Source: Eubacteriales bacterium (GTDB taxonomy: Bacteria > Bacillota > Clostridia > Lachnospirales > Lachnospiraceae). From it: a DNA stretch of 64,000 nucleotides. The DNA is taken from assembly GCA_030533405.1 (NCBI GenBank), contig JAUNJF010000001.1:186001-250000 (forward strand). Reading direction: 5' to 3'. A program made the translations under genes and the position numbers. Numbering within the stretch: position 1 is the stretch's first letter; every line of letters starts with the position of its first letter. Shown piece after piece: positions 1 to 64,000 of the stretch. The notes below the pieces were generated by a model, which saw only the letters and a list, made by a program, of their open reading frames with translations, searched no databases and had not been told where the DNA came from.

Positions 1-3
1 GAC

Positions 4-756
4 ATGTTTGCAGCGATATTAATAGGGGTTGTAGGCGGATTAGCGGTATCTGTATTTTCGTATTATCAAAATCATAAAGAGGGTGGATTGTTACAGACGG
101 CATCAGCGGTGGTAAACAGTTTTAACACAGTAGCAACCGCGTATGCAGGAGAGGAGCAAAAAGCACTTGCGGTCAGTGCAATGATGCCGGAGGATGGGGA
201 GGCGCTATCGTATGATGGGATTCTTCGTTTTCATGTACGTGCAAACAGTGACCAGAAGAAGGATCAGGAATTAAAGCTGGCAGTAAAGGATGATGTGTTG
301 CAATTTTTAAAACCAAGACTGGAGGAGTGCGAAAATGTTACGGAAAGCCGAACGGTGCTTTTAGAAAATTTGCAAAACATTTATACAATTGCAAAAAAGA
401 AAGTGGAAGAACAGGGATATGATTATCCAATAGCAGTATATATGACAAAGGAGGAATTTCCTGCAAAGGAATATGGAGATTTGACATTCCCGGCGGGGGA
501 GTATCAGGCACTTCGAATTGATATCGGAGAGGCACAGGGGAAGAACTGGTGGTGTGTGATGTTTCCGCCGTTATGTTTTGTTGATTCGTCAACGGCAGTT
601 GTAACACAGGAGGGAAAGGAAGCATTAAAGCATGCTTTGACGCAAGAGGAATTTCGGATGCTGTTCAAACAGGGAATTGAAAATGAGGATGATATTACCA
701 TTCGGAGAGAATCGTATTTTTATAACTGGTGGAAAGAACATCAGAAAGAAAAATAA
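4..756 (+). CDS. spoIIR: Stage II sporulation protein R (SpoIIR)
   Basis: SpoIIR is a forespore-made, secreted signalling protein that triggers SpoIIGA to process pro-sigma-E in the mother cell. The N-terminus has one hydrophobic segment (about residues 3-20), which would act as signal or anchor. The family core follows: a block beginning RFHVRANS at about residue 75, then GEYQALRIDIGEAQGKNWWC and MFPPLCFVD at about residues 166-195. The 250-residue length is normal or slightly long. The first ATG lies only 4 bases into the window, so the true start could be further upstream and no ribosome binding site can be judged. It converges on the GntR gene downstream. Its presence argues for sporulation ability or recent descent from a spore former. 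Confidence 0.9.
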   Translation: MFAAILIGVVGGLAVSVFSYYQNHKEGGLLQTASAVVNSFNTVATAYAGEEQKALAVSAMMPEDGEALSYDGILRFHVRANSDQKKDQELKLAVKDDVLQFLKPRLEECENVTESRTVLLENLQNIYTIAKKKVEEQGYDYPIAVYMTKEEFPAKEYGDLTFPAGEYQALRIDIGEAQGKNWWCVMFPPLCFVDSSTAVVTQEGKEALKHALTQEEFRMLFKQGIENEDDITIRRESYFYNWWKEHQKEK

Positions 757-758
757 AA

Positions 759-803
759 AATGGGGTCGTATTTTGTGAGTGAATATCACGAGGCGACCCC
801 ATT
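759..803 (-). terminator. Rho-independent terminator between spoIIR and gntR
   Basis: Positions 759-768 (AATGGGGTCG) pair perfectly with 794-803. The loop contains a smaller GTGA/TCAC stem. Read on the minus strand the stem is followed by a run of T (758-751), so it terminates the ispE-gntR transcript. On the plus strand there is no T-run. Confidence 0.75.
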
Positions 804-837
804 GGTATGTGCATATGCAAGAATTCGATTGCTTTGA

Positions 838-1518
838 TTAAGCGAGAGAATCCTTTAAATTTTTGATTACAATTAATTCCTGGTTATATAAATGTTTACG
901 CATAATTTCGCGCGCTGTTTTAACATCATTTGTCAAAATGGCATTGGTAATCTCGTAGTGTTCCTCTACCAAAATATCGTGGTAAGAAAAGTCCTTTACA
1001 TATTCCACACGGTAACGATATACCTGCTCGCGCAAGTTGTGCGCCATATTGATTAATCGTTGATTTTTGGTGATTTCAAAGATTACATCATGGAACATCA
1101 CATCACCATCTACGATATTCTGAACATGCTTTGTAGCGATGGCTTCTTTGAATTGATTACATGCCTGTTTGAGCTTTTCTTTGCCTTCTTCGTCAATTCT
1201 CTCGCATGCCAATTCTACGGATAATTCTTCGATTGCGGTGCGAACTTCTAACGCGTCACGCAAATCCTTTTCTGTGATGCGGGCAACCTCTGCGCCCTTG
1301 CGAGGAATCATAACAACAAGTCCCTCTAATTCTAACATTCGAATCGCCTCTCTGACAGGTGTTCGGCTAACCCCTAACATTGTGGCTAATTTTATTTCCA
1401 TTAATCGTTCTCCTGGTGAAAATTCACCAGTTACAATTGCTTGTCTTAATGCCTGAAACACGACATCACGAAGTGGAAGATATTCATTTTTTCCGTCATA
1501 TTTTAATTCCATATTCAT
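838..1518 (-). CDS. GntR-family transcriptional regulator, FadR/FCD subfamily
   Basis: DNA-binding regulator of 226 residues. An N-terminal winged helix-turn-helix (about residues 15-80, with GEFSPGERL and VSRTPVREAIRMLE) is followed by an all-helical FCD effector domain (about 85-215). FCD domains usually bind a small carboxylic acid, often through a metal; the ligand here is unknown. The gene starts 30 bp after ispE on the same strand, so the two are probably co-transcribed and end at the terminator at 759-803. The ATG at 1518 is very close to the AAGG box; the ATG at 1512 has better spacing. A GTATAC repeat at 2451-2463, overlapping the probable ispE promoter, is a good candidate autoregulatory operator, and the same core occurs in the pflB promoter. 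Confidence 0.88.
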   Translation of the reverse strand: MNMELKYDGKNEYLPLRDVVFQALRQAIVTGEFSPGERLMEIKLATMLGVSRTPVREAIRMLELEGLVVMIPRKGAEVARITEKDLRDALEVRTAIEELSVELACERIDEEGKEKLKQACNQFKEAIATKHVQNIVDGDVMFHDVIFEITKNQRLINMAHNLREQVYRYRVEYVKDFSYHDILVEEHYEITNAILTNDVKTAREIMRKHLYNQELIVIKNLKDSLA

Positions 1519-1548
1519 TCACCTTCTCTGTTATGTTATAAATGTTGT

Positions 1549-2427
1549 TTAATTGAATGGTTTTACGATATAGACCTGACCTGCTAACCCCTTATCTCGA
1601 ATGGCCGCTCTTGCTTTTTCTGCAGCGGCTTTCTGGTCGGGAGCGAACAATCCAAATACAGTTGGACCAGATCCGCTCATCAAGGCATTCATTGCACCAT
1701 GTTCCTTCATGCAGCTTTTTAATTCTGAAATGACAGGATGTTCTGGTATGGTAACCGTTTCCAATACATTTTCCAATCGGTCAGAAATTCCCTGTAAATT
1801 TCCCTGTGCAATGGCCTCTATCATGCCATCAATATCAGGGTGGTTTGTCAAACCATTAGCGTCTAAATGTTCATAAACAAACTTGGTTGAAACACTAATA
1901 GGTGGTTTGGCAATTAAAATGTGACAATTTGGCATAGAAGAAAGAGGTGTCAAAATCTCGCCGATTCCTTCGGAAAGCGCTGTTCCACGCAAAATGCAAT
2001 AAGGAACATCTGCACCTAACTGTACGCCCAATTTCATAAGCTCTTCCTTGCTTAAATGCAGACCAAAAAGCTTGGATGCACCAACTAATGCAGCAGCACA
2101 ATCGGCACTTCCGCCCGCCATGCCAGCGGCCACAGGAATGCATTTAAAAAGATCAATTTCTATGCCCTGTTGAATATGATAGGTATCTTTTAAAAGCTGA
2201 ATTGCTTTGTATACTAAATTATCCCGATTGATTGGTAAAAAGCGAAGATTTGTCTTAATATCAATCACATCATCGTCTAATAAACGAAAGGTTAGTTTAT
2301 CATAAAGTTTGACTGTTTGCATGATCATTCGAACTTCATGATAACCGTCTTCTCTTTTTCGTACGACATCCAGCCCAAGGTTGATTTTACCATAGGCTCT
2401 AAGCTGCAGTGAATGGTTCATATGCAT
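1549..2427 (-). CDS. ispE: 4-diphosphocytidyl-2-C-methyl-D-erythritol kinase
   Basis: IspE phosphorylates CDP-methylerythritol with ATP in the MEP route to isoprenoid precursors. The 292-residue protein shows the GHMP kinase fold: AYGKINLGLDVV at the N-terminus, the ATP-binding loop PVAAGMAGGSADCAAAL near residue 90-107, and a C-terminal GSGPTVFGLF motif. An in-frame extension to 2466 is possible, but a perfect AGGAGG lies four bases before the ATG at 2427, so that start is chosen (MHMNHS). It is first in a minus-strand pair with the GntR gene and divergent from ddl. Pairing of an isoprenoid gene with a GntR regulator does not by itself show that the regulator controls isoprenoid synthesis. 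Confidence 0.95.
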   Translation of the reverse strand: MHMNHSLQLRAYGKINLGLDVVRKREDGYHEVRMIMQTVKLYDKLTFRLLDDDVIDIKTNLRFLPINRDNLVYKAIQLLKDTYHIQQGIEIDLFKCIPVAAGMAGGSADCAAALVGASKLFGLHLSKEELMKLGVQLGADVPYCILRGTALSEGIGEILTPLSSMPNCHILIAKPPISVSTKFVYEHLDANGLTNHPDIDGMIEAIAQGNLQGISDRLENVLETVTIPEHPVISELKSCMKEHGAMNALMSGSGPTVFGLFAPDQKAAAEKARAAIRDKGLAGQVYIVKPFN

Positions 2428-2450
2428 GAATCCTCCTACGAATATTGATT

Positions 2451-2463
2451 GTATACAGTATAC
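2451..2463. promoter_or_regulatory. Candidate GntR operator, GTATAC repeat
   Basis: GTATAC-A-GTATAC, two copies of the self-complementary hexamer with one base between them, lies 24 bp before the ispE start and overlaps a possible minus-strand -10 element (TATACT). Palindromes with a GTATAC core are bound by some FCD-type GntR regulators (UxuR/ExuR type). Autoregulation by the co-transcribed GntR protein is inferred from position and sequence only. Confidence 0.5.
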
Positions 2464-2522
2464 CATTTTTGAAATAAAAAAACTAGTATTTCCATTTATT
2501 GTTCATGAAAAATGTTGCAAAG

Positions 2523-2551
2523 TTGTGAAATAAGGAAAGATGTGATATAGT
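2523..2551 (+). promoter_or_regulatory. Sigma-A-type promoter for ddl
   Basis: -35 TTGTGA at 2523-2528, a 17-bp spacer, and -10 TATAGT at 2546-2551. The expected transcript start near 2558 lies about 60 bases before the ddl start codon. Confidence 0.7.
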
Positions 2552-2573
2552 GAGGAATATGATTGTAAGTATG

Positions 2574-2602
2574 TAGGTAATTTTGGACATCATAATTACC
2601 TA
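2574..2602 (+). repeat. Leader hairpin TAGGTAATT / AATTACCTA
   Basis: A perfect 9-bp inverted repeat with an 11-base loop sits in the ddl leader, 5 bases before the ribosome binding site. The same AATTACCTA word recurs at 40934-40949 as a full palindrome and at 60053-60062. It has no T-run and is not a terminator. Confidence 0.6.
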
Positions 2603-2620
2603 AAAATGAGAGGTGTATTT

Positions 2621-3721
2621 ATGAGTAAGCGAAATATTGCGGTTGTTTTTGGTGGACAGTCTTCAGAACATAGTGTTTCATGCATTTCTGTGCAAACTGT
2701 TGCAAAAGCAATGAATCAGGAAAAATACGATATTACATATATTGGAATTACAGAGGATGGACGCTGGTTGTTGGCGGATTCTTTGGAGTCCATTGCGGAT
2801 GGAAGCTGGAAGGAGTCAAAGACGGGAGCAATCCTCTCCCCAGATGCGGTGAAGCAGGAAGTGATTTTGACTGGCCCAGAAGGTGTTAGCACCAAAAAGA
2901 TTGATGTGATTTTCCCAGTACTTCATGGTATGTATGGAGAGGATGGAACAATTCAGGGACTATTTCAGATGTCGCATATTCCATATGTAGGATGTGGTGT
3001 GCTTGCATCTGCTGCAGGAATGGATAAGGTTTATACCAAGATTATTGTGGATGATTTAGGTGTAAAGCAGGCGGAGTATGTGTTGGTGCGTGCAGAGGAT
3101 GTTTTGGACTTTGGAACCAGCGCTAATAAAAAGCCAGTGGAACAGCGTTTAGAGGAGCAGGCTGACCGCGTAGAAGAAAAGTTAGAATATCCAGTGTTTA
3201 TTAAGCCAAGTAAAGCGGGTTCTTCAAAGGGTGTATCCAAAGCACATAATCGTCAGGAATTGCTCGAGGGCTTGAAGGTTGCAGCAGCGCATGATACGAA
3301 AATTTTGGTTGAGCGTAATGTAATCGGAAGAGAGATTGAGTGTGCGGTTCTTGGAAGTGCAACAGATGTGAAAGCGTCTGGTCTTGGAGAAATTTTGGCA
3401 GCTGCAGAGTTTTATGACTTTGATGCAAAATACAACAATGCAGAGTCTAAAACAGTGCTTTCTCCCGAATTGCCAGAGGGAAAGACAGAAGAGATTCGCG
3501 AGGCTGCAAGACGTATATTTGCTGCCATGGATGGATATGGACTTTCTCGTGTGGATTTCTTCTTAGAGAAGGATACCAACGAGGTTATATTTAATGAAAT
3601 TAATACATTGCCTGGATTTACATCGATTAGTATGTATCCAATGCTTTGGAATGAAGCAGGCATGAATATTGAGGAGCTTGTTGAGAAGCAGATTGAACTT
3701 GCATATGCAAGAAGATATTAA
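2621..3721 (+). CDS. ddl: D-alanine--D-alanine ligase
   Basis: Ddl joins two D-alanines with ATP for the peptidoglycan stem peptide. The 366-residue protein has the N-terminal VVFGGQSSEHSVS motif, the central ATP-grasp region with VFIKPSKAGSSKGVSK, and the C-terminal metal/ATP site FNEINTLPGFTSISMYP. Two in-frame ATGs exist. The one at 2621 has GAGAGGTG five bases before it, whereas 2606 has nothing, so 2621 is chosen. It has its own promoter and is followed by murI, giving a pair for D-amino-acid supply to the cell wall. The stop codon overlaps the first base of a small palindromic repeat (3721-3788). Confidence 0.96.
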   Translation: MSKRNIAVVFGGQSSEHSVSCISVQTVAKAMNQEKYDITYIGITEDGRWLLADSLESIADGSWKESKTGAILSPDAVKQEVILTGPEGVSTKKIDVIFPVLHGMYGEDGTIQGLFQMSHIPYVGCGVLASAAGMDKVYTKIIVDDLGVKQAEYVLVRAEDVLDFGTSANKKPVEQRLEEQADRVEEKLEYPVFIKPSKAGSSKGVSKAHNRQELLEGLKVAAAHDTKILVERNVIGREIECAVLGSATDVKASGLGEILAAAEFYDFDAKYNNAESKTVLSPELPEGKTEEIREAARRIFAAMDGYGLSRVDFFLEKDTNEVIFNEINTLPGFTSISMYPMLWNEAGMNIEELVEKQIELAYARRY

Positions 3722-3788
3722 TTGCGAAACTCAATTTAAGTTGTTTATGTTGTACAACGTTAATCCACATAATGGAGAGTTTCGCAAT
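3721..3788. repeat. MITE-like palindromic repeat, copy A
   Basis: A 68-bp element with perfect 12-bp inverted ends (ATTGCGAAACTC at 3721-3732, its complement at 3777-3788) and an inner GTTGTACAAC palindrome. It fills most of the ddl-murI gap. Its ends and the CATAAT-GAGAGTTT block match the longer element at 27971-28165, so the two form a family. It encodes nothing. Confidence 0.7.
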
Positions 3789-3814
3789 AATGTGTAAGAG
3801 AGGAAAGGTATACC

Positions 3815-4618
3815 ATGAATAACCCGATTGGTGTGTTTGATTCTGGTGTGGGAGGATTGACAGTAGCAAGAGAGATTATGCGTCAGCTTCCGAATGAGAA
3901 TCTTGTGTATTTTGGAGATACAGCCAGAGTACCTTATGGATCAAAATCAAAAAGTACAGTATTAAAATACAGCCGACAGATTGTGCGATTTCTTCGCACG
4001 AAGAATGTCAAAGCGATTGTTGTAGCGTGTAATACAGCGAGTGCATTGGCATTGGATGAGATTGCAGCCGAGCTGGATATCCCGATTATTGGCGTGGTTA
4101 AGCCTGGTGCAAAGATGGCAGTGGAGACAACGAATACTGGAAATGTTGGTGTGATTGGAACGGTAAGTACAGTAAAATCTGGTATTTATAATGATTATAT
4201 TCGTGAATTAAATGCGGATATTACAGTTGTCAGCAAGGCATGTCCGTTGTTTTGTCCTTTGGTTGAGGAAGGATTGCTTGAGGACCGTGTAACGGATGAT
4301 ATTGCTGCACGATACTTGCAGGTAATGAAGGAATACAAGGTAGATACGCTAGTATTGGGATGTACGCATTATCCGTTAATTCGTAATACGATTAAGCGCT
4401 TTATGGGGGATGACGTGGTATTGGTCAATCCTGCTTTTGAAACGGCAAAGAGCTTAAAGGAGCTTTTAACACAGCGTAATCTGTTGAATCAGGAAAAACA
4501 GCGTCCGCAGCATGAATATTATGTAAGTGATGGAGTGGAAAGTTTTATTGCATTTGCAGATAGCGTGCTGCCATGTCATGTAACAGATACAAAGGTAATT
4601 GATATAGAAAGTTATTAA
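3815..4618 (+). CDS. murI: Glutamate racemase
   Basis: MurI interconverts L- and D-glutamate to supply D-Glu for peptidoglycan. The 267-residue protein has the family start IGVFDSGVGGLTV, the first catalytic cysteine in VACNTAS (Cys72) and the second in LGCTHYPL (Cys183), each acting on one face of the substrate. Length is typical. The ribosome binding site is GAGAGGAAAGG upstream of the ATG at 3815. It follows ddl in the same direction; the repeat in the gap may form a hairpin in the shared mRNA. Confidence 0.96.
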   Translation: MNNPIGVFDSGVGGLTVAREIMRQLPNENLVYFGDTARVPYGSKSKSTVLKYSRQIVRFLRTKNVKAIVVACNTASALALDEIAAELDIPIIGVVKPGAKMAVETTNTGNVGVIGTVSTVKSGIYNDYIRELNADITVVSKACPLFCPLVEEGLLEDRVTDDIAARYLQVMKEYKVDTLVLGCTHYPLIRNTIKRFMGDDVVLVNPAFETAKSLKELLTQRNLLNQEKQRPQHEYYVSDGVESFIAFADSVLPCHVTDTKVIDIESY

Positions 4619-4620
4619 TT

Positions 4621-4645
4621 GGTAATTGCAAAATTCTCAATTACC
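4621..4645 (+). repeat. Intergenic hairpin GGTAATTG / CAATTACC
   Basis: A perfect 8-bp stem with a 9-base loop directly after murI, with no T-run. The following ACGAATTAGGATG also occurs inside the 27971-28165 element (ACGAATTAGGAT), so this may be a decayed piece of that repeat family. Confidence 0.45.
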
Positions 4646-4676
4646 GAAAACGAATTAGGATGAAAAAGGTGATAAA

Positions 4677-5093
4677 ATGACAAAGGATGTTTTGGTGCAG
4701 ATTTCGGGCATGCAGGTTGATGTGGAAAATGAAGCCATTGAACTTTTGGTGCCTGGCAACTACTATATGAAAAATGATAAGCATTATGTATTGTTTGAGG
4801 AGCAGCCAGATGATCAGGGACCTGTGACAAAAAATATTGTAAAATTCAATGATGATTTTTTTGAACTCACAAAAAAGGGTGGCAATAACTCATATCTTCG
4901 GTTTGATCGAGATAAAACAAATTCGTCTATTTATCAAACACCAGTTGGTCCGATTCAGCTAGACGTTGCAACACATGAATTTCATATTCAGGAGACGGAT
5001 GATGAGATTACAGTGCAGGTAAAGTACGGATTAGATATTAATTATCAGTTTATATCTAATTGTGAAGTGGATTTTCGTGTGAAAGCACGATAA
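4677..5093 (+). CDS. DUF1934 (YwiB-like) beta-barrel protein
   Basis: A 138-residue protein of the DUF1934/YwiB family, a small lipocalin-like beta barrel of unknown role that is often near murI or arginyl-tRNA synthetase genes in Firmicutes. Recognisable features are the early VLVQISGMQ strand, the RFDRDKTNSSIYQTPVGPIQLDVAT core at about residues 75-98 and a final strand pair ending in basic residues. There is no signal peptide or membrane segment, so it is cytoplasmic. It follows murI at 58 bp and is probably co-transcribed with it. The family assignment is by sequence pattern; no function is claimed. Confidence 0.8.
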   Translation: MTKDVLVQISGMQVDVENEAIELLVPGNYYMKNDKHYVLFEEQPDDQGPVTKNIVKFNDDFFELTKKGGNNSYLRFDRDKTNSSIYQTPVGPIQLDVATHEFHIQETDDEITVQVKYGLDINYQFISNCEVDFRVKAR

Positions 5094-5098
5094 TACTT

Positions 5099-5192
5099 GT
5101 GGTAAGGAGGGGTGCAAGATGTCCAGTGGACATCTGTTATGTGCGGACCGATGTGGAACGTAGACCCACGAAGTGGGAGGATGCCTTATCAC
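5099..5192 (+). ncRNA. Structured leader / hairpin repeat element, copy 1
   Basis: A 94-base stretch between two genes that can fold into a closed structure. The outer stem is 5099-5107 (GTGGTAAGG) with 5184-5192 (CCTTATCAC, one G-T pair). Hairpin 1 is 5117-5124/5128-5135, a perfect 8 bp. A spacer with TGCGGACCGA lies at 5142-5151. Hairpin 2 is CCCAC-GAA-GTGGG at 5165-5177, followed by AGGATGC. The same order (hairpin, TGCGNNCCGA, hairpin) occurs at 16378-16452 with different arm sequences. A 14-codon open frame (5119-5163) behind an AAGGAGG box lies inside it. No known riboswitch class is recognised. Confidence 0.5.
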
Positions 5193-5214
5193 CTACATTT
5201 ATAGGAGAGATGGT

Positions 5215-5874
5215 GTGAAAAAGAAAAAGGGAAAGACCCCAAAGTTTTTTGAAGATCATAAGATGGAGACATTTTTAGGAATTGAGAGTACAGAAATCGT
5301 ATATAATAACCGATATAATGATGATTATTTTCGATATGAGCCTACCAGCTATAGTGGGCTCATTTGTGCGTTTGATGAGATGGAAACGGTGATGAGCCGG
5401 TATGATCGTTTGGTAGATTTTGGGTGCGGAAAAGGACGTGTATTATTCTATGTCAATCAGCGTTTTCAGTGCGAAGTATGTGGGATTGAGGTAGATGAAG
5501 ATTTATATGAGACTGCTTTGGATAATCGTGCATACTATAATACAAGATTTCGAGACAGCTATGAGAAAATAGAGATTATACATGGTAAAGCAGAGGAATA
5601 CGCTGTGCATAGAGAAGACACAGTGTTTTATTTTTTTAATCCATTTGAAATCAATATTTTTGAACAGGTAATGCATCATATTATGGAAAGTGTGCAGGAA
5701 TTTCCAAGGAGAGTATTTATTATGATGTATTATCCCAAAGAGGAATATCGGAATTTCTTAAGATATAATGGTTTTCGTTTGTTTAAGCTTGTAAAACTGC
5801 CAGCATACGAAATGGATTATGATGAGAAAGTTGTCATTTATGAATATGGTACACCGCAAGAGGTGTTGCCCTAA
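5215..5874 (+). CDS. SAM-dependent methyltransferase, class I, target unknown
   Basis: A 219-residue protein with a Rossmann methyltransferase core: motif I DFGCGKGRVLFY near residue 70 and the acidic end of strand 2 (GIEVDED). An FFNPFE sequence near residue 140 takes the place of the usual motif IV and resembles the NPP-type motifs of N-methyltransferases. The GTG start at 5215 is chosen because AGGAGA lies six bases upstream; the in-frame ATG at 5173 lies inside hairpin 2 of the structured leader. The substrate cannot be told from sequence. It lies between a cell-wall precursor group and gdpP. Confidence 0.7.
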   Translation: MKKKKGKTPKFFEDHKMETFLGIESTEIVYNNRYNDDYFRYEPTSYSGLICAFDEMETVMSRYDRLVDFGCGKGRVLFYVNQRFQCEVCGIEVDEDLYETALDNRAYYNTRFRDSYEKIEIIHGKAEEYAVHREDTVFYFFNPFEINIFEQVMHHIMESVQEFPRRVFIMMYYPKEEYRNFLRYNGFRLFKLVKLPAYEMDYDEKVVIYEYGTPQEVLP

Positions 5875-5913
5875 ATCTTGAGATGGGAAGCACGCATTTC
5901 ACAAGATGTTATG

Positions 5914-5942
5914 TTGTGATAAGGTGTAAAAAATGATATAAT
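5914..5942 (+). promoter_or_regulatory. Sigma-A-type promoter for gdpP-rplI-dnaB
   Basis: -35 TTGTGA at 5914-5919, a 17-bp spacer, and -10 TATAAT at 5937-5942, about 85 bases before the gdpP start. It is one of the clearest promoters in the window. Confidence 0.75.
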
Positions 5943-6024
5943 AACAAAGTATGTATCGTTTGATGAAACGATGATATTTCGGTATAGTTGTGTGCATTAT
6001 GATGCCACAATGAAGGAGAGAGTA

Positions 6025-8085
6025 ATGAAAGAAAGCAAGGCTTTGCGAAAAGAAATAGATAAATATTTGAAGATTCCATTTGCACTTTCGTGTCCGCTTG
6101 TAATCATGAATGTGGTGCTTTATTTTTCGGATCTTCGAAGTGCAGTGTTTGTAAGCTCCATTTTGGTTATTTATCTAGGCGCTTCTTTGTATATGTATGT
6201 GAAACATCGTCCAAATGTAATGTCTGATTTGATGGCATTTAGTTTTGCACATGGTTCGGTACAGAGTGCGTTGATTAAGGAGTTGGCGATTCCATATACG
6301 TTGGTGGATCATCGTGGACGTATTTTGTGGAGTAACAAAGCATTTTTTGATGCAGTTAAGAGTGATCGACAGCATATGCGAAAGCACATACAAAATGTAT
6401 TTAATGATATTACATTGGAGCTTTTGGATATGGAGCCAGAAGATCAAAACAGAAGAGTGATTCACATTTATCAGGCAGAACATAATTATCGTGTAGAGAT
6501 TCGTAAGGTCGATGTTCGTAGTTTGTTAACAGATGAGATGACAGAGGATGCGGCAGAGGATGATGTGTTGTATGCTATCTATCTGTATGATGAGACAGAA
6601 TTGGTACAGGTTTCTGAAGAAAAGGATAAGATTAAGCTTGCAGTCGGTCATATTTATATCGACAATTATGAAGAGGCGATGGAGTCTACCGAAGAAGTTC
6701 GAAAAGCATTGTTGGTGGCGTTGATTGACCGAAAGATTACAAAGTATATGCAGAGTGCAGATGCAATTATCAAGAAGCTGGAAAAAGACAAGTATATTTT
6801 TGTTTGTCAGCAGCAGCATTTAGATTTGTTACAGCAGGGAAAATTCTCATTACTGGATGAGGTGCGTAACATTAATATTGGTAATGAAACACCAGTTACG
6901 CTCAGTATTTCGGTTGGTATGAATCCGGATCAGGATGATTACGCAAGTGCATATGAATATTCGCATATGGCAATGGATCTGGCGTTGGGACGTGGTGGCG
7001 ATCAGGCAGTTGTGAAAATGGGTGAGAAAATCATTTATTATGGAGGTAAGACACAGTCTGCTGAGAAGAGTACACGAGTAAAGGCACGTGTGAAAGCACA
7101 TGCGTTAAAAGAGCTTTTGGCAACGAAGGACCGTGTGATTATTATGGGGCATCGTAAGCCGGATATCGATTGTCTGGGTGCAGCACTTGGTATATATCGA
7201 TTGGCGACTATTATGGAGAAAAAGGCACACATTGTTATCAATGAGGTGACTAGTTCTATTCGTCCAGTTATGAATCATTTTGTGGGAAGTAATGTATATC
7301 CAGAGGATATATTTTTCAATAGTGAACAGGCGTTACAGGCAATTGATCCTAATACGGTAGTGGTTGTAGTGGATGTGAATCGTCCAAGTTATACTGAATG
7401 TGAGGAATTGCTCTCGCTCACGAAGAATATTGTAGTCATTGATCATCATAGACAGGGTGAAGAGATTGTGGAGCATGCCACATTGTCTTATATAGAACCT
7501 TATGCATCATCTGCGTGTGAAATGGTTGCGGAGATTTTGCAGTATAGTGTTGATAAGCCAAAGTTGCGTCCGGTAGAAGCGGATGCGATGTATGCGGGAA
7601 TTTTGGTAGATACGGATAATTTTGTGACAAAGACAGGTGTAAGAACCTTTGAAGCGGCATCCTTCCTGCGTAAATGTGGTGCAGATATGATACGTGTGCG
7701 AAAAGCGTTTCGTACCGATATGACAAGCTATAAGCATTTGTCACAAGGTGTTTCCAATGCAGAGATTTTCATGGACGATTTTGCAATCTCGCAGGTTCCA
7801 ACCAAAGGAATTGATAGTCCGACAGTAGTTGCTGCTAAGGTTGCGAATGATTTATTAGATGTCGAGGGTGTGCGCGCCTCTTTCGTGCTTTCAGATGTAG
7901 ATGGTGTCATTTACATTAGTGCCCGTTCTCTGGACGATGTCAATGTACAGGTGATTATGGAGCAATTAGGTGGTGGCGGTCATGGAACTGTGGCTGGTGC
8001 ACAGCTTAAGGATATGACGATTGACCAGGCAAGAGAGAAAATGAAAGAAGTACTTACAAATATGCGACAAAATGGAGAGTTTTAG
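6025..8085 (+). CDS. gdpP: Cyclic-di-AMP phosphodiesterase GdpP
   Basis: GdpP is a membrane-bound enzyme that hydrolyses c-di-AMP, the second messenger for potassium and turgor control. The 686-residue protein has two N-terminal membrane segments (about residues 15-60), a PAS-like domain (about 85-160), a degenerate GGDEF domain (about 180-345, GRGGDQ instead of GGDEF) and a DHH-DHHA1 catalytic unit. The catalytic unit shows GHRKPDIDCLGAALG, VIDHHRQG and GGGGHGTVAGAQL. The ATG at 6025 is used because AAGGAG lies six bases before it; an in-frame ATG at 5971 has no ribosome binding site. It heads the conserved gdpP-rplI-dnaB cluster. Confidence 0.95.
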   Translation: MKESKALRKEIDKYLKIPFALSCPLVIMNVVLYFSDLRSAVFVSSILVIYLGASLYMYVKHRPNVMSDLMAFSFAHGSVQSALIKELAIPYTLVDHRGRILWSNKAFFDAVKSDRQHMRKHIQNVFNDITLELLDMEPEDQNRRVIHIYQAEHNYRVEIRKVDVRSLLTDEMTEDAAEDDVLYAIYLYDETELVQVSEEKDKIKLAVGHIYIDNYEEAMESTEEVRKALLVALIDRKITKYMQSADAIIKKLEKDKYIFVCQQQHLDLLQQGKFSLLDEVRNINIGNETPVTLSISVGMNPDQDDYASAYEYSHMAMDLALGRGGDQAVVKMGEKIIYYGGKTQSAEKSTRVKARVKAHALKELLATKDRVIIMGHRKPDIDCLGAALGIYRLATIMEKKAHIVINEVTSSIRPVMNHFVGSNVYPEDIFFNSEQALQAIDPNTVVVVVDVNRPSYTECEELLSLTKNIVVIDHHRQGEEIVEHATLSYIEPYASSACEMVAEILQYSVDKPKLRPVEADAMYAGILVDTDNFVTKTGVRTFEAASFLRKCGADMIRVRKAFRTDMTSYKHLSQGVSNAEIFMDDFAISQVPTKGIDSPTVVAAKVANDLLDVEGVRASFVLSDVDGVIYISARSLDDVNVQVIMEQLGGGGHGTVAGAQLKDMTIDQAREKMKEVLTNMRQNGEF

Positions 8086-8099
8086 AAAGGAATAGAACA

Positions 8100-8546
8100 A
8101 TGGAAGTAATTTTATTAGAAGATGTGAAAAATGTTGGTAAAAAGGGCGACGTCGTTAAGGTGAATGACGGCTTTGGTAGAAATGTATTAATCAAAAAGAA
8201 TCAGGCAATTGAAGCAACTGGTAAGAGCTTGAATGACTTAAAGTTAAAGAAGGCAAATGATGACAAAATTGCAGCAGAGAATTTAGAGGCTGCAAAGGAG
8301 CTTTCCAAAAAGATTGAAGAGTCATCAATCTCCATTGCAATCAAGTTAGGGGAAGGTGGAAAGACATTTGGTTCTGTTTCCTCAAAAGAAATTGCAGAAG
8401 AAGTAAAAGCACAGCTTGGTTATGATGTAGATAAGAAGAAAGTGTTATTGAAGGATCCGATTAAGGCAGTGGGAGAGTTTGATGTTAAAATTAAACTTCA
8501 CCCACAGGTAACAACCACATTGAAGGTAAAGGTTTTGGGGAAATAA
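8100..8546 (+). CDS. rplI: Ribosomal protein L9
   Basis: bL9 is a large-subunit protein with an N-terminal 23S-binding domain, a long connecting helix and a C-terminal domain. The 148 residues match the family length. The signature GFGRNVLIKKNQAIEAT is near residues 24-40, and the C-terminal block runs from GEGGKTFGSVSSKEIAE to LHPQVTTTLKVKV. It starts 14 bp after gdpP and ends 3 bp before dnaB, so the three genes share one transcript. Confidence 0.97.
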   Translation: MEVILLEDVKNVGKKGDVVKVNDGFGRNVLIKKNQAIEATGKSLNDLKLKKANDDKIAAENLEAAKELSKKIEESSISIAIKLGEGGKTFGSVSSKEIAEEVKAQLGYDVDKKKVLLKDPIKAVGEFDVKIKLHPQVTTTLKVKVLGK

Positions 8547-8549
8547 ACA

Positions 8550-9890
8550 ATGGATGAAGCGGTAATCAAGAAAATACAACCGAATAGTGTGGAAGCGGAA
8601 CAGTCTGTCATTGGTTCCATGCTGATGGACCGTGAAGCAATCGTAGAGGTTGCAGATATTCTTTCAAGAGAAGACTTTTATTATAGTCAGTATGGATTGC
8701 TCTTTGAGACGATGGTAACACTTTATAACGAAGGTAAGCCGGTAGATTTGGTTACAGTTAGCAACAAATTAAAAGAGATGGGTGCTCCGGAATCTGTTAG
8801 TAATTTGGAATTTGTTGGAGAGATTTTGGCGATGGTGCCAACTTCAGCACATGCGAAACAATACGCACAAATTGTACAGGATAAAGCAACTCTTCGAAAG
8901 CTCATTAAGTTTTCAGAGAAGACAACAGAGGCATGTTACGCTGGCAAAAGTGATGTGACGGATTTATTGGAGGATTCTGAAAAGGGTTTATTTGATATTG
9001 TACAAAAAAGAGGCGGCGGAGATGAATTTGTATCGATGCAGCAAATTGCGTTAAATGTGTTGGATACCATTGAGGCATCTGCAAGACGAGGCAGTAAGGT
9101 AACAGGTGTTCCGACTGGATTCATTGATTTGGATGAGAAGCTTACTGGATTGCACGGATCGGAATTGATTTTGATCGCTGCAAGACCTGCGATGGGTAAG
9201 ACTGCGTTTGCGTTAAATATCGCACAGTATGCTGCGATGAAAGCAGAAATACCTTGTGTTATTTTTAGTTTGGAGATGAGTAAAGAGCAGCTGGCGACTC
9301 GTTTGATTGCCATGGATTCTATGGTGGATTCGCAAAGAATTCGAACTGGTCAGCTGGTGGATTCTGATTGGGATAAGTTAATGGACTCTACTTATCGTGT
9401 GGGTTCAACACCGATGTTTATAGATGATACGCCAGGTATCTCTATTGCGGAGCTCCGATCAAAATGTAGAAAATTGAAGCAGACAAAGGATATCGGCTTG
9501 ATTGTTATTGACTATTTACAGTTGATGAATGGAAGTGGTAAATCAGAATCGCGTCAGCAGGAGATTTCAGAGATTAGTCGTTCTCTGAAAAAACTGGCAC
9601 GTGAATTGAATGTGCCTGTCATTGCATTGTCGCAGCTAAACAGAGCGGTGGATAGCCGTGAGGATCATAAGCCGGTTATGTCGGATTTGCGTGAATCTGG
9701 TGCGATTGAGCAGGATGCCGACGTTATTATGTTTATCTATCGTGATGATTATTATAATAAGGAATCTGAGAAGAAAAATATTGCCGATATTATTGTTGCA
9801 AAACAAAGAAATGGTTCGACAGGACCGGTAGAGTTGGTATGGTTGGGAGAGTATACCAAGTTTGCAAATAAAGAACGTATGGGTAGATAG
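8550..9890 (+). CDS. dnaB: Replicative DNA helicase DnaB
   Basis: DnaB is the hexameric 5'-3' helicase at the replication fork. The 446-residue protein has the N-terminal primase-interacting domain (NSVEAEQSVIGSML, about residues 10-110) and a RecA-like domain with Walker A ARPAMGKTAFAL near residue 210, Walker B LIVIDYLQLM near residue 320, and the DLRESGAIEQDADVI arginine-finger region. No intein interrupts it. It starts 3 bp after rplI. Confidence 0.97.
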   Translation: MDEAVIKKIQPNSVEAEQSVIGSMLMDREAIVEVADILSREDFYYSQYGLLFETMVTLYNEGKPVDLVTVSNKLKEMGAPESVSNLEFVGEILAMVPTSAHAKQYAQIVQDKATLRKLIKFSEKTTEACYAGKSDVTDLLEDSEKGLFDIVQKRGGGDEFVSMQQIALNVLDTIEASARRGSKVTGVPTGFIDLDEKLTGLHGSELILIAARPAMGKTAFALNIAQYAAMKAEIPCVIFSLEMSKEQLATRLIAMDSMVDSQRIRTGQLVDSDWDKLMDSTYRVGSTPMFIDDTPGISIAELRSKCRKLKQTKDIGLIVIDYLQLMNGSGKSESRQQEISEISRSLKKLARELNVPVIALSQLNRAVDSREDHKPVMSDLRESGAIEQDADVIMFIYRDDYYNKESEKKNIADIIVAKQRNGSTGPVELVWLGEYTKFANKERMGR

Positions 9891-9982
9891 CAGGCGGTGT
9901 GAGGTGACACGTGTTATTATAAATATATAAAAAGGCGTGTACGGTTAGCTTATTACTCATATGATATGCAAGGGGGAGTTTT

Positions 9983-10885
9983 ATGAAGGTACGTAAGAAG
10001 ATTGGAAGTGGATTACTGGTTGCTGCTATGATGTCTATGTTATGTGCTGTGAGTCCTGTGCAGGCAGCGGGACAGGATATGTCAGAGATTAGTAAGTACT
10101 GTCAGGAAACAGAGTTATCTTACAGTGGAAGTTCTTATGTGGATTATGACTATTCGTATGATGTGTTGTCGTTGATTAACAAGCAACGTAAGGCAATCGG
10201 ATTAAGCGAATTAAAAATGGATAAGAGTTTAATGAAAACTGCTGATATTCGTGTGAAAGAGCTGGTAAAACGCTTTGATCATGTTCGCCCAGATGGCACA
10301 AGTTGCTTTACTGCCTATGAAAAGGGTGGAAGCCGTGGAGAAAATATTGCATATGGACAGTCCACACCAACGATTGTTATGACCGATTGGATGAATTCGT
10401 CAGGACATCGTTCGAACATTTTGAAGCCAACCTATCGCAGCGTGGGAATTGGTTGCTATTGTTATGAGGGAAGATATTACTGGGTGCAGTGCTTTTCTTC
10501 AGATGCACCAGATGCGGTATCGATTAATGATGTGGTTGCACGCTCTTCTTTTGAGAATATAACGCCAAAGGTTTCAAAGGTAAGTGCAGTAAAGGCTAGA
10601 TCAGGTGTGAAAAGGCTTGCTGTATCATGGACAACGGTAAAGCGTGCAAAAGGATATCAGATTCAAATCTCTACAAATGACAAATTTACCAAAGGTTCCA
10701 AAACACAACACACATTAAAAGGAACAAAGAATACAGAGATTACACTTACAAAACTTTTGGGAAAATCATTGAAGTCTAATAAGCGATATCATATTCGCGT
10801 TCGTGCATATCGCTACGGCAAAAAGAATGGTAAGACAATTAAAGTCTACGGAAAGTGGAATCATATTTATAAGACGACGAAGTAG
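9983..10885 (+). CDS. Secreted CAP (SCP/PR1)-domain protein with Fn3-like C-terminus
   Basis: A 300-residue exported protein. Residues 1-29 form a signal peptide ending around PVQAA. The CAP domain (about residues 50-175) has LINKQRKAIGLSEL, FDHVRPDG, GENIAYG and GHRSNILKPTYRSVGIG, the usual histidine/glutamate cavity residues. The rest (about 190-300) is a basic fibronectin-III-like domain (LAVSWTTVKRAKGYQIQIS) common on Lachnospiraceae surface proteins. No LPXTG or anchor is seen. CAP proteins of this kind are widespread in Firmicutes, but the activity is unknown. It has a GGGGG ribosome binding site and ends at a bidirectional terminator. Confidence 0.88.
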   Translation: MKVRKKIGSGLLVAAMMSMLCAVSPVQAAGQDMSEISKYCQETELSYSGSSYVDYDYSYDVLSLINKQRKAIGLSELKMDKSLMKTADIRVKELVKRFDHVRPDGTSCFTAYEKGGSRGENIAYGQSTPTIVMTDWMNSSGHRSNILKPTYRSVGIGCYCYEGRYYWVQCFSSDAPDAVSINDVVARSSFENITPKVSKVSAVKARSGVKRLAVSWTTVKRAKGYQIQISTNDKFTKGSKTQHTLKGTKNTEITLTKLLGKSLKSNKRYHIRVRAYRYGKKNGKTIKVYGKWNHIYKTTK

Positions 10886-10896
10886 ATATGCATAAT

Positions 10897-10928
10897 AAAA
10901 AGAGGATATCAAATGATATCCTCTTTTT
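10897..10928. terminator. Bidirectional terminator between CAP gene and ferredoxin
   Basis: A perfect 14-bp stem (AAAAAGAGGATATC at 10897-10910 with 10915-10928) and AAAT loop, with a T-run on both strands. It separates the plus-strand CAP gene from the minus-strand ferredoxin gene. Confidence 0.9.
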
Positions 10929-10948
10929 GTTCGTTTGTTTATCTGGAA

Positions 10949-11119
10949 TTAATCCTCAGCAATTGCACCTGCTGGGCAAGAACCAGCACATGATCCACAT
11001 GAAATGCATGCTGCTGCATCGATTTCGAATTTTCCATCTCCCTCGCTGATAGCACCAACTGGACAAGAACCAGCGCAAGCACCACATGATAAACAAGTAT
11101 CAGAAATAACGAATGCCAT
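10949..11119 (-). CDS. Ferredoxin, 2[4Fe-4S] clostridial type
   Basis: A 56-residue electron carrier found by translating the minus strand. It has two CxxCxxCxxxCP motifs: Cys9, 12, 15, 19 and Cys38, 41, 44, 48, each set binding one [4Fe-4S] cluster. The protein begins MAFVISDTCLSCGACAGSCP. An AAGGAGG lies eight bases before the ATG. A longer frame on the same strand is only a shadow of this gene. Such ferredoxins carry electrons for hydrogenase, Rnf or oxidoreductases. The position next to pflA is suggestive, because PFL activation needs a low-potential electron donor, but that link is inferred. Confidence 0.93.
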   Translation of the reverse strand: MAFVISDTCLSCGACAGSCPVGAISEGDGKFEIDAAACISCGSCAGSCPAGAIAED

Positions 11120-11270
11120 AATTGTTTCCTCCTTTGACTTTTCAAATGTTTAGGTAGCTATGTACCTCTCTTTCCTATTTTAAAACAAGTCACTATAGAT
11201 AGCAAGTATTTTTTCCTGAGCATTTATTGGAAAAAAGCTTGATTTAACTAGTAGGAGAGGTGTATTTATT

Positions 11271-12029
11271 TTATAAAAGTCCGTCATCCTGTCTGCGTCG
11301 TTTTGCAGCTTTCAGGATGGTTTCTCTAGCGTGAATTGCCTGTTCTTTTGGCAAATCTTTTAATCCTTTTAATGGATATTCCATGCCGAGATTCTCGTAT
11401 TTTACAACTCCCATGCTGTGATATGGGAGACAATCGAGCGCTTTCAAGTGTTTTAATCCACCAATAAAATATCCAAGTTGATCAAGATATTCATCATTTA
11501 ATGTGATTCCTTCTACAATAACGTGGCGAATCCAAATATCGATTTCTTTTTCGTCTAAATATTTTGCAAAATCCAAAATATTATCATTTGGCTGCTGACA
11601 TAAAATCTGATGTTCTTCTGGATCAATGTGCTTGATGTCTAGCATGACCAAATCGGTACATTTTGCAAGGCGCTCAAACTTCTCCATTAATGTGGGGTTG
11701 TCTCTGTGGAATATAACACCAGAAGTATCCAAGCAGGTGTGAATTCCTTTTGCCTTTGCTGCTTCAAATAGCTCTATTAAAAAGTCAATCTGCATCAGAG
11801 GTTCACCGCCAGTTGCTGTGATTCCACCATTTGCATAAAAACTCTTCATCGAATCGTATTGTTCTAAAAGATCCTCGACAGTATGATCTTCACCGCCTCT
11901 TGGATCCCATGTATCTGGATTGTGGCAATATTTGCAACGCATTGGGCATCCTTTAAAGAATACAACAAAGCGCATACCTGGTCCGTCTACGGTACCACAG
12001 GTCTCAATAGAATGAATATGTCCAATCAT
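11271..12029 (-). CDS. pflA: Pyruvate formate-lyase activating enzyme
   Basis: PflA is a radical-SAM enzyme that abstracts a hydrogen from the glycyl residue of PFL to switch it on. The 252-residue protein has the cluster motif CPMRCKYC (Cys28-x3-Cys32-x2-Cys35), a GGEPL SAM-binding strand near residue 78 and typical length. A GGAGG lies 7 bases before the ATG. It is last in the minus-strand pfl operon, behind a hairpin with a T-run that probably lowers its expression relative to PFL. Because PFL is split here, the natural substrate should be the 80-residue glycyl-radical protein docked on the large subunit. Confidence 0.96.
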   Translation of the reverse strand: MIGHIHSIETCGTVDGPGMRFVVFFKGCPMRCKYCHNPDTWDPRGGEDHTVEDLLEQYDSMKSFYANGGITATGGEPLMQIDFLIELFEAAKAKGIHTCLDTSGVIFHRDNPTLMEKFERLAKCTDLVMLDIKHIDPEEHQILCQQPNDNILDFAKYLDEKEIDIWIRHVIVEGITLNDEYLDQLGYFIGGLKHLKALDCLPYHSMGVVKYENLGMEYPLKGLKDLPKEQAIHARETILKAAKRRRQDDGLL

Positions 12030-12041
12030 TTATTTTCCTCC

Positions 12042-12068
12042 AAAAAGGCTACCGCTTATGCGGTAGCC
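12042..12068 (-). terminator. Intercistronic terminator/attenuator before pflA
   Basis: A perfect 9-bp stem (GGCTACCGC at 12047-12055 with 12060-12068, loop TTAT), read on the minus strand and followed by five T and then immediately by the pflA ribosome binding site. Partial termination here would keep the activase well below its substrate. Confidence 0.8.
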
Positions 12069-12098
12069 CTGATTCAGTATTATAAAATACGAATAAAA

Positions 12099-12341
12099 TT
12101 ACATAGCCTCATGGAATGTTCTAGAGATAACATCAGCCTGCTGTTCTGGAGTTAACTTAACGAAGTTAACAGCATATCCAGAAACGCGGATTGTTAACTG
12201 TGGATAATTCTCTGGATGAGCCTGAGCATCTAATAATGTTTCACGGTTTAATACGTTAACATTTAAGTGATATCCACCTTTTTCAACATAACCATCTAAC
12301 ATGTTTACTAAGTTATCAACCTGCTGTGAATTTGTAGCCAT
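12099..12341 (-). CDS. Separate glycyl-radical subunit of pyruvate formate-lyase (GrcA/YfiD-like)
   Basis: An 80-residue protein equal to the C-terminal radical domain of a normal PFL. It has [15 protein letters not shown] at residues 25-39 and the radical loop [11 protein letters not shown], with Gly55 as the radical site, then [14 protein letters not shown] and a terminal M. In E. coli this sequence is fused to PflB, and a stand-alone copy (GrcA) only repairs oxygen-cut PFL. Here the adjacent large subunit lacks the domain, so this small protein must supply the radical. It follows the 72-residue paralogue by 50 bp and precedes pflA. The alternative, a repair protein beside a full PFL, is ruled out within this operon because the PFL frame ends before the domain. 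Confidence 0.9.
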
Positions 12342-12391
12342 TCTATAAATCCTCCTTATATTCTAAATGTAAATACAGTAAAAATCTGTAA

Positions 12392-12610
12392 TTATTGGTT
12401 TTGTAACTCTTCGTCCATACCTTCCATTAATGTTGGAACACTGCATGCAAGGTCGCCCTTGGCACAGTCAGTGCAGCCTAAAGTTACAGTAGATTTTTCG
12501 CCCTCTTTAATTGCTTCGTCCATAGAAATATTGATATGTCCATGTCCGCTTTCTACCATGCTGTCAAGCATGGCAACGATATCGTCTACTTTTGTTTTAT
12601 CGTCAGCCAT
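12392..12610 (-). CDS. Small cysteine-bearing paralogue of the glycyl-radical subunit
   Basis: A 72-residue protein with no radical glycine. Residues 7-30 (KVDDIVAMLDSMVESGHGHIN) align with the start of the 80-residue radical subunit ([21 protein letters not shown]). The second half has instead a LGCTDCAKGDLAC segment with Cys46, Cys49 and Cys56. It lies 24 bp after the PFL large subunit and 50 bp before the radical subunit, with its own GGAGG-like site, so it is made with PFL. It may dock in the same groove as the radical subunit as a placeholder, sensor or chaperone; the cysteines could bind metal or sense redox state. That is inference, and no function is known to me. Confidence 0.75.
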   Translation of the reverse strand: MADDKTKVDDIVAMLDSMVESGHGHINISMDEAIKEGEKSTVTLGCTDCAKGDLACSVPTLMEGMDEELQNQ

Positions 12611-12634
12611 AAGAAACCTCCGAGTCTAAACTCC

Positions 12635-14677
12635 TTACTTGCTTAAGTCGATCTCGATGTCGCCAGCGAATACCTGATCTTCCTTACCAAGAGCACCAGG
12701 GATGATTGAGAATGTATTAGAAATACCATCCTGAGCATCCTTGAATGGAATCTTAGCTACTGAAGAAAGGGAAGCTACAGCACCATGAGTATCTCTCTTG
12801 TGAAGTGGGTTAGCACCTGGAGCAAATGGCTCACCATGCTTACGTCCACAAGGAGTATCACCTGTGTTCTTACCATAAGTTACGTTAGAAGTAATAGTAA
12901 GGATAGACTGTGTTGGAACACCATTACGATATACGTGCTGTGCTCTAATCTTATCCATGAACTTTGTAACGATTCCTGTAGCAATATCATCTACACGGTC
13001 ATCGTTGTTACCATATTTAGGGAAATCTCCCTCTGTCTTGTAGCTTACTACGATACCCTGCTCATTACGAACTGGAGTAACCTTAGCATACTTGATAGCT
13101 GATAAAGAGTCAGCTACGATTGAAAGACCAGCAACACCTGTTGCGAAGTATCTCTTAACGTCTCTGTCATGTAATGCCATCTGAATTCTTTCATAAGCAT
13201 ATTTGTCATGCATATAGTGGATGATGTTAAGTGCGCTAACGTATACCTTAGCTAACCAATCCATCATATCATCAAACTTAGCCATTACATCATCGAAGTC
13301 AAGAACGCCGTCGCCTTCAACTGGACGATACTTTGGTCCAACCTGTACACCTGTACACTCATCAACACCACCGTTGATAGCGTAAAGTAAACATTTAGCA
13401 AGGTTAGCACGTGCTCCGAAGAACTGCATTTCCTTACCAATTACCATTGAAGATACGCAACATGCGATACCATAATCATCTCCGTGAATTGGTCTCATTA
13501 AGTCGTCGTTCTCATACTGGATAGAAGAAGACTTGATAGACATCTTAGCACAGAACTGCTTCCATCCCATTGGAAGACCCTTTGCCCAAAGAACTGTCAT
13601 GTTTGGTTCTGGAGCAGCACCTAAGTTGTTAAGTGTGTTCAAGAAACGGAATGATGTCTTTGATACTAATGTACGTCCATCAACACCCATACCACCTAAA
13701 GATTCTGTTACCCAAACTGGGTCACCAGCGAAAATCTGGTTGTACTCTGGTGTACGTGCGAACTTAACGCAACGAAGCTTCATTACGAAGTGATCAACGA
13801 ACTCCTGAATCTGCTCCTCTGTAAATGTGCCGTTAGCTAAATCTCTCTCAGCATAGATATCGATGAAAGTAGATGTACGTCCTAATGACATAGCAGCACC
13901 ATTCTGCTCTTTAACAGCGCCTAAGTATCCGAAATATGTCCACTGAATAGCTTCCTGAACATTCTTAGCTGGCTTAGAAATATCACAGCCATAGAAAGAA
14001 GCCATCTTTGTTAACTCTTTAAGAGCCTTGATCTGCTCAGAAATCTCTTCCTTACCACGAATTACTTCATCTGTGTAAATGCGTCCGAAAGACTCTTTCT
14101 GCTCTAACTTATCCTCGATTAATCTGTCTGTACCATAAAGAGCAACTCTTCTGTAGTCACCGATGATACGTCCACGTCCGTAAGCATCTGGAAGACCTGT
14201 TACGATATGGTTTGTACGACATGTTCTAATCTCTGCATCATATACATCAAATACACCTTCGTTGTGTGTTTTTCTGTGTTTTGAGAAGAAATCAACAGTT
14301 TCAGGATCAACTGTGTATCCGTTGTCCTCACAAGCCTTCATAGCCATACGAAGACCACCGTATACGTTCATACCTCTCTTGAATGGAGCGTCTGTCTGGA
14401 AACCAACGATTGTTTCCTTGTCCTTATCCAAATATCCAGCACCATGAGAAGTTAAAGTAGAAACAACCTTAGTATCCATATCAAGAACACCGCCTGCTTC
14501 TCTTTCCTTCTTTGTTAATTCCATAACCTGTGCCCAAAGATCTGTTGTGTTCTGTGTAGGTCCAGCTAAGAAAGAATCATCACCTTCATATGGTGTGTAG
14601 TTCTTCTGGATAAAGTCACGAACATCGATGAACTTCTGCCAATTACCGCCTGTGAAACCATTCCATTCAGCATTCAT
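12635..14677 (-). CDS. pflB: Pyruvate formate-lyase large subunit, lacking the glycyl-radical domain
   Basis: PFL cleaves pyruvate with CoA to acetyl-CoA and formate. The 680-residue protein matches E. coli PflB (760 residues) across the barrel, with the catalytic pair in GIACCVSSM (Cys406-Cys407) and the MQFFGARANLAK motif. It ends at SNTFSIIPGALGKEDQVFAGDIEIDLSK, just where E. coli continues into the radical domain. The missing part is the separate gene at 12099-12341. The break is a clean gene boundary with new ribosome binding sites, not a frameshift. The start at 14677 has AAGGAGG upstream; the in-frame extension to 14746 has none. It has a strong promoter at 14753-14781 containing a GTATAC site. 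Confidence 0.95.
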   Translation of the reverse strand: MNAEWNGFTGGNWQKFIDVRDFIQKNYTPYEGDDSFLAGPTQNTTDLWAQVMELTKKEREAGGVLDMDTKVVSTLTSHGAGYLDKDKETIVGFQTDAPFKRGMNVYGGLRMAMKACEDNGYTVDPETVDFFSKHRKTHNEGVFDVYDAEIRTCRTNHIVTGLPDAYGRGRIIGDYRRVALYGTDRLIEDKLEQKESFGRIYTDEVIRGKEEISEQIKALKELTKMASFYGCDISKPAKNVQEAIQWTYFGYLGAVKEQNGAAMSLGRTSTFIDIYAERDLANGTFTEEQIQEFVDHFVMKLRCVKFARTPEYNQIFAGDPVWVTESLGGMGVDGRTLVSKTSFRFLNTLNNLGAAPEPNMTVLWAKGLPMGWKQFCAKMSIKSSSIQYENDDLMRPIHGDDYGIACCVSSMVIGKEMQFFGARANLAKCLLYAINGGVDECTGVQVGPKYRPVEGDGVLDFDDVMAKFDDMMDWLAKVYVSALNIIHYMHDKYAYERIQMALHDRDVKRYFATGVAGLSIVADSLSAIKYAKVTPVRNEQGIVVSYKTEGDFPKYGNNDDRVDDIATGIVTKFMDKIRAQHVYRNGVPTQSILTITSNVTYGKNTGDTPCGRKHGEPFAPGANPLHKRDTHGAVASLSSVAKIPFKDAQDGISNTFSIIPGALGKEDQVFAGDIEIDLSK

Positions 14678-14752
14678 TATAAAAAATCCTCCTTTGAAAT
14701 AAAAATTATTTGCGAAATTCACGAATAGCCCATGTGAAATTCTCATGATTCT

Positions 14753-14781
14753 ATTATAGATTTATATTGTATACACGTCAA
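14753..14781 (-). promoter_or_regulatory. pflB promoter with embedded GTATAC site
   Basis: On the minus strand: -35 TTGACG (14781-14776), a 17-bp spacer, -10 TATAAT (14758-14753). The spacer contains GTATAC (14769-14774), a position where a bound repressor would block RNA polymerase. Confidence 0.8.
14767..14777. promoter_or_regulatory. TTGTATACACG motif, copy 1
   Basis: An 11-bp word inside the pflB promoter that is repeated exactly at 14890-14900. Its GTATAC core also occurs as a tandem pair at the ispE-gntR promoter. It is a candidate site for the GntR regulator at 838-1518 or another FCD-type regulator. Confidence 0.5.
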
Positions 14782-14889
14782 CGGAATTCTTGCTTTATTT
14801 TGTACTTTTTTGTGTACATTTTTTTGAAAAAAATAAGTGAACAAATATTTACAAACCTAGTAAAATCAATATGTTGTGGATTACATAAA

Positions 14890-14900
14890 TTGTATACACG
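14890..14900. promoter_or_regulatory. TTGTATACACG motif, copy 2
   Basis: Exact 11-bp repeat of 14767-14777, 123 bp away and upstream of pflB. The 14678-15078 gap otherwise holds only the pflB promoter, A/T-rich sequence and a weak possible promoter for the VWA gene; no coding frame is convincing there. Confidence 0.5.
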
Positions 14901-15078
14901 ATAAATGGGTGGAAATAATTAGAAAGTCAAAACAAGAACAAAAATGGGGCGTAAAAAAATGGTTTGAAAGAGAAAAAAGGCAATTATTTGTGTGTGTTAT
15001 TTTGAAAATATATTTGTAAATAAAAGAAAAATGTGTAATATATACTGTAATGAAATGTAAAAAGAAAGTGCATGAAAA

Positions 15079-16380
15079 ATGGAAGAAAATAAAGATAAGC
15101 AGCAAAAAAACGAACAAATAGAGATATATGCCAAAAAGATTATGCAACTGGCAAAGGATACGATTACGGTAAAGTTTCGTTTTTTTGATCAGGCATTAAC
15201 CATGCTTCAGTTGAAATCTAAACCAGGGATTGGTCAGTTTGCAACGGATGGAAGACATATTTATTATGACTCGGCATCACTGTTGCTGACATATATGGAA
15301 GAGCCGAATGTAGCAGTCAGAGCACTTCTGCATATTTTGTTGCATTGCATTTTTTCGCATTCCTTTCAATATGAAAAGAAGAATATGGAATACTGGGATT
15401 TGGCAATTGATATCGCTGTGGAAAATATAATATTAGAGATGGATTTGTCATCTGCTTCGCTTTCGAGAGATAGTGATGCGCGCAGTCAGATTACGAAGAT
15501 TTCTAAATGGGTTCCGCAGCTGTCGGCAGAGAGAATTTATCGGGAGTTTATGGTAAATGGCTTGTCGATGGATGCGCAGACCCGATATCGCAAACTATTT
15601 CAAGTAGATAATCATGACTTTTGGCGTGGAACAGCAAAGGAAGAGGTTATCATTTCTGAAAAGGAATGGAAGAAGATTTCAGAACGAATTAAGACAGATT
15701 TGAAAACCTTCTCAAAGGACAAGGCCAATTCGGAGAGTCTGCAACAAAACTTAGAAGAGGCAACCAGACAACACTATGATTATCGTTCGATTTTAGAGCG
15801 GTTTATGGTAAGTGGAGAGGAGCTTCATGTAAATGATGACGAATTTGATTATATATATTATACGTATGGACTGGCAACCTATGGCAATCTTCCGTTGATT
15901 GAACCGTTAGAATATAAAGAAGTACACAAGGTACGCGAATTTGTGATTGCGCTTGATACGTCTGCTTCGTGTAGAGGACAGATAGTAAAATCGTTTTTGC
16001 GACAAACCTATGATATTTTGAAGTCGGCAGATAATTTCTTTCACGAGGTAAATGTGCATATTATTCAGTGCGACAATCAGCTACAATCGGATACCGTGAT
16101 CCGAACGGAAGAGGACTTTTTGAAATTTGTGGAACAGGGAAAATTAACTGGATTTGGCGGTACCGATTTTCGACCGGTTTTTTCGTATGTAGATGAGCTG
16201 ATTGATAATAAAACATTCGAAAATCTGAAGGGACTTATTTATTTTACGGATGGATATGGCATTTATCCAGAACGTGTACCAGCATATGATGTGATGTTTG
16301 CATTTTTAAATGAAGACCAGAATCGGGCGCAGGTGCCAAACTGGGCATTAGAAATTATAATCGAGGAGGAACGCTTATGA
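15079..16380 (+). CDS. DUF2201-type VWA-like protein with degenerate metallopeptidase motif
   Basis: A 433-residue cytoplasmic protein. The N-terminal part resembles putative metallopeptidases of the DUF2201 group, but HExxH is replaced by HILLH (His85, Ile86, His89), with another histidine at 94, so catalysis is doubtful. The C-terminal part (about residues 290-430) is a von Willebrand A-like domain with a MIDAS-type DTSAS, a GFGGTDFRP threonine and an FTDGYG aspartate. It is followed by a MoxR-like AAA+ ATPase, the usual partner of such proteins in chaperone or complex-assembly pairs. Its last codons are shaped by a 14-bp direct repeat: the original frame would have read three residues further before the insertion at 16378. 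Confidence 0.8.
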   Translation: MEENKDKQQKNEQIEIYAKKIMQLAKDTITVKFRFFDQALTMLQLKSKPGIGQFATDGRHIYYDSASLLLTYMEEPNVAVRALLHILLHCIFSHSFQYEKKNMEYWDLAIDIAVENIILEMDLSSASLSRDSDARSQITKISKWVPQLSAERIYREFMVNGLSMDAQTRYRKLFQVDNHDFWRGTAKEEVIISEKEWKKISERIKTDLKTFSKDKANSESLQQNLEEATRQHYDYRSILERFMVSGEELHVNDDEFDYIYYTYGLATYGNLPLIEPLEYKEVHKVREFVIALDTSASCRGQIVKSFLRQTYDILKSADNFFHEVNVHIIQCDNQLQSDTVIRTEEDFLKFVEQGKLTGFGGTDFRPVFSYVDELIDNKTFENLKGLIYFTDGYGIYPERVPAYDVMFAFLNEDQNRAQVPNWALEIIIEEERL

Positions 16381-16466
16381 AACGAAGTTTCATAATTAGG
16401 ATGCGTTCCGACGAGTTGGCAGGTGCGAAAGCGCGTGCCATTACAGATTGATAGGAGGAACGCTTA
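16364..16466. repeat. 75-bp hairpin element flanked by a 14-bp direct repeat, copy 2
   Basis: AGGAGGAACGCTTA occurs at 16364-16377 and again at 16453-16466. Between them lie 75 bp (16378-16452) with hairpin TGAAAC-GAA-GTTTCA, then TGCGTTCCGA (16402-16411), then hairpin GGCAGGTGC-GAAA-GCGCGTGCC with one mismatch. The repeat looks like a target-site duplication, and removing the element would let the two genes overlap normally. The second repeat copy supplies the ribosome binding site of the AAA+ gene. The architecture matches 5099-5192. Confidence 0.6.
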
Positions 16467-16467
16467 A

Positions 16468-17964
16468 ATGAATATTAGTCAGGCAAAGGATTATATCAAA
16501 CATTCGATACAAATCTATTTGAAAAAAGATGAATTTGGAGATTATCGCATTCCAGTGGTGAGACAGCGTCCGTTGTTCCTGTTGGGTGCGCCGGGAATTG
16601 GAAAAACTGCGATTATGGAGCAGATTGCACAGGAAATGGGAGTGGCTTTGGTTTCTTATTCTATGACACATCACACAAGACAGTCGGCGCTTGGGCTTCC
16701 GTTTATTAAGCAAAAGGAATATGGGGGCAAAACGTATGATGTATCAGAGTATACGATGAGTGAAATTATTGCTTCTATTTATGATACGATGGAAGAGAGT
16801 GGTGTCACTGAGGGTATTTTATTTTTGGATGAGATTAACTGTGTGTCGGAAACGCTTGCGCCATCGATGCTACAGTTTTTGCAGTATAAAGTGTTTGGAA
16901 AACATAAGGTTCCGGAGGGCTGGGTGATTGTGACGGCTGGTAATCCGCCAGAATATAATAAATCGGTGCGTGAATTTGATGTGGTAACCATGGACCGTTT
17001 GAAGGTGTTAGAAGTGGAGGCAGACTATGCCACTTGGAAGATTTATGCAAAAGAAAAAGGAATTCATACTGCCATTATGAATTTTCTGGAGTTGAAAAAG
17101 GAATATTTTTATCATATGGAAACCACGGTGAAGGGTCGTTCCTATGTGACAGCGCGTGGATGGGAAGATTTGTCGCAGGTGATGCAAATGTATGAGGAAG
17201 ATGGTATTTTGGCAGATGAGGATTTGTTTGCGCAGTATTTGCAAAATGAGAAAATTGTGAAAGCGTTCGGCGCATATTATGATTTGTATAATAAATATAA
17301 GAAGGATTACCAGGTGGAACGTTTGCTTGGTGGTGCAATAGAGGAGAGGGTGATTGAGAAAGCGAGAGCGGCATCCTTTGATGAACGGCTTTCTTTACTG
17401 GGTATGCTGTTGGATACGGTGCAGTTTGAAATGAAAGAAGTAGTCGAAATGTCTGCATTTTTGAGTGAAATGATGCCTGCTCTTAAGGCAGTAAAGACGG
17501 CAGATTCCGTGTATGAAATGTTGGATATTCAGGCAAATGCAAGAGATACGATTATGAAAAATCTGCAAAAGGCAAATGCATTATCAAGTGGAGATCGAAA
17601 GAAACATAAGCGAATTTATGCGTTTTTAACAGAGACAAAAAAGGAAATTCTCGCCAATGAACTTGATGATGGAGAGGTGGCATTTTCGTATATTAAAGAA
17701 AAATTTGATGCGAAGGTTTCAGAAATGAAGGAACTGGTTGCAAAAACAACGCAGAGAATTCATTATTTGTTTGCCTTTGTGCATGCGGCATTTGAGGAAG
17801 GAAATGAAATGCTGGTATTGGTGACCGAGTTAACAGTGAATCGATATAGTTCAACATTTATTAGTACATTTGGTTGTGAGGATTATCAGAAATATAATGA
17901 GATATTAATGGTGTCGAAAAGGCAGGAAGATTTGAGAGGTCAGATTGCGGAGCTGTTGCTTTAG
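16468..17964 (+). CDS. MoxR-like AAA+ ATPase
   Basis: A 498-residue ATPase. Walker A is GAPGIGKT near residue 39-46, Walker B ILFLDEIN near 118, and sensor 1 VTAGNPPEYN near 155, with a helical lid and a C-terminal helical region rich in charged residues (about 330-498). AAA+ proteins of this type remodel or activate partners and are usually encoded beside a VWA protein, as here. It is followed 13 bp later by a leucine-rich-repeat protein, so the three form one operon. The substrate of the complex is unknown. Confidence 0.88.
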   Translation: MNISQAKDYIKHSIQIYLKKDEFGDYRIPVVRQRPLFLLGAPGIGKTAIMEQIAQEMGVALVSYSMTHHTRQSALGLPFIKQKEYGGKTYDVSEYTMSEIIASIYDTMEESGVTEGILFLDEINCVSETLAPSMLQFLQYKVFGKHKVPEGWVIVTAGNPPEYNKSVREFDVVTMDRLKVLEVEADYATWKIYAKEKGIHTAIMNFLELKKEYFYHMETTVKGRSYVTARGWEDLSQVMQMYEEDGILADEDLFAQYLQNEKIVKAFGAYYDLYNKYKKDYQVERLLGGAIEERVIEKARAASFDERLSLLGMLLDTVQFEMKEVVEMSAFLSEMMPALKAVKTADSVYEMLDIQANARDTIMKNLQKANALSSGDRKKHKRIYAFLTETKKEILANELDDGEVAFSYIKEKFDAKVSEMKELVAKTTQRIHYLFAFVHAAFEEGNEMLVLVTELTVNRYSSTFISTFGCEDYQKYNEILMVSKRQEDLRGQIAELLL

Positions 17965-17977
17965 ATAAGAGGTTGTT

Positions 17978-18883
17978 ATGAAAGAGTTTGAGTATGTTGT
18001 GGATGAAAATCGATTTGTGTGTCAGATTGACCCGACGATAGATGGTGTGAGAATCACGGGATGTCGAGGAACAGGAACCAGACTTTCTCTGCCAGAGCAG
18101 GTTTTCCGTGGTGAGGAAATGTATGTGGTTCGTGAGATTGGCAAAAAGGCGTTTTTAGGAAATAGAGGACTTCGAAGTGTGGAAATTCCTGTTTCTGTAC
18201 GCACAATTGGTGATTGGGCATTTGCACAATGCGAGCAATTAGAGGGTGTAAGCGGATTGGCGAGGGATGTTATATTTGGGAACGGTGTGTTTATGGGGTC
18301 AAATCATTTGGAACACATTATAATAGAAGAAACACATATTGATGATTTGTCAATTTTGCTTGGGACAACGATATATAAAATGCCATCAGAAGATTTACTT
18401 CGTGATTCGGAGCGCGGAACGACACACTGGTATCAGAAATGGGATCAGCGATTACTCTCCTTTTTGCAGGAAGAAGATGTAGAAGGCTATACGGATTTAG
18501 TGTTATGTGGAGAAGAGGATATTCAAAGAAGTGAACCCGAATATGTGAGCGACAAGAGAAGAAGAAAGGCGGGTCTTTGTCTTTGTAGATTGAAATGGAA
18601 TTGTCTGCTGGAATCCGAAGTGGAAAAAATATATAGACAATATTTATTAGAGCATACAAAAGGTAGCGAATCAGAAGAGGCTTGGGAGTATATGATTCAA
18701 GAGCATGGAGATGATTTGGAGTACTATCGCTTGTTTGCAAAGGTAGGATGTGTGAGAGAGGATAATATTGATGCAATGATACAGGATTTGGGCGGAGAAC
18801 ATGCCGAGGCAAAGTCATATCTCATGCAATACAAACAGGAGCAGTTTGGAACAAAGGACGTGTTTGACCAGTTTTTATTGTAA
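17978..18883 (+). CDS. Leucine-rich-repeat (BspA/LRR_5-type) protein in MoxR-VWA operon
   Basis: A 301-residue protein without signal peptide. Residues about 30-110 contain two to three BspA-type repeats (VREIGKKAFLGNRGLRSVEIP, VRTIGDWAFAQCEQLEGV). The remaining 190 residues are acidic and mostly helical, with no domain I recognise. LRR_5 repeats are usually found on secreted proteins; here the protein seems cytoplasmic and tied to an AAA+/VWA pair, which suggests a target-recognition or adaptor role (inference). The start ATG follows a GAGGTTGTT weak ribosome binding site. Confidence 0.75.
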   Translation: MKEFEYVVDENRFVCQIDPTIDGVRITGCRGTGTRLSLPEQVFRGEEMYVVREIGKKAFLGNRGLRSVEIPVSVRTIGDWAFAQCEQLEGVSGLARDVIFGNGVFMGSNHLEHIIIEETHIDDLSILLGTTIYKMPSEDLLRDSERGTTHWYQKWDQRLLSFLQEEDVEGYTDLVLCGEEDIQRSEPEYVSDKRRRKAGLCLCRLKWNCLLESEVEKIYRQYLLEHTKGSESEEAWEYMIQEHGDDLEYYRLFAKVGCVREDNIDAMIQDLGGEHAEAKSYLMQYKQEQFGTKDVFDQFLL

Positions 18884-18886
18884 GAC

Positions 18887-18915
18887 TTGTTTTTTTATGG
18901 CAAACTGATTATAAT
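18887..18915 (+). promoter_or_regulatory. Promoter for the DUF1858 gene
   Basis: -35 TTGTTT at 18887-18892, a 17-bp spacer, -10 TATAAT at 18910-18915, about 58 bp before the start codon. Confidence 0.6.
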
Positions 18916-18973
18916 GTAGGCATTGTGGTAACAATAGAAGAAGACATTATATACAAATTAGGAGGATTTACAC

Positions 18974-19186
18974 ATGGCAAAGTCAGTGAACAAAGATATG
19001 TTGATTGGAGAAATTATTACACTTGATCCAGGTAATGCAGCAATTCTCATGGCAAATGGAATGCATTGTCCAGGATGTCCTTCTGCACAGGGTGAGACTT
19101 TAGAGGAAGCAGCAATGGTTCATGGAATGGACGTTGAAGTTTTAATAAAGGATATTAATGAGTACCTTGCAAAGAAGGAAGCATAA
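18974..19186 (+). CDS. DUF1858 redox-disulfide protein (hybrid-cluster-protein-associated type)
   Basis: A 70-residue protein with the DUF1858 fold: an N-terminal [28 protein letters not shown] segment whose CPGCP pair (about residues 33-36) is the proposed redox disulfide, then a helical end. Family members occur alone or fused to other redox proteins in anaerobes, often near hybrid cluster protein; no hcp is nearby here. The gene is monocistronic, with a strong AGGAGG site, its own promoter and its own terminator. Confidence 0.85.
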
Positions 19187-19200
19187 TAGAACATGAAATG

Positions 19201-19250
19201 AATAAAGGTGGGATTGCCGTTTCCTTTGGTGCGACAATCTCACTTTTATT
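19201..19250 (+). terminator. Terminator after DUF1858 gene
   Basis: AATAAAGGTGGGATTG (19201-19216) pairs with 19235-19250 (two G-T pairs), and the 3' arm is T-rich. Confidence 0.7.
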
Positions 19251-19300
19251 TGCTTTATTTTCGGATTTCATATAGAATGGATGCTAAGGAGTGAACGAAA

Positions 19301-20017
19301 ATGAATAAATTTTTTAATATGAACAGTCCATTTTTTCAATTTATGGAAAAGGTGGCGAATTTAATAATTTTAAATGTATTGTTTATGCTTGGTTGTATTC
19401 CAATTGTGACGATAGGAACCTCTATTACGGCAACCTATTATGTGGCCCTGAAGATGGTAAGAGGAGAAGATCCATATATTATTAAGAACTATTGGAAAGC
19501 GTTTAAGAAGAACTTCAGACAATCTGTAATCTTACATATTATAATGCTGGTGATTGCATATGTGTTATATTTGGATTATGAACTGGTATATAATCCTGAT
19601 ACACCATATGGAAAGGGAACATTTATTGTATTAATCGTTTTAAGTGTGATTTATATTTTTGTAAACCTGTATGCATATCCGTTTCTTGCACAGTTTTACA
19701 ATTCCATTCCTAAAATCATTCAGAATTCATTATTTATGTCGATTCGACATTTGGGACAGACGATAGCGATGCTATTGGTTTACTCGTTGCCGGTTTGGAT
19801 GATTGTCTTGTTGGGCTTTGATAATTTTTTGGTGTGTTTGTTCGCACTGTTTTTGCTGGGTTTTTCGAGTATGATTTATTTGAATGCTTCTTTACTTGTA
19901 AAGGTATTTGATAAATATATTCCAGAACAGGACGAGGAATATGTTGCACCGGAAGAACGTGTTTTTGAAGATGAATCGCATAGGGTGCAGGAACAAAATG
20001 ATATTGTTGAGGAGTAG
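19301..20017 (+). CDS. YesL-like (DUF624) membrane protein
   Basis: A 238-residue integral membrane protein of the DUF624 family with about five or six membrane segments. The family signature NLIILNVLFMLGCIPIVTIGTSITATYYVALKMVRGEDPY is at residues 20-60, and the C-terminus is an acidic cytoplasmic tail. DUF624 genes sit beside Lpl-type sugar transporters and YesMN systems in Firmicutes; their role is not established. It opens the xylan locus here and is followed by the deacetylase at 25 bp. Confidence 0.85.
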   Translation: MNKFFNMNSPFFQFMEKVANLIILNVLFMLGCIPIVTIGTSITATYYVALKMVRGEDPYIIKNYWKAFKKNFRQSVILHIIMLVIAYVLYLDYELVYNPDTPYGKGTFIVLIVLSVIYIFVNLYAYPFLAQFYNSIPKIIQNSLFMSIRHLGQTIAMLLVYSLPVWMIVLLGFDNFLVCLFALFLLGFSSMIYLNASLLVKVFDKYIPEQDEEYVAPEERVFEDESHRVQEQNDIVEE

Positions 20018-20042
20018 ATAAAAAAGGGAGAGATATAATCAC

Positions 20043-20810
20043 ATGAGTATTGAATTGTTTTATCCAAACTGGAAAAAGAAAGCGTTGACCTTTAGTTATG
20101 ATGATGCGCAGGTTTATGATCGAAAGTTGGTAGAGATTTTTAATAAATATAATATGAAGGCAACCTTTCATTTGAATTCTGGAATGTTGGATTGCGATGG
20201 ATTTATTACGTCTGCAGAGATTCCGGAGCTTTATAAGGGGCATGAAGTGGCATGTCACGGGGTAATGCATGAATATCCGGGTCATTTGGCTTTAGGTACA
20301 TTACACGATGAATATTATGAGGATCGCAAATTTTTGGAAGGTTGTTTAGATGGCATTGTGCAGGGGTGTTCCTACGCATTTGGTGAGTACAATGATACGG
20401 TTGTGAACATGTTGAAAATGTTGGGCTTTTCGTATTGTAGAACGGTAAATTCTACGAATATGTTTGGGGTACCAGATGATTTTATGAGATGGAAACCAAC
20501 CTGTCATCATAACGACGCCATGAAATTGGTGGATCAGTTTTTAAATACGCCAGAATATATGCGTTTGCCAATGTTTTATATTTGGGGACACAGCTTTGAA
20601 TTTGCAAGAGAGGATTCATGGGAGTATATGGATACTTTGTGCCAGAAGCTACATGGACAAGAAGATGTTTGGTATACAACAAATATTGATTATGTGAAAT
20701 ATGTAAATGCAATGAGAGGTCTTGTGTTTAGCACAGATCAGAAAAAAGTTGAGAACCCTTCAAAGACAAAAGTATATCTAGAAATTGACGGAGAAAGAGT
20801 CGTAATCTAG
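20043..20810 (+). CDS. Polysaccharide deacetylase (CE4/NodB) without signal peptide
   Basis: A 255-residue CE4-type esterase. The metal triad can be read as Asp21 (FSYDDAQ) with His73 and His77 (CHGVMH). No signal peptide is present, so it should act inside the cell. Within a xylan locus the likely job is to remove acetyl groups from imported xylo-oligosaccharides, as some CE4 enzymes are acetylxylan esterases. Peptidoglycan or chitooligosaccharide deacetylation is less likely without export. It is followed 23 bp later by the sensor kinase gene. Confidence 0.82.
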   Translation: MSIELFYPNWKKKALTFSYDDAQVYDRKLVEIFNKYNMKATFHLNSGMLDCDGFITSAEIPELYKGHEVACHGVMHEYPGHLALGTLHDEYYEDRKFLEGCLDGIVQGCSYAFGEYNDTVVNMLKMLGFSYCRTVNSTNMFGVPDDFMRWKPTCHHNDAMKLVDQFLNTPEYMRLPMFYIWGHSFEFAREDSWEYMDTLCQKLHGQEDVWYTTNIDYVKYVNAMRGLVFSTDQKKVENPSKTKVYLEIDGERVVI

Positions 20811-20833
20811 CAATATATAAATAGGTGATAAAA

Positions 20834-22588
20834 GTGAGAAAACGAATTGAAAAGTGGTTAAATCATTATAGTGTTCGTAAAAAATTAATTATCGTATATA
20901 TCGTGTGTGTGGTTTTGCCACTGATTATCACAGATAGTATTGTTGCGACTTTGTTTTTTCGCGCAGAGGAGCGAAAAACAGAATATGAGATGAAAAATAT
21001 AGCCAGCGCCGTTAAGTATGATATGGAATTTGCGTTTGGTGAAGCACAAAGAATGACTGCTGCGGTATACATTAATAAGTATTTGAGCGATTTTTTGAAC
21101 AAGCAATATGATTCAAATTTGGATTTTGTATCGGCAAGACATATTTTGACTAAGAACTCGGTTTACGAGAATTCTTATGGATTCTCGGATTCGAATATGG
21201 TTATATATGCAGATAATCCGTCTCTTGTGGATGGTGGATACTTTAAGAAAATCAATGAGATTAGAACTGAGCCATGGTATGTGAATTTCCAGAAATCAGG
21301 GAGAGCGTTACAGCTCCAGTTTTATTATGATGGTAAGGAGCGAAAAGTTTCTCTAATTCGAAAGCTGAATTATTTTCAGGATAGTGATAGTGAAAAGCTG
21401 GTAAAGCTTGATTTGGGATATAATGCGCTGCTTCGTAATATTACGAAAACGGAATACAGTATGCCGGTTTATATTTGTGATGAGGGTAGAATCTTGTTTT
21501 CAAATGCGGGTAGTTCTCAGTACACAAGAAATTTTGAACCATACATTCGTCCAAAGAATACCGCTTATGTTGAGACACTTAGCCTATATGGCAACAATAT
21601 TAAGATTATGGTGGTGCGTGAGAAAAACATTGCGTTTCAAAATGTGAAAAATGCATTGCCGTGGACATTGTTACTGCTAATGTTTAACATTTTAATACCG
21701 ATGCTTGTGATGAATATCATCAATCATTCTTTTACGGATCGATTGGCGCAGCTTTCAGAGGTGTTTGATCAGACAAAGATTGATCAGCTTGCCGAGATTG
21801 AAGACATCAAAGGACAGGACGAAATAGCGATGCTGATGAGCAATTATAACCGAATGGTGCAACGATTTAATGAATTGATTCGTTCTATTTATTTGGGGAG
21901 ACTCGAACGACAGGAATTGGATATTGCGAGACAAAAGGCAGAACTATTGGCACTTAGAAGTCAGATTAATCCACATTTTCTTTCGAATGTATTGGAAAGT
22001 ATTCGAATGCATTGTGTTATACGAAATGAAAAAGAAACTGCTTTGATGATTGAACAGCTGGCGTTGTTGGAGCGTCAAAATGCAAACTGGTCAAAGGACT
22101 TTGTTATGATTCAGGAAGAGATTCAGCTGATTAAAACATATCTGGAATTGCAAAAGTACAGGTTTGGGAATCGTTTGTCATATGATGTTGAACTGGAATC
22201 AGATTGTGAGACATATCTTATTCCGAAGCTGACGATTGTAACATTTGTGGAAAATGCATGTGTACATGGTGTAGAAGGAAAAATGACACCATCATGGATT
22301 TATGTTCGCGTATATACCAAAGACGAACAGTTGGTAATAGAGATAGAGGATACTGGAACAGGTATCTCGAGGGAACAGACAGATAATTTGATGGAACGTA
22401 TTGAAAATGCTACCATTGACATCTTACGAAAGGATAGTCATATTGGAATTGTAAATGCGTGCTTGCGATTAAAACTTGCTGTGGATGAGGATATTGGCAT
22501 AGAGCTTGAAAGTGAAGAGGGAATGGGAACGTTCTTTATGATTAGAATCCCTCTTGTGTCGCTTAAAAAAAGCCATGGAGGAGAATGA
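20834..22588 (+). CDS. YesM-family sensor histidine kinase
   Basis: A 584-residue membrane kinase of the YesM/LytS-like class that senses oligosaccharides or a loaded binding protein. A membrane segment at about residues 15-40, an extracellular sensor (about 45-275), a second membrane segment (about 280-300), a HAMP-like region, then the His_kinase box SQINPHFLSNVLESIR with the phospho-histidine near 380, and an ATP-binding domain with ENACVHGVEGK and DTGTGI. The GTG at 20834 is preferred because AGGTGA lies five bases before it; a GTG at 20825 has none. The partner regulator gene overlaps its end. Confidence 0.92.
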   Translation: MRKRIEKWLNHYSVRKKLIIVYIVCVVLPLIITDSIVATLFFRAEERKTEYEMKNIASAVKYDMEFAFGEAQRMTAAVYINKYLSDFLNKQYDSNLDFVSARHILTKNSVYENSYGFSDSNMVIYADNPSLVDGGYFKKINEIRTEPWYVNFQKSGRALQLQFYYDGKERKVSLIRKLNYFQDSDSEKLVKLDLGYNALLRNITKTEYSMPVYICDEGRILFSNAGSSQYTRNFEPYIRPKNTAYVETLSLYGNNIKIMVVREKNIAFQNVKNALPWTLLLLMFNILIPMLVMNIINHSFTDRLAQLSEVFDQTKIDQLAEIEDIKGQDEIAMLMSNYNRMVQRFNELIRSIYLGRLERQELDIARQKAELLALRSQINPHFLSNVLESIRMHCVIRNEKETALMIEQLALLERQNANWSKDFVMIQEEIQLIKTYLELQKYRFGNRLSYDVELESDCETYLIPKLTIVTFVENACVHGVEGKMTPSWIYVRVYTKDEQLVIEIEDTGTGISREQTDNLMERIENATIDILRKDSHIGIVNACLRLKLAVDEDIGIELESEEGMGTFFMIRIPLVSLKKSHGGE

Positions 22589-22590
22589 AA

Positions 22591-24192
22591 ATGATTCGTG
22601 TAATGATAGTAGATGATGAACCTTTTATTGCGAAGGGACTGAGTTTATTAATTGATTGGAATGCAGAAGGATTTGAGATTGTAAATATTGCTTCCAACGG
22701 ATTAGAAGCATTGGAATACCTTCGCTCGAACCAGGTTGATTTGATTTTGTTAGATATTCAAATGCCTGGAATGACGGGACTTGAGATGTTAAAAATTATT
22801 CGTGAGGAGCACATCTCGGATGCGTTTGCGATTGTTTTAAGTGGATATAACGATTTCAAGTATACCAAGCAGGCAATTCAATATGAGTGTATGGATTACA
22901 TTTTGAAACCTGTCCAGCGAGATGAATTAATGGATGCATTGCATCGTATTTACCAAAAGAGAAAGAAAAATACAATGGAAGAGCAGCAACGTTCGGATAT
23001 GGAGAACAAATATCTGCTTCAAAATATTAAGTCGTTGATACAGGGTGGATTTGGACAAAATGAGTTAGAGTATGTGAAGGAAAGAATTCATTTGGGTGAT
23101 AAGATTTCTTATATTCATATTAGTTTTGACTATATTTCTGAAGTTGCTGAGTTCTCAGATGATGAAAATGAAGCACAGCACCATATGTTATATGAAAATT
23201 GTGTTGCGTTTTTGGGTGATGATGCAAATCTTTGTATTAATGATGTAAGAGGCTATACGGAAGTGTATGAAATTGGCTTTTTGTATAGCGATCGTCTTGC
23301 AAACGAAAAAGGACTTACCAAGGATGCGTATTTGAAGTTGATGTTAGAGCGTGTATCAAAGGATATGATGGTACCGCTGGTATTGTTGGTTGGCAAAGAA
23401 GTGGATGACATTTCAAAGATATCCAAATCGTATTCTACTGCCTGTACGCTTCGTTCTTTGCGTGGTTTCCAACAGAAAAAAGAGATTTACTATTATGAGG
23501 ATGAAGTTCATGTAGGGGAGACGAATTTTGTGCTTTGCAAAAAGACATTAGACCGTCTTTTAACCGCTGTGGAGCAGAATAAAGACGAGGAAATAGATGA
23601 AAGTATTGATGCCCTGTTTGCGGAGACGGAAAGTCTCGATGTTTCGGATAAGGCCGTTTCTTTGAATATCAATTACCTGATTTTTCAGATGATTCATTTG
23701 GCGATGAGCCGTGATGAGACAGTGAACCAGGAAGAGGTTATGCAATATATTAATGATTATGTATCAGAGGAAGATTTGAACCAGGGTGTTTTTGTACATA
23801 TGAAGAGCTTTTGCCATGAGTTTGCGTCTTATCTTGCGCAGCTCCAGGTGAATCTTTCGGGAGATATTCTAATGGACATTGAGCGTGAGGTGAAAGAAAA
23901 TTATGCACAGAACTTAACACTTCGAGATCTTGGTAAAAAATATTACATTAATAGTTCTTACCTCGGACAGCTATTCCGAAAGAAGTACGGACAGTCCTTC
24001 AAGGACTACCTTTGTAACCATAGAATTCAGATTGCTGCAGAGGAATTATTGAACACAGATAAAAAAATTAGCCAAATAGCAGAGGAAGTTGGCTATCATG
24101 ATATGGACTATTTTACCAATCGTTTTATACTTTGTAGGGGGTGTACCCCAGCAAAATACCGAAGAAGTGGAGGAGTACCGGAAAAAATTTAG
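22591..24192 (+). CDS. YesN-family response regulator (REC + AraC)
   Basis: A 533-residue regulator. The receiver domain (residues 1-120) has the acidic pocket MIVDDEP, phospho-acceptor in LILLDIQMPG near residue 54-55 and the conserved lysine in DYILKPV. A middle region of about 290 residues has no clear domain. An AraC-type double helix-turn-helix (about 430-530, SSYLGQLFRKKYGQSFKDYL and QIAEEVGYHDMDYFTNRF) binds DNA. The ATG at 22591 is preferred because GGAGGAG is seven bases away; the ATG at 22585 is one base from it. It probably activates the transporter operon that follows. Confidence 0.92.
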   Translation: MIRVMIVDDEPFIAKGLSLLIDWNAEGFEIVNIASNGLEALEYLRSNQVDLILLDIQMPGMTGLEMLKIIREEHISDAFAIVLSGYNDFKYTKQAIQYECMDYILKPVQRDELMDALHRIYQKRKKNTMEEQQRSDMENKYLLQNIKSLIQGGFGQNELEYVKERIHLGDKISYIHISFDYISEVAEFSDDENEAQHHMLYENCVAFLGDDANLCINDVRGYTEVYEIGFLYSDRLANEKGLTKDAYLKLMLERVSKDMMVPLVLLVGKEVDDISKISKSYSTACTLRSLRGFQQKKEIYYYEDEVHVGETNFVLCKKTLDRLLTAVEQNKDEEIDESIDALFAETESLDVSDKAVSLNINYLIFQMIHLAMSRDETVNQEEVMQYINDYVSEEDLNQGVFVHMKSFCHEFASYLAQLQVNLSGDILMDIEREVKENYAQNLTLRDLGKKYYINSSYLGQLFRKKYGQSFKDYLCNHRIQIAAEELLNTDKKISQIAEEVGYHDMDYFTNRFILCRGCTPAKYRRSGGVPEKI

Positions 24193-24242
24193 GAAGGTTT
24201 AAGAATTTGTCGGGATTTTTTTCTTAACTTTATCGGGTTGAT

Positions 24243-24258
24243 TGAAAAACGGTTTGCA
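24243..24258. promoter_or_regulatory. Imperfect palindrome in the binding-protein promoter
   Basis: TGAAAAACGGTTTGCA has LacI-family-like symmetry (TGnAAAnC/GnTTTnCA, six of eight positions per half) and lies just upstream of a TATAAT (24274-24279 region). It does not fit the catabolite site spacing. The bound protein is unknown. Confidence 0.3.
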
Positions 24259-24299
24259 TATAAAATAGCTTTATTATAATAAACACAGGAGGTTTAGTA

Positions 24300-26009
24300 A
24301 TGAGAAAGAAAAAATTAGCAGCTGCATTATTAGCAGCAGGTATGGTTGTTGCATCTGTTACAGGATGTGGCGGTGGTGACACAGCTACAACAGGTGGTGA
24401 CGAATCTGCAAAGGGAAGCACAGATGAGAAGAAGGACGATGCTGGTTCTGGAGAGGTTACAGAATTTACAATGTTCATTTCTTCACCAGGTTCAGAGATT
24501 AACTCTGACAATGAAATTGCAAACATTATCGCTGAGAAGACAGGTGTTAAGGTTAAAGAGACATTCTTAACAGGTCAGACAGCAGAGGAAGCAGTTGGTA
24601 CATACATCGCAAGTGGTGACTACACAGACTACATCAACGGTGGTGATGGAATGGTTAAGCTTTACGAAGCTGGTGCTTTGATTCCTTGGGATGATTATAT
24701 TGACAAGTATCCTAACATCAAAGAGTTCTTAACTCCAGAAGAGTGGGATATGTTCCGTCAGGATGATGGTAAGATTTACTGGTTGAATCCATTTGATAAC
24801 AGCTACGGTGAGGATAAGACAACTACTCACGGTGGTGAGGCATTCTGGATTCAGACAAGAGTTCTTAAGTGGGCTGGATATCCAGAGATCAAGACATTAG
24901 ATCAGTATTTTGATTTATTAGAGAAGTACAATGAGGCTAATCCAACAATGGAAGATGGCGCTACAACAAACATTCCTTACACAATTCTTTGTGAGGATTG
25001 GAGATACTTCTGTCTTGAGAACGCTCCACAGTTCCTTGATGGTTATCCAAATGATGGTTCTTGTATGGTAGACAAAGAGACATTAACAGTTATGGACTAC
25101 AATACATCAGACACAGCTAAGAAATACTTCAACAAGCTTAATGAGGAATACAAGAAGGGTATCGTAGACCCAGAGTCATTCACTCAGACATATGATGAGT
25201 ACATCGCTAAGCTTTCTACAGGTCGTGTATTAGGTATGGTTGACCAGTGGTGGGATTTCGCATACACAATCAACGATATTCTTAAGACTCAGGGCTTAGA
25301 TAAGCAGGGTTGTAACTACGTTCCAATGGGACTTGTTATTGACGAAGGAATGGAAAACAGATGGTATACAGCTGGTGATACAGTAAACGTTTCATCAGGT
25401 ATCGGTATCACAGTTAACTGTAAGGATCCAGATAAGGCATTCAAGTTCATCGATGATTGTCTTTCACAGGAGATTCATGATCTTCGTTTCTGGGGTGTTG
25501 AAGGCGTTGACTACTTAGTAGATGATGAAGGATTATTCTACAGAACAGAAGATATCAGAATGCAGGTAGCTGATACAGATTACAAGGCTTCTCATATGTG
25601 TTCATACTCAAACTTCCCACAGTATGGTGGTACAAGTAGAGATGGTAAGAACGCTATGACACCTGCTCAGCAGCCAACAGAGTTCTTTGATTCATTAACA
25701 GATGACTTGAAAGAGTGTTTCGAAGCTTATGGATGTCAGACATATATCGACTTCTTGAACTCTGATAGCGAGCGTCCAGGTGAGTGGTTCCCAATGTGGT
25801 CATTCTCTAACTCATTCTCAACAGCTACTCCAGGTGGTACAGCTTGGACAAAGATCGGTGAGATTAAGCATGAGTACTTACCTAAGGTTTGTATGGCAGA
25901 TGACTTCGAAAGTGCTTGGACAGAGTACATGGGCGTTTATGATTCATGTAACCCACAGGATTACCTTGGCGAGTTACAGGAAGAGCTTAACCGTCGTGTT
26001 GGTAAATAA
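24300..26009 (+). CDS. ABC sugar transporter substrate-binding lipoprotein (LplA type)
   Basis: A 569-residue lipoprotein that captures oligosaccharides outside the membrane. The N-terminus is a lipoprotein signal with lipobox VTGC (Cys23), followed by a GGD/TTGG-rich linker and a family-1-type binding fold rich in Trp and Asp (YINGGDGMVKLYEAGALIPWDDY). Codon use is distinctly more C-ending than the neighbours, as in highly expressed genes. It is followed by a stable hairpin and then two permease genes, the usual layout for making more binding protein than permease. No ATPase gene is in the locus; Lpl-type importers commonly share an MsmX-like ATPase encoded elsewhere. Confidence 0.93.
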   Translation: MRKKKLAAALLAAGMVVASVTGCGGGDTATTGGDESAKGSTDEKKDDAGSGEVTEFTMFISSPGSEINSDNEIANIIAEKTGVKVKETFLTGQTAEEAVGTYIASGDYTDYINGGDGMVKLYEAGALIPWDDYIDKYPNIKEFLTPEEWDMFRQDDGKIYWLNPFDNSYGEDKTTTHGGEAFWIQTRVLKWAGYPEIKTLDQYFDLLEKYNEANPTMEDGATTNIPYTILCEDWRYFCLENAPQFLDGYPNDGSCMVDKETLTVMDYNTSDTAKKYFNKLNEEYKKGIVDPESFTQTYDEYIAKLSTGRVLGMVDQWWDFAYTINDILKTQGLDKQGCNYVPMGLVIDEGMENRWYTAGDTVNVSSGIGITVNCKDPDKAFKFIDDCLSQEIHDLRFWGVEGVDYLVDDEGLFYRTEDIRMQVADTDYKASHMCSYSNFPQYGGTSRDGKNAMTPAQQPTEFFDSLTDDLKECFEAYGCQTYIDFLNSDSERPGEWFPMWSFSNSFSTATPGGTAWTKIGEIKHEYLPKVCMADDFESAWTEYMGVYDSCNPQDYLGELQEELNRRVGK

Positions 26010-26030
26010 TTAGTTTTTGAAATACAATGT

Positions 26031-26060
26031 CAGTTGTTGAGGCTAAGGCCTCAACAACTG
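26031..26060 (+). repeat. Intercistronic hairpin after the binding-protein gene
   Basis: A perfect 12-bp stem (CAGTTGTTGAGG at 26031-26042 with 26049-26060) and a 6-base loop, with no T-run. It probably protects the upstream message or limits read-through to the permeases. Confidence 0.7.
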
Positions 26061-26079
26061 AATAAAAGGTAGGGTATCT

Positions 26080-27003
26080 ATGACAAGCAAAAAAAATAAA
26101 ATCACCTTAAAGAATATTAAAAGACAAAAGGTATTAATAATATGGTCATTGATTTCAATAGTCTATGGCTTTATTTTCTATTATCTGCCATTAGGCGGAT
26201 GGATTACTGCTTTCCAGAACTATAAGCCAAAGGATGGTATTTTACATTCTCAGTTTATCGGTTTGGATAAGTTTAAGTTCTTATTTATGGATGCAACATT
26301 TATAAAGGATATTCGTAATACCTTTGCAATGGGTATTATTAACCTTGTTGTGACAACAGTTATGGCGATTGTGTTCGCTATTTTATTGAACGAGGTACAG
26401 AATGTGATTTGTAAGAAGTCAGTTCAGACAATTTCTTACCTTCCTCACTTCTTATCTTGGATTATCGTAACAGGTATTCTTCATGATATGCTTTCTGGTA
26501 CAGGTGTTGTAAATGATATTTTAGTTAGTCTTCATATCGTTGATCAGCCTTTGAACTTCTTTGCTTATCCAAAGATGTTCTGGCCAATCGTAGCATTTGC
26601 AAATGTTTGGAAAGAGACTGGTTGGAATGCGATTATTTACCTTGCTACGATTACTTCAATTGATCCATCTCTTTACGAGGCTGCTTCAATTGACGGTGCT
26701 GGTAGATGGGCAAAGATTAAACATATTACATTACCTGGAATTAAGCCTACCATCATGATTTTATTATTGATGAATGTTGGTAACGTATTAAATGCAGGTT
26801 TCGAAGTACAGTACTTATTAGGAAACGGTCTTGTAAAATCTGTTTCTGAGACGATCGATATCTACGTATTGAAATGGGGTATTAGTCAGAATGACTTTGC
26901 TCTTGGTACTGCTGCAGGTATCTTTAGAAGTGTGGTTGCTATCTTATTAATTGTTAGTGCTAACTACGCAGCTAAGCGTGCCGGCGAAGAAAGACTATTT
27001 TAA
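26080..27003 (+). CDS. ABC sugar permease (LplB type)
   Basis: A 307-residue inner-membrane permease with six predicted segments. The LplB hallmark FIFYYLPLGGWITAFQNYKP is near residues 30-50, and the EAA loop for ATPase contact is YEAASIDGAGRWAKIKHITLPGI near residue 205-225. It is followed 15 bp later by the second permease, so the pair is co-translated. Substrate is inferred from the adjacent GH10 xylanase. Confidence 0.93.
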   Translation: MTSKKNKITLKNIKRQKVLIIWSLISIVYGFIFYYLPLGGWITAFQNYKPKDGILHSQFIGLDKFKFLFMDATFIKDIRNTFAMGIINLVVTTVMAIVFAILLNEVQNVICKKSVQTISYLPHFLSWIIVTGILHDMLSGTGVVNDILVSLHIVDQPLNFFAYPKMFWPIVAFANVWKETGWNAIIYLATITSIDPSLYEAASIDGAGRWAKIKHITLPGIKPTIMILLLMNVGNVLNAGFEVQYLLGNGLVKSVSETIDIYVLKWGISQNDFALGTAAGIFRSVVAILLIVSANYAAKRAGEERLF

Positions 27004-27018
27004 TGGAGGGTAGCGCAT

Positions 27019-27900
27019 ATGAAAAAAAGATCGTTTGCGGATAGAGCGTTTGTAGTATGCAACACCATCTTTATGATATTGTTCGTTGTTATTACGTTAT
27101 ATCCAGTATTAAATACAGTAGCAATCTCGTTCAATGAAGGAGCAGATGCTGTTCGTGGTGGAATTCGTTTGATTCCTCGTGTGTTTACATGGAAAAACTA
27201 TGCAACTGTTTTGCATAAACAGAACTTGATTACTGGTGCGATTGTATCAGTTTCAAGAACTGTTATTGGTACATTGCTTGCATTAGCAGCAAATGCTATT
27301 TTAGCTTATATTATTAGTAGAAGAGATTTCATCTTTAAATCACAGGTATCTCTTTTCTGGATTATTACAATGTATGTAAATGGTGGTTTGATTCCAACAT
27401 TTATGTTATATAAAGCACTTGGTTTCACCAACAGCTTTATGGTATACATTATTCCAGGTATGGTAAGTGCGTTTAACATCCTTGTGCTTCGTACATATAT
27501 GTTAGGACTTCCAGAGGCTTTGGAGGAGTCAGCACAGATCGATGGTGCAGGCTATACAATTATCTTCTTGAAGATTATTGCTCCTTTGTGTAAGCCGGTA
27601 TTTGCTACAGTAGCGTTGTTCGTAGCTGTAGGTCAGTGGAACTCTTGGTTCGATGCAATGTTATACAACAAGTTAGCTACACAGTACACAACATTACAGT
27701 ACGAGTTAATGAAGTTGTTAACATCCGTAATGCAGCAGTCAGGTAGTATTGAAAGTGGTAAGAACAGCCAGGGTGCTGTAACACCAATTACAATTCGTGC
27801 AGCTGCTACAGTAGTTACATCATTGCCAATCGTATGTTTGTATCCTTTCTTACAGAGATACTTCGTTACTGGTTTGACAATCGGTGGTGTAAAAGAATAA
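27019..27900 (+). CDS. ABC sugar permease (LplC type)
   Basis: A 293-residue partner permease with six membrane segments. The EAA loop reads EESAQIDGAGYTIIFLKIIAPLCKPV near residues 173-195, and the C-terminus ends YFVTGLTIGGVKE, typical of LplC. GGAGGG precedes the ATG. It is the last transporter gene before a hairpin (27931-27955) and a repeat element. Confidence 0.93.
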   Translation: MKKRSFADRAFVVCNTIFMILFVVITLYPVLNTVAISFNEGADAVRGGIRLIPRVFTWKNYATVLHKQNLITGAIVSVSRTVIGTLLALAANAILAYIISRRDFIFKSQVSLFWIITMYVNGGLIPTFMLYKALGFTNSFMVYIIPGMVSAFNILVLRTYMLGLPEALEESAQIDGAGYTIIFLKIIAPLCKPVFATVALFVAVGQWNSWFDAMLYNKLATQYTTLQYELMKLLTSVMQQSGSIESGKNSQGAVTPITIRAAATVVTSLPIVCLYPFLQRYFVTGLTIGGVKE

Positions 27901-27930
27901 TCAGTACAATATAATAGTTGTATATTTTAT

Positions 27931-27955
27931 AATAGGCGGGTTTATCCCGCCTATT
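27931..27955 (+). terminator. Hairpin after the permease genes, possible terminator
   Basis: A perfect 10-bp G+C-rich stem (AATAGGCGGG with CCCGCCTATT, loop TTTAT). There is no clear T-run, so it may be a processing or stabilising hairpin rather than a full terminator. Confidence 0.55.
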
Positions 27956-27970
27956 GTGGTATCTAGGGGA

Positions 27971-28165
27971 TGCAAAACTCAATTTTAGGTGGTTGTGGAT
28001 TGTAAAATATGTACAAATCCACTTCGCCACGTTTGCACTCAGTTATGAATGTAACGGATACTAAGGTTGCAAAGTACGCAACCTAAGTACCGACATTCAT
28101 AAATGGACGAATTAGGATTGTTGTACGTATTTTACAATCCAATCTACATAATCGAGAGTTTTGCA
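27971..28165. repeat. MITE-like palindromic repeat, copy B
   Basis: A 195-bp imperfect inverted repeat filling the gap before the xylanase gene. Outer ends TGCAAAACTC (27971-27980) and its complement (28156-28165) are perfect, and a 20-bp inner pair (27997-28016 with 28121-28140) differs at one base. TTATGAATGT also pairs with ACATTCATAA. Ends and right-hand block match copy A at 3721-3788. No open frame of note is inside. Confidence 0.75.
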
Positions 28166-28204
28166 ATCGCCTGTGTGAAAGCATAAGTAAGGAGGAGAAA
28201 GTGT

Positions 28205-29425
28205 ATGGGAAATTATGAACATCGTAAGGCGGCTAGAAAAATCGTTGTTGTGAACGCAAATGGGAAAAAGGTAAGTAATCAAAAGGTAGCATTTAAGCAG
28301 ACAAACCATAGTTTTTTGTTTGGATGTAATGCATTTAATGTGTTAGGATATCTAAAGGTGCCGGATGAAGAAATTAAGGCAAAGCTAAAAGAAAGTGTTG
28401 ATTTGTGGCTTGATTTGTATAATTTTGGTACATTGCCATTCTATTGGGGTGGATATGAGAAAGAGGAAGGTTCGCCAGATCAGGAGAGCTTGATGGAGGC
28501 TGCAAAGCTTTTAAAGTCGCATAATGTAAAGATTAAAGGACATCCATTGTGTTGGCATACGGGATGTGCAGACTGGCTTATGAAATATGATAATGCAACC
28601 ATTTTGGATAAGCAGTTAAAACGAATTGATCGTGATGTTACAGCGTTCAAGGGTATCATTGACATGTGGGATGTTATTAATGAAGTTGTCATTATGCCTG
28701 TGTTTGATAAATATGACAATGCGATTACCAGGATTTGTAAGGAAATGGGTCAGGTTCCGCTTGTAAAAGCTGTATTTGATGAGGCAAAGAGCATGAATCC
28801 AAATGCAACTTTGCTATTAAATGATTTTAATGTATCACCTGCTTATGAGAGATTGATTGAGGAATGTTTGGACGCAGGTGTTCCAATTACTACGATTGGA
28901 ATTCAGTCGCATCAGCATCAGGGCTATTGGGGTGCGGAAAAGGTTCGTGACGTCTTAGAGCGGTTTTCGAGATTTGGATTGCCAATTCATTTTACAGAAA
29001 ACACCTTGATTTCAGGTCATATTATGCCTGCACATATTGAAGATTTGAATGATTATCAGATACCAGAATGGCCGTCTACTCCTGAAGGAGAAGACAGACA
29101 GTGCAAAGAAATGGAAGAGATGTACCGTCTTTTATTTGAGCATCCTTCCGTGGAGGCAATTACAAACTGGGATTTGGTAGATGGAGAATGGCTTGGAGCC
29201 CCATCTGGTATTGTTCGAAGAGATAATACACCAAAACCAGCATATCATATGTTGAAAAAGTTAATCAAAGAAGAATGGTGGACAACAGGAGAGCAAGTTA
29301 CAGATGAAAATGGTGTGATTGAAATTTCAGGCTTTAAGGGAGATTATGAACTTCAGGTAGACGGTAAAAAGGCATCGTTTATCTTGGAGGATGGAGATGA
29401 CGTTGTAACCATTCAGTTGGCATAA
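28205..29425 (+). CDS. GH10 endo-1,4-beta-xylanase, intracellular
   Basis: A 406-residue family-10 glycoside hydrolase that cuts beta-1,4-xylan chains. It has LCWHTGCADWL, the acid/base glutamate Glu160 in WDVINEVV and the nucleophile Glu265 in IHFTEN, plus the QSHQHQGYWG segment. There is no signal peptide, so it should act on oligosaccharides after import. The final 50 residues look like a small beta domain appended after the barrel. AAGGAGGAG precedes the ATG. It lies downstream of the Lpl-type importer and the CE4 enzyme, and together these define a xylo-oligosaccharide route. Confidence 0.94.
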   Translation: MGNYEHRKAARKIVVVNANGKKVSNQKVAFKQTNHSFLFGCNAFNVLGYLKVPDEEIKAKLKESVDLWLDLYNFGTLPFYWGGYEKEEGSPDQESLMEAAKLLKSHNVKIKGHPLCWHTGCADWLMKYDNATILDKQLKRIDRDVTAFKGIIDMWDVINEVVIMPVFDKYDNAITRICKEMGQVPLVKAVFDEAKSMNPNATLLLNDFNVSPAYERLIEECLDAGVPITTIGIQSHQHQGYWGAEKVRDVLERFSRFGLPIHFTENTLISGHIMPAHIEDLNDYQIPEWPSTPEGEDRQCKEMEEMYRLLFEHPSVEAITNWDLVDGEWLGAPSGIVRRDNTPKPAYHMLKKLIKEEWWTTGEQVTDENGVIEISGFKGDYELQVDGKKASFILEDGDDVVTIQLA

Positions 29426-29468
29426 AGAGACAGAATAAAAAGAACAGAACATAAAAAAATAAAAAAAG

Positions 29469-29504
29469 AAGCGATTTGTTTGGGGAGATCCGAACAAATC
29501 GCTT
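29469..29504 (+). terminator. Terminator after xylanase
   Basis: AAGCGATTTGTT (29469-29480) pairs with 29493-29504 with further inner pairs, followed by TTTTTGGTTTTT. It ends the xylan locus. Confidence 0.9.
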
Positions 29505-29554
29505 TTTGGTTTTTATGAAAATGTGTTACAAAGTTTAGTGCGTAGCTACACAAG

Positions 29555-30391
29555 CTAAATACTTGCTAACGTTTGGATGGCATCATTTTTGATGATCAAT
29601 TTGAAATGTTCACCGAAGTAATATGGCATTGCGTATGTTGCTTTCACTTTGGTTCCATATTCGCTTAATAGGTTGCATGCTTTCTGATAACTTTCTAAAT
29701 CTGAAGATGCATGGTTCACAATCAAATAATACAAATTATCTTTTGGATTCTTGTAAAGTGTATTCTCCTCATGATAAATTGGAGCAACCATAACAGCAGC
29801 TTTACTGATATCATTAATGTTTTGGAATGAAAAGATGCGATAGCTAATTTGATTGCTTTCTTTTTTCTTGCTTTTTGCTTTTTCTGCTTTTTTCTTGGCA
29901 CTGTTTTCTCTAAGCGCAGCAGACAATGGAATAAAGGCTGGATTGTTACCAGATTCAGTCTGTTTCTTCACTTGTTCTATGTTTTCTACGATATCAGAAA
30001 TTGTCTCGATCAAAGAACTTGTGTTTTCAAAAATGTTGAGACTGTCGTCTGCGTTATCTGCGTCAGATTCGTTGTCTGGATCTTCGTCGGGAGCAATATC
30101 CGTATATTTTGAAAATCGGGAAAATCTAGTATCTAATTCCTCAGGATCTTCTACTTTCGTAATAATTAAAATTAAGCACTCTGGTGAAACGGGAATGGCT
30201 TCAATCATAAGAGGAATATCGTTTACCTCGAATCCTAACTCTTCTGCAGCCTGTTCCATCATATCACGAAACAATTCTTTGGCTTTATCAGTTCCGTAAG
30301 CTAATTCATTCAGTAAAAGCTCACGATCGGCTAAATCTGCTTTGTTGAGTGTACAGCGAATCTGATTCTCGCTTAGTCGTTCTAACTTCAT
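29555..30391 (-). CDS. mecA: Adaptor protein MecA
   Basis: MecA delivers substrates to the ClpC unfoldase and helps assemble the ClpCP protease. The 278-residue protein has the N-terminal substrate-binding domain (MKLERLSENQIRCTLNKADL, DIPLMIEAIPVSPECLILIITKVE), an acidic linker (about residues 100-150, rich in Asp/Glu) and a C-terminal ClpC-binding domain (FSFQNINDISKAAVM to AYPYYFGEHFKLII-like end). AGAAGGAG precedes the ATG at 30391. It stands alone on the minus strand. Confidence 0.92.
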   Translation of the reverse strand: MKLERLSENQIRCTLNKADLADRELLLNELAYGTDKAKELFRDMMEQAAEELGFEVNDIPLMIEAIPVSPECLILIITKVEDPEELDTRFSRFSKYTDIAPDEDPDNESDADNADDSLNIFENTSSLIETISDIVENIEQVKKQTESGNNPAFIPLSAALRENSAKKKAEKAKSKKKESNQISYRIFSFQNINDISKAAVMVAPIYHEENTLYKNPKDNLYYLIVNHASSDLESYQKACNLLSEYGTKVKATYAMPYYFGEHFKLIIKNDAIQTLASI

Positions 30392-30587
30392 AGAATCATC
30401 TCCTTCTATATATGAATCATAATTGTAGTTTACATTTGAAAAGAAATAATATCATATTTTAGGTATAAATGCAATGAAAATAGGGCATTTTCATAAAATA
30501 TACATCTTTACCATAAAATATTCAAAAACAGAATAAAAAATTCAAAGATTAATCATAGTATTTTCAGAATTGTACATAATTCATTCA

Positions 30588-30994
30588 TTGAATTCGGTGG
30601 TTTTATTTAGTATATTTTATGTAGAGTTTCTTAATAGAGTTCGCAAAGCGAAAATCCGGATGCTTTATTAATTGACACTTTTTACGTGTCTGATGAAATT
30701 CAAAAATTGAATTTATCGCAAGACATAAGTGTGTATACATCACATGAGACACCTTTGTTTTGGTCGAGATACCACATGAAATAAAACGAGTATAACGAGT
30801 TTTATGAGTGGGGTTTGAATAGTTATAAGAAATGTATAATTAGAAGGGAAGTGATTGATGAAAGATAAAAATAACGCGAGTGTAACGGTATGAAAATCAT
30901 CGCGTATTCGAAAAATTTAGAGATAACGAATAAGAAAATGATTATGAAATGAGACATTATGAATGTAAGTAGGGGCGTAAAATACGCCCCTTTT
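30588..30994 (+). ncRNA. Possible structured non-coding RNA in a gene-free region
   Basis: The 604-bp gap between mecA and the amidase has no convincing gene but does have plus-strand transcription signals. These are -35 TTGAAT (30588-30593), 17 bp, -10 TATATT (30611-30616); a second TATAAT at 30835-30840; and a terminator at 30972-30994. In between are hairpins TTCGC-AAA-GCGAA (30640-30652), GACAC/GTGTC (about 30674-30690), AAATTCAA-AAA-TTGAATTT (about 30696-30714) and ATAAAAC/GTTTTAT (30781-30805), plus a GTGTATACATCAC site. I do not recognise the fold as 6S, tmRNA or RNase P. It might instead be decayed sequence. Confidence 0.35.
30972..30994 (+). terminator. Plus-strand terminator in the mecA-amidase gap
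   Basis: GGGGCGTA-AAA-TACGCCCC, a perfect 8-bp stem followed by TTTTCTT on the plus strand only. No annotated plus-strand gene precedes it, which is why a transcript from 30588 or 30835 is suspected. It could also serve the minus-strand amidase weakly. Confidence 0.7.
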
Positions 30995-30995
30995 C

Positions 30996-31763
30996 TTAAG
31001 ATTTTAAGTGGTTGCAAATACCATCTGCGATGGCTTTGGCAATTTCCATTTGGTAAGTGGAATCTGTTAATTTGGAGGTTTCTTCTGGGTTGGATAAAAA
31101 GCCACATTCCACGATGACTGCAGGTATGGAGGATTTTTTTAAAATAAAATAACTGGAAGATGCTTTTTGGGTTCGTTTGTTACTTGTGTCAAAGGATAAG
31201 AGTGCATCCTGAATGGATTTTGCGAAGGATTCTCCTTCTTCGCTGTTTGTATAGTAAAAGGTTTGGGCGCCGTGAGAGGAGGCTTCAGAGTAGCTGTTTT
31301 GGTGAATACTGACAAGGTAATTTGCATTTTTTTCTTTTGTAAACTGGATTCGATTATTTAAGTCAGAAGTTTTTTTGTTGCTGACATTTGGATTAGACAA
31401 GCTGGTGTCTGTTTCGCGAGTGAGATAGACGGTATAATTTTCGGCAATTAAATAGTCCTTTAGATATTTTGCAATCTGTAAGTTGATGTCTTTTTCTTTG
31501 ATGCCATCGATGCTCACTTTGCCAGGGTCATTGCCACCGTGACCAACGTCAATTACAATCACGGTGTTTTTTTTGAGGGTATTCACAGCAATGGTTCCGT
31601 AGTGATTATATACAAGCAATGAGAGAATTAGAAATGAGAAAATACATATTGTAAGGAATATGTTGGGTTTTAAGGATGTATTTAATTTCAAAGATGTTTT
31701 GGGCTTTAAGGAGGCGTTTGATTTGAAACGAACATTGGGTTTCATAGATGAATTTGACTTCAT
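30996..31763 (-). CDS. N-acetylmuramoyl-L-alanine amidase (Amidase_3, CwlD-like)
   Basis: A 255-residue zinc amidase that cuts the glycan-peptide bond of peptidoglycan. Catalytic-domain motifs are VIDVGHGGNDPG (zinc His), a conserved SIHQNS (zinc His), and PAVIVECGFLSNPEE (catalytic Glu). A single membrane segment (about residues 35-52) precedes it, as in the spore-cortex enzyme CwlD. The cytoplasmic N-terminus is odd: a basic 12-residue unit (MKPNVRFKSNAS, LKPKTSLKLNTS, LKPN) repeated 2.3 times. The ATG at 31763 with AAGG nine bases upstream is chosen over a TTG at 31784. Cortex function is inferred; a vegetative role is possible. Confidence 0.88.
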   Translation of the reverse strand: MKSNSSMKPNVRFKSNASLKPKTSLKLNTSLKPNIFLTICIFSFLILSLLVYNHYGTIAVNTLKKNTVIVIDVGHGGNDPGKVSIDGIKEKDINLQIAKYLKDYLIAENYTVYLTRETDTSLSNPNVSNKKTSDLNNRIQFTKEKNANYLVSIHQNSYSEASSHGAQTFYYTNSEEGESFAKSIQDALLSFDTSNKRTQKASSSYFILKKSSIPAVIVECGFLSNPEETSKLTDSTYQMEIAKAIADGICNHLKS

Positions 31764-31845
31764 GAAAATGTTACCTTGATTCAAAAACTTATCTTATGGT
31801 ATGAGAAAAAAATGAAGATTATGAATGAATAAAAATGGAAATTTA

Positions 31846-31874
31846 TTGCACAATTTAAGTTGTCTTGTTATCAT
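31846..31874 (+). promoter_or_regulatory. Promoter for the C1 protease gene
   Basis: -35 TTGCAC (31846-31851), a 17-bp spacer containing TTTAAGTTGT, -10 TATCAT (31869-31874). The TAAGTTGT word recurs just before the -10 of the subtilase gene at 60268-60275. Confidence 0.55.
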
Positions 31875-31969
31875 AGTGGGTAAAAGATGAAACAATGTAC
31901 ATAATTATTGGCAGGATTCATTTCACGAATTGTGCCGTTACATTATTATTGCACGAGAGGAATAGGAAT

Positions 31970-34021
31970 ATGAAAAATAATATAATGAAACATGCAAAGC
32001 GAGCGGTTTGCTCTATGGTTTTCGTTGCGGCGATGGGAATTCAAATGCCAGTGCAGGCGGCACAGAATTATCCAGTGTGTGACAATTGGATCGAGCCAGC
32101 TCCGATTGAAGTGGAGGATACAAATAGCGTTTTAACAAGACAAGGCGCATATTATCCTGCAAAATATGATGCGAGAAATGTGAATGGCGTGCCAATGGTT
32201 ACCTCTGTAAAAAATCAGGGATCGGGAAATAATACTTGTTGGGCATTTGCGATTGTTGCAGCGATGGAAAATAATCTGATTTTAAATGGATATGCTGATT
32301 CATCAGTGGATTTGTCGGAAAATCAGTTTGCGTATTTTTTCTATAATCGTAAAACAGATCCAGTAGGTTTTACAAAAGGAGATAAGAATTTAACAGCATT
32401 CGCCTGGAATAAAAATGGTGGAAGCTTGACAGGTGCAGGATACGCACTGATGACATGGGCAGGTGTGACAACAGAGAAGGTTTCACCATATTTATCAACA
32501 CCAGCATCCAAATTGTGTTATCGCCATGAATACAGTGCAAAGAACATGATTACATTTCCGTATTCTGTCAGTGATTTGGCAAATTCAGTGGAGCGGATAA
32601 AAGAAGGCGTTTTAAAGTACGGTGCTGTGGCAACGGGTATGCGTTTTGAAACTTCATATATGTCATTGTTTGGCAGCACAAAGGGTGCATATTATTACAA
32701 TGGTAGAGATGTGGGAAATCATGCGGTAACGATTGTGGGATGGGATGATAATTATTCGAGAAATAATTTTACGGCAAAGGCAAAACCAACTAAAAATGGT
32801 GCATGGATTGTAAAGAACAGCTATGGTCCAAATGTGGGCGATAATGGATATTTATATATTTCTTATGAAGATAAAAGTATTAAGGAAATGGTTGCTGTGG
32901 AAGCAATTCCTGCAAGCGAGCAGTATCAGAATAATTATCAGCATGATGGAACTGCAAATCCATTACAAAGTATCGGATTTCCTGGTGGAACAACAGCGGC
33001 AAATGTATTTCAGGCGAGGGCAAATGGTGATTACTGTGAGCAGCTGAAGGCGGTCAGTGTTTGTACGTTATCGACAAACGTAAGCTATGAGGTGCAGATT
33101 TATACAGGATTGACAAGTCAGGATAAACCAACGAGCGGAACAAAGGTGTTTTCAACACCAGTAAAAGGAAAACTTGCGCAGGCAGGGTATTATACGATTA
33201 CGCTTCCGAAGGAGATTGCATTGGTTCCGGGTGAATATTTTTCCGTTGTTATAAAATTAAAGAATTCTGGGAAAGCATATATCGCATTAGATACGACACA
33301 GGATGTAAAATGGATAAATTTTGAGGCGAATGTAGCGAAGAATCAGTCCTTCATTTACTATAACAAAAAATGGTACGACATGAGCAAGATGAAGGATCCA
33401 AATACCGGCGGTTCTATGCCATGTAATGTGAGAATTAAGGCGTACACAAATAACACGACAACAAAGCCATCGATTAAATTATTATCTTCTGTTGGTGTAT
33501 CGAAGGGAAGTACCGAGACGCTGTCATTGAAGAAAAAACCTGCGAACATTTATCGTGCGGTTACATGGAAGGGTAACAATAATTTAATTGCAACGGTTGC
33601 CTCTGACGGTAAAGTAACGGGTAAACAATACGGAGAGATGGTTGTTTCGGCAACTTATATGAAAAATGAAAAGAAGGTAACACTGAAGTGTAATGTTACA
33701 GTTGGACCTGAAAAGGTGAAAAACTTTAATGCTGGTTCTAAGAACGGAAAGCTGACCATTAACTGGAGTCCGGTTGCAGATGCAGGTGGATATGAGGTTT
33801 GTTATGCGACCAAAAAAGATGGAACCTATGAACGTTTAGCGGTTGTGAAAAATGGTAAGACGACCATGGCTAAAAAGTTGAATTCTGGCGCATATTATGT
33901 TAAAATGCGAGCATATAAGAAAATTGGAAAGAAGACCCTTTATGGTAGTTTTACAACTGCGAAAAAGGTAACGGTTCAACAGTATGAAGACAACAGTAGT
34001 GAGAGCACAGTACAAAACTAA
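31970..34021 (+). CDS. Secreted papain-like (C1) cysteine protease with lectin-like, Big2 and Fn3 domains
   Basis: A 683-residue exported protease. Signal peptide residues 1-30 (cut near PVQAA), papain-type domain with catalytic Cys90 (NNTCWAF), His251 (NHAVTIVGW) and Asn283 (WIVKNSYG), then a lectin-like beta domain (about 305-480), a Big2-type domain (about 495-575) and a C-terminal Fn3-like domain (about 580-670). No sortase or S-layer anchor is visible. The ATG at 31970 sits behind GAGAGGAATAGGA; an extension to 31895 lacks one. Its last 38 bp overlap the start of tsaC in another frame. Confidence 0.9.
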   Translation: MKNNIMKHAKRAVCSMVFVAAMGIQMPVQAAQNYPVCDNWIEPAPIEVEDTNSVLTRQGAYYPAKYDARNVNGVPMVTSVKNQGSGNNTCWAFAIVAAMENNLILNGYADSSVDLSENQFAYFFYNRKTDPVGFTKGDKNLTAFAWNKNGGSLTGAGYALMTWAGVTTEKVSPYLSTPASKLCYRHEYSAKNMITFPYSVSDLANSVERIKEGVLKYGAVATGMRFETSYMSLFGSTKGAYYYNGRDVGNHAVTIVGWDDNYSRNNFTAKAKPTKNGAWIVKNSYGPNVGDNGYLYISYEDKSIKEMVAVEAIPASEQYQNNYQHDGTANPLQSIGFPGGTTAANVFQARANGDYCEQLKAVSVCTLSTNVSYEVQIYTGLTSQDKPTSGTKVFSTPVKGKLAQAGYYTITLPKEIALVPGEYFSVVIKLKNSGKAYIALDTTQDVKWINFEANVAKNQSFIYYNKKWYDMSKMKDPNTGGSMPCNVRIKAYTNNTTTKPSIKLLSSVGVSKGSTETLSLKKKPANIYRAVTWKGNNNLIATVASDGKVTGKQYGEMVVSATYMKNEKKVTLKCNVTVGPEKVKNFNAGSKNGKLTINWSPVADAGGYEVCYATKKDGTYERLAVVKNGKTTMAKKLNSGAYYVKMRAYKKIGKKTLYGSFTTAKKVTVQQYEDNSSESTVQN

Positions 34022-35045
34022 AGACGGTAATGAATTAACGAAAGCTGCCATCTGCTTAGCGGATGGTGGCTTGGTTGCGTTTCCGACAGAAACTGTGTAT
34101 GGATTAGGTGCGGATGCGTTGAATGCTGAGGCTGCCAAAAGGATATATGAAGCGAAGGGAAGACCTTCTGATAATCCGTTGATTGTGCATATTGCGAAGG
34201 TTGAGGATATGGACAAGATTGCACATGTGAATGAAATGGCAACTGTGTTGGCACAGGCATTTTGGCCGGGACCGTTAACGATTGTATTACCGAAGAAGGA
34301 TATTGTTCCGTATGGAACAACAGGAGGGTTGGATACAGTGGCAATTCGTATGCCGTCTCACCCTGTTGCATTACGATTGATTGAAGAATCTGGCGTGTTG
34401 GTGGCAGCACCAAGTGCAAATACATCTGGACGCCCATCACCGACAAAGGCTGATCATGTTGTGGAAGATATGACGGGAAAGATTGATTATATCATAGACG
34501 GTGGTGAAGTCGGGATTGGAATTGAATCTACCATTGTCGATGTGAGTGGTGAGATTCCAACGATATTACGTCCTGGATTTATCACAAAGAAGATGCTTGA
34601 GGATGTGATTGGTCCTGTGATGATTGATCCAGCATTGGAAAAACCGTTGGATGGTTTTCGCCCAAAGGCACCGGGAATGAAATATACACATTATGCGCCA
34701 AAGGGAGAGTTGACGCTGGTGGAAAGTGACGCGGATGACACAGAGGCTGTTGTTCGGCAGATTATTCAGCTTGCAAAGGAGAAACGCGAGGCTGGATTTC
34801 GAGTTGGTATTATGGCACCAGAGGGAACGCTTTCACAATATCAGGGTGTAGCGGATGTCGTGCTTTGTGTGGGGAATCGTGATGAGCAGTCGACGGTAGC
34901 AGCACATTTATACGGTGCATTAAGAGATTTTGATACAGAAAATGTGGACTATATTTATGCGGAGAGTTTCCGTGGGGATGGCTTATCCTATGCCATTATG
35001 AATCGTCTGTTAAAGGCGGCGGGACAACGTGTAATGAAGGTATAA
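33984..35045 (+). CDS. L-threonylcarbamoyladenylate synthase (Sua5 type)
   Basis: This enzyme makes threonylcarbamoyl-AMP from threonine, bicarbonate and ATP, the first step of the universal t6A37 tRNA modification. The 353-residue protein has the YrdC/TsaC domain (FPTETVYGLGADA, KGRPSDNPLIVHI, PSANTSGRPSPT, about residues 1-210) and the Sua5 C-terminal domain (from SPGMKYTHYAPKGE-like KAPGMKYTHYAPKGE on). It starts inside the end of the protease gene (38-bp overlap), with AAAGG upstream, so it may be translationally coupled to it. Confidence 0.94.
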   Translation: MKTTVVRAQYKTKDGNELTKAAICLADGGLVAFPTETVYGLGADALNAEAAKRIYEAKGRPSDNPLIVHIAKVEDMDKIAHVNEMATVLAQAFWPGPLTIVLPKKDIVPYGTTGGLDTVAIRMPSHPVALRLIEESGVLVAAPSANTSGRPSPTKADHVVEDMTGKIDYIIDGGEVGIGIESTIVDVSGEIPTILRPGFITKKMLEDVIGPVMIDPALEKPLDGFRPKAPGMKYTHYAPKGELTLVESDADDTEAVVRQIIQLAKEKREAGFRVGIMAPEGTLSQYQGVADVVLCVGNRDEQSTVAAHLYGALRDFDTENVDYIYAESFRGDGLSYAIMNRLLKAAGQRVMKV

Positions 35046-35070
35046 AGAATGAGAAGGAGAGGTAAAGGGT

Positions 35071-35499
35071 ATGATAGCTTTAGGATGTGATCAGGCAGGT
35101 TATGTATTGATGCAGGAGGTTAAGAAGCATTTGGAGGAACGCGGATTGGAATACAAAGATTTTGGTACGTATTCGGAAGATTCTGTAGACTATCCTGTAT
35201 ATGGCAAGAAGGCTGCGAACGCAGTGGCAAGTGGGGAGTGTGACAGAGGTATTTTGATTTGTGGTACGGGAATTGGTATTTCGATTGCTGCAAACAAAAT
35301 TAAAGGTATTCGTGCGGCGCTTTGCCATGACTGCTTTAGTGCAGAGGCAACAAGACTTCACAATGATGCAAACATGCTTGCAATGGGAGCAAGAGTGATT
35401 GGAGTGGGACATGCGATTAAGATTGTGGACACATTTTTGGATACACCATTTTCGAATGCAGAGCGTCACGCAAGAAGAATTAGTATGCTGGAAGAGTAG
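35071..35499 (+). CDS. rpiB: Ribose-5-phosphate isomerase B
   Basis: RpiB interconverts ribose-5-phosphate and ribulose-5-phosphate in the pentose phosphate pathway. The 142-residue protein has the LacAB/RpiB start IALGCDQAGY, the active-site GILICGTGIGISIAANK (catalytic cysteine) and the HDCFSAEATRLHNDANMLAMG block. AGGAGAGG precedes the ATG. It follows tsaC by 25 bp and precedes the small AtpZ-like gene, so this run may be read through toward the ATP synthase genes. Confidence 0.95.
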   Translation: MIALGCDQAGYVLMQEVKKHLEERGLEYKDFGTYSEDSVDYPVYGKKAANAVASGECDRGILICGTGIGISIAANKIKGIRAALCHDCFSAEATRLHNDANMLAMGARVIGVGHAIKIVDTFLDTPFSNAERHARRISMLEE

Positions 35500-35520
35500 T
35501 GATAAGTGGAGGTGTTAGCC

Positions 35521-35724
35521 TTGAAAATGTTGGCGTTAATTAGTCAATTGGCAATTTCGATGCTCACGGCAATGTTTATTTGTGGTGTGATTGGATATAC
35601 TATAGACGCATATTTTGGAACGAATACGCTCGTATTTTTTCTTGTGCTGGGAATGCTTGGAGGCTACAAATCCTGTTATAAAATTATTTGCAAATTTTTA
35701 GGGCGAGATAGTCTGTTTAAATGA
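35521..35724 (+). CDS. AtpZ/AtpI-like small membrane protein
   Basis: A 67-residue protein with two hydrophobic hairpin segments (LISQLAISMLTAMFICGVIGYTID and LVFFLVLGMLGGYKSCYKII), matching the AtpZ/AtpI class that often precedes F1Fo operons and may carry Mg2+/Ca2+ or help c-ring assembly. The TTG at 35521 is chosen because GGAGGTG lies six bases upstream. It is separated from the atp genes by their own promoter. Confidence 0.7.
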   Translation: MKMLALISQLAISMLTAMFICGVIGYTIDAYFGTNTLVFFLVLGMLGGYKSCYKIICKFLGRDSLFK

Positions 35725-35744
35725 TAAAAAAGTGTAAGGTTTAG

Positions 35745-35773
35745 TAGACAGTTTCCTTAAAAATTAGTATAAT
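35745..35773 (+). promoter_or_regulatory. ATP synthase operon promoter
   Basis: -35 TAGACA (35745-35750), a 17-bp spacer, -10 TATAAT (35768-35773), about 90 bp before the first gene. The leader contains a CCAAATT/AATTTGG pairing. Confidence 0.7.
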
Positions 35774-35861
35774 TGTAATGTTAGTGCTTTCCAAATTTTG
35801 GATGGTGTTTTAGATTAATAATCATTGGAATTTGGATGACAGATGTGAATGAGGTAAGGGA

Positions 35862-36263
35862 ATGGAACAGGTAAAACAGACATTAAAAGGTATATTTATC
35901 GGAATAGGTATTTATGCACTTGTCATAGAGCTTGTTGGTGTGTTTTTTTCGGGAGATTTAATGGCGTACACGCTAGGTCTTTTGATTGGAACAGCCGTTG
36001 CGACTTTTCTCATTTTTCACATGACCAAAACTTTGAATCGGGCATTGGATCTTCCAGAGGTTCAGGCAACAAAGTATGTTAGAAAACAGACCTTTTTGCG
36101 CTTGTTTTTTATGATTGTTGCAATGTCGATTGGGTTGATTTGTGAACGTGTCAATTTTATTGCATTGGTTTTGGGGTTACTGGGTGTGAAGATAGGAGCA
36201 CTATTGGCACCTTATTTTTTAAAAAAAATGTATCCTGAGTTTTATGTTACGCAGGAAGAATAA
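35862..36263 (+). CDS. ATP synthase subunit I-like membrane protein
   Basis: A 133-residue protein with four membrane segments (IFIGIGIYALVIELVGVFF, AYTLGLLIGTAVATFLIF, LRLFFMIVAMSIGLIC, IALVLGLLGVKIGALLAPYFL), in the place normally held by AtpI at the head of the operon. AtpI-type proteins help assemble the c-ring. Sequence similarity to AtpI is low, as usual for this family, so the call rests on position and topology. It is 45 bp upstream of atpB. Confidence 0.72.
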   Translation: MEQVKQTLKGIFIGIGIYALVIELVGVFFSGDLMAYTLGLLIGTAVATFLIFHMTKTLNRALDLPEVQATKYVRKQTFLRLFFMIVAMSIGLICERVNFIALVLGLLGVKIGALLAPYFLKKMYPEFYVTQEE

Positions 36264-36308
36264 TACTAGTGTGTTTTGATGATACACTGGAGAAAGGAAG
36301 GTGAAAGG

Positions 36309-37034
36309 ATGGGTTATGGAATAACGCCGATGCTATTAGCAGGAGATACGGATGTTGATTTTTCTATTCACCATTTGATTGCATATAAATTTATGGGTGA
36401 GACGGTTTACATTACAACCTCTCATGTGTGTATGTTGATTATTATGGTGACATTGATGGTGTTTGCTGTCATTGCTAGAAGAAAAATCATGAAGGCAAGT
36501 GAAATTCCTACAGGTCTGCAAAACGTAGTAGAGTTGGCGGTAGAGACGTTGCAAGGTTTTGTAAATGGCTCAATGGGACAGCATGGTAAGAAATATATCA
36601 ATTACGTTGGAACGTTGTTTTTATTTGTACTTTTGTCAAATATTTCTGGTTTGTTTGGACTTCGTCCACCAACAGCTGATTTTGGTACAACGTTCAGCTT
36701 GGCTTTGATTACATTTATTATGATTCAATATAACAATATTAAGTGTAATAAGTTTGGAGCAGTAACAGATTTATTTAAACCATTATGGTTCCTGTTCCCG
36801 ATTAACTTAATCGGTGAGGTTGCGACGCCAATTTCTATGTCGTTGCGTTTGTTTGGTAATGTCATGGCGGGTACCGTTATGATGGCATTATTTTATGGGT
36901 TGTTACCAATTTTTGTTAAGATTGGTTTCCCAGCAGCACTACATGTTTATTTTGATTTGTTTTCTGGAGCAATTCAGGCATATGTATTTTGTATGTTAAC
37001 AATGGTATTTGTAACCCAGAAGATAGAGGGGTAA
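36309..37034 (+). CDS. atpB: ATP synthase Fo subunit a
   Basis: Subunit a forms the ion half-channels against the c-ring. The 241-residue protein has the conserved helix with the essential arginine in PISMSLRLFGNVMAG near residue 180, and NLIGEVATPIS just before it. The ATG at 36309 is chosen because GGAAGG lies seven bases before it; the upstream ATG at 36276 has no site. A perfect hairpin separates it from atpE. Confidence 0.95.
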   Translation: MGYGITPMLLAGDTDVDFSIHHLIAYKFMGETVYITTSHVCMLIIMVTLMVFAVIARRKIMKASEIPTGLQNVVELAVETLQGFVNGSMGQHGKKYINYVGTLFLFVLLSNISGLFGLRPPTADFGTTFSLALITFIMIQYNNIKCNKFGAVTDLFKPLWFLFPINLIGEVATPISMSLRLFGNVMAGTVMMALFYGLLPIFVKIGFPAALHVYFDLFSGAIQAYVFCMLTMVFVTQKIEG

Positions 37035-37056
37035 GCAGGTAGGAGCCGAGGATGAA

Positions 37057-37074
37057 GGAAATGTTTACATTTCC
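37057..37074 (+). repeat. Hairpin between atpB and atpE
   Basis: GGAAATGT-TT-ACATTTCC, a perfect 8-bp stem about 50 bp before atpE. Such a stem can protect the downstream message, which would suit the need for about ten c subunits per complex. Confidence 0.55.
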
Positions 37075-37098
37075 AGATGAAGAAAGAAAATATTTTAA

Positions 37099-37401
<303 letters not shown>

Positions 37402-37440
37402 GAATGACAGATTAGAATCTAGTGAAAGGAGGATAGACTC

Positions 37441-38010
37441 TTGGCGAATGTTTTATTAGGACTTGAGGGTATGAATACCATGTTGCTGACAGAAGGTCAC
37501 ATTTTTGAATTGAGTGCACAGACAGTCAGTGACGTATTAATTCAGGCTGTTGCCATATTTGTTCTCTTCGTCTTCCTTTCTGCGGTGTTGTTTGAACCAG
37601 TGAAAAAGGTTTTGGCAAACAGAACGGAAAAGATTAAAAATGATATAGAGTCTGCAGCAAAGGACAAAGAAGATGCTGCACAGCTTAAGGCTGAGTATGA
37701 CAAGAAATTAAAGTCAATCGAAAAGGAAAAAGAAGAGATTTTGATTGCTGCCCGCAAGAAAGCGCAGAAGCGTGAGGATGAGATCGTGGAAGAGGCAAAT
37801 GCAGAAGCAGCAAGAATTATTGCTCGTGCAAATCAGGAAATCGAGTTAGAAAAGAGCAAGGTTTCAGATGATATGCGTAAAGAAATCGTTCGTGTAGCAA
37901 CTGCGATGGCTGCAAAGATTATCGAGCAGCAGATTGATGAGAGTAAGCAGGATGCTTTAATCGAAGACACATTGAAGGAAATGGGTGGTAGTACATGGCT
38001 AAGCAGGTAA
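37441..38010 (+). CDS. atpF: ATP synthase Fo subunit b
   Basis: Subunit b is the peripheral stalk. The 189-residue protein has one membrane segment (about residues 28-52) and a long charged coiled-coil helix (about 60-165). The TTG start at 37441 lies behind AAAGGAGG. Its end overlaps the atpH start by 16 bp, giving translational coupling. Confidence 0.93.
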   Translation: MANVLLGLEGMNTMLLTEGHIFELSAQTVSDVLIQAVAIFVLFVFLSAVLFEPVKKVLANRTEKIKNDIESAAKDKEDAAQLKAEYDKKLKSIEKEKEEILIAARKKAQKREDEIVEEANAEAARIIARANQEIELEKSKVSDDMRKEIVRVATAMAAKIIEQQIDESKQDALIEDTLKEMGGSTWLSR

Positions 38011-38531
38011 GTAAAACCTACGGAAGTGCTCTTTTTGAGGTTGCGTTAGAGAATCACACATTAGACAAAACGCTTGAAGAGGTACTTTTTGTAAAGCAGT
38101 CGTTTCTTGAAAACGAAGATTTAAGTAAGCTTTTGCTACATCCAAATATTGAAAAAGAAGAGAAAATCAAAGTAATCGAAAACATTTACAAGGGCAAAAT
38201 ATCGGATGAATTGACAGGCCTTATGGTAATGATGGTTACAAAAGGACATCAAAGAGATTTTGTTTCGGTATTTGATTATGTGATTGATGCGATTAAGGAA
38301 GAAAAGAAAATTGGGGTCGCACGGATTACTTCTGCTGTTGTTCTTAGTGCAGAACAACAAAAAAAGATAGAGCAAAAGCTATTAGATACCACAAAGTATG
38401 AAAAGATTGAAGGCATTTATCGTGTGGATCCATCCTTGATTGGTGGATTGGTAATTCGCATTCAGGATACAGTTGTGGATAGCAGTTTGAAAACACAGAT
38501 TGCAAATTTATCAAAAACCCTTGTCGGGTAA
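37995..38531 (+). CDS. atpH: ATP synthase F1 subunit delta
   Basis: Delta joins the stalk to the top of F1. The 178-residue protein has the typical helical N-terminal domain (YGSALFEVALE start) and C-terminal signature VDPSLIGGLVIRIQDTVVDSSLKTQI. It begins inside atpF and is followed 32 bp later by atpA. Confidence 0.93.
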   Translation: MAKQVSKTYGSALFEVALENHTLDKTLEEVLFVKQSFLENEDLSKLLLHPNIEKEEKIKVIENIYKGKISDELTGLMVMMVTKGHQRDFVSVFDYVIDAIKEEKKIGVARITSAVVLSAEQQKKIEQKLLDTTKYEKIEGIYRVDPSLIGGLVIRIQDTVVDSSLKTQIANLSKTLVG

Positions 38532-38563
38532 AAATGAGAACAGAGAGAAGGTGCTAATTTTTT

Positions 38564-40066
38564 ATGAATTTAAGACCAGAAGAGATTAGTTCTGTGATTA
38601 AAGAGCAGATTAAAAATTATTCTAAGGAATTAGAGACCTCCGAAGTTGGTACAGTTATTCAGGTAGCAGATGGTATTGCCCGTGTGCATGGTCTAGAGAA
38701 GGCAATGCAGGGTGAACTTTTGGAATTCCCTGGGGATGTTTACGGAATGGTAATGAACCTTGAGGAAGATAATGTTGGTGCCGTATTACTTGGTGCTGAT
38801 AAGAATATCAACGAAGGAGATACCGTTAAGACCACAGGACGTGTGGTTGAGGTTCCGGTTGGTGATGCAATGCTTGGACGTGTTGTCAACGCATTGGGAC
38901 AGCCAATTGATGGTAAGGGACCAATCAATACAACAAAGACCAGACCGATTGAAAGAGTAGCATCCGGTGTTATTTCTCGTAAGTCGGTAGATACTCCACT
39001 TCAGACTGGTATTAAGGCGATTGATGCCATGGTTCCAATCGGAAGAGGACAGAGAGAGTTAATTATCGGTGACCGTCAGACTGGTAAGACAGCCATTGCG
39101 ATTGATACCATTATCAATCAGAAGGGCCAGGGCGTGAATTGTATTTACGTTGCAATTGGTCAGAAGGCTTCGACAGTTGCCAATATTGTAAAATCGTTGA
39201 CAGAATATGGTGCTATGGATTATACAACAGTAGTTGCTTCTACTGCTTCTGAGTTGGCACCACTTCAGTATATTGCACCATATGCAGGATGTGCGATTGG
39301 TGAGGAATGGATGGAGGCTGGCAAGGATGTACTTGTCATTTATGATGATTTGAGTAAGCATGCTACTGCTTATCGTACACTTTCTTTGTTGCTTCGTAGA
39401 CCACCAGGACGTGAGGCTTATCCAGGTGATGTATTCTACTTACATTCAAGATTGTTAGAGCGTGCAGCGCGTTTGAGTGATGAATTAGGCGGAGGTTCTT
39501 TAACAGCACTTCCAATTATTGAAACACAGGCAGGTGATGTATCTGCTTATATTCCAACCAATGTAATTTCGATTACAGATGGTCAGATTTATTTGGAAAC
39601 AGAGATGTTTAATGCTGGTTTCCGTCCAGCGATCAATGCTGGTCTTTCTGTATCCCGTGTAGGTGGTGCAGCGCAGATTGGTGCGATGAAGAAGATTGCT
39701 TCTCCGATTCGTACAGAGCTCGCACAGTATAGAGAGCTTGCAGCATTCTCTCAGTTTGGTTCTGATTTGGATGATGATACCAAAGAGAGATTGGCACAGG
39801 GAGAAAGAATTAAGGAAATGTTAAAGCAGCCTCAGTATAAGCCAATGGCAGTTGAGAAGCAGGTTGTTATCATTTATGCAGCAACAAAGAAGTATTTAAT
39901 TGATGTTCCTGTAGATGAGGTTCTTGATTTCGAAAAGGGATTATTTGAGTATATCGATACACAGTATTCAGAGCTTTTCGCTAAGATTCGAGAAGAGAAG
40001 AAGCTTACAGAGGAGATCGAGGAAATGCTTACAAAGGCAATCACTGAATTCAAGGCACAGCGTTAG
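38564..40066 (+). CDS. atpA: ATP synthase F1 subunit alpha
   Basis: The 500-residue alpha subunit has Walker [12 protein letters not shown] near residue 170, the Walker B region [11 protein letters not shown], and the [17 protein letters not shown] signature with the catalytic arginine. Length is standard. It is in the usual order after delta and before gamma. Confidence 0.98.
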
Positions 40067-40079
40067 GAGGTGATTTGTC

Positions 40080-40933
40080 TTGGCATCAATGAGAGATATT
40101 AAGCGACGGAAAGAGAGCGTTGCCAGTACAGGTCAGATTACCAAGGCGATGAAGCTTGTTTCCACCGTTAAATTACAAAAAGCAAAAGCCAGGGCAGAGA
40201 GTAATAAGCCGTATTTCGGTCTGTTATATGATACGATGTGTTCTATTTTGGCAAGAAGTGTTGGAGTAGATCACCGCTATTTGAGACAGAATGATTCACC
40301 AAGAAAAGCAATTATTACGATTACAGGTAATCGTGGTCTTGCGGGTGGATATAATAACAATATTGCAAAGATGATTACGGCTGATTTTTCACCAGAAGAT
40401 ACAGACATTTATGCAATCGGTCGAAAAGGTATGGAAATCCTTTCCAGAAAGGGATACCGTATTGTCGAGGATTATTCGGAAGTCATTAATGAGCCTCTTT
40501 ATGGGGATGCCATTAAGATTGGAAAAAATGTTCTTGCTTCTTTTGAAAAAGGGGAGATTGGTGAAATCTATCTTGCATATACCAGCTTTAAGAATATGGT
40601 AACGCAGGAGCCACAGCTCATTAAGCTTCTTCCAATTGATGTGGATGAAGTGATGCAGGATGTGAAGATTGATACCACGACTCCAATGAATTTTGAGCCT
40701 GAGGCAGAAGATGCTTTGGATATGATTATTCCAAAGTATATGAATAATATATTGTATGGTGCATTTATTGAATCACTTGCCAGTGAAAATGGTGCCCGTA
40801 TGCAAGCCATGGATTCTGCAACAAAGAATGCGGATGATATGATTGCAGATTTGTCTTTGAAATATAACCGTGCAAGACAAAGCTCTATTACACAGGAGCT
40901 TACAGAGATTATTGCAGGTGCAGAGGCAATTTC

Positions 40934-40937
<4 letters not shown>
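40080..40937 (+). CDS. atpG: ATP synthase F1 subunit gamma
   Basis: The 285-residue gamma subunit is the central shaft. The start MASMRDIKRRKESVASTGQITKAMKLVSTVK and the C-terminal NASRQSSITQELTEIIAGAEA-type helix are the family marks. The TTG start at 40080 fits the family alignment and lies behind AGGAGG; an ATG three codons later is possible. The gene ends at a 16-bp palindrome. Confidence 0.95.
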
Positions 40938-42372
<1,435 letters not shown>

Positions 42373-42427
42373 AGGGAAGATTATATCATGTAATCATATA
42401 GCTCTATGGAATATGAGGAGAGTTTAT

Positions 42428-42826
42428 ATGGCAGAGACTATGAAATTAAAAATCGTAGCGCCTGAACGTATCTTCTATGAAGGGGATGCATCCTTTTTGG
42501 AGTTCACTACAACAGAGGGTGAAATGGGTATTTATCCAGAACATATTCCTTTGACTGCAATTATTGCACCAGGAATTTTGAAAATTCATGAAGGGGATAC
42601 AGTGAAGGAAGCTGCATTAATGTCTGGATTTGTTCAGATATTAAAAGATAGTGTTACTGTTTTGGCGGAGAGTGTGGAATGGCCAGATGAGATTGATGCC
42701 AATCGTGCAAAGGAAGCAGAGATTCGTGCAAGACGTCGTATCAATGACGAACAGGGAATTGATATGGATCGTGCGGAATTGGCACTTCGTAGAGCGTTGA
42801 TTCGTCAGACTTTAACGAGAATTTAA
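42428..42826 (+). CDS. atpC: ATP synthase F1 subunit epsilon
   Basis: The 132-residue epsilon subunit regulates and couples the shaft. It has the N-terminal beta domain (LKIVAPERIFYEGDASFLEFTTTEGEMGIYPEHIPL) and the two-helix C-terminal end. The ATG at 42428 has GAGGAG seven bases upstream; an upstream ATG at 42413 does not. It closes the operon before a terminator. Confidence 0.94.
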   Translation: MAETMKLKIVAPERIFYEGDASFLEFTTTEGEMGIYPEHIPLTAIIAPGILKIHEGDTVKEAALMSGFVQILKDSVTVLAESVEWPDEIDANRAKEAEIRARRRINDEQGIDMDRAELALRRALIRQTLTRI

Positions 42827-42872
42827 CAAAAGATAAAACTGTTTTTACAGAAGTAAATGAGTAGAAAAAAGA

Positions 42873-42924
42873 ATGCACAAAGACACAAAACAAGATATGG
42901 AAACTGTGTTTTTGTGCATCTTTT
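42873..42924 (+). terminator. Terminator of the atp operon
   Basis: ATGCACAAA (42873-42881) pairs with 42911-42919, with ACAC/GTGT continuing the stem, followed by CTTTT. It lies 46 bp after atpC. Confidence 0.7.
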
Positions 42925-42959
42925 GTGAAAGAGATTGTGTACGTAGAATGGAGGAAACT

Positions 42960-43883
42960 ATGGGTTTGTTGTCGATTGTCATTCCGGCATATAACGAGGG
43001 AAATTTAATAAAGAAAACAGCGAAGGTTGTCTCAGACATCATGCAGAATAATAAAATTCCGTACGAAATTGTATTTGTGAATGATGGTTCGAAGGATTCT
43101 ACGTGGGACGAAATTATGCGCGCACATGAAAAAAATGCGAATGTGAAGGGCGTTTGTCTTTCTCGTAATTTTGGAAAAGAGGGCGCATTATTTGCAGGAT
43201 TAGAACATGCAAAAGGGGATTGTGTCGCTGTTATGGATGCAGATTTGCAGCATCCACCAGAGACGTTAGTAGAAATGTATCGTTTATGGGAACAGGGATA
43301 TGAAGTAGTGGAAGGTGTAAAAGCATCCAGAGGAAAAGAAAGCATTTTGCATAGAGCATTTGTAAAGGTATTCTATGGTGTGATGAGTCGCTCAACAGGA
43401 ATTGATATGTCGCGTGCCTCAGATTTTAAATTGTTAGATCGAAAGGCTGTGGATACGCTGATTGCGATGCCGGAAAGACACATTTTTTTCAGAGCATTGT
43501 CGTCATGGATTGGATTCCGTTCTGCAAGTGTGGAATTTGATGTCAGGATGCGGGAAGAAGGCGAATCGAAATGGTCATTTTCGTCATTGTTTAAATATGC
43601 ACTCAATAACATTTCTTCCTTTTCGACAGTGCCAATGCAATGCGTTATGCTTTGTGGTGTTATTACATTTATATTTTCACTATTGTTTGGAATTTATTCG
43701 CTGGTAAAATATTTCCAAGGGAATTCTTTGGAAGGCTTTACAACGGTAATTATGTTGTTGCTGATTATTGGCAGTGTACTAATGTTTAGTTTGGGGATTA
43801 TTGGTTATTATATCGCAAAAATATACGAAGAGATAAAGTGTAGACCGAGATATATTGTTCGTGCTACAACAGATAAAAATTGA
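42960..43883 (+). CDS. Family-2 glycosyltransferase (GtrB/DPM1-like) with two membrane segments
   Basis: A 307-residue enzyme that probably moves a hexose to undecaprenyl phosphate. The GT-A domain (about residues 1-220) has LSIVIPAYNEG, FVNDGSKDSTW, the nucleotide/metal motif VMDADLQHPPE, and RGKES. Two C-terminal membrane segments (about 228-255 and 265-290) and a basic tail match GtrB/CsbB-type proteins. The ATG at 42960 has GGAGG five bases away; longer frames begin inside the atp terminator. It is followed 13 bp later by the HD-GYP gene. Confidence 0.9.
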   Translation: MGLLSIVIPAYNEGNLIKKTAKVVSDIMQNNKIPYEIVFVNDGSKDSTWDEIMRAHEKNANVKGVCLSRNFGKEGALFAGLEHAKGDCVAVMDADLQHPPETLVEMYRLWEQGYEVVEGVKASRGKESILHRAFVKVFYGVMSRSTGIDMSRASDFKLLDRKAVDTLIAMPERHIFFRALSSWIGFRSASVEFDVRMREEGESKWSFSSLFKYALNNISSFSTVPMQCVMLCGVITFIFSLLFGIYSLVKYFQGNSLEGFTTVIMLLLIIGSVLMFSLGIIGYYIAKIYEEIKCRPRYIVRATTDKN

Positions 43884-43896
43884 AGGAGTAAGATGA

Positions 43897-45345
43897 ATGA
43901 GATATCTAAAGATTGATGAAGCAAAACCAGGAATGGTGCTTGCGAGAGCCGTATATGATTCGAATAACCGATTATTGTTAGCAGAGAATCAGAAGCTTAC
44001 CGCAGAATACATTCGAAAATTAAATCTTTGGGGTTATCCAGGATTTTATATTTTTGACGAATTGTCAGAGGGTGTTGAAGTAGAGGAAACGATTAGTATA
44101 GAATTGCGTAACCGTGGTGTAGAAGCAATTCGAGAGAAAAACATTGATGAAATGTTGGATGTTGCAAAGGATATTGTAGATCAGATTTTGTCAAATGGCA
44201 TAATGGCAATTGATATGATTGATTTGCGTACCTATGATGATTATACATATAGACATTCGGTCAATGTTGCAGTTATCGCTACTATTTTGGGTATTGGTAT
44301 GGGACTTAAAAAATCGCAGTTAGAGGATTTGTGTACAGCAGCGATTTTCCATGATTTTGGTAAGTTATTGATTGCGTCAGATATATTGAATAAACCCGCA
44401 AGATTGACGGTTGAAGAGTTTAATATTATTAAGAAGCATCCAGAGTTATCGCTGAGTTTATTAAAGAAACGTCCCAAAATATCGGATGAATGTAAAATGG
44501 CGGTATTATATCATCATGAAAATGAGGATGGCTCAGGTTATCCAGAACGATTGACGAGTGATGAAATACCTTTATTTGCGAAGATTATTCATGTGGCGGA
44601 TGTATATGATGCATTAACATCAAAACGTCCATATAAAGAACCATATACGCCATCAGAGTCGATTGAATATTTGATGGGCGGAAGCAATATTTTGTTTGAT
44701 GAAAAAGTGGTTCGCGCATTTATGGGATGTGTGCCAGTTTATCCTAAGGGTGTTACAATTACTTTGTCGGATGAACGTTTGGCAGTTGTTTATGAAAATA
44801 ATGCCAATCCATTGCGTCCAAAGGTACGTGTGGAAGGTGGAGAGATTATAGATTTGGGAGATGAATCGGGGAACCTTAATTTGACTGTAAATCCAAGTAC
44901 TGTTGTGGAAACAAATTATAGTAATGAAATGACAGCATTGGTTACAGAAGAAAAAGAGGATACTCGCAAGGTGATTTTAATTGCCGATGATGATGTGGAA
45001 GGTGTTAGTTTTGTTCGAGCTGTTTTGGCGAAGGACTATTGTGTACGTGTTGTACGAACAAGCGAAGATGTATTGAGCTATTTGGATAAGAAGTCTAACA
45101 TTGATTTGTTGATGATTGATGTGGATTTGGGAAAACATGGAGGTTTGCGAACAGTTGAGATGATTCGAGAACTTTATGGAGATAGCATTAAGGTAATGTT
45201 TATGAGTAAAAAGGCAGATCGACAGACCGTGGTAGAATGCAGAAAAGCAAATGCTGTTGATTACATTTTAAAACCAATTCAGCCAATATATGTGGCGACA
45301 CGTGTTCGAATGGCAATTGAAGGTTTAGATGAAGATTTGAGCTAG
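43897..45345 (+). CDS. HD-GYP domain c-di-GMP phosphodiesterase with C-terminal receiver domain
   Basis: A 482-residue cytoplasmic protein. The N-terminal part (about residues 1-110) resembles the DUF3391-like region of HD-GYP proteins. The catalytic domain (about 115-275) keeps the HD pair in IFHDFGK (His152-Asp153) and HHENEDGSGYP. The C-terminus (about 362-478) is a receiver domain with DD near 368 and phospho-acceptor Asp408 (LLMIDVDLG). The usual order is receiver first, so this reversed order is less common. It should break down c-di-GMP and is followed by a GGDEF protein that should make it. Confidence 0.88.
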   Translation: MRYLKIDEAKPGMVLARAVYDSNNRLLLAENQKLTAEYIRKLNLWGYPGFYIFDELSEGVEVEETISIELRNRGVEAIREKNIDEMLDVAKDIVDQILSNGIMAIDMIDLRTYDDYTYRHSVNVAVIATILGIGMGLKKSQLEDLCTAAIFHDFGKLLIASDILNKPARLTVEEFNIIKKHPELSLSLLKKRPKISDECKMAVLYHHENEDGSGYPERLTSDEIPLFAKIIHVADVYDALTSKRPYKEPYTPSESIEYLMGGSNILFDEKVVRAFMGCVPVYPKGVTITLSDERLAVVYENNANPLRPKVRVEGGEIIDLGDESGNLNLTVNPSTVVETNYSNEMTALVTEEKEDTRKVILIADDDVEGVSFVRAVLAKDYCVRVVRTSEDVLSYLDKKSNIDLLMIDVDLGKHGGLRTVEMIRELYGDSIKVMFMSKKADRQTVVECRKANAVDYILKPIQPIYVATRVRMAIEGLDEDLS

Positions 45346-45402
45346 AATGGTTTTGAAAAGAACTTATTTTCAGGAATATTACATGGGATGGGGGATGGGA
45401 AA

Positions 45403-46707
45403 ATGGAAACTACGAAATGGAACAAACATTCAATTAATAGAGTTTTTATCGCAGTTTTTTGTGGACTTATCGGAATATGTGTAGCGATTGTTATGTTCCG
45501 TGTGTATGAACCCAATCAGAATGCGCTGGGGGCATTGGCAAGTGTGTGCATGGATGTTATTTGTATGATTATACTTGTCATTTTGATTGGTAGTTTTGCA
45601 TTTGGTAATTATGGGTCAAATCGTACGACAAAGTGGTTTGCAGGATTGCTTTTAGCTTCGATATGGGCAATGTTTTTAGATTTCTTAAATTGGGCATTTG
45701 ATGGTTCTTTGGAGCTTGGTCATCTGACATATTATTTTACTGTGGGATCTTTGTGTATGGGCCCAATATTGGCATGTATTTTTTCGATGTATTTATACAG
45801 TTATATGGAAGAGACGCATAGCCTTGAAAAAATGCGCAAAAGCGCAATTGTTTGTGCAATCATGAATATGATTTCGTTTGGTTTGTCTCTTACGCTTGCA
45901 GTTACAGGAACGGCATTTCGATTTGTAGATGGACATTACGAAACGGGTGCTTTGTATGATGCGTGTACGGTAATACCGATTTTGACACTTTTGTATATGA
46001 CTGGTTTTGCAATTTGTCATGTGAAAAAAATAGGAGCGCATGATGTGTTTGCGGTTGCGGGTTATATTTTCTTCATGGTGGCAGGTGCTTTGGTGGAGTC
46101 TGCATATAATATTGGTACAACGTATGTTGCGGTTGCAATTGCAGATATTTTTATATTTGTAATGCTGCAAAATGAGATTATTGCGCAGGAAAAACGAAAT
46201 GTACAGGAATGGATGAAGAAATCAAATACAGATGAATTGACTGGTTTTTATAATCGACATGCTTATGAAGCGGATTTGAAAACACTTGAGAGTGGTACGG
46301 TTGCGGATAATTTTGTGTATGTTTCCATGGATGTGAATTCACTGAAAATGGTGAATGATTCATTGGGTCATAATGCAGGAGATGAATTGCTAGTAGGTGC
46401 TGCTGAATGTTTGAAAAAAAGCTTTGGATCATATGGTAAGTTATATCGTATTGGTGGAGATGAGTTTATTGCCCTGATTTTTGCAGATGAAGAACAGCTT
46501 CAGACGATTCAAAAAAATGCGGAAGAAATAATAGGGAAGTGGAGCGGAAATCTGGTGCAGAGTCTGACGATTTCCAGCGGCTTTGTAACGCGAAATGAAG
46601 CAAAGAAAATGACAGTCAGACAGATGGCAATTATCGCGGACCAGAGAATGTACGAGGCAAAGGATGAATATTATCGTTCTACTGGTATTGAGCGTAGAAG
46701 AGAATAA
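45403..46707 (+). CDS. Membrane diguanylate cyclase (GGDEF)
   Basis: A 434-residue protein with about eight membrane segments over residues 10-255, then a GGDEF domain. The active site reads YRIGGDEFIAL near residue 345-355, with NTDELTGFYNRHAYE at its start; no I-site RxxD is clear five residues before. It likely makes c-di-GMP in response to a membrane-sensed cue. Start is uncertain: the ATG at 45403 has a GGGGGA box about seven bases away, the ATG at 45388 has none. It lies directly after the HD-GYP gene and before the chemoreceptor. Confidence 0.88.
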   Translation: METTKWNKHSINRVFIAVFCGLIGICVAIVMFRVYEPNQNALGALASVCMDVICMIILVILIGSFAFGNYGSNRTTKWFAGLLLASIWAMFLDFLNWAFDGSLELGHLTYYFTVGSLCMGPILACIFSMYLYSYMEETHSLEKMRKSAIVCAIMNMISFGLSLTLAVTGTAFRFVDGHYETGALYDACTVIPILTLLYMTGFAICHVKKIGAHDVFAVAGYIFFMVAGALVESAYNIGTTYVAVAIADIFIFVMLQNEIIAQEKRNVQEWMKKSNTDELTGFYNRHAYEADLKTLESGTVADNFVYVSMDVNSLKMVNDSLGHNAGDELLVGAAECLKKSFGSYGKLYRIGGDEFIALIFADEEQLQTIQKNAEEIIGKWSGNLVQSLTISSGFVTRNEAKKMTVRQMAIIADQRMYEAKDEYYRSTGIERRRE

Positions 46708-46745
46708 TAAGATACACATAAATGCAAAAAAGGGAGGAAAAGGTT

Positions 46746-48425
46746 ATGAAGAACGAGAAGAACAAAGGCATATCGCTGTTGGGAACATTGTTATTGATGG
46801 GGGCAGTTCCATTGACTTGCGCAGCAATTATTATGATTGTTGTTGCTGCATTTAGTATCAAGAAAGAGGTAGAACAAGAAACATTTGAAAAGCTGCAGAT
46901 TGCAGCCGAAAGTGTGGATCAGTATTTTATCTATGATGTGATTGCAAATGGTGCGATAGATTATGAGGAATATGCTGATCACGAATTTATTGAATGTATG
47001 AAATCAGAGAATGTGGATTTAACATTGTTTGAGGACAACACCAGATTCTTAACTTCTTTGAAAAATGAAGATGGTAGCTATAATGAAGGAACACCTGCGT
47101 CTGAGGAAGTATACAATCATGTAAAAGCAGGGGAAGATTATCATTCGGATGATGTTGTAATTGGTGGCACTGATTACTATGTATATTACAAGCCTATTTA
47201 TGATAGTAATAAAGCATTTTGGGGTATGGCTTTTGCTGGAACACCAAAAACAGCTGTCAAAGCAGCAATCAACAAAGCCGTGTCAGTGCTTATTCTGATT
47301 GCAGTGGTTGTATGTGTTATATTTGGTATCGTAATTACCATTTTGGCATTGCGTATTAGGAAGAGTATTATGGCGGTGCGTGATGGTGTTATTCGCTTAT
47401 CAGAGGGTGATATTTCAGAAGGTATTAACATGAAAGATGCTATTGTTGAAATTCAAGAGACAATTACAGCAACCAACATGTTACAACAAAAATTGTTAGA
47501 GGTAATTGGTAAAGTAAAGGGACATACGGTCACATTGTTGGATTCGATTGGACAGGTAAATGATGCTGCCAAGCATTCATCTGATGGAACAGGTCAGATT
47601 GCAGGGGCTATGGATGAGCTTGCGAATGCAACGATGTCTATGTCAGAGAATGTTCAGGGTGTAAATACCAACACCCTGAATATGGGAGAATATATTCAGG
47701 GTATTACAGAAAATGTGGATGCACTTGCAGTTGCATCGGATGACATTAAGGATGCAACAGAAAATGCACAGGAACTTATGGTGCAGGTATTAAAATCTTC
47801 AGAGGAATCTTCACAGGCTGTTACAGAGATTTGTGATAGTGTGGAACAGACAAATGCATCCATTGGAAAGATTACAGAAGCTGTTACTTTGATTAATGAA
47901 ATTGCATCGCAGACGAATATGTTAGCGTTGAATGCAAGTATTGAGGCTGCTCGCGCGGGTGAGGCTGGAAGAGGATTTGCAGTTGTTGCAGAAGAGATTG
48001 GTAAATTGGCTGATGAATCAGCAAAGAGTGCGAATACCATTAAAGCACTTACAGATGATATGAATCAGAAGTCTTCTCAGACAGTTGCTCTTGCTGAAAG
48101 GGTTGATAAGATTATTACTGATGAACAGGGTAAAGTGAATTCAACACAACATGCATTTGAATCACTTGGAGCATCTATTGAGGAAAGTCTTGCTATGATT
48201 TCGGAAATCAATGCAAAGACTTCCGAGCTTCTTCAGTTGAAGGAAAATATTATTATGAGTGTTACGGATCTTTCTGCAATTTCAGAAGAAAATGCAGCAA
48301 GTAATGAGGAGGTAACTGCATCTGTTTCTGTGATTGCACAGTTGGTTAAAGATATGGCAGATAACAGTGATGGCATGAAGACATTGTCAGATGAGCTAGA
48401 GACAGCAGTTGCATATTTTAAATAG
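46746..48425 (+). CDS. Methyl-accepting chemotaxis protein
   Basis: A 559-residue chemoreceptor. Membrane segments at about residues 13-38 and 185-210 flank an extracellular single-Cache-like sensor; a HAMP domain follows (about 210-265). The long signalling hairpin has the tip motif [34 protein letters not shown] near residues 385-420. It implies a flagellar chemotaxis pathway encoded elsewhere. GGGAGG precedes the ATG at 46746; the in-frame ATG at 46722 lacks a site. Confidence 0.93.
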
Positions 48426-48445
48426 GGAAATATATAATGATTTTT

Positions 48446-48485
48446 ACGTGCGTTTATATCTAATATAAGCGCACGTTTTTTTGTT
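48446..48485 (+). terminator. Terminator after the chemoreceptor gene
   Basis: ACGTGCGTTTATAT (48446-48459) pairs with 48463-48476 with a few mismatches, followed by nine T. It ends the signalling gene run. Confidence 0.85.
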
Positions 48486-48565
48486 TTGTTGGGAATTGTG
48501 CAAAGCACACTTTGTTCAAAATAATAGAAATGGTATTGTTAACTTGAAAATAACGAATAATATTT

Positions 48566-48720
48566 GTGAAGTTATATAGAAGAGAACAATACCTAAAAAA
48601 GATTAGAGGGTTTTATCATAGTGATGATTTAATTAAAGTTATCACAGGAATTAGAAGATGTGGAAAAAAACTTGTGGAGCTTACAAGTGCAAGTTGTACA
48701 AGTGGAAAGAGCGGTTAGTG
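48566..48720 (+). pseudogene. Remnant of an AAA+ ATP-binding protein (DUF4143 type)
   Basis: From a GTG at 48566 the frame reads KLYRREQYLKKIRGFYHS then DDLIKVITGIRRCGKK, the standard opening of the ATP-binding DUF4143-class proteins up to the Walker A lysine, where GKS is expected. It then drifts and stops at 48717-48719 (about 50 codons instead of about 400). Downstream, in another frame, about 48748-48890 reads as a plausible but unassigned peptide (NVGCYLGISENSILETTEIG). The 48486-48995 gap has no intact gene; a longer open frame at 48658 is chance. This is a deleted gene, possibly once part of a toxin-antitoxin-like or mobile cargo. Confidence 0.65.
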
Positions 48721-48995
48721 GAAATGGGTAATGTTACAAATAGAAAATGTTGGATGTTATCTTGGAATCAGCGAGAATTCCATACTAGAAACAACAGAAA
48801 TTGGAACCATAAAAGGGTTACAGCAAATACATGCTTTTTTGATTGATGAGTATGGGTTATCGTATTATAATATATGTATAAAAAATAGGGCGGTGGTCAT
48901 TAGAATATGATTCATAGAGATTGATATTTGAATGAATTATTGCAGGGTAGAGTATCAGATCATTTTTTCTGATTGCAGAGGGGGATATATGATAT

Positions 48996-50318
48996 ATGGA
49001 TAACAAAATGGGAACGGAAAAGATGAGTAAGCTGATATTGACGACAGGAGTGCCGTTAATGTTAAGCTTATTGATTAATTCACTTTATAATTTCGTAGAT
49101 TCCGTGTTTGTATCCAGGATTGCAGAGGAGGCATTGACAGCGATTTCTCTTTCTGCACCAGTTCAAATGTTTGTTTCAGCATTGGGTCTTGGAAATGCAG
49201 TTGGATTAAATGCAGCTATTTCAAAAGCGCTTGGTGAAAAGAATAATGAAAAAGTAACAAGAATTGCTTGCGCAGCCGTTTTTGTGGCTGTGTGTGAGTG
49301 GATATTGATTTCAGTAGTGTGTTTGATAGGTGTTAGATGGTATTTTGATTGGCAATGCGGCGGTAATCAAATGATAGCAAAGTATGGGTGTGATTATTTA
49401 TCTATATGTATGCTACTTTCGTTAGGGCAAATGGGACAGTGGGTTTTTGATCGCTTTGTTATTGCAAGTGGAAAAAGTCATCTTTTTCTATTTACACTAT
49501 CAGCAGCTTCAATCACGAATATTATTTTGGACCCAATCTTTATTTTTATTTTACACTTAGGAACGAAGGGGGCGGCTATAGCAACTGTAATTGGTCAGTT
49601 TGTGGGAGCGTTAGCAGGAATATATATCAATCGAAAATGGAATAAAGAGATTCCATTTCGTTTTACGTTACATCCAGATATGGAAAGTATAAAGGATATT
49701 ATACGAGTAGGATTTCCATCAACTTTAGTACAGGTGGTAACCAGCTTTGTGAATGTGGCAATGAATACAATTTTGCAGGAATTTTCCTCGACAGCAATAG
49801 CCGTATTTGGAGTGTGCTGTCGAATGCAAGGAATATGCACAGTCGCTGTACATGGAATTAATAATGGAATCATACCAATTGTAGCCTATAATTATGGCGC
49901 AAGATTGAAAGAACGGATAAGGGAAGCAATCAAGTATGCGATTGTAGATTCCGTGATATTGTATGTTCCATTACTTATAATACTAGTAATGTTTCCAGAT
50001 AAGGTAATGATGCTGTTTAATGCATCGGGGACAATGATGGAAATCGGTGAATCGGCTGTGAGAATTTTTGCGTTGGTATGGCTGATATCAATACCGAATC
50101 TTGTTATTTCATCTGCATTACAGGGACTTTCCAAAGCAAATTCCAGTATGTTCCTTACAATGTTAAGACAGGCAATATTGCCATTATTATTGGGGTATGT
50201 TATATCAAGAATGGGGCAGATAAATCTCATTTGGTTTGCTTTTGTTATAGCAGAAATGATTGTGATATATCCAGCTATTATCATTTGGAAGCATGATTTC
50301 AAGAGTGTTTTTGAGTGA
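48996..50318 (+). CDS. MATE-family multidrug/cation efflux transporter
   Basis: A 440-residue membrane protein with about 12 membrane segments. The N-terminal half has GVPLMLSLLINSLYNFVDSVFVSRI and GLGNAVGLNAAISKALGE; the C-terminal half has GFPSTLVQVVTSFVNVAMN and the NNGIIPIVAYNYGARLKERI segment, all typical of the NorM/DinF-like MATE fold. It would expel drugs or organic cations in exchange for Na+ or H+. GAGGGGG lies about 12 bases before the ATG, a rather wide spacing. Standing alone after the pseudogene, it may be part of an accessory patch. Confidence 0.9.
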   Translation: MDNKMGTEKMSKLILTTGVPLMLSLLINSLYNFVDSVFVSRIAEEALTAISLSAPVQMFVSALGLGNAVGLNAAISKALGEKNNEKVTRIACAAVFVAVCEWILISVVCLIGVRWYFDWQCGGNQMIAKYGCDYLSICMLLSLGQMGQWVFDRFVIASGKSHLFLFTLSAASITNIILDPIFIFILHLGTKGAAIATVIGQFVGALAGIYINRKWNKEIPFRFTLHPDMESIKDIIRVGFPSTLVQVVTSFVNVAMNTILQEFSSTAIAVFGVCCRMQGICTVAVHGINNGIIPIVAYNYGARLKERIREAIKYAIVDSVILYVPLLIILVMFPDKVMMLFNASGTMMEIGESAVRIFALVWLISIPNLVISSALQGLSKANSSMFLTMLRQAILPLLLGYVISRMGQINLIWFAFVIAEMIVIYPAIIIWKHDFKSVFE

Positions 50319-50347
50319 ATCATTTTAAGCATAAATTGTTATTTGAG

Positions 50348-50383
50348 AAGAAAGAATTTCTATAGTAATTCTTTCTTTTTTTT
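50348..50383 (+). terminator. Terminator after the MATE gene
   Basis: AAGAAAGAATT (50348-50358) pairs perfectly with 50367-50377, followed by a run of T. A TATAAT (50385-50390) right behind it may belong to the next gene. Confidence 0.85.
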
Positions 50384-50447
50384 GTATAATGTTTATATAG
50401 GGAAATTGTAATGAACGTATTAAAAATGAGAAGGACGGTTATATAAT

Positions 50448-52706
50448 ATGGCGGTATATGATACTTATATGGTGGATTCGATAGATGGAGATGTGGGGCA
50501 ATTTAAAGTTGAAAATGGACAAACAATAGGAAATGCTTTTGCGCTATTAAACTATGAAGATTATCCTAATGAATCGAAGGAGTTTATTGATGAAATAAAT
50601 AGTCGTGGTCAGGTTGCGAATGAAATGTATAAACTGTCGCGGCATAGAGAGCAGATGTTTGCGAGTGGATTTGAAGCAGGCATGTACATTGCAAGATTTG
50701 ATGAAAATGAGGAATTGATCAGCTTTGAATTTACAGATGGTACAAGAAAAATGCTTGGCTATGATGGTCTTGAAGATTTGCCTAATGAATTTGATAGTTG
50801 GGTAAAGACTTTGATTCCGGAAGAAAGAGATGTTTTAGTAAAATTATTCTGGGATACGGTCAAGATTCATAGAGAATTACCGGATATTTCACATGCTGAA
50901 TATCGTATGATGAAGAAAGACGGAAGTATTATCTGGGTAACAGGTGCGGGAGAGTTTGTCCGTAGAGAAAATGGCTCCCTTGAAATATATATGGGGTGTT
51001 ATCGAGAGGTAACTGCTGAGCATGAAAAAGAGGAATATCTTCATATTATTGAAGGCGTAGGCAAAGTATTTAATTTCAGCATTTATATAGATGCCAAGAC
51101 AGAAAAGTATCGTTTTATAAGTACAAATGAGTATGTAAATAAAGTGAATGTGTGTGAGAATGCTTTTGAATTCCTTAAGGCAAATGTTGAATATTCTGTT
51201 GGCGCAGAATACAAGTCAGAATTATTAGAATGGTTTGATTGTTCTATTATTCTAAAAGAATTAAAAGAGCATGGAACCGTCAGCAAGGACTTTTACAGTG
51301 ATATGGCTGGCGAGTGGTTTAAGGGCATATTCCTTGTGGGAGACTATGATGAAGATGGAGAGATTGCGCATATCATTTATGGTTGTCAGAATATCAATGA
51401 TACCAAGAAAATAGAGATAGAAAATCAAAAGGAAATACTTGATAAATATAACCTTCTTAAATCTGTTTCAGATATTTATTACAGCATGCATGAAATTAAT
51501 CTTGTACATAATACTGTAACAGCATATAAGTCAGTAGGTGATGTGAATAGAATTGTGAATCGAGAAAATGGTGCTGATTTGATGATGCAAAGAGTGATGC
51601 GTGTTACTGCAAAGCCTCAATATGTCAAAGCAGCATTGGAGTTCACAGATTTAGTTACTTTACCTGAAAGACTTAAGGATAAAAAGGCTATTTCTGCCGA
51701 ATTTGAAGGAAATAATTTAGGATGGTTTACAGCAACATTTATTACAGTTGAAACGGATGATGCGGGAAAACCAACGAAGGTCATATTTACAACGAATAGT
51801 ATTGATGAGATAAAGCGAAAAGAAGAAAATCTGATTCAACAATCTAATACAGATGAACTTACAGGTGCATATAACCGTAGGGCATATGAAGAGGCAATTG
51901 CAGAGGTGACACAAAGTGGAATAGATGACGATTTTGTGTATATTTCAGTTGATGTAAATGGGCTTAAGGTTGTAAATGATACAATTGGTCATAGTGCTGG
52001 CGATGAACTTATTCAAGGAGCATACACATGTCTTAATAGAACCATTGGAACATACGGAAGGGTGTTTAGAACAGGCGGTGATGAGTTTGTTGTACTTGCC
52101 AATGTTTCTGGTGAGCAGTTAACGAATGCATTGGAAGCTCTTGATTTGGCTACGGAAAGATGGACGGGTAATTTAGTGGACAATCTTTCTGTGTCACATG
52201 GTGCTGTTGCAAGAAGAGAAGTTTCGGATCTGAATATAGGGGATATTGCAATCTTAGCGGATAAGAGAATGTATGAAGCCAAAAATTTGTATTATAATAA
52301 ACAAGGAATTGACAGAAGAGGTCAGAGAGATGCCCATATTGCGTTGTGTGCGCTTTATACCAAAATCCTTAAGATAAATATAACCAACGATTCATATCAG
52401 ATTGTGAATATGGATGTATCAGAGCAGAATGCAGAAAAGGGTTTTTCTGATAAAATATCTGTTTGGTTAAGATCATTTGGAGAAACAGGGCAGGTTCATC
52501 CAGATGATTTGGAAGAATATTTGACCAAAACGAATCTTACGTATTTAGATGATTATTTTTCTAGCAATAAAACATCTCTTCATATATTTTATAGAAGAAA
52601 ATATGATGATGGATTCAAGCAGGTTATGATGGAACTGATTCCAGCGAATGATTACAGAGATGATGATAAAAATTTATTCTTATATGTGAAGAATATAGAT
52701 GCATAA
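50448..52706 (+). CDS. Cytoplasmic PAS-GGDEF diguanylate cyclase with C-terminal extension
   Basis: A 752-residue soluble protein. A PAS_3/PAC domain (about residues 75-195, YRMMKKDGSIIWVTGAGEFV) is followed by a region of about 250 residues with a second and probably third PAS-like fold. The GGDEF domain follows (about 465-625, NTDELTGAYNRRAYEEA and FRTGGDEFVVL), and then an extra domain of about 130 residues with no recognised motif. The GGDEF motif is intact, so cyclase activity is expected. It has its own promoter region and terminator. Confidence 0.88.
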   Translation: MAVYDTYMVDSIDGDVGQFKVENGQTIGNAFALLNYEDYPNESKEFIDEINSRGQVANEMYKLSRHREQMFASGFEAGMYIARFDENEELISFEFTDGTRKMLGYDGLEDLPNEFDSWVKTLIPEERDVLVKLFWDTVKIHRELPDISHAEYRMMKKDGSIIWVTGAGEFVRRENGSLEIYMGCYREVTAEHEKEEYLHIIEGVGKVFNFSIYIDAKTEKYRFISTNEYVNKVNVCENAFEFLKANVEYSVGAEYKSELLEWFDCSIILKELKEHGTVSKDFYSDMAGEWFKGIFLVGDYDEDGEIAHIIYGCQNINDTKKIEIENQKEILDKYNLLKSVSDIYYSMHEINLVHNTVTAYKSVGDVNRIVNRENGADLMMQRVMRVTAKPQYVKAALEFTDLVTLPERLKDKKAISAEFEGNNLGWFTATFITVETDDAGKPTKVIFTTNSIDEIKRKEENLIQQSNTDELTGAYNRRAYEEAIAEVTQSGIDDDFVYISVDVNGLKVVNDTIGHSAGDELIQGAYTCLNRTIGTYGRVFRTGGDEFVVLANVSGEQLTNALEALDLATERWTGNLVDNLSVSHGAVARREVSDLNIGDIAILADKRMYEAKNLYYNKQGIDRRGQRDAHIALCALYTKILKINITNDSYQIVNMDVSEQNAEKGFSDKISVWLRSFGETGQVHPDDLEEYLTKTNLTYLDDYFSSNKTSLHIFYRRKYDDGFKQVMMELIPANDYRDDDKNLFLYVKNIDA

Positions 52707-52744
52707 TTTGCGGTAGTGTTGATTTTGAAATGGAGAAAGCGTTT

Positions 52745-52784
52745 AAGGAGGGCATATCACAGTGATATGTCCTCTTTTCTTTTT
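52745..52784 (+). terminator. Terminator after the PAS-GGDEF gene
   Basis: AAGGAGGGCATATCAC (52745-52760) pairs with 52762-52776 (one G-T and one A-C-type mismatch), followed by TTTTCTTTTT. Confidence 0.8.
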
Positions 52785-52806
52785 AAGAAAATCTTCATTT
52801 TTTTGA

Positions 52807-52893
52807 TTACAATTTTGTAAAAATGAAAGGATATGATAGCAGTATAAGAATTCGACAGAATATGGACTAGCGTAAGAGGAGGTGCTATCATAT
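52807..52893 (+). promoter_or_regulatory. Leader of the two-component operon: palindrome and 10-bp inverted repeat
   Basis: TTACAA-TT-TTGTAA (52807-52820) is a perfect palindrome. Further down, ATATGATAGC (52831-52840) pairs perfectly with 52884-52893 around a 43-base loop that holds an AGGAGGTG (52876-52883) followed by no start codon. The palindrome could be a regulator site, and the repeat may fold in the leader RNA. Function is unproven. Confidence 0.4.
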
Positions 52894-52939
52894 AGGAGAA
52901 ACACAGATATAACAAAGTAGAAGAAAGAGGAGTTTTCAT

Positions 52940-53641
52940 ATGCAGCAGAAGATGAAAATATTAGTTTGTGACGATGACAAAGAAATTGTAGAAGCAATTT
53001 CTATTTATTTAAATCAGGAAGGCTATGAGGTGGTCACGGCCTATAATGGAAAAGAAGCACTAGAAGTATTGAAGGAGCAGGAAGTGCACTTAATCATTTT
53101 GGATATTATGATGCCAGAGTTAGATGGCATTCATGCTCTCTTAAAAATTCGAGAGGAGAGCAGTATTCCGGTTATTTTGCTTTCGGCAAAATCAGAGGAT
53201 GTGGATAAGATTTTAGGACTCAATGTTGGAGCAGATGATTATGTGACGAAACCATTTAATCCGCTTGAATTGGTTGCGCGTGTGAAATCACAGTTGCGTC
53301 GCTATACAAAGCTGGGTGGCATGGAGATTGCAAGTAGCAATACCTTGGTAAATGGTTCGATTACACTGGATAAGGATCAGAAAACAGTTTCGGTAGATGG
53401 TGAGCTTGTGAAGCTGACACCAACTGAATTTAAAATTTTGCAATTATTTATGGAGAATGTAGGGATTGTATTCTCATCTTCGCAGATTTATGAGCGTGTT
53501 TGGGATGAGGATGCCTATTCCGCAGAAAATATTGTGTCGGTACATATTCGTAGAATTCGAGAGAAGATTGAAATTGATCCGAAAAACCCAGATTACATTA
53601 AGGTAATGTGGGGTGTCGGTTATCGCATGGAGAAGAAGTAA
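52940..53641 (+). CDS. OmpR/PhoB-family response regulator
   Basis: A 233-residue regulator. The receiver domain (residues 1-120) has the acidic pair in CDDDKEIV, phospho-acceptor in LIILDIMMPELDG (Asp about 56) and the lysine in DYVTKPFNPLELVARV. The OmpR winged helix (about 140-230) has LTPTEFKILQLFMENVG and SVHIRRIREKIEIDP. GAGGAG precedes the ATG. It is paired with the histidine kinase gene 15 bp downstream. Confidence 0.95.
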   Translation: MQQKMKILVCDDDKEIVEAISIYLNQEGYEVVTAYNGKEALEVLKEQEVHLIILDIMMPELDGIHALLKIREESSIPVILLSAKSEDVDKILGLNVGADDYVTKPFNPLELVARVKSQLRRYTKLGGMEIASSNTLVNGSITLDKDQKTVSVDGELVKLTPTEFKILQLFMENVGIVFSSSQIYERVWDEDAYSAENIVSVHIRRIREKIEIDPKNPDYIKVMWGVGYRMEKK

Positions 53642-53656
53642 AGAAGGGATAGACCT

Positions 53657-56281
53657 ATGACAGAAAAAAAGAAATGGTATTACACAGGTGTGGGCAAGGT
53701 GTTGCGTGGTTTTTTGTGTTTGATGACATTGGCGCTTTGTACATCTGGAACTATGTATCTGATTCAGATGTTTTCTTCGTATGGAGATGATTTTCTGAAA
53801 GGAAAGGAAGCTTCCTATGAAAGTACACAAGGCTATAGAGTGGATTTGGTTAACTCGATGCGAAATACGTTGGATTTCGTGGAAGTTAGTTGTGCAAAAC
53901 ACGAATTCACGGTGTATGACGTAGAGAATCAGGAACAGTGGACCTGTGATTATAAAAAAGACCAGGCTGTGGAACAGGATGAGCAATATCTTCCTGTTGT
54001 AGAGAAAGCATCTATGGAGATGCATTTTGATGATTTAGATTGGATCACAGAAAACATACAGGTTGCTGATGGCGAAAGATTTGTCCATTTTTCAAAAAAA
54101 CAGTTTCAGAAATTGTTTGAACTATGTGGAAGCAAAAATACAAATTATCGATATTCGCATGATTATCCAGAATCTACCTATTTTGTATTTGCCAATCAGG
54201 ATACAGTGACCGGTATTTTGGACGAAAGTAAAAATGGCGCATTGGGATATGCACTATATAATCCAGAGGAAGATTTGTTTTATTCGACCTGGGATCAGTA
54301 TTTTCCGTCTTATAATCACTATTTATATCGATGTGATGAAATCTTATCAAACATACAGGGCAATTTGTATGGTATGAAAGTGGAAAATATTATTATGCCA
54401 TTGTTGTGGGCACACAATTATACGCAGATGGAAATGCATCAGATTTACTACGAAATGCCTGCGGAGCAGATGGACATAGCAATGAATATGAAGCGAAACA
54501 TGGAAAATGGACCATTTCTTTACTATATAGAGCGCGCTAATGGTGAGGTAATATCCAATGTTGAAAATATAGAAGAGATTACCAAGCTGGATCGATTTTA
54601 TTATTTAGGTGACTATGAAAAACTGCAATATCCCGAAGCGGAAAATGTGCGTAATTTATCTGAACTTGAATATCTCGGTTGCGATGTTTATATAGATAGT
54701 TTTAATGGAATGATGTACATGGGAATGGATTTTGCGCGTGCAAAACAAGATCAAAATTATGATGCTGATGGAATATATGTGCGTTATCAGCGGTTTGAGA
54801 TTGCCCAGAAGCATGGAATGTGGATTTTATTGTTGCTGATAGTGCTTTATCTTTTGTTGGTGTATCAGACAATCAGTTTGATTGTGACAACAGGACGTGT
54901 GTGCAAGAAACCAAAAACAGAGGATGGTCAGGATGTATTGTGGCAGGTGCACTTGAATTTCTTTGATCAGCTATTTACAGAACCATATCTGATTTTGGAA
55001 GGCTTTGTGCTTTTGGGTGCAACAGTGGTTGGGGCGAATCTTTTTCTTGAATTTATGAACGAGATAGAAAATCGTCCAATCGTGGCTTTGATTGGGATGG
55101 CTGGATGTGCTGCTGGCTATGGATTGATTTTTATGTTGTTTGTCTTAAGCTTCATTAGAAGGATCAAGGCGAAGAATTTTATCAGCAAAATGGGCTTTGG
55201 AAAGCTGTGGAAATGGATTGTTGGCATTTTTGTAAAAATCTATCAGCAGCAAAAAGGTAGAAGATGGCTTCGTAGTTTGTTTGATATTTATTTGGGATTT
55301 CAGGTTATTTTGGCGATTTTTATCTTTTATTTGACCATGGATGAGGGTGGACTGACCGCGATTTTAGCTGTTATAATGGGATCGGTGCTTCCGAACGTGT
55401 TTATTGTAATGACAATGAAGAAATTGTTTGGAGACATGGATACGATCTTAAAATGCATTGAAGAGATTAAAAATGGTGATCTGGAATATCAGTGTGATGT
55501 AGATCGTGAAATGCATTTCTTAAATGAAATAGCGGATGGCGTCAATCATATTGGAGATGGTTTAAAGATTGCAGTTGAGCAATCCATTAAAGATGAGCGT
55601 ATGCGAACCGAATTAATTACCAATGTTTCGCATGATTTGAAAACACCATTGACTTCGATTATCAATTATGTGGATTTGTTAAAGAAGGAAGAGATGTATT
55701 CGGAGAATGCAAAACATTATCTGGATGTATTGGATACAAAGTCACAGCGTTTGAAGCATTTGACAGAGGATCTTGTGGAAGCTGCAAAGGCAAATACAGG
55801 TAATATTGAGTTGGAATGTATGCCGCTTGCATTTGATGAGTTGATGCGTCAGGCGATTGGTGAATTTGAGGATAAGTTTGCAACACGGAATTTAACGGTT
55901 GTTGCTAGTTATCCAGAAACACCAGCTGTGATTATGGCAGACGGCAGAAGATTGTTCCGTATCATTGAAAATGTGTTGGTGAATGCTTATAAATATGCAT
56001 TAGAAGGTACACGCATTTATGCAGATTTGGTGAAAGAAGGGGACGAGGTTGTATTTACACTGAAAAATATATCAGAGGCTCCTTTGAATATCAGTCCTGA
56101 GGAATTGATGGAACGATTTACAAGAGGAGACAGTTCCCGTACGACAGAGGGAAGCGGACTGGGTTTGTCGATAGCAAAGGATTTGACGTATTTAATGGAA
56201 GGTGTTTTTGCACTGGAATTAGATGGAGATTTATTTAAGGTTATCGTAAAGTTTTCAGGATATAATCATTCTGATAATTAG
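53657..56281 (+). CDS. Large multi-span sensor histidine kinase
   Basis: An 874-residue kinase, larger than most. It has a membrane segment at about residues 15-35, an extracellular region of about 355 residues (about 36-390), then five or six membrane segments (about 392-415, 450-480, 490-510, 545-605), a HAMP-like linker, the HisKA box SHDLKTPLTSIINYVDLLKKEE with phospho-His about residue 659, and an ATPase domain ending in GSGLGLSIAKDLT. The extracellular region has no recognised domain. It resembles kinases that work with VanR/WalR-like regulators; the signal is unknown. Confidence 0.9.
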   Translation: MTEKKKWYYTGVGKVLRGFLCLMTLALCTSGTMYLIQMFSSYGDDFLKGKEASYESTQGYRVDLVNSMRNTLDFVEVSCAKHEFTVYDVENQEQWTCDYKKDQAVEQDEQYLPVVEKASMEMHFDDLDWITENIQVADGERFVHFSKKQFQKLFELCGSKNTNYRYSHDYPESTYFVFANQDTVTGILDESKNGALGYALYNPEEDLFYSTWDQYFPSYNHYLYRCDEILSNIQGNLYGMKVENIIMPLLWAHNYTQMEMHQIYYEMPAEQMDIAMNMKRNMENGPFLYYIERANGEVISNVENIEEITKLDRFYYLGDYEKLQYPEAENVRNLSELEYLGCDVYIDSFNGMMYMGMDFARAKQDQNYDADGIYVRYQRFEIAQKHGMWILLLLIVLYLLLVYQTISLIVTTGRVCKKPKTEDGQDVLWQVHLNFFDQLFTEPYLILEGFVLLGATVVGANLFLEFMNEIENRPIVALIGMAGCAAGYGLIFMLFVLSFIRRIKAKNFISKMGFGKLWKWIVGIFVKIYQQQKGRRWLRSLFDIYLGFQVILAIFIFYLTMDEGGLTAILAVIMGSVLPNVFIVMTMKKLFGDMDTILKCIEEIKNGDLEYQCDVDREMHFLNEIADGVNHIGDGLKIAVEQSIKDERMRTELITNVSHDLKTPLTSIINYVDLLKKEEMYSENAKHYLDVLDTKSQRLKHLTEDLVEAAKANTGNIELECMPLAFDELMRQAIGEFEDKFATRNLTVVASYPETPAVIMADGRRLFRIIENVLVNAYKYALEGTRIYADLVKEGDEVVFTLKNISEAPLNISPEELMERFTRGDSSRTTEGSGLGLSIAKDLTYLMEGVFALELDGDLFKVIVKFSGYNHSDN

Positions 56282-56317
56282 TATAGTTCATTGGAATTGT
56301 AGGAAGGAGAGAATAGG

Positions 56318-57100
56318 ATGAGAGTGGGTGTTACGCAGTTTGATATCGCCTGGGAGAATAAGGCAGAAAATCAAAAACGTGCAAGAACTTTGATGGAGGA
56401 GGCAAAGCAGCAGAAGGTGGATTTGCTGGTGTTTCCGGAGATGACGCTGACAGGTTTTTCGATGAACACAAAGCTTCTTGGTGAGGAGATGCTACTCTCT
56501 CCGACGCTTCATTTCTTCAAGGAATGCTCCAAGCAATATGATATGGCAATGATGTTTGGCTATGTCGAGGAGTTTGGAGAAGAATATTACAATAAATGTA
56601 TGCTTGTCGCAAATGGGAAGGTGTTAATGGACTATGATAAAATTCATCCGTTTTCCTATGGAGATGAAGGCAAGCATTATGTGGGTGGCAGTAAGGTGAA
56701 GACTGCGACGTTTATGGATATGGTTGTTTCAGGTTTCGTCTGTTATGACTTGCGGTTTCCGGAATTGTTTCAGGCGGTATCGGAACAGGCACAGGCAATT
56801 TTTGTGATAGCAAACTGGCCGAAAGAACGTGTGGCACATTGGGAAGCGCTTTTGAAAGCAAGAGCGATTGAGAACCAGTGTTACATTGTGGGTGTCAATC
56901 GGATTGGCACTGGGAATGGATTAGAATATATTGAAAGTTCCATGGCATTTGATCCGCTGGGAGAGCGGTTGACAAAGCCGGACAATAAAGCACCTCTGCA
57001 GGTAGTTGAACTACAGGCAGAGGTAGTTGCGTCTATTCGGAAACAGTTTCCATTTAAACAGGATCGAAAGAAGGAACTGTATGCGAATCTGTATTTTTAA
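56318..57100 (+). CDS. Carbon-nitrogen hydrolase, omega-amidase/NIT2-like
   Basis: A 260-residue nitrilase-superfamily enzyme. The catalytic triad can be read: Glu41 (LVFPEMTLTGF), Lys108 (DYDKIHPF) and Cys142 (GFVCYDLRFPELF). The length and LTGFSMNT segment match the omega-amidase (YafV/NIT2) group, which deamidates alpha-ketoglutaramate or deaminated glutathione; exact substrate is not provable here. GAAGGAG precedes the ATG. It runs in the same direction as the preceding kinase (37 bp gap) but is functionally separate. Confidence 0.9.
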   Translation: MRVGVTQFDIAWENKAENQKRARTLMEEAKQQKVDLLVFPEMTLTGFSMNTKLLGEEMLLSPTLHFFKECSKQYDMAMMFGYVEEFGEEYYNKCMLVANGKVLMDYDKIHPFSYGDEGKHYVGGSKVKTATFMDMVVSGFVCYDLRFPELFQAVSEQAQAIFVIANWPKERVAHWEALLKARAIENQCYIVGVNRIGTGNGLEYIESSMAFDPLGERLTKPDNKAPLQVVELQAEVVASIRKQFPFKQDRKKELYANLYF

Positions 57101-57110
57101 TGCATTTCGC

Positions 57111-57138
57111 TTGTAATAATTTTGTTTTCAAGTATAAT
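57111..57138 (+). promoter_or_regulatory. Promoter for the parvulin gene
   Basis: -35 TTGTAA (57111-57116), a 16-bp spacer, -10 TATAAT (57133-57138), about 37 bp before the start codon. Confidence 0.65.
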
Positions 57139-57174
57139 AACAACGTAAAAGATTGAAAGAAAAGAGGATAAAAG

Positions 57175-57909
57175 ATGAGCGAAGTATTAAAAACAATTGG
57201 TGAATATACAATTACAGAAAGAGATGTAGACGCATTTATTTCATCGTTGCCAAAGGAGCAGCAGAGATATAGAACAATGCCAGATTTTCGTGCACAGGTA
57301 TTAGAAAGAGTTGAGGAAATGACTTTGTTTGCAATGCTTGGTAGTGAGATGAAGGTAGAAGATACAGAGGATTTCAAGGATGCCATGATGGTTGCAAAAC
57401 GTGACATTTCAGGACAGATTGCGGTACATGAGTTATTGAGTAAGGTAGATGCGACAGAGGATGAGGTAAAGGCATTTTTTGAAGAAAACAAGAATGCATT
57501 TGCAAAGGGACCTTCTGCAACAGCAAAACATATTTTAGTAGATTCAAAGGAAAAGGCTGAGTCGATCAAGAAAGAGATTGAAGCTGGCGAGAAGACATTC
57601 GAAGAAGCTGCAAAGGAATACTCATCATGCCCATCAAGTCAAAAAGGTGGTAGTCTAGGTACATTTGGTCGTGGACAGATGGTAAAGGAATTTGAGCAGG
57701 CTGCATTTGAAGGTGAATTGGAGACAATCATTGGACCTGTAGAGACACAGTTTGGTCAGCATTTAATCTGGGTTGATGAGCGTTCGGAGGGCGAGGTTCC
57801 TGAGTTTGAGGCAGTAAAAGACCAGGTAAAGGCACAGGTAATCGGACAGAAACAGCAAAAGACATATGAGGAGAAGCTTTCAGCGCTTCGTGACAAATAT
57901 TTGGCATAA
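57175..57909 (+). CDS. Cytoplasmic parvulin-type peptidyl-prolyl isomerase
   Basis: A 244-residue isomerase. The N-terminal SurA-like helical part (about residues 1-105) is followed by a parvulin domain (about 110-210: ATAKHILVDSKEKAE, YSSCPSSQKGGSLGTFGRGQMVKEFEQAAF, FGQHLIWV) and a C-terminal helix. Unlike PrsA it has no signal or lipobox, so it should fold proteins inside the cell. An AGAGGA site precedes the ATG. It has its own promoter. Confidence 0.9.
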   Translation: MSEVLKTIGEYTITERDVDAFISSLPKEQQRYRTMPDFRAQVLERVEEMTLFAMLGSEMKVEDTEDFKDAMMVAKRDISGQIAVHELLSKVDATEDEVKAFFEENKNAFAKGPSATAKHILVDSKEKAESIKKEIEAGEKTFEEAAKEYSSCPSSQKGGSLGTFGRGQMVKEFEQAAFEGELETIIGPVETQFGQHLIWVDERSEGEVPEFEAVKDQVKAQVIGQKQQKTYEEKLSALRDKYLA

Positions 57910-57941
57910 GCAGAATCGGTTGTAGAAGAGAGGTGTCAAGG

Positions 57942-58511
57942 ATGGCAAAACAGTCGTGGAAACCAGGAAATATGCTTTATCCGGTGCCGGCAGTGTTGGT
58001 GAGCGCAAGAGATAAAGAAGGAAATGATAATTTGTTGACGATTGCGTGGGTGGGAACCGTTTGCTCAGATCCTGCCATGCTTTCTATTTCCGTTCGAAAA
58101 GAGCGATATACACATCATATGTTAAAAGAAAGTGGAGAATTTGTTGTGAATTTGACAACAAAGAAATTGCTGACTGCGACAGATTATTGTGGCGTTCGAA
58201 GCGGAAGAGACGAGGACAAGTTTGCGACAATGCAGTTGACAAAGGGCGAGGCGGAAAAGATTAATGCGCCGATTATTATGGAGAGTCCGGTTAATATTGA
58301 GTGCAAGGTGACACAGGTGTTAGAGCTTGGAAGTCATGACATGTTTCTTGCAGAGGTCGTGAATGTACAGGTTTCCGATGAATTGTTAGATGAAAAGGGA
58401 ACCTTCCGTTTGCAGGATGCAGATTTGCTTGCTTATTCTCATGGAGAATATTATGAGCTTGGTGAAAAACTTGGAACCTTTGGATTTTCAGTGAAGAAAT
58501 CAAAGAAATAA
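57942..58511 (+). CDS. Flavin reductase family protein
   Basis: A 189-residue flavin-binding split-barrel protein (FMN-binding, flavin reductase-like). Markers are NMLYPVPAVLVSARDKEGNDNLLTIAWVGTVCSDPAMLSISVR near residues 10-52 and ESGEFVVNLTT. Such proteins reduce flavins or act as FMN oxidoreductases in anaerobes; the partner is unknown. The ATG at 57942 is preferred because GAGAGG lies eight bases before it. The next gene starts 18 bp downstream. Confidence 0.88.
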   Translation: MAKQSWKPGNMLYPVPAVLVSARDKEGNDNLLTIAWVGTVCSDPAMLSISVRKERYTHHMLKESGEFVVNLTTKKLLTATDYCGVRSGRDEDKFATMQLTKGEAEKINAPIIMESPVNIECKVTQVLELGSHDMFLAEVVNVQVSDELLDEKGTFRLQDADLLAYSHGEYYELGEKLGTFGFSVKKSKK

Positions 58512-58529
58512 TGGAAATGAGGAATTTTT

Positions 58530-60032
58530 TTGAGAAGAGTGAAATTTAGAGCGCGTTTGCAGTGGAACTGGTTGCAATCTGCTTTGTTAGGAGTAGGAAT
58601 TGGTTTATTGTTAGCGCCGATTGCATCAAATTCCTTGGATGGAATGAAGCAAGTGCACTTTGGTAATAAGTATAAAGTGATGATTAACGGAGATGTTGTT
58701 GCGCTTTCAAAGAGTGTAGAAGAAGGTGAGCAGGCATTTAAGGCGGCTCGTCTTGCGTATAACGCCAATGGCATTCGTTCATTAAAGCTTTCAGTTTCCT
58801 ATGAAGAGGCAGATGCAAAACAGGACAAAGAAGCGATTAGTGGTTTGAAGGTGTTGCAAGGTGAGGAATTAGAGCAACAGATTTTGGAGCAGTTATCGGC
58901 ATATGAGTCTGATACAAAGCAAATTGCTTACACCATGAGAATTGATGATTACACTGTTACATCTGATAATATGGAAAGTCTCATATCTGCGTTAGAAAAG
59001 ACACAGGGTAAATATGATGAAGAGAATCAATTTCAGGTGAAACTGAAAAAGACGGATAGTCAAAATGTTGCTATGTATGAGGTGGAAATTGCACAAAATG
59101 AAGAAGCTTCCGATAAAAAGGATGAAGACGGCATAAAATATGTTGGCTTTGAGGAAGATATTCAGGTTGTTCCTACCTATGCAAGTAAAGATCAAATAAA
59201 AAAAGGTGAGGATGTGTATGCGGAGTTGTCGCAAACACATGAAGAGCCTGGAATCTATGTTGTAAAACCAGGCGATTGCTTAGGTGTGATTGCAGAGAAA
59301 AACAATATGACAGAAGAGCAACTGAAGGAATTGAATCCGGATGTGCAGTCAGACGAGAATTTGTATTATGATGACCGTTTACATATTGTTGTGCCAATGA
59401 CTGCTGTGCAAGTGCTTGTGAAAAAGCAAGTGACCTATGAAGAGTCCTATTATGCGGATACCATTTATGAAGACGATGACGATATGTTTATCGGTGAGTC
59501 GAAGGTTGTACAGGAAGGAAGCGAGGGAACGCACGTTGTGACGGATCTTGTTACCTATACCAATGATATGGAAAGTGATCGCGAACAGTTAGAAGAAAAT
59601 GTAGAAGTTGCTGCGGTTGCCGAGATTGTGAGACGAGGAACGAAGTCAAAACCTACTTATATGTATCCTGTTACCAACTGGAATGTAACCTCTAACTTTG
59701 GATATCGTTGGGGCAGATTACATGCTGGTACAGATGTTGGTGTACCAATCGGTACAACTGTACGAGCTTCCAGAGCTGGAAAGGTAGTGACTGCTGGATG
59801 GGTCGGTGGCTATGGAAACTGTGTCATGATTGATCATGGAGATGGCATTTGGACTGTTTATGGACATTTGAGTGAGATTACAACAAGTGTAGGAAGTTAT
59901 GTTGAACAAGGTCAGCAGATTGCGCTTTCTGGTAATACGGGACGAAGTACAGGTCCGCATTTACACTTTGAAGTGCGTGTCAACGGAAGTGCTACAGACG
60001 CTACCCCTTATCTAGAGGGCACAGTCAACTAA
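58530..60032 (+). CDS. M23 peptidoglycan endopeptidase with LysM and G5 domains
   Basis: A 500-residue exported or membrane-anchored protein. A membrane segment (about residues 12-32) is followed by an unrecognised region (about 35-235), a LysM domain (about 245-295, YVVKPGDCLGVIAEKNN), a G5 domain (about 298-375) and a C-terminal M23 LytM domain (about 390-495) with zinc-site motifs HAGTDVG and HLHFE, both intact. It should cut peptide cross-links in the wall. The TTG start at 58530 has TGAGGAA upstream and gives a sensible membrane segment. Confidence 0.92.
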   Translation: MRRVKFRARLQWNWLQSALLGVGIGLLLAPIASNSLDGMKQVHFGNKYKVMINGDVVALSKSVEEGEQAFKAARLAYNANGIRSLKLSVSYEEADAKQDKEAISGLKVLQGEELEQQILEQLSAYESDTKQIAYTMRIDDYTVTSDNMESLISALEKTQGKYDEENQFQVKLKKTDSQNVAMYEVEIAQNEEASDKKDEDGIKYVGFEEDIQVVPTYASKDQIKKGEDVYAELSQTHEEPGIYVVKPGDCLGVIAEKNNMTEEQLKELNPDVQSDENLYYDDRLHIVVPMTAVQVLVKKQVTYEESYYADTIYEDDDDMFIGESKVVQEGSEGTHVVTDLVTYTNDMESDREQLEENVEVAAVAEIVRRGTKSKPTYMYPVTNWNVTSNFGYRWGRLHAGTDVGVPIGTTVRASRAGKVVTAGWVGGYGNCVMIDHGDGIWTVYGHLSEITTSVGSYVEQGQQIALSGNTGRSTGPHLHFEVRVNGSATDATPYLEGTVN

Positions 60033-60071
60033 ATATATAATCGAAAGTATCATAATTACCTAGAAAAAAAG

Positions 60072-60102
60072 AAAAAAGAGAGGGCTACGCCTTCTCTTTT
60101 TT
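60072..60102 (+). terminator. Terminator after the M23 gene
   Basis: AAAAAAGAGAGGGC-TAC-GCCTTCTCTTTTTT, a 14-bp stem with one G-T pair and a T-run. An AATTACCTA half-site lies just upstream. Confidence 0.9.
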
Positions 60103-60235
60103 CATGAGGGGGGAGAATTTTGATATAGCTTTGCGCTACATCATATGAAAAGTTCTTACAAGAAATAGTGTAATAGAAAATTGTGAACAATTCGTGTTCA
60201 AAAACGAAAGAATTTATTAAGAAAATATGTGTGCA

Positions 60236-60282
60236 ACTTAAGAAAACCTTAAGTACCATTTTTGCATAAGTTGTTATATACT
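60236..60282 (+). promoter_or_regulatory. Subtilase promoter region with an upstream palindrome
   Basis: ACTTAAG-AAAAC-CTTAAGT (60236-60254) is a perfect 7-bp inverted repeat; TATACT (60277-60282) is a likely -10, but no -35 is seen at the correct distance. The palindrome centre is about 44 bp before the expected start, a typical activator position. An 11-codon open frame (60359-60394) with AAGGAG overlaps the subtilase start as ATGA. Apart from these, the 60033-60390 gap holds only the M23 terminator. Confidence 0.45.
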
Positions 60283-60390
60283 CTTTATGGTGTCTAAAAT
60301 AGATAATTGCAAAAGGTATATTTGTGCATATGACACAAAGAGAAGGAGTATTGCAATTATGAATAGCCAAAAAAGAGAGGAGTTTATGCA

Positions 60391-63300
60391 ATGATTAAAC
60401 GTTGGAAAACGGGAATGGCAACCTTAATGGTAGGTATGCTATTGACAACAGGTATGACAGCAGAGGCAGCTAATCAGCTCCAGATTACCAAAAAGTGGAA
60501 TTCGCAGAATTCTAATAAGACATTAATTCAGATGTCAAAGAAAAAACAGAACAAGAAGAAGTATGCAGAAGGTCAGGTTATCGTAATGTATGGCGATGGC
60601 AAATCTGCAACAAAGGCATTTAGTGCCAACAGTTTAGGTAGCGACATTACAGTTGCACAGACTTATTCATTTGATGTTCCAAGCACACAGAATGGTGTGA
60701 AGGCAAATGCGCAGGGAACAACAAAGACAAATAGTGTTCGTGTATCTCTTGTAAAGTCAAATAAGTATACAACAGAGCAGTTAATTAAAATGTTAAGTGC
60801 TAGAAAAGATATTCGCTATGTTGAGCCTAACTATCGTTATGAAGTACTGGATAATGATTATAGTGGATTCCAGTGGGCATTGAACAATGTTGGACAAAAT
60901 GCTGGTACAGCAGGTATGGATGTGAACCCTGAGTACATTAAGCAGAAGGCTTCTGATGATGAGGGTGAGAAGGTTATCGCATTGGTCGATACTGGTATGG
61001 ATTACAAGCATCCAGATTTAGCTAGTAAAGTATGGAATAATCCATTTAGCGAGAAGCAGTTAAAGGGTAAACATGGATATGACGTTGTAAATAATGATGA
61101 TGATCCAATCGATGATCATGGACATGGTACACACTGTGCCGGAATTATGGCAGGTGTTTCTGGAGATAATTCAGGTATTTCTGGTGTGACAAATGATGAG
61201 CATATCAAGATTATGCCAATTAAGATTTTAGACGAGAGTGGTAGCTGCTACGGTTTTGAGTCAGTTGGTGCATACAACTACATTTACCGTGCACAGCAGT
61301 TAGGTGTTAATATTGTATCCGTTAATAATTCTTGGGGTGCAAGTGGTTATATTGAGCCAGGCGAAGAGGAATGGATGATTCCAGAGAGCAAGATTTTCAC
61401 TGAATTGGTTAACATGGTAGGTGAAGCTGGTGCGGTAACAGTATGTGCAGCAGGTAATGATGGTGAAGATAATGGAACAGAGGGTTACATCAATTTCCCA
61501 TCAAACATCGATAGCCCATATGTGATTTCGGTTGCAGCATCTAATGAAGATGGTGAATTGGCAACATTCTCATGTTACGGTGATAAGGAAGTTGATATTG
61601 CAGCTCCTGGTGCTGATATTTTATCAACTGTATCTTATGATGTATTTAACCCAGGTATCTATTCAGATCAGAAGCGTAGTCAGGTATGTACACAGTTCAA
61701 TGATTTCGAGACTGCTACAAATCAGGATGTTGCTTCTTATAGAACAGATGTGAAGGGTAAGGCAACAAGTACTGTATCCGTTGCATCAAATGAGTACTTT
61801 GGAAAAGAGTCAACAGGTAAGTCATTACACTGGAGTCTTAAGAACGCAGAACAAGATAGAGAATACATTTTGTATGTTCCTTATGATCAGCCAATTGGAT
61901 TAGGAACAGCACATGTTAGTACAATGGTTCGTTTAGAAGATAAGAACAAATTAGGCGATGGTGAACTTGCTTGGTGGTACGGCGGAAGTGTCGTTATGGT
62001 ATTAGACGGAATTGTTGACAATGGAAAGAAGCCTAACGCAATGAACTTTGAGTTAGTTAATGGTGCAATGGCAGGTAACTGCTGGAGTCATACAAGTGCT
62101 GAATCTTATATCGATGTTGAGGAAGATGGACAGAGATATTTAGCATTCGTAATTGAAGCTGCATCAAACGGTGATTATGATCTTTACATTGATAACATTG
62201 GTGTAAGTAAGGCTGTAAATGATACATCTGTATTCGAGCATTATGATTACTACAATGGAACTTCTATGGCAACACCATATGTAACAGGTGCAGTTGCAGC
62301 AGTTGCACAGGCTTATCCAGAGATGACAGCACTTGAGAGAAAGTCAGTGATCTTAAGCTGTAGCAAGAAGACAGATGACCTTGCAGGAAAAGTATTAACA
62401 GGTGGTACACTTGATTTCTCATTGATTGGTAATCCAAGAATGTTCGTATCAGATATTTCTTTAAATGATGATAAGAATATTGAAATCGAGGGTGCTTACT
62501 TAGATGGTGCAGAAGTTACAATCAACAATGCTAAGATTGAGCCAATGTCAGCTGATCAGGATACAATTGTTATCGCTGGTAAGGATATGATGAACAAGAG
62601 ACTTCATATTGCATTGAAGAAAGGTGACGATGTATATGAAGAGGATTGTTATTTTGCACAGGGTAACGCATTACAGCAGACAGATATGATTATGGGATCT
62701 TTAGATGGTTCACAGTTCACATCTGATGGTAATGCCGTTTATTCTATGGATGACTATGGTACTTTATACTTTGCAAAGAAGATGATGATGGGTGAAGATT
62801 CTTCTTATCCAAGTTATACATTAGCTTACGAAGGATTTACACCAAGTTGTCTTGGTGAGAAAGGTCACACATGGTTAAACAGCATTATGACACGTGATTC
62901 GAATGTAGTTTGCTGTAATGGTGGTGTGTGGACAGTTGTAAATGCAGATGCAGGATTTGAATCTATGAAGGCATTAGCATATGTATCACAGGATGCAATT
63001 CAGGCTACTACAATGTATATGCCAGTGCCAGGTGATGTATGGTCATTCGCAGCAGAATTGCCAGAAGCAGTAAATGACTTAAGCGGATTAACAATTGCTG
63101 CTTATAATGGTCAGATTTACTTAATGGGTGGTTTCAACGAAACAACAGGCGCATTCAACAAGAATGTATATCGTTATAATGTAAGTGCTACTGGAGAACA
63201 GAAGTGGCAGACAGTTGCTGCTTTACCAGAAGGAAGAGCATTTGCACAGGGAATTCAGGTTGGTAACAAGTTAGTAGTTACACTTGGTGCAAAGGATTTA

Positions 63301-64000
63301 AATGGAACAAGCCCAGCAAACTTAGTATTTGATGGTTCTGCTTGGAAGGTTTCAAAGGTTGCATTGAATGCAAATACAAATGCTACATATGAATATGGTA
63401 AGAAAGACGAAGAGAAGAAACTTGAGTACTATACTGCTGATATCTCTATGGTAAAGGATGCTGTTGCATACTTAGGTATCAAGGCAGATGGTATGTCAGA
63501 TGTATTCAATTATAATGTTGCTAAGGATGCATTCCAGACAACAAATTATATTTTAGATGCAACTTTAGCGAAGAAGAGCAATTTACATGGTGTTGCAGTA
63601 AATGATCAGTTTAGCGTATTAGTACCAGGTGGTGAGGGTGTGACAAATGTTTACACATGCCCAATTAAGACTGGTTGGATTACTTCAAAGATTAGCTACT
63701 CTATGTATGATATGCCACAGACAGAGGTTAGAAACTGGTTACCATGTGACCAGATTACACTTACACCACCTGTAATGGATGGATTCTATGTGGATACATT
63801 TAAGGTAGCAGGTAAGAAGGTAAAAGCAAACGAAGCAGGAATGTTCGTATTTAAGGCAATGGCTAACAAGTATCCAAATGGTATTTCGGCTACAGTAAAT
63901 TATAAGCCTTATGTATCAATGATTACAATGTTAGAAGAGAGCATGCAGATTCCTGTTGGTGGAAAGGCTGCTGTATTGAATACAGTTATGCCAGATGATG
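60391..64000 (+). CDS. Very large secreted subtilisin-like (S8) protease, 3' end outside the window
   Basis: At least 1203 codons are open from 60391 to the window end. A signal peptide (residues 1-26, ending TAEAA) and an I9-like propeptide precede an S8 domain with Asp200 (ALVDTGMDYKHPD), His245 (HGHGTHCAG), oxyanion Asn356 (AAGNDG) and Ser625 (YNGTSMATP). Between the AAPG motif (404-407) and Ser625 there are about 215 residues instead of the usual 20 or so, an inserted beta-rich domain. After the protease come a Kelch-like region (GQIYLMGGFNETTGAFNKNVYRYN) and, at the end, the start of a Big2-like domain. The main ribosome binding site is AGAGGAG. Confidence 0.92.
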   Translation, partial: MIKRWKTGMATLMVGMLLTTGMTAEAANQLQITKKWNSQNSNKTLIQMSKKKQNKKKYAEGQVIVMYGDGKSATKAFSANSLGSDITVAQTYSFDVPSTQNGVKANAQGTTKTNSVRVSLVKSNKYTTEQLIKMLSARKDIRYVEPNYRYEVLDNDYSGFQWALNNVGQNAGTAGMDVNPEYIKQKASDDEGEKVIALVDTGMDYKHPDLASKVWNNPFSEKQLKGKHGYDVVNNDDDPIDDHGHGTHCAGIMAGVSGDNSGISGVTNDEHIKIMPIKILDESGSCYGFESVGAYNYIYRAQQLGVNIVSVNNSWGASGYIEPGEEEWMIPESKIFTELVNMVGEAGAVTVCAAGNDGEDNGTEGYINFPSNIDSPYVISVAASNEDGELATFSCYGDKEVDIAAPGADILSTVSYDVFNPGIYSDQKRSQVCTQFNDFETATNQDVASYRTDVKGKATSTVSVASNEYFGKESTGKSLHWSLKNAEQDREYILYVPYDQPIGLGTAHVSTMVRLEDKNKLGDGELAWWYGGSVVMVLDGIVDNGKKPNAMNFELVNGAMAGNCWSHTSAESYIDVEEDGQRYLAFVIEAASNGDYDLYIDNIGVSKAVNDTSVFEHYDYYNGTSMATPYVTGAVAAVAQAYPEMTALERKSVILSCSKKTDDLAGKVLTGGTLDFSLIGNPRMFVSDISLNDDKNIEIEGAYLDGAEVTINNAKIEPMSADQDTIVIAGKDMMNKRLHIALKKGDDVYEEDCYFAQGNALQQTDMIMGSLDGSQFTSDGNAVYSMDDYGTLYFAKKMMMGEDSSYPSYTLAYEGFTPSCLGEKGHTWLNSIMTRDSNVVCCNGGVWTVVNADAGFESMKALAYVSQDAIQATTMYMPVPGDVWSFAAELPEAVNDLSGLTIAAYNGQIYLMGGFNETTGAFNKNVYRYNVSATGEQKWQTVAALPEGRAFAQGIQVGNKLVVTLGAKDLNGTSPANLVFDGSAWKVSKVALNANTNATYEYGKKDEEKKLEYYTADISMVKDAVAYLGIKADGMSDVFNYNVAKDAFQTTNYILDATLAKKSNLHGVAVNDQFSVLVPGGEGVTNVYTCPIKTGWITSKISYSMYDMPQTEVRNWLPCDQITLTPPVMDGFYVDTFKVAGKKVKANEAGMFVFKAMANKYPNGISATVNYKPYVSMITMLEESMQIPVGGKAAVLNTVMPDD

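Follow-up and report, generated by a model that had tools for sequence, protein, structure and literature searches.

Composition of the PFL Operon in the Window

The pyruvate formate-lyase (PFL) encoded in the analysed stretch of DNA of a gut bacterium (64,000 nucleotides, hereafter the window) is probably an enzyme that normally works as several separate chains assembled together. As read from the genes, the sole PFL body found ends before the glycyl radical loop, the loop belongs to an 80-aa protein encoded two genes downstream, and a conserved protein of 72 aa, here called MID, is encoded between the body and the radical gene, a layout that recurs across many genomes of the order. The oxygen-vulnerable piece of this textbook glycyl radical enzyme, whose chain is cut by oxygen at the radical, has apparently been made a separate chain for good, and a conserved third protein goes along with it. 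The gene order on the minus strand of the window is PFL body, MID, radical subunit and PflA, with the following features:

14753..14781, minus strand: candidate promoter TTGACG-17-TATAAT with 11 of 12 consensus matches, some 75 nt ahead of the body gene
12635..14677, minus strand: PFL large (catalytic) subunit, 680 aa, with Cys406-Cys407 and no radical loop (TIGR01255, PF02901)
12392..12610, minus strand: MID, 72 aa, between the body and radical genes, kept in relatives and belonging to no named family
12099..12341, minus strand: glycyl-radical subunit, 80 aa, with Gly55 in RVSGYAV (NF038360 GrcA3, PF01228)
12042..12069, minus strand: GC-rich hairpin and adjoining downstream T run, separating the radical-subunit gene from pflA (ViennaRNA fold)
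11271..12029, minus strand: PFL-activating enzyme PflA (radical SAM), 252 aa (TIGR02493, 278.5 bits against a cut-off of 231.75)

The sequence-only reading had placed a 680-aa body with Cys406-Cys407 and an 80-aa protein with Gly55 in RVSGYAV in this operon, and its coordinates, lengths and motifs were all correct; its picture of two genes was incomplete, with a third conserved gene (12610-12392, 72 aa) lying between the body and the radical subunit. A GGAGG-like site was observed closely 5' of all four genes of the operon. The candidate promoter is the best of 14 promoter-like sites returned by a consensus scan, a number of sites at chance level (shuffles average 14.7), and TTGAC-like boxes were also seen 5' of many among 78 pfl genes. 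The hairpin with its T run, ahead of pflA, is terminator- or attenuator-like, and it is absent from the output of the consensus scan for sites. A TGTATACA site is also present upstream of pfl.

The PFL Body and the Radical Subunit

The body matches TIGR01255 over positions 1-665 of 744 with 1074.8 bits, which places it above the curated cut-off of 994.2, and it matches PF02901 with 708.6 bits. Its Cys406-Cys407 pair (window numbering) is invariant in a 17-row alignment, the adjacent active-site cysteines of E. coli PFL being Cys418-Cys419. The body departs from the one-chain form of a TIGR01255 PFL, as the profile match ends at 665 of 744 and the glycyl radical loop is encoded by a separate gene; likewise, the Pfam Gly_radical domain (PF01228) is divided over two proteins, with positions 1-51 in the body and 50-106 of 106 in the small protein. 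By alignment, the body parallels E. coli PFL to about residue 682 and has its own tail beyond this point, the C-terminus (...GKEDQVFAGDIEIDLSK) being a distinct tail absent from the fused PFLs compared. The sequence-only reading had the body stopping exactly before the radical domain; it does end ahead of the radical loop, with this extra tail instead of a bare stop. The nearest solved chains to the body are 38lb, 38la and 1h16.

The 80-aa protein scores 161.5 bits against NF038360 (cut-off 158) and is thus GrcA3 by score, and its Gly55 aligns with Gly734 of E. coli PFL. The window's own genome holds one GrcA3 match only, the operon copy.

The MID Protein

No match above cut-off was obtained for MID in Pfam and NCBIfam, the best being ExbD (12.2 bits, cut-off 25.4) and GrcA3 (15.4 bits, cut-off 158), and none below E 0.12 was obtained in PHROGs; among 72,556 plasmid records there were 0 matches. 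The best PDB profile match was a designed protein (E 0.0039), which was taken for chance. As far as the libraries searched show, MID would be an undescribed family. In an HHalign comparison (probability 94.4, E 8.7e-8), the first 31 or so residues of MID match the beginning of the radical subunit, so that its N-terminal half resembles the stretch leading into the glycyl-radical domain. The C-terminal half, which contains GCTDCAKGDLACSVPTL, has a cysteine segment where the glycyl loop would be, and SGY occurs in 0 of 109 distinct MIDs. The A-C-x-x-P motif is present in 108 of these 109, the lone exception being P-C-x-x-P in L159, and a second cysteine stands 2-7 residues ahead of the A-C-x-x-P cysteine in 107. 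Weaker matches to the MID profile (at most 30 bits) were fused PFL frames, frames also matching GrcA3, or a few other small frames. Free-standing small frames with a MID-like first half were seen in three genomes (G162, G209 and G224) at no more than 26.5 bits, outside the 34-genome count given below, and two of them carry ...YHHGRCDVGSP... in the second half; a low-scoring MID-like frame in G200 (contig C41) held nothing recognisable on inspection.

Distribution of the Split PFL

The radical subunit was searched against genome contigs, and the best 80 loci of a total above 80 were taken. The body-MID-small gene order is present in 56 of them, whereas 23 have no body in view, and the locus L087 has MID and the small gene at the start of a contig. 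None of the bodies at the best 80 loci is fused to a radical loop. Whether the break in PFL is conserved among related genomes, a check proposed along with the sequence-only reading, can therefore be answered in the affirmative, with the body-MID-radical order at these 56 loci spread over dozens of genomes.

The MID profile at 55 bits or more matched 35 places in 34 of 196 genomes of the order. All 34 genomes with a full-length MID have a split body upstream and the small gene downstream of it, and the 35th place (G138, contig C97) lies near a contig end with no body in view. None of the 34 is found among the full-length PFL matches listed, which reach down to about 1106 bits. A split body and small gene without MID were observed in seven genomes (G218, G151, G225, G194, G189, G163 and G169), and the split PFL is by this count present in 41 of the 196 genomes. 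Within the window's own family the split form was found in 14 of 35 sampled genomes and many others are fused, so the split is common within the family, yet not the rule. MID is present in 21 of 26 genomes of the window's genus; among the MID-negative members, the body gene runs off the contig end in G010 and G013, the fragmented G011 has the body start at the end of one contig and a free radical subunit on another, and G001 and G007 gave no PFL match. Across 398 genomes of the phylum, MID was detected at E 1e-8 in the window's genome (G000) and G063 only, and radical-subunit matches in frames of at most 120 aa were detected in G000, G063, G592 and G608. Two longer matching frames (L205 and L206, 198 and 252 aa) belong to fused PFLs that are interrupted by the end of a contig or a stretch of N.

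Phylogeny of the PFL Bodies

A tree was built by a quick method from 67 bodies with the radical part removed, comprising 34 split bodies with MID (complete sequences, picked by hand to give a good spread), 6 of the 7 split bodies lacking MID and 27 fused PFLs. A single starred branch of 42 rows takes in all 40 split rows together with the fused PFLs of G230 and G150; these two are nested in a starred sub-branch with 19 split rows, have no cysteine in the fused linker, and have no full-length MID in the genome. When L202-L204 were added (70 rows, quick method), the relations at the base, including those of a long eight-row fused clade, were left without resolution. Forcing all 42 split rows of the 70-row set together was rejected (AU p 0.00075), a result that fits re-fusion of G230 and G150 and that could alternatively come from the eight-row fused clade or from long branches.

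The Cysteine Segment in trans or in cis

The tails of bodies accompanied by MID contain no cysteine (59 distinct tails), and the same is true of 26 fused linkers, with one more fused row unparsed. The tails of the MID-less split bodies carry C-x-x-P in six of seven cases: L142 ends in ...CGNQACNIPN..., and L143, L144 and L146-L148 end in ...CLCCEPN or ...CLCCEPT, these five being genomes of one genus and hence about one event. The exception is L145 (G194), whose split PFL lacks both MID and a cysteine tail, which indicates that the cysteine segment is no absolute requirement. No MID adjoins L202 and L203, which come from another family of the phylum, and their tails (...FACSEPNVTIEEDK and ...LACREPNVSISEKEDK) hold a single cysteine each. 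In total, 8 of the 9 split loci that lack MID have C-x-x-P in cis, and these 8 represent about three lineages. The similar segment on MID-less body tails points to one role that may be served in trans or in cis, and this exchange of place of the cysteine segment between MID and the body tail is the strongest clue that it acts on the body. The proposal that a two-part enzyme is the normal form stands in part: the split form is the only PFL found in the genome and its break is conserved, but a third protein or a cysteine tail accompanies the split nearly always.

Possible Functions of the Three Components

We infer a PFL-like working of the split enzyme. From the biochemistry of PFL and GrcA, PflA would generate the radical at Gly55 of the small subunit, the small subunit would sit in the barrel of the body and hand the radical to Cys407, and cleavage of the radical loop by oxygen would cost the enzyme no more than its 80-aa chain, for which a fresh one could be substituted. 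In our view the small chain takes the place of the radical domain entirely. For MID, the most likely role would be that of a thiol cap, in which its radical-domain-like half binds to the body and positions the A-C-x-x-P thiol close to the opening of the active site, where the thiol would cap or protect Cys406-Cys407 while no radical subunit is bound; this capping or thiol protection of the active site is put forward tentatively. A fuller scheme, of a three-component PFL in which a replaceable radical subunit alternates on the body with MID as a redox cap, the cap being supplied in trans or as a tail and lost on re-fusion, is a somewhat doubtful proposition.

It is conceivable, if rather unlikely, that MID is instead an assembly adaptor, which would contribute in trans the element that keeps the radical subunit attached to the body, standing in for residues 696-733 of E. 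coli PFL, which are missing from the split body. The homology of MID to the first 30 or so residues of the radical domain speaks for such an adaptor, as do the two nested fused PFLs that do without MID and the poor binding of YfiD by truncated PFL lacking 696-733 (PMC8683613); however, the MID-less bodies keep the cysteine segment alone and not the radical-domain-like half, so that it is the thiol segment that looks like the retained function. Deliberate quenching, in which the MID thiol would donate a hydrogen atom to the glycyl radical, is unlikely: the thiol, which hardly varies and sits in a protein related to the radical domain, would suit it, but a gene placed between the body and radical genes, mostly with a ribosome-binding-like site of its own, is odd for a pure inhibitor. 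Hydroxyphenylacetate decarboxylase and benzylsuccinate synthase are glycyl radical enzymes with small cysteine-bearing subunits as partners, and the binding of a metal or Fe-S cluster by MID in a similar manner would agree with the C-x2-C-x(3-6)-A-C pattern of 84 of the 109 distinct MIDs. This reading is improbable as well, because 22 of the 109 have only two cysteines and the L202 and L203 tails one, too few ligands per chain; unlike those small subunits, MID is related to the radical domain itself, and it has fewer cysteines than the Fe-S clusters of those subunits need.

The Sole PFL Found in the Genome

The assembly of the window's genome is 95.8% complete, and PF02901 has one match in the whole of it, the window body. 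PF01228 was found in four places, of which two are in the window operon and two on contigs C14 and C88; the latter two were considered as further PFLs and rejected, both being the anaerobic ribonucleotide reductase NrdD (871.5 and 872.2 bits). The search for a full-length PFL elsewhere, which had been suggested along with the two-gene picture, thus found none in the assembly, an exclusion that at this completeness falls short of absolute. A spare part would back up a full-length PFL in the same genome, and here none was found; as the body lacks a radical domain, the small protein must be more than a spare. That the body and radical subunit might cleave another 2-oxo acid rather than mainly pyruvate is highly improbable, given the score of the body above the formate C-acetyltransferase equivalog cut-off (1074.8 vs 994.2) and its standing as the only PFL found in the genome.

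Coding and Selection of the Separate Chains

Selective constraint was estimated within the window's genus from pairs with dS between 0.05 and 3, and the median dN/dS was 0.083 for MID (117 pairs), 0.064 for the small gene (208 pairs) and 0.061 for the 3'-terminal 900 bases of the body gene (169 pairs), with 0.045 for pflA from 6 pairs only. Ribosome-binding (Shine-Dalgarno)-like sites precede MID in 92 of 108 cases and the small gene in 105 of 106, compared with 501 of 6000 random positions. The body and MID share one frame over 8 codons in the window, and all three genes are in frame in some relatives, which would suit a programmed stop read-through or frameshift that yields a fused chain after all; this mechanism was rejected and has a very slight chance of being right, as MID keeps no fixed frame with respect to the body (35/29/39 over 103 loci with distinct MIDs, and 48/34/43 over 125 when near-copies are included) and the gap lengths vary widely. 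An assembly error, pseudogene or frameshifted PFL, that is, a normal PFL interrupted by a frameshift or stop, has nothing in its favour except the split itself and is refuted at the level of the lineage, with practically no probability left to it, by the same break and distinct tail in dozens of genomes, by genes with their own start sites, and by the conserved order under purifying selection, from which it follows that the break is no assembly error.

Comparison with Known Systems

The E. coli enzyme gives precedent for a radical on another chain. PMC12338860 reports that a strain with GrcA and PflB G734A, a body unable to hold its own radical, still forms formate, at an intermediate level, which indicates that a radical on a separate chain can drive PFL. 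For E. coli PFL cut at residue 695, PMC8683613 describes YfiD binding too weak to measure and activation, or radical, 32-fold lower, while the truncated PFL with YfiD, once activated, was equal in activity to the wild type; residues 696-733 of the cut PFL are described there as critical for tight YfiD binding. The weak binding between cut E. coli PFL and YfiD implies that a native split pair must bind differently.

The split enzyme resembles E. coli PflB (TIGR01255) in its homologous body, Cys-Cys pair, PflA partner and RVSGYAV loop, whereas PflB is one chain and here the radical loop is separate, the body has a new tail and there is a third protein. With GrcA/YfiD it shares a separate small radical-loop protein able to serve a PFL body without its own radical; YfiD, in contrast, is a spare for a full-length PFL, the body here having no radical domain, and the radical subunit of the window lacks the disordered N-terminus of about 60 residues found in YfiD. 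The NCBIfam family NF038360 (GrcA3), for which the small protein of the window is above the cut-off, is named a cofactor, as compared by its one-line description. The PDB entries 38la and 38lb ("Formate acetyltransferase") are alike in holding PFL-body chains that, by the small-subunit search, have no radical domain, and the residues of 38lb beyond the body, as compared up to about 35 residues from the chain end, resemble those of the split bodies; searches with the radical subunit (E <= 0.01) and with MID (E <= 10) matched no chain of 38la or 38lb.

No account of a naturally split PFL or of MID was recognised by title or start of abstract among the best-ranked literature matches, which include few subscription papers, and the names GrcA3 and GrcA2 were absent from the literature searched, which excludes most subscription papers. 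The stable multi-part form would be a variant of a known enzyme. It suggests that some anaerobes turned a "spare part" into a permanent subunit, and that GrcA-like genes in such gut anaerobes may be read as an essential subunit, not merely a repair part, where the PFL body is without a radical domain. A natural two- or three-part system would also allow radical installation, inter-chain transfer and repair to be tested on separate purified proteins.

Radical-Subunit Genes without a PFL Body

Among the 23 body-less loci of the best 80, three (L048, L062 and L068) have the small gene less than 200 bases from the edge of the locus. A Crp/Fnr-type gene lies 115-895 bases upstream on the same strand in 13 of these 23 loci and in none of the 56 that include a body, as counted within the DNA covered by each locus, and this neighbour in L040 matches FixK/FtrB-type models with scores under their cut-offs. 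Free copies near redox-type genes would fit a stock of replacement radical subunits under redox control, as an association only, and the body-less loci are consistent with the idea of a disposable subunit without showing it. In phage records, the radical subunit had matches in 1539 of 50,697, of which 1535 are at 80% identity or less, and some of the matches are annotated as autonomous glycyl radical cofactor. Within the window's genus, the free radical subunit of G011 lies downstream of a putative Crp/Fnr-type regulator gene (L209), and a free copy at L158 adjoins thioredoxin and rubrerythrin genes.

Fused and Free-Standing Forms of the Radical Subunit

Two fused PFLs, encoded at fetched loci L150 (genome G230) and L161 (genome G150), were observed at positions nested in the split clade, and these one-chain enzymes have apparently been re-fused from the split form. 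Against the GrcA3 model of the separate glycyl-radical subunit (NF038360, cut-off 158 bits), their radical domains scored 162.4 bits, above the cut-off, for G230 and 151.5 bits, below it, for G150. Free-standing radical subunits were preceded by a Crp/Fnr-type regulator gene in L040, L046, L066, L069, L073, L079, L080, L083, L084, L092, L093, L094 and L109, and another adjoins thioredoxin and rubrerythrin genes:

L158:4234-5441, free-standing radical subunit gene with the adjoining thioredoxin and rubrerythrin genes

Proteins resembling the radical subunit were also encoded in 1539 of the 50,697 phage records, several of these entries being annotated as "autonomous glycyl radical cofactor".

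Small Frames Resembling MID

Free-standing small frames whose first half is like that of MID, the 72-aa protein encoded between PFL body and radical subunit, were found at three loci:

L211:1826-2026, minus strand
L212:969-1163
L213:2010-2249

The motif YHHGRCDVGSP is common to the second halves of two of the three, and the frames possibly represent a second MID-like family.

Flanks of the pfl Operon

Two copies of an 11-mer, TTGTATACACG, precede the PFL body gene, one of them sitting between the -35 and -10 hexamers:

window 14767-14777, TTGTATACACG
window 14890-14900, TTGTATACACG

When the window was shuffled 100 times, at least two near-matches of this 11-mer arose by chance in 22 cases. 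TGTATACA, often enclosed by TTGACGTGTATACA, was found upstream in 21 of the 78 pfl genes examined, both split and fused, and TTGTATACACG/TGTATACA is a possible operator common to such genes. About 150 nt downstream of pflA lies a further gene:

window 10949-11119, same strand as pflA, two-cluster ferredoxin of 56 aa matching the FdxA family

This ferredoxin is a candidate that could donate electrons to PflA.
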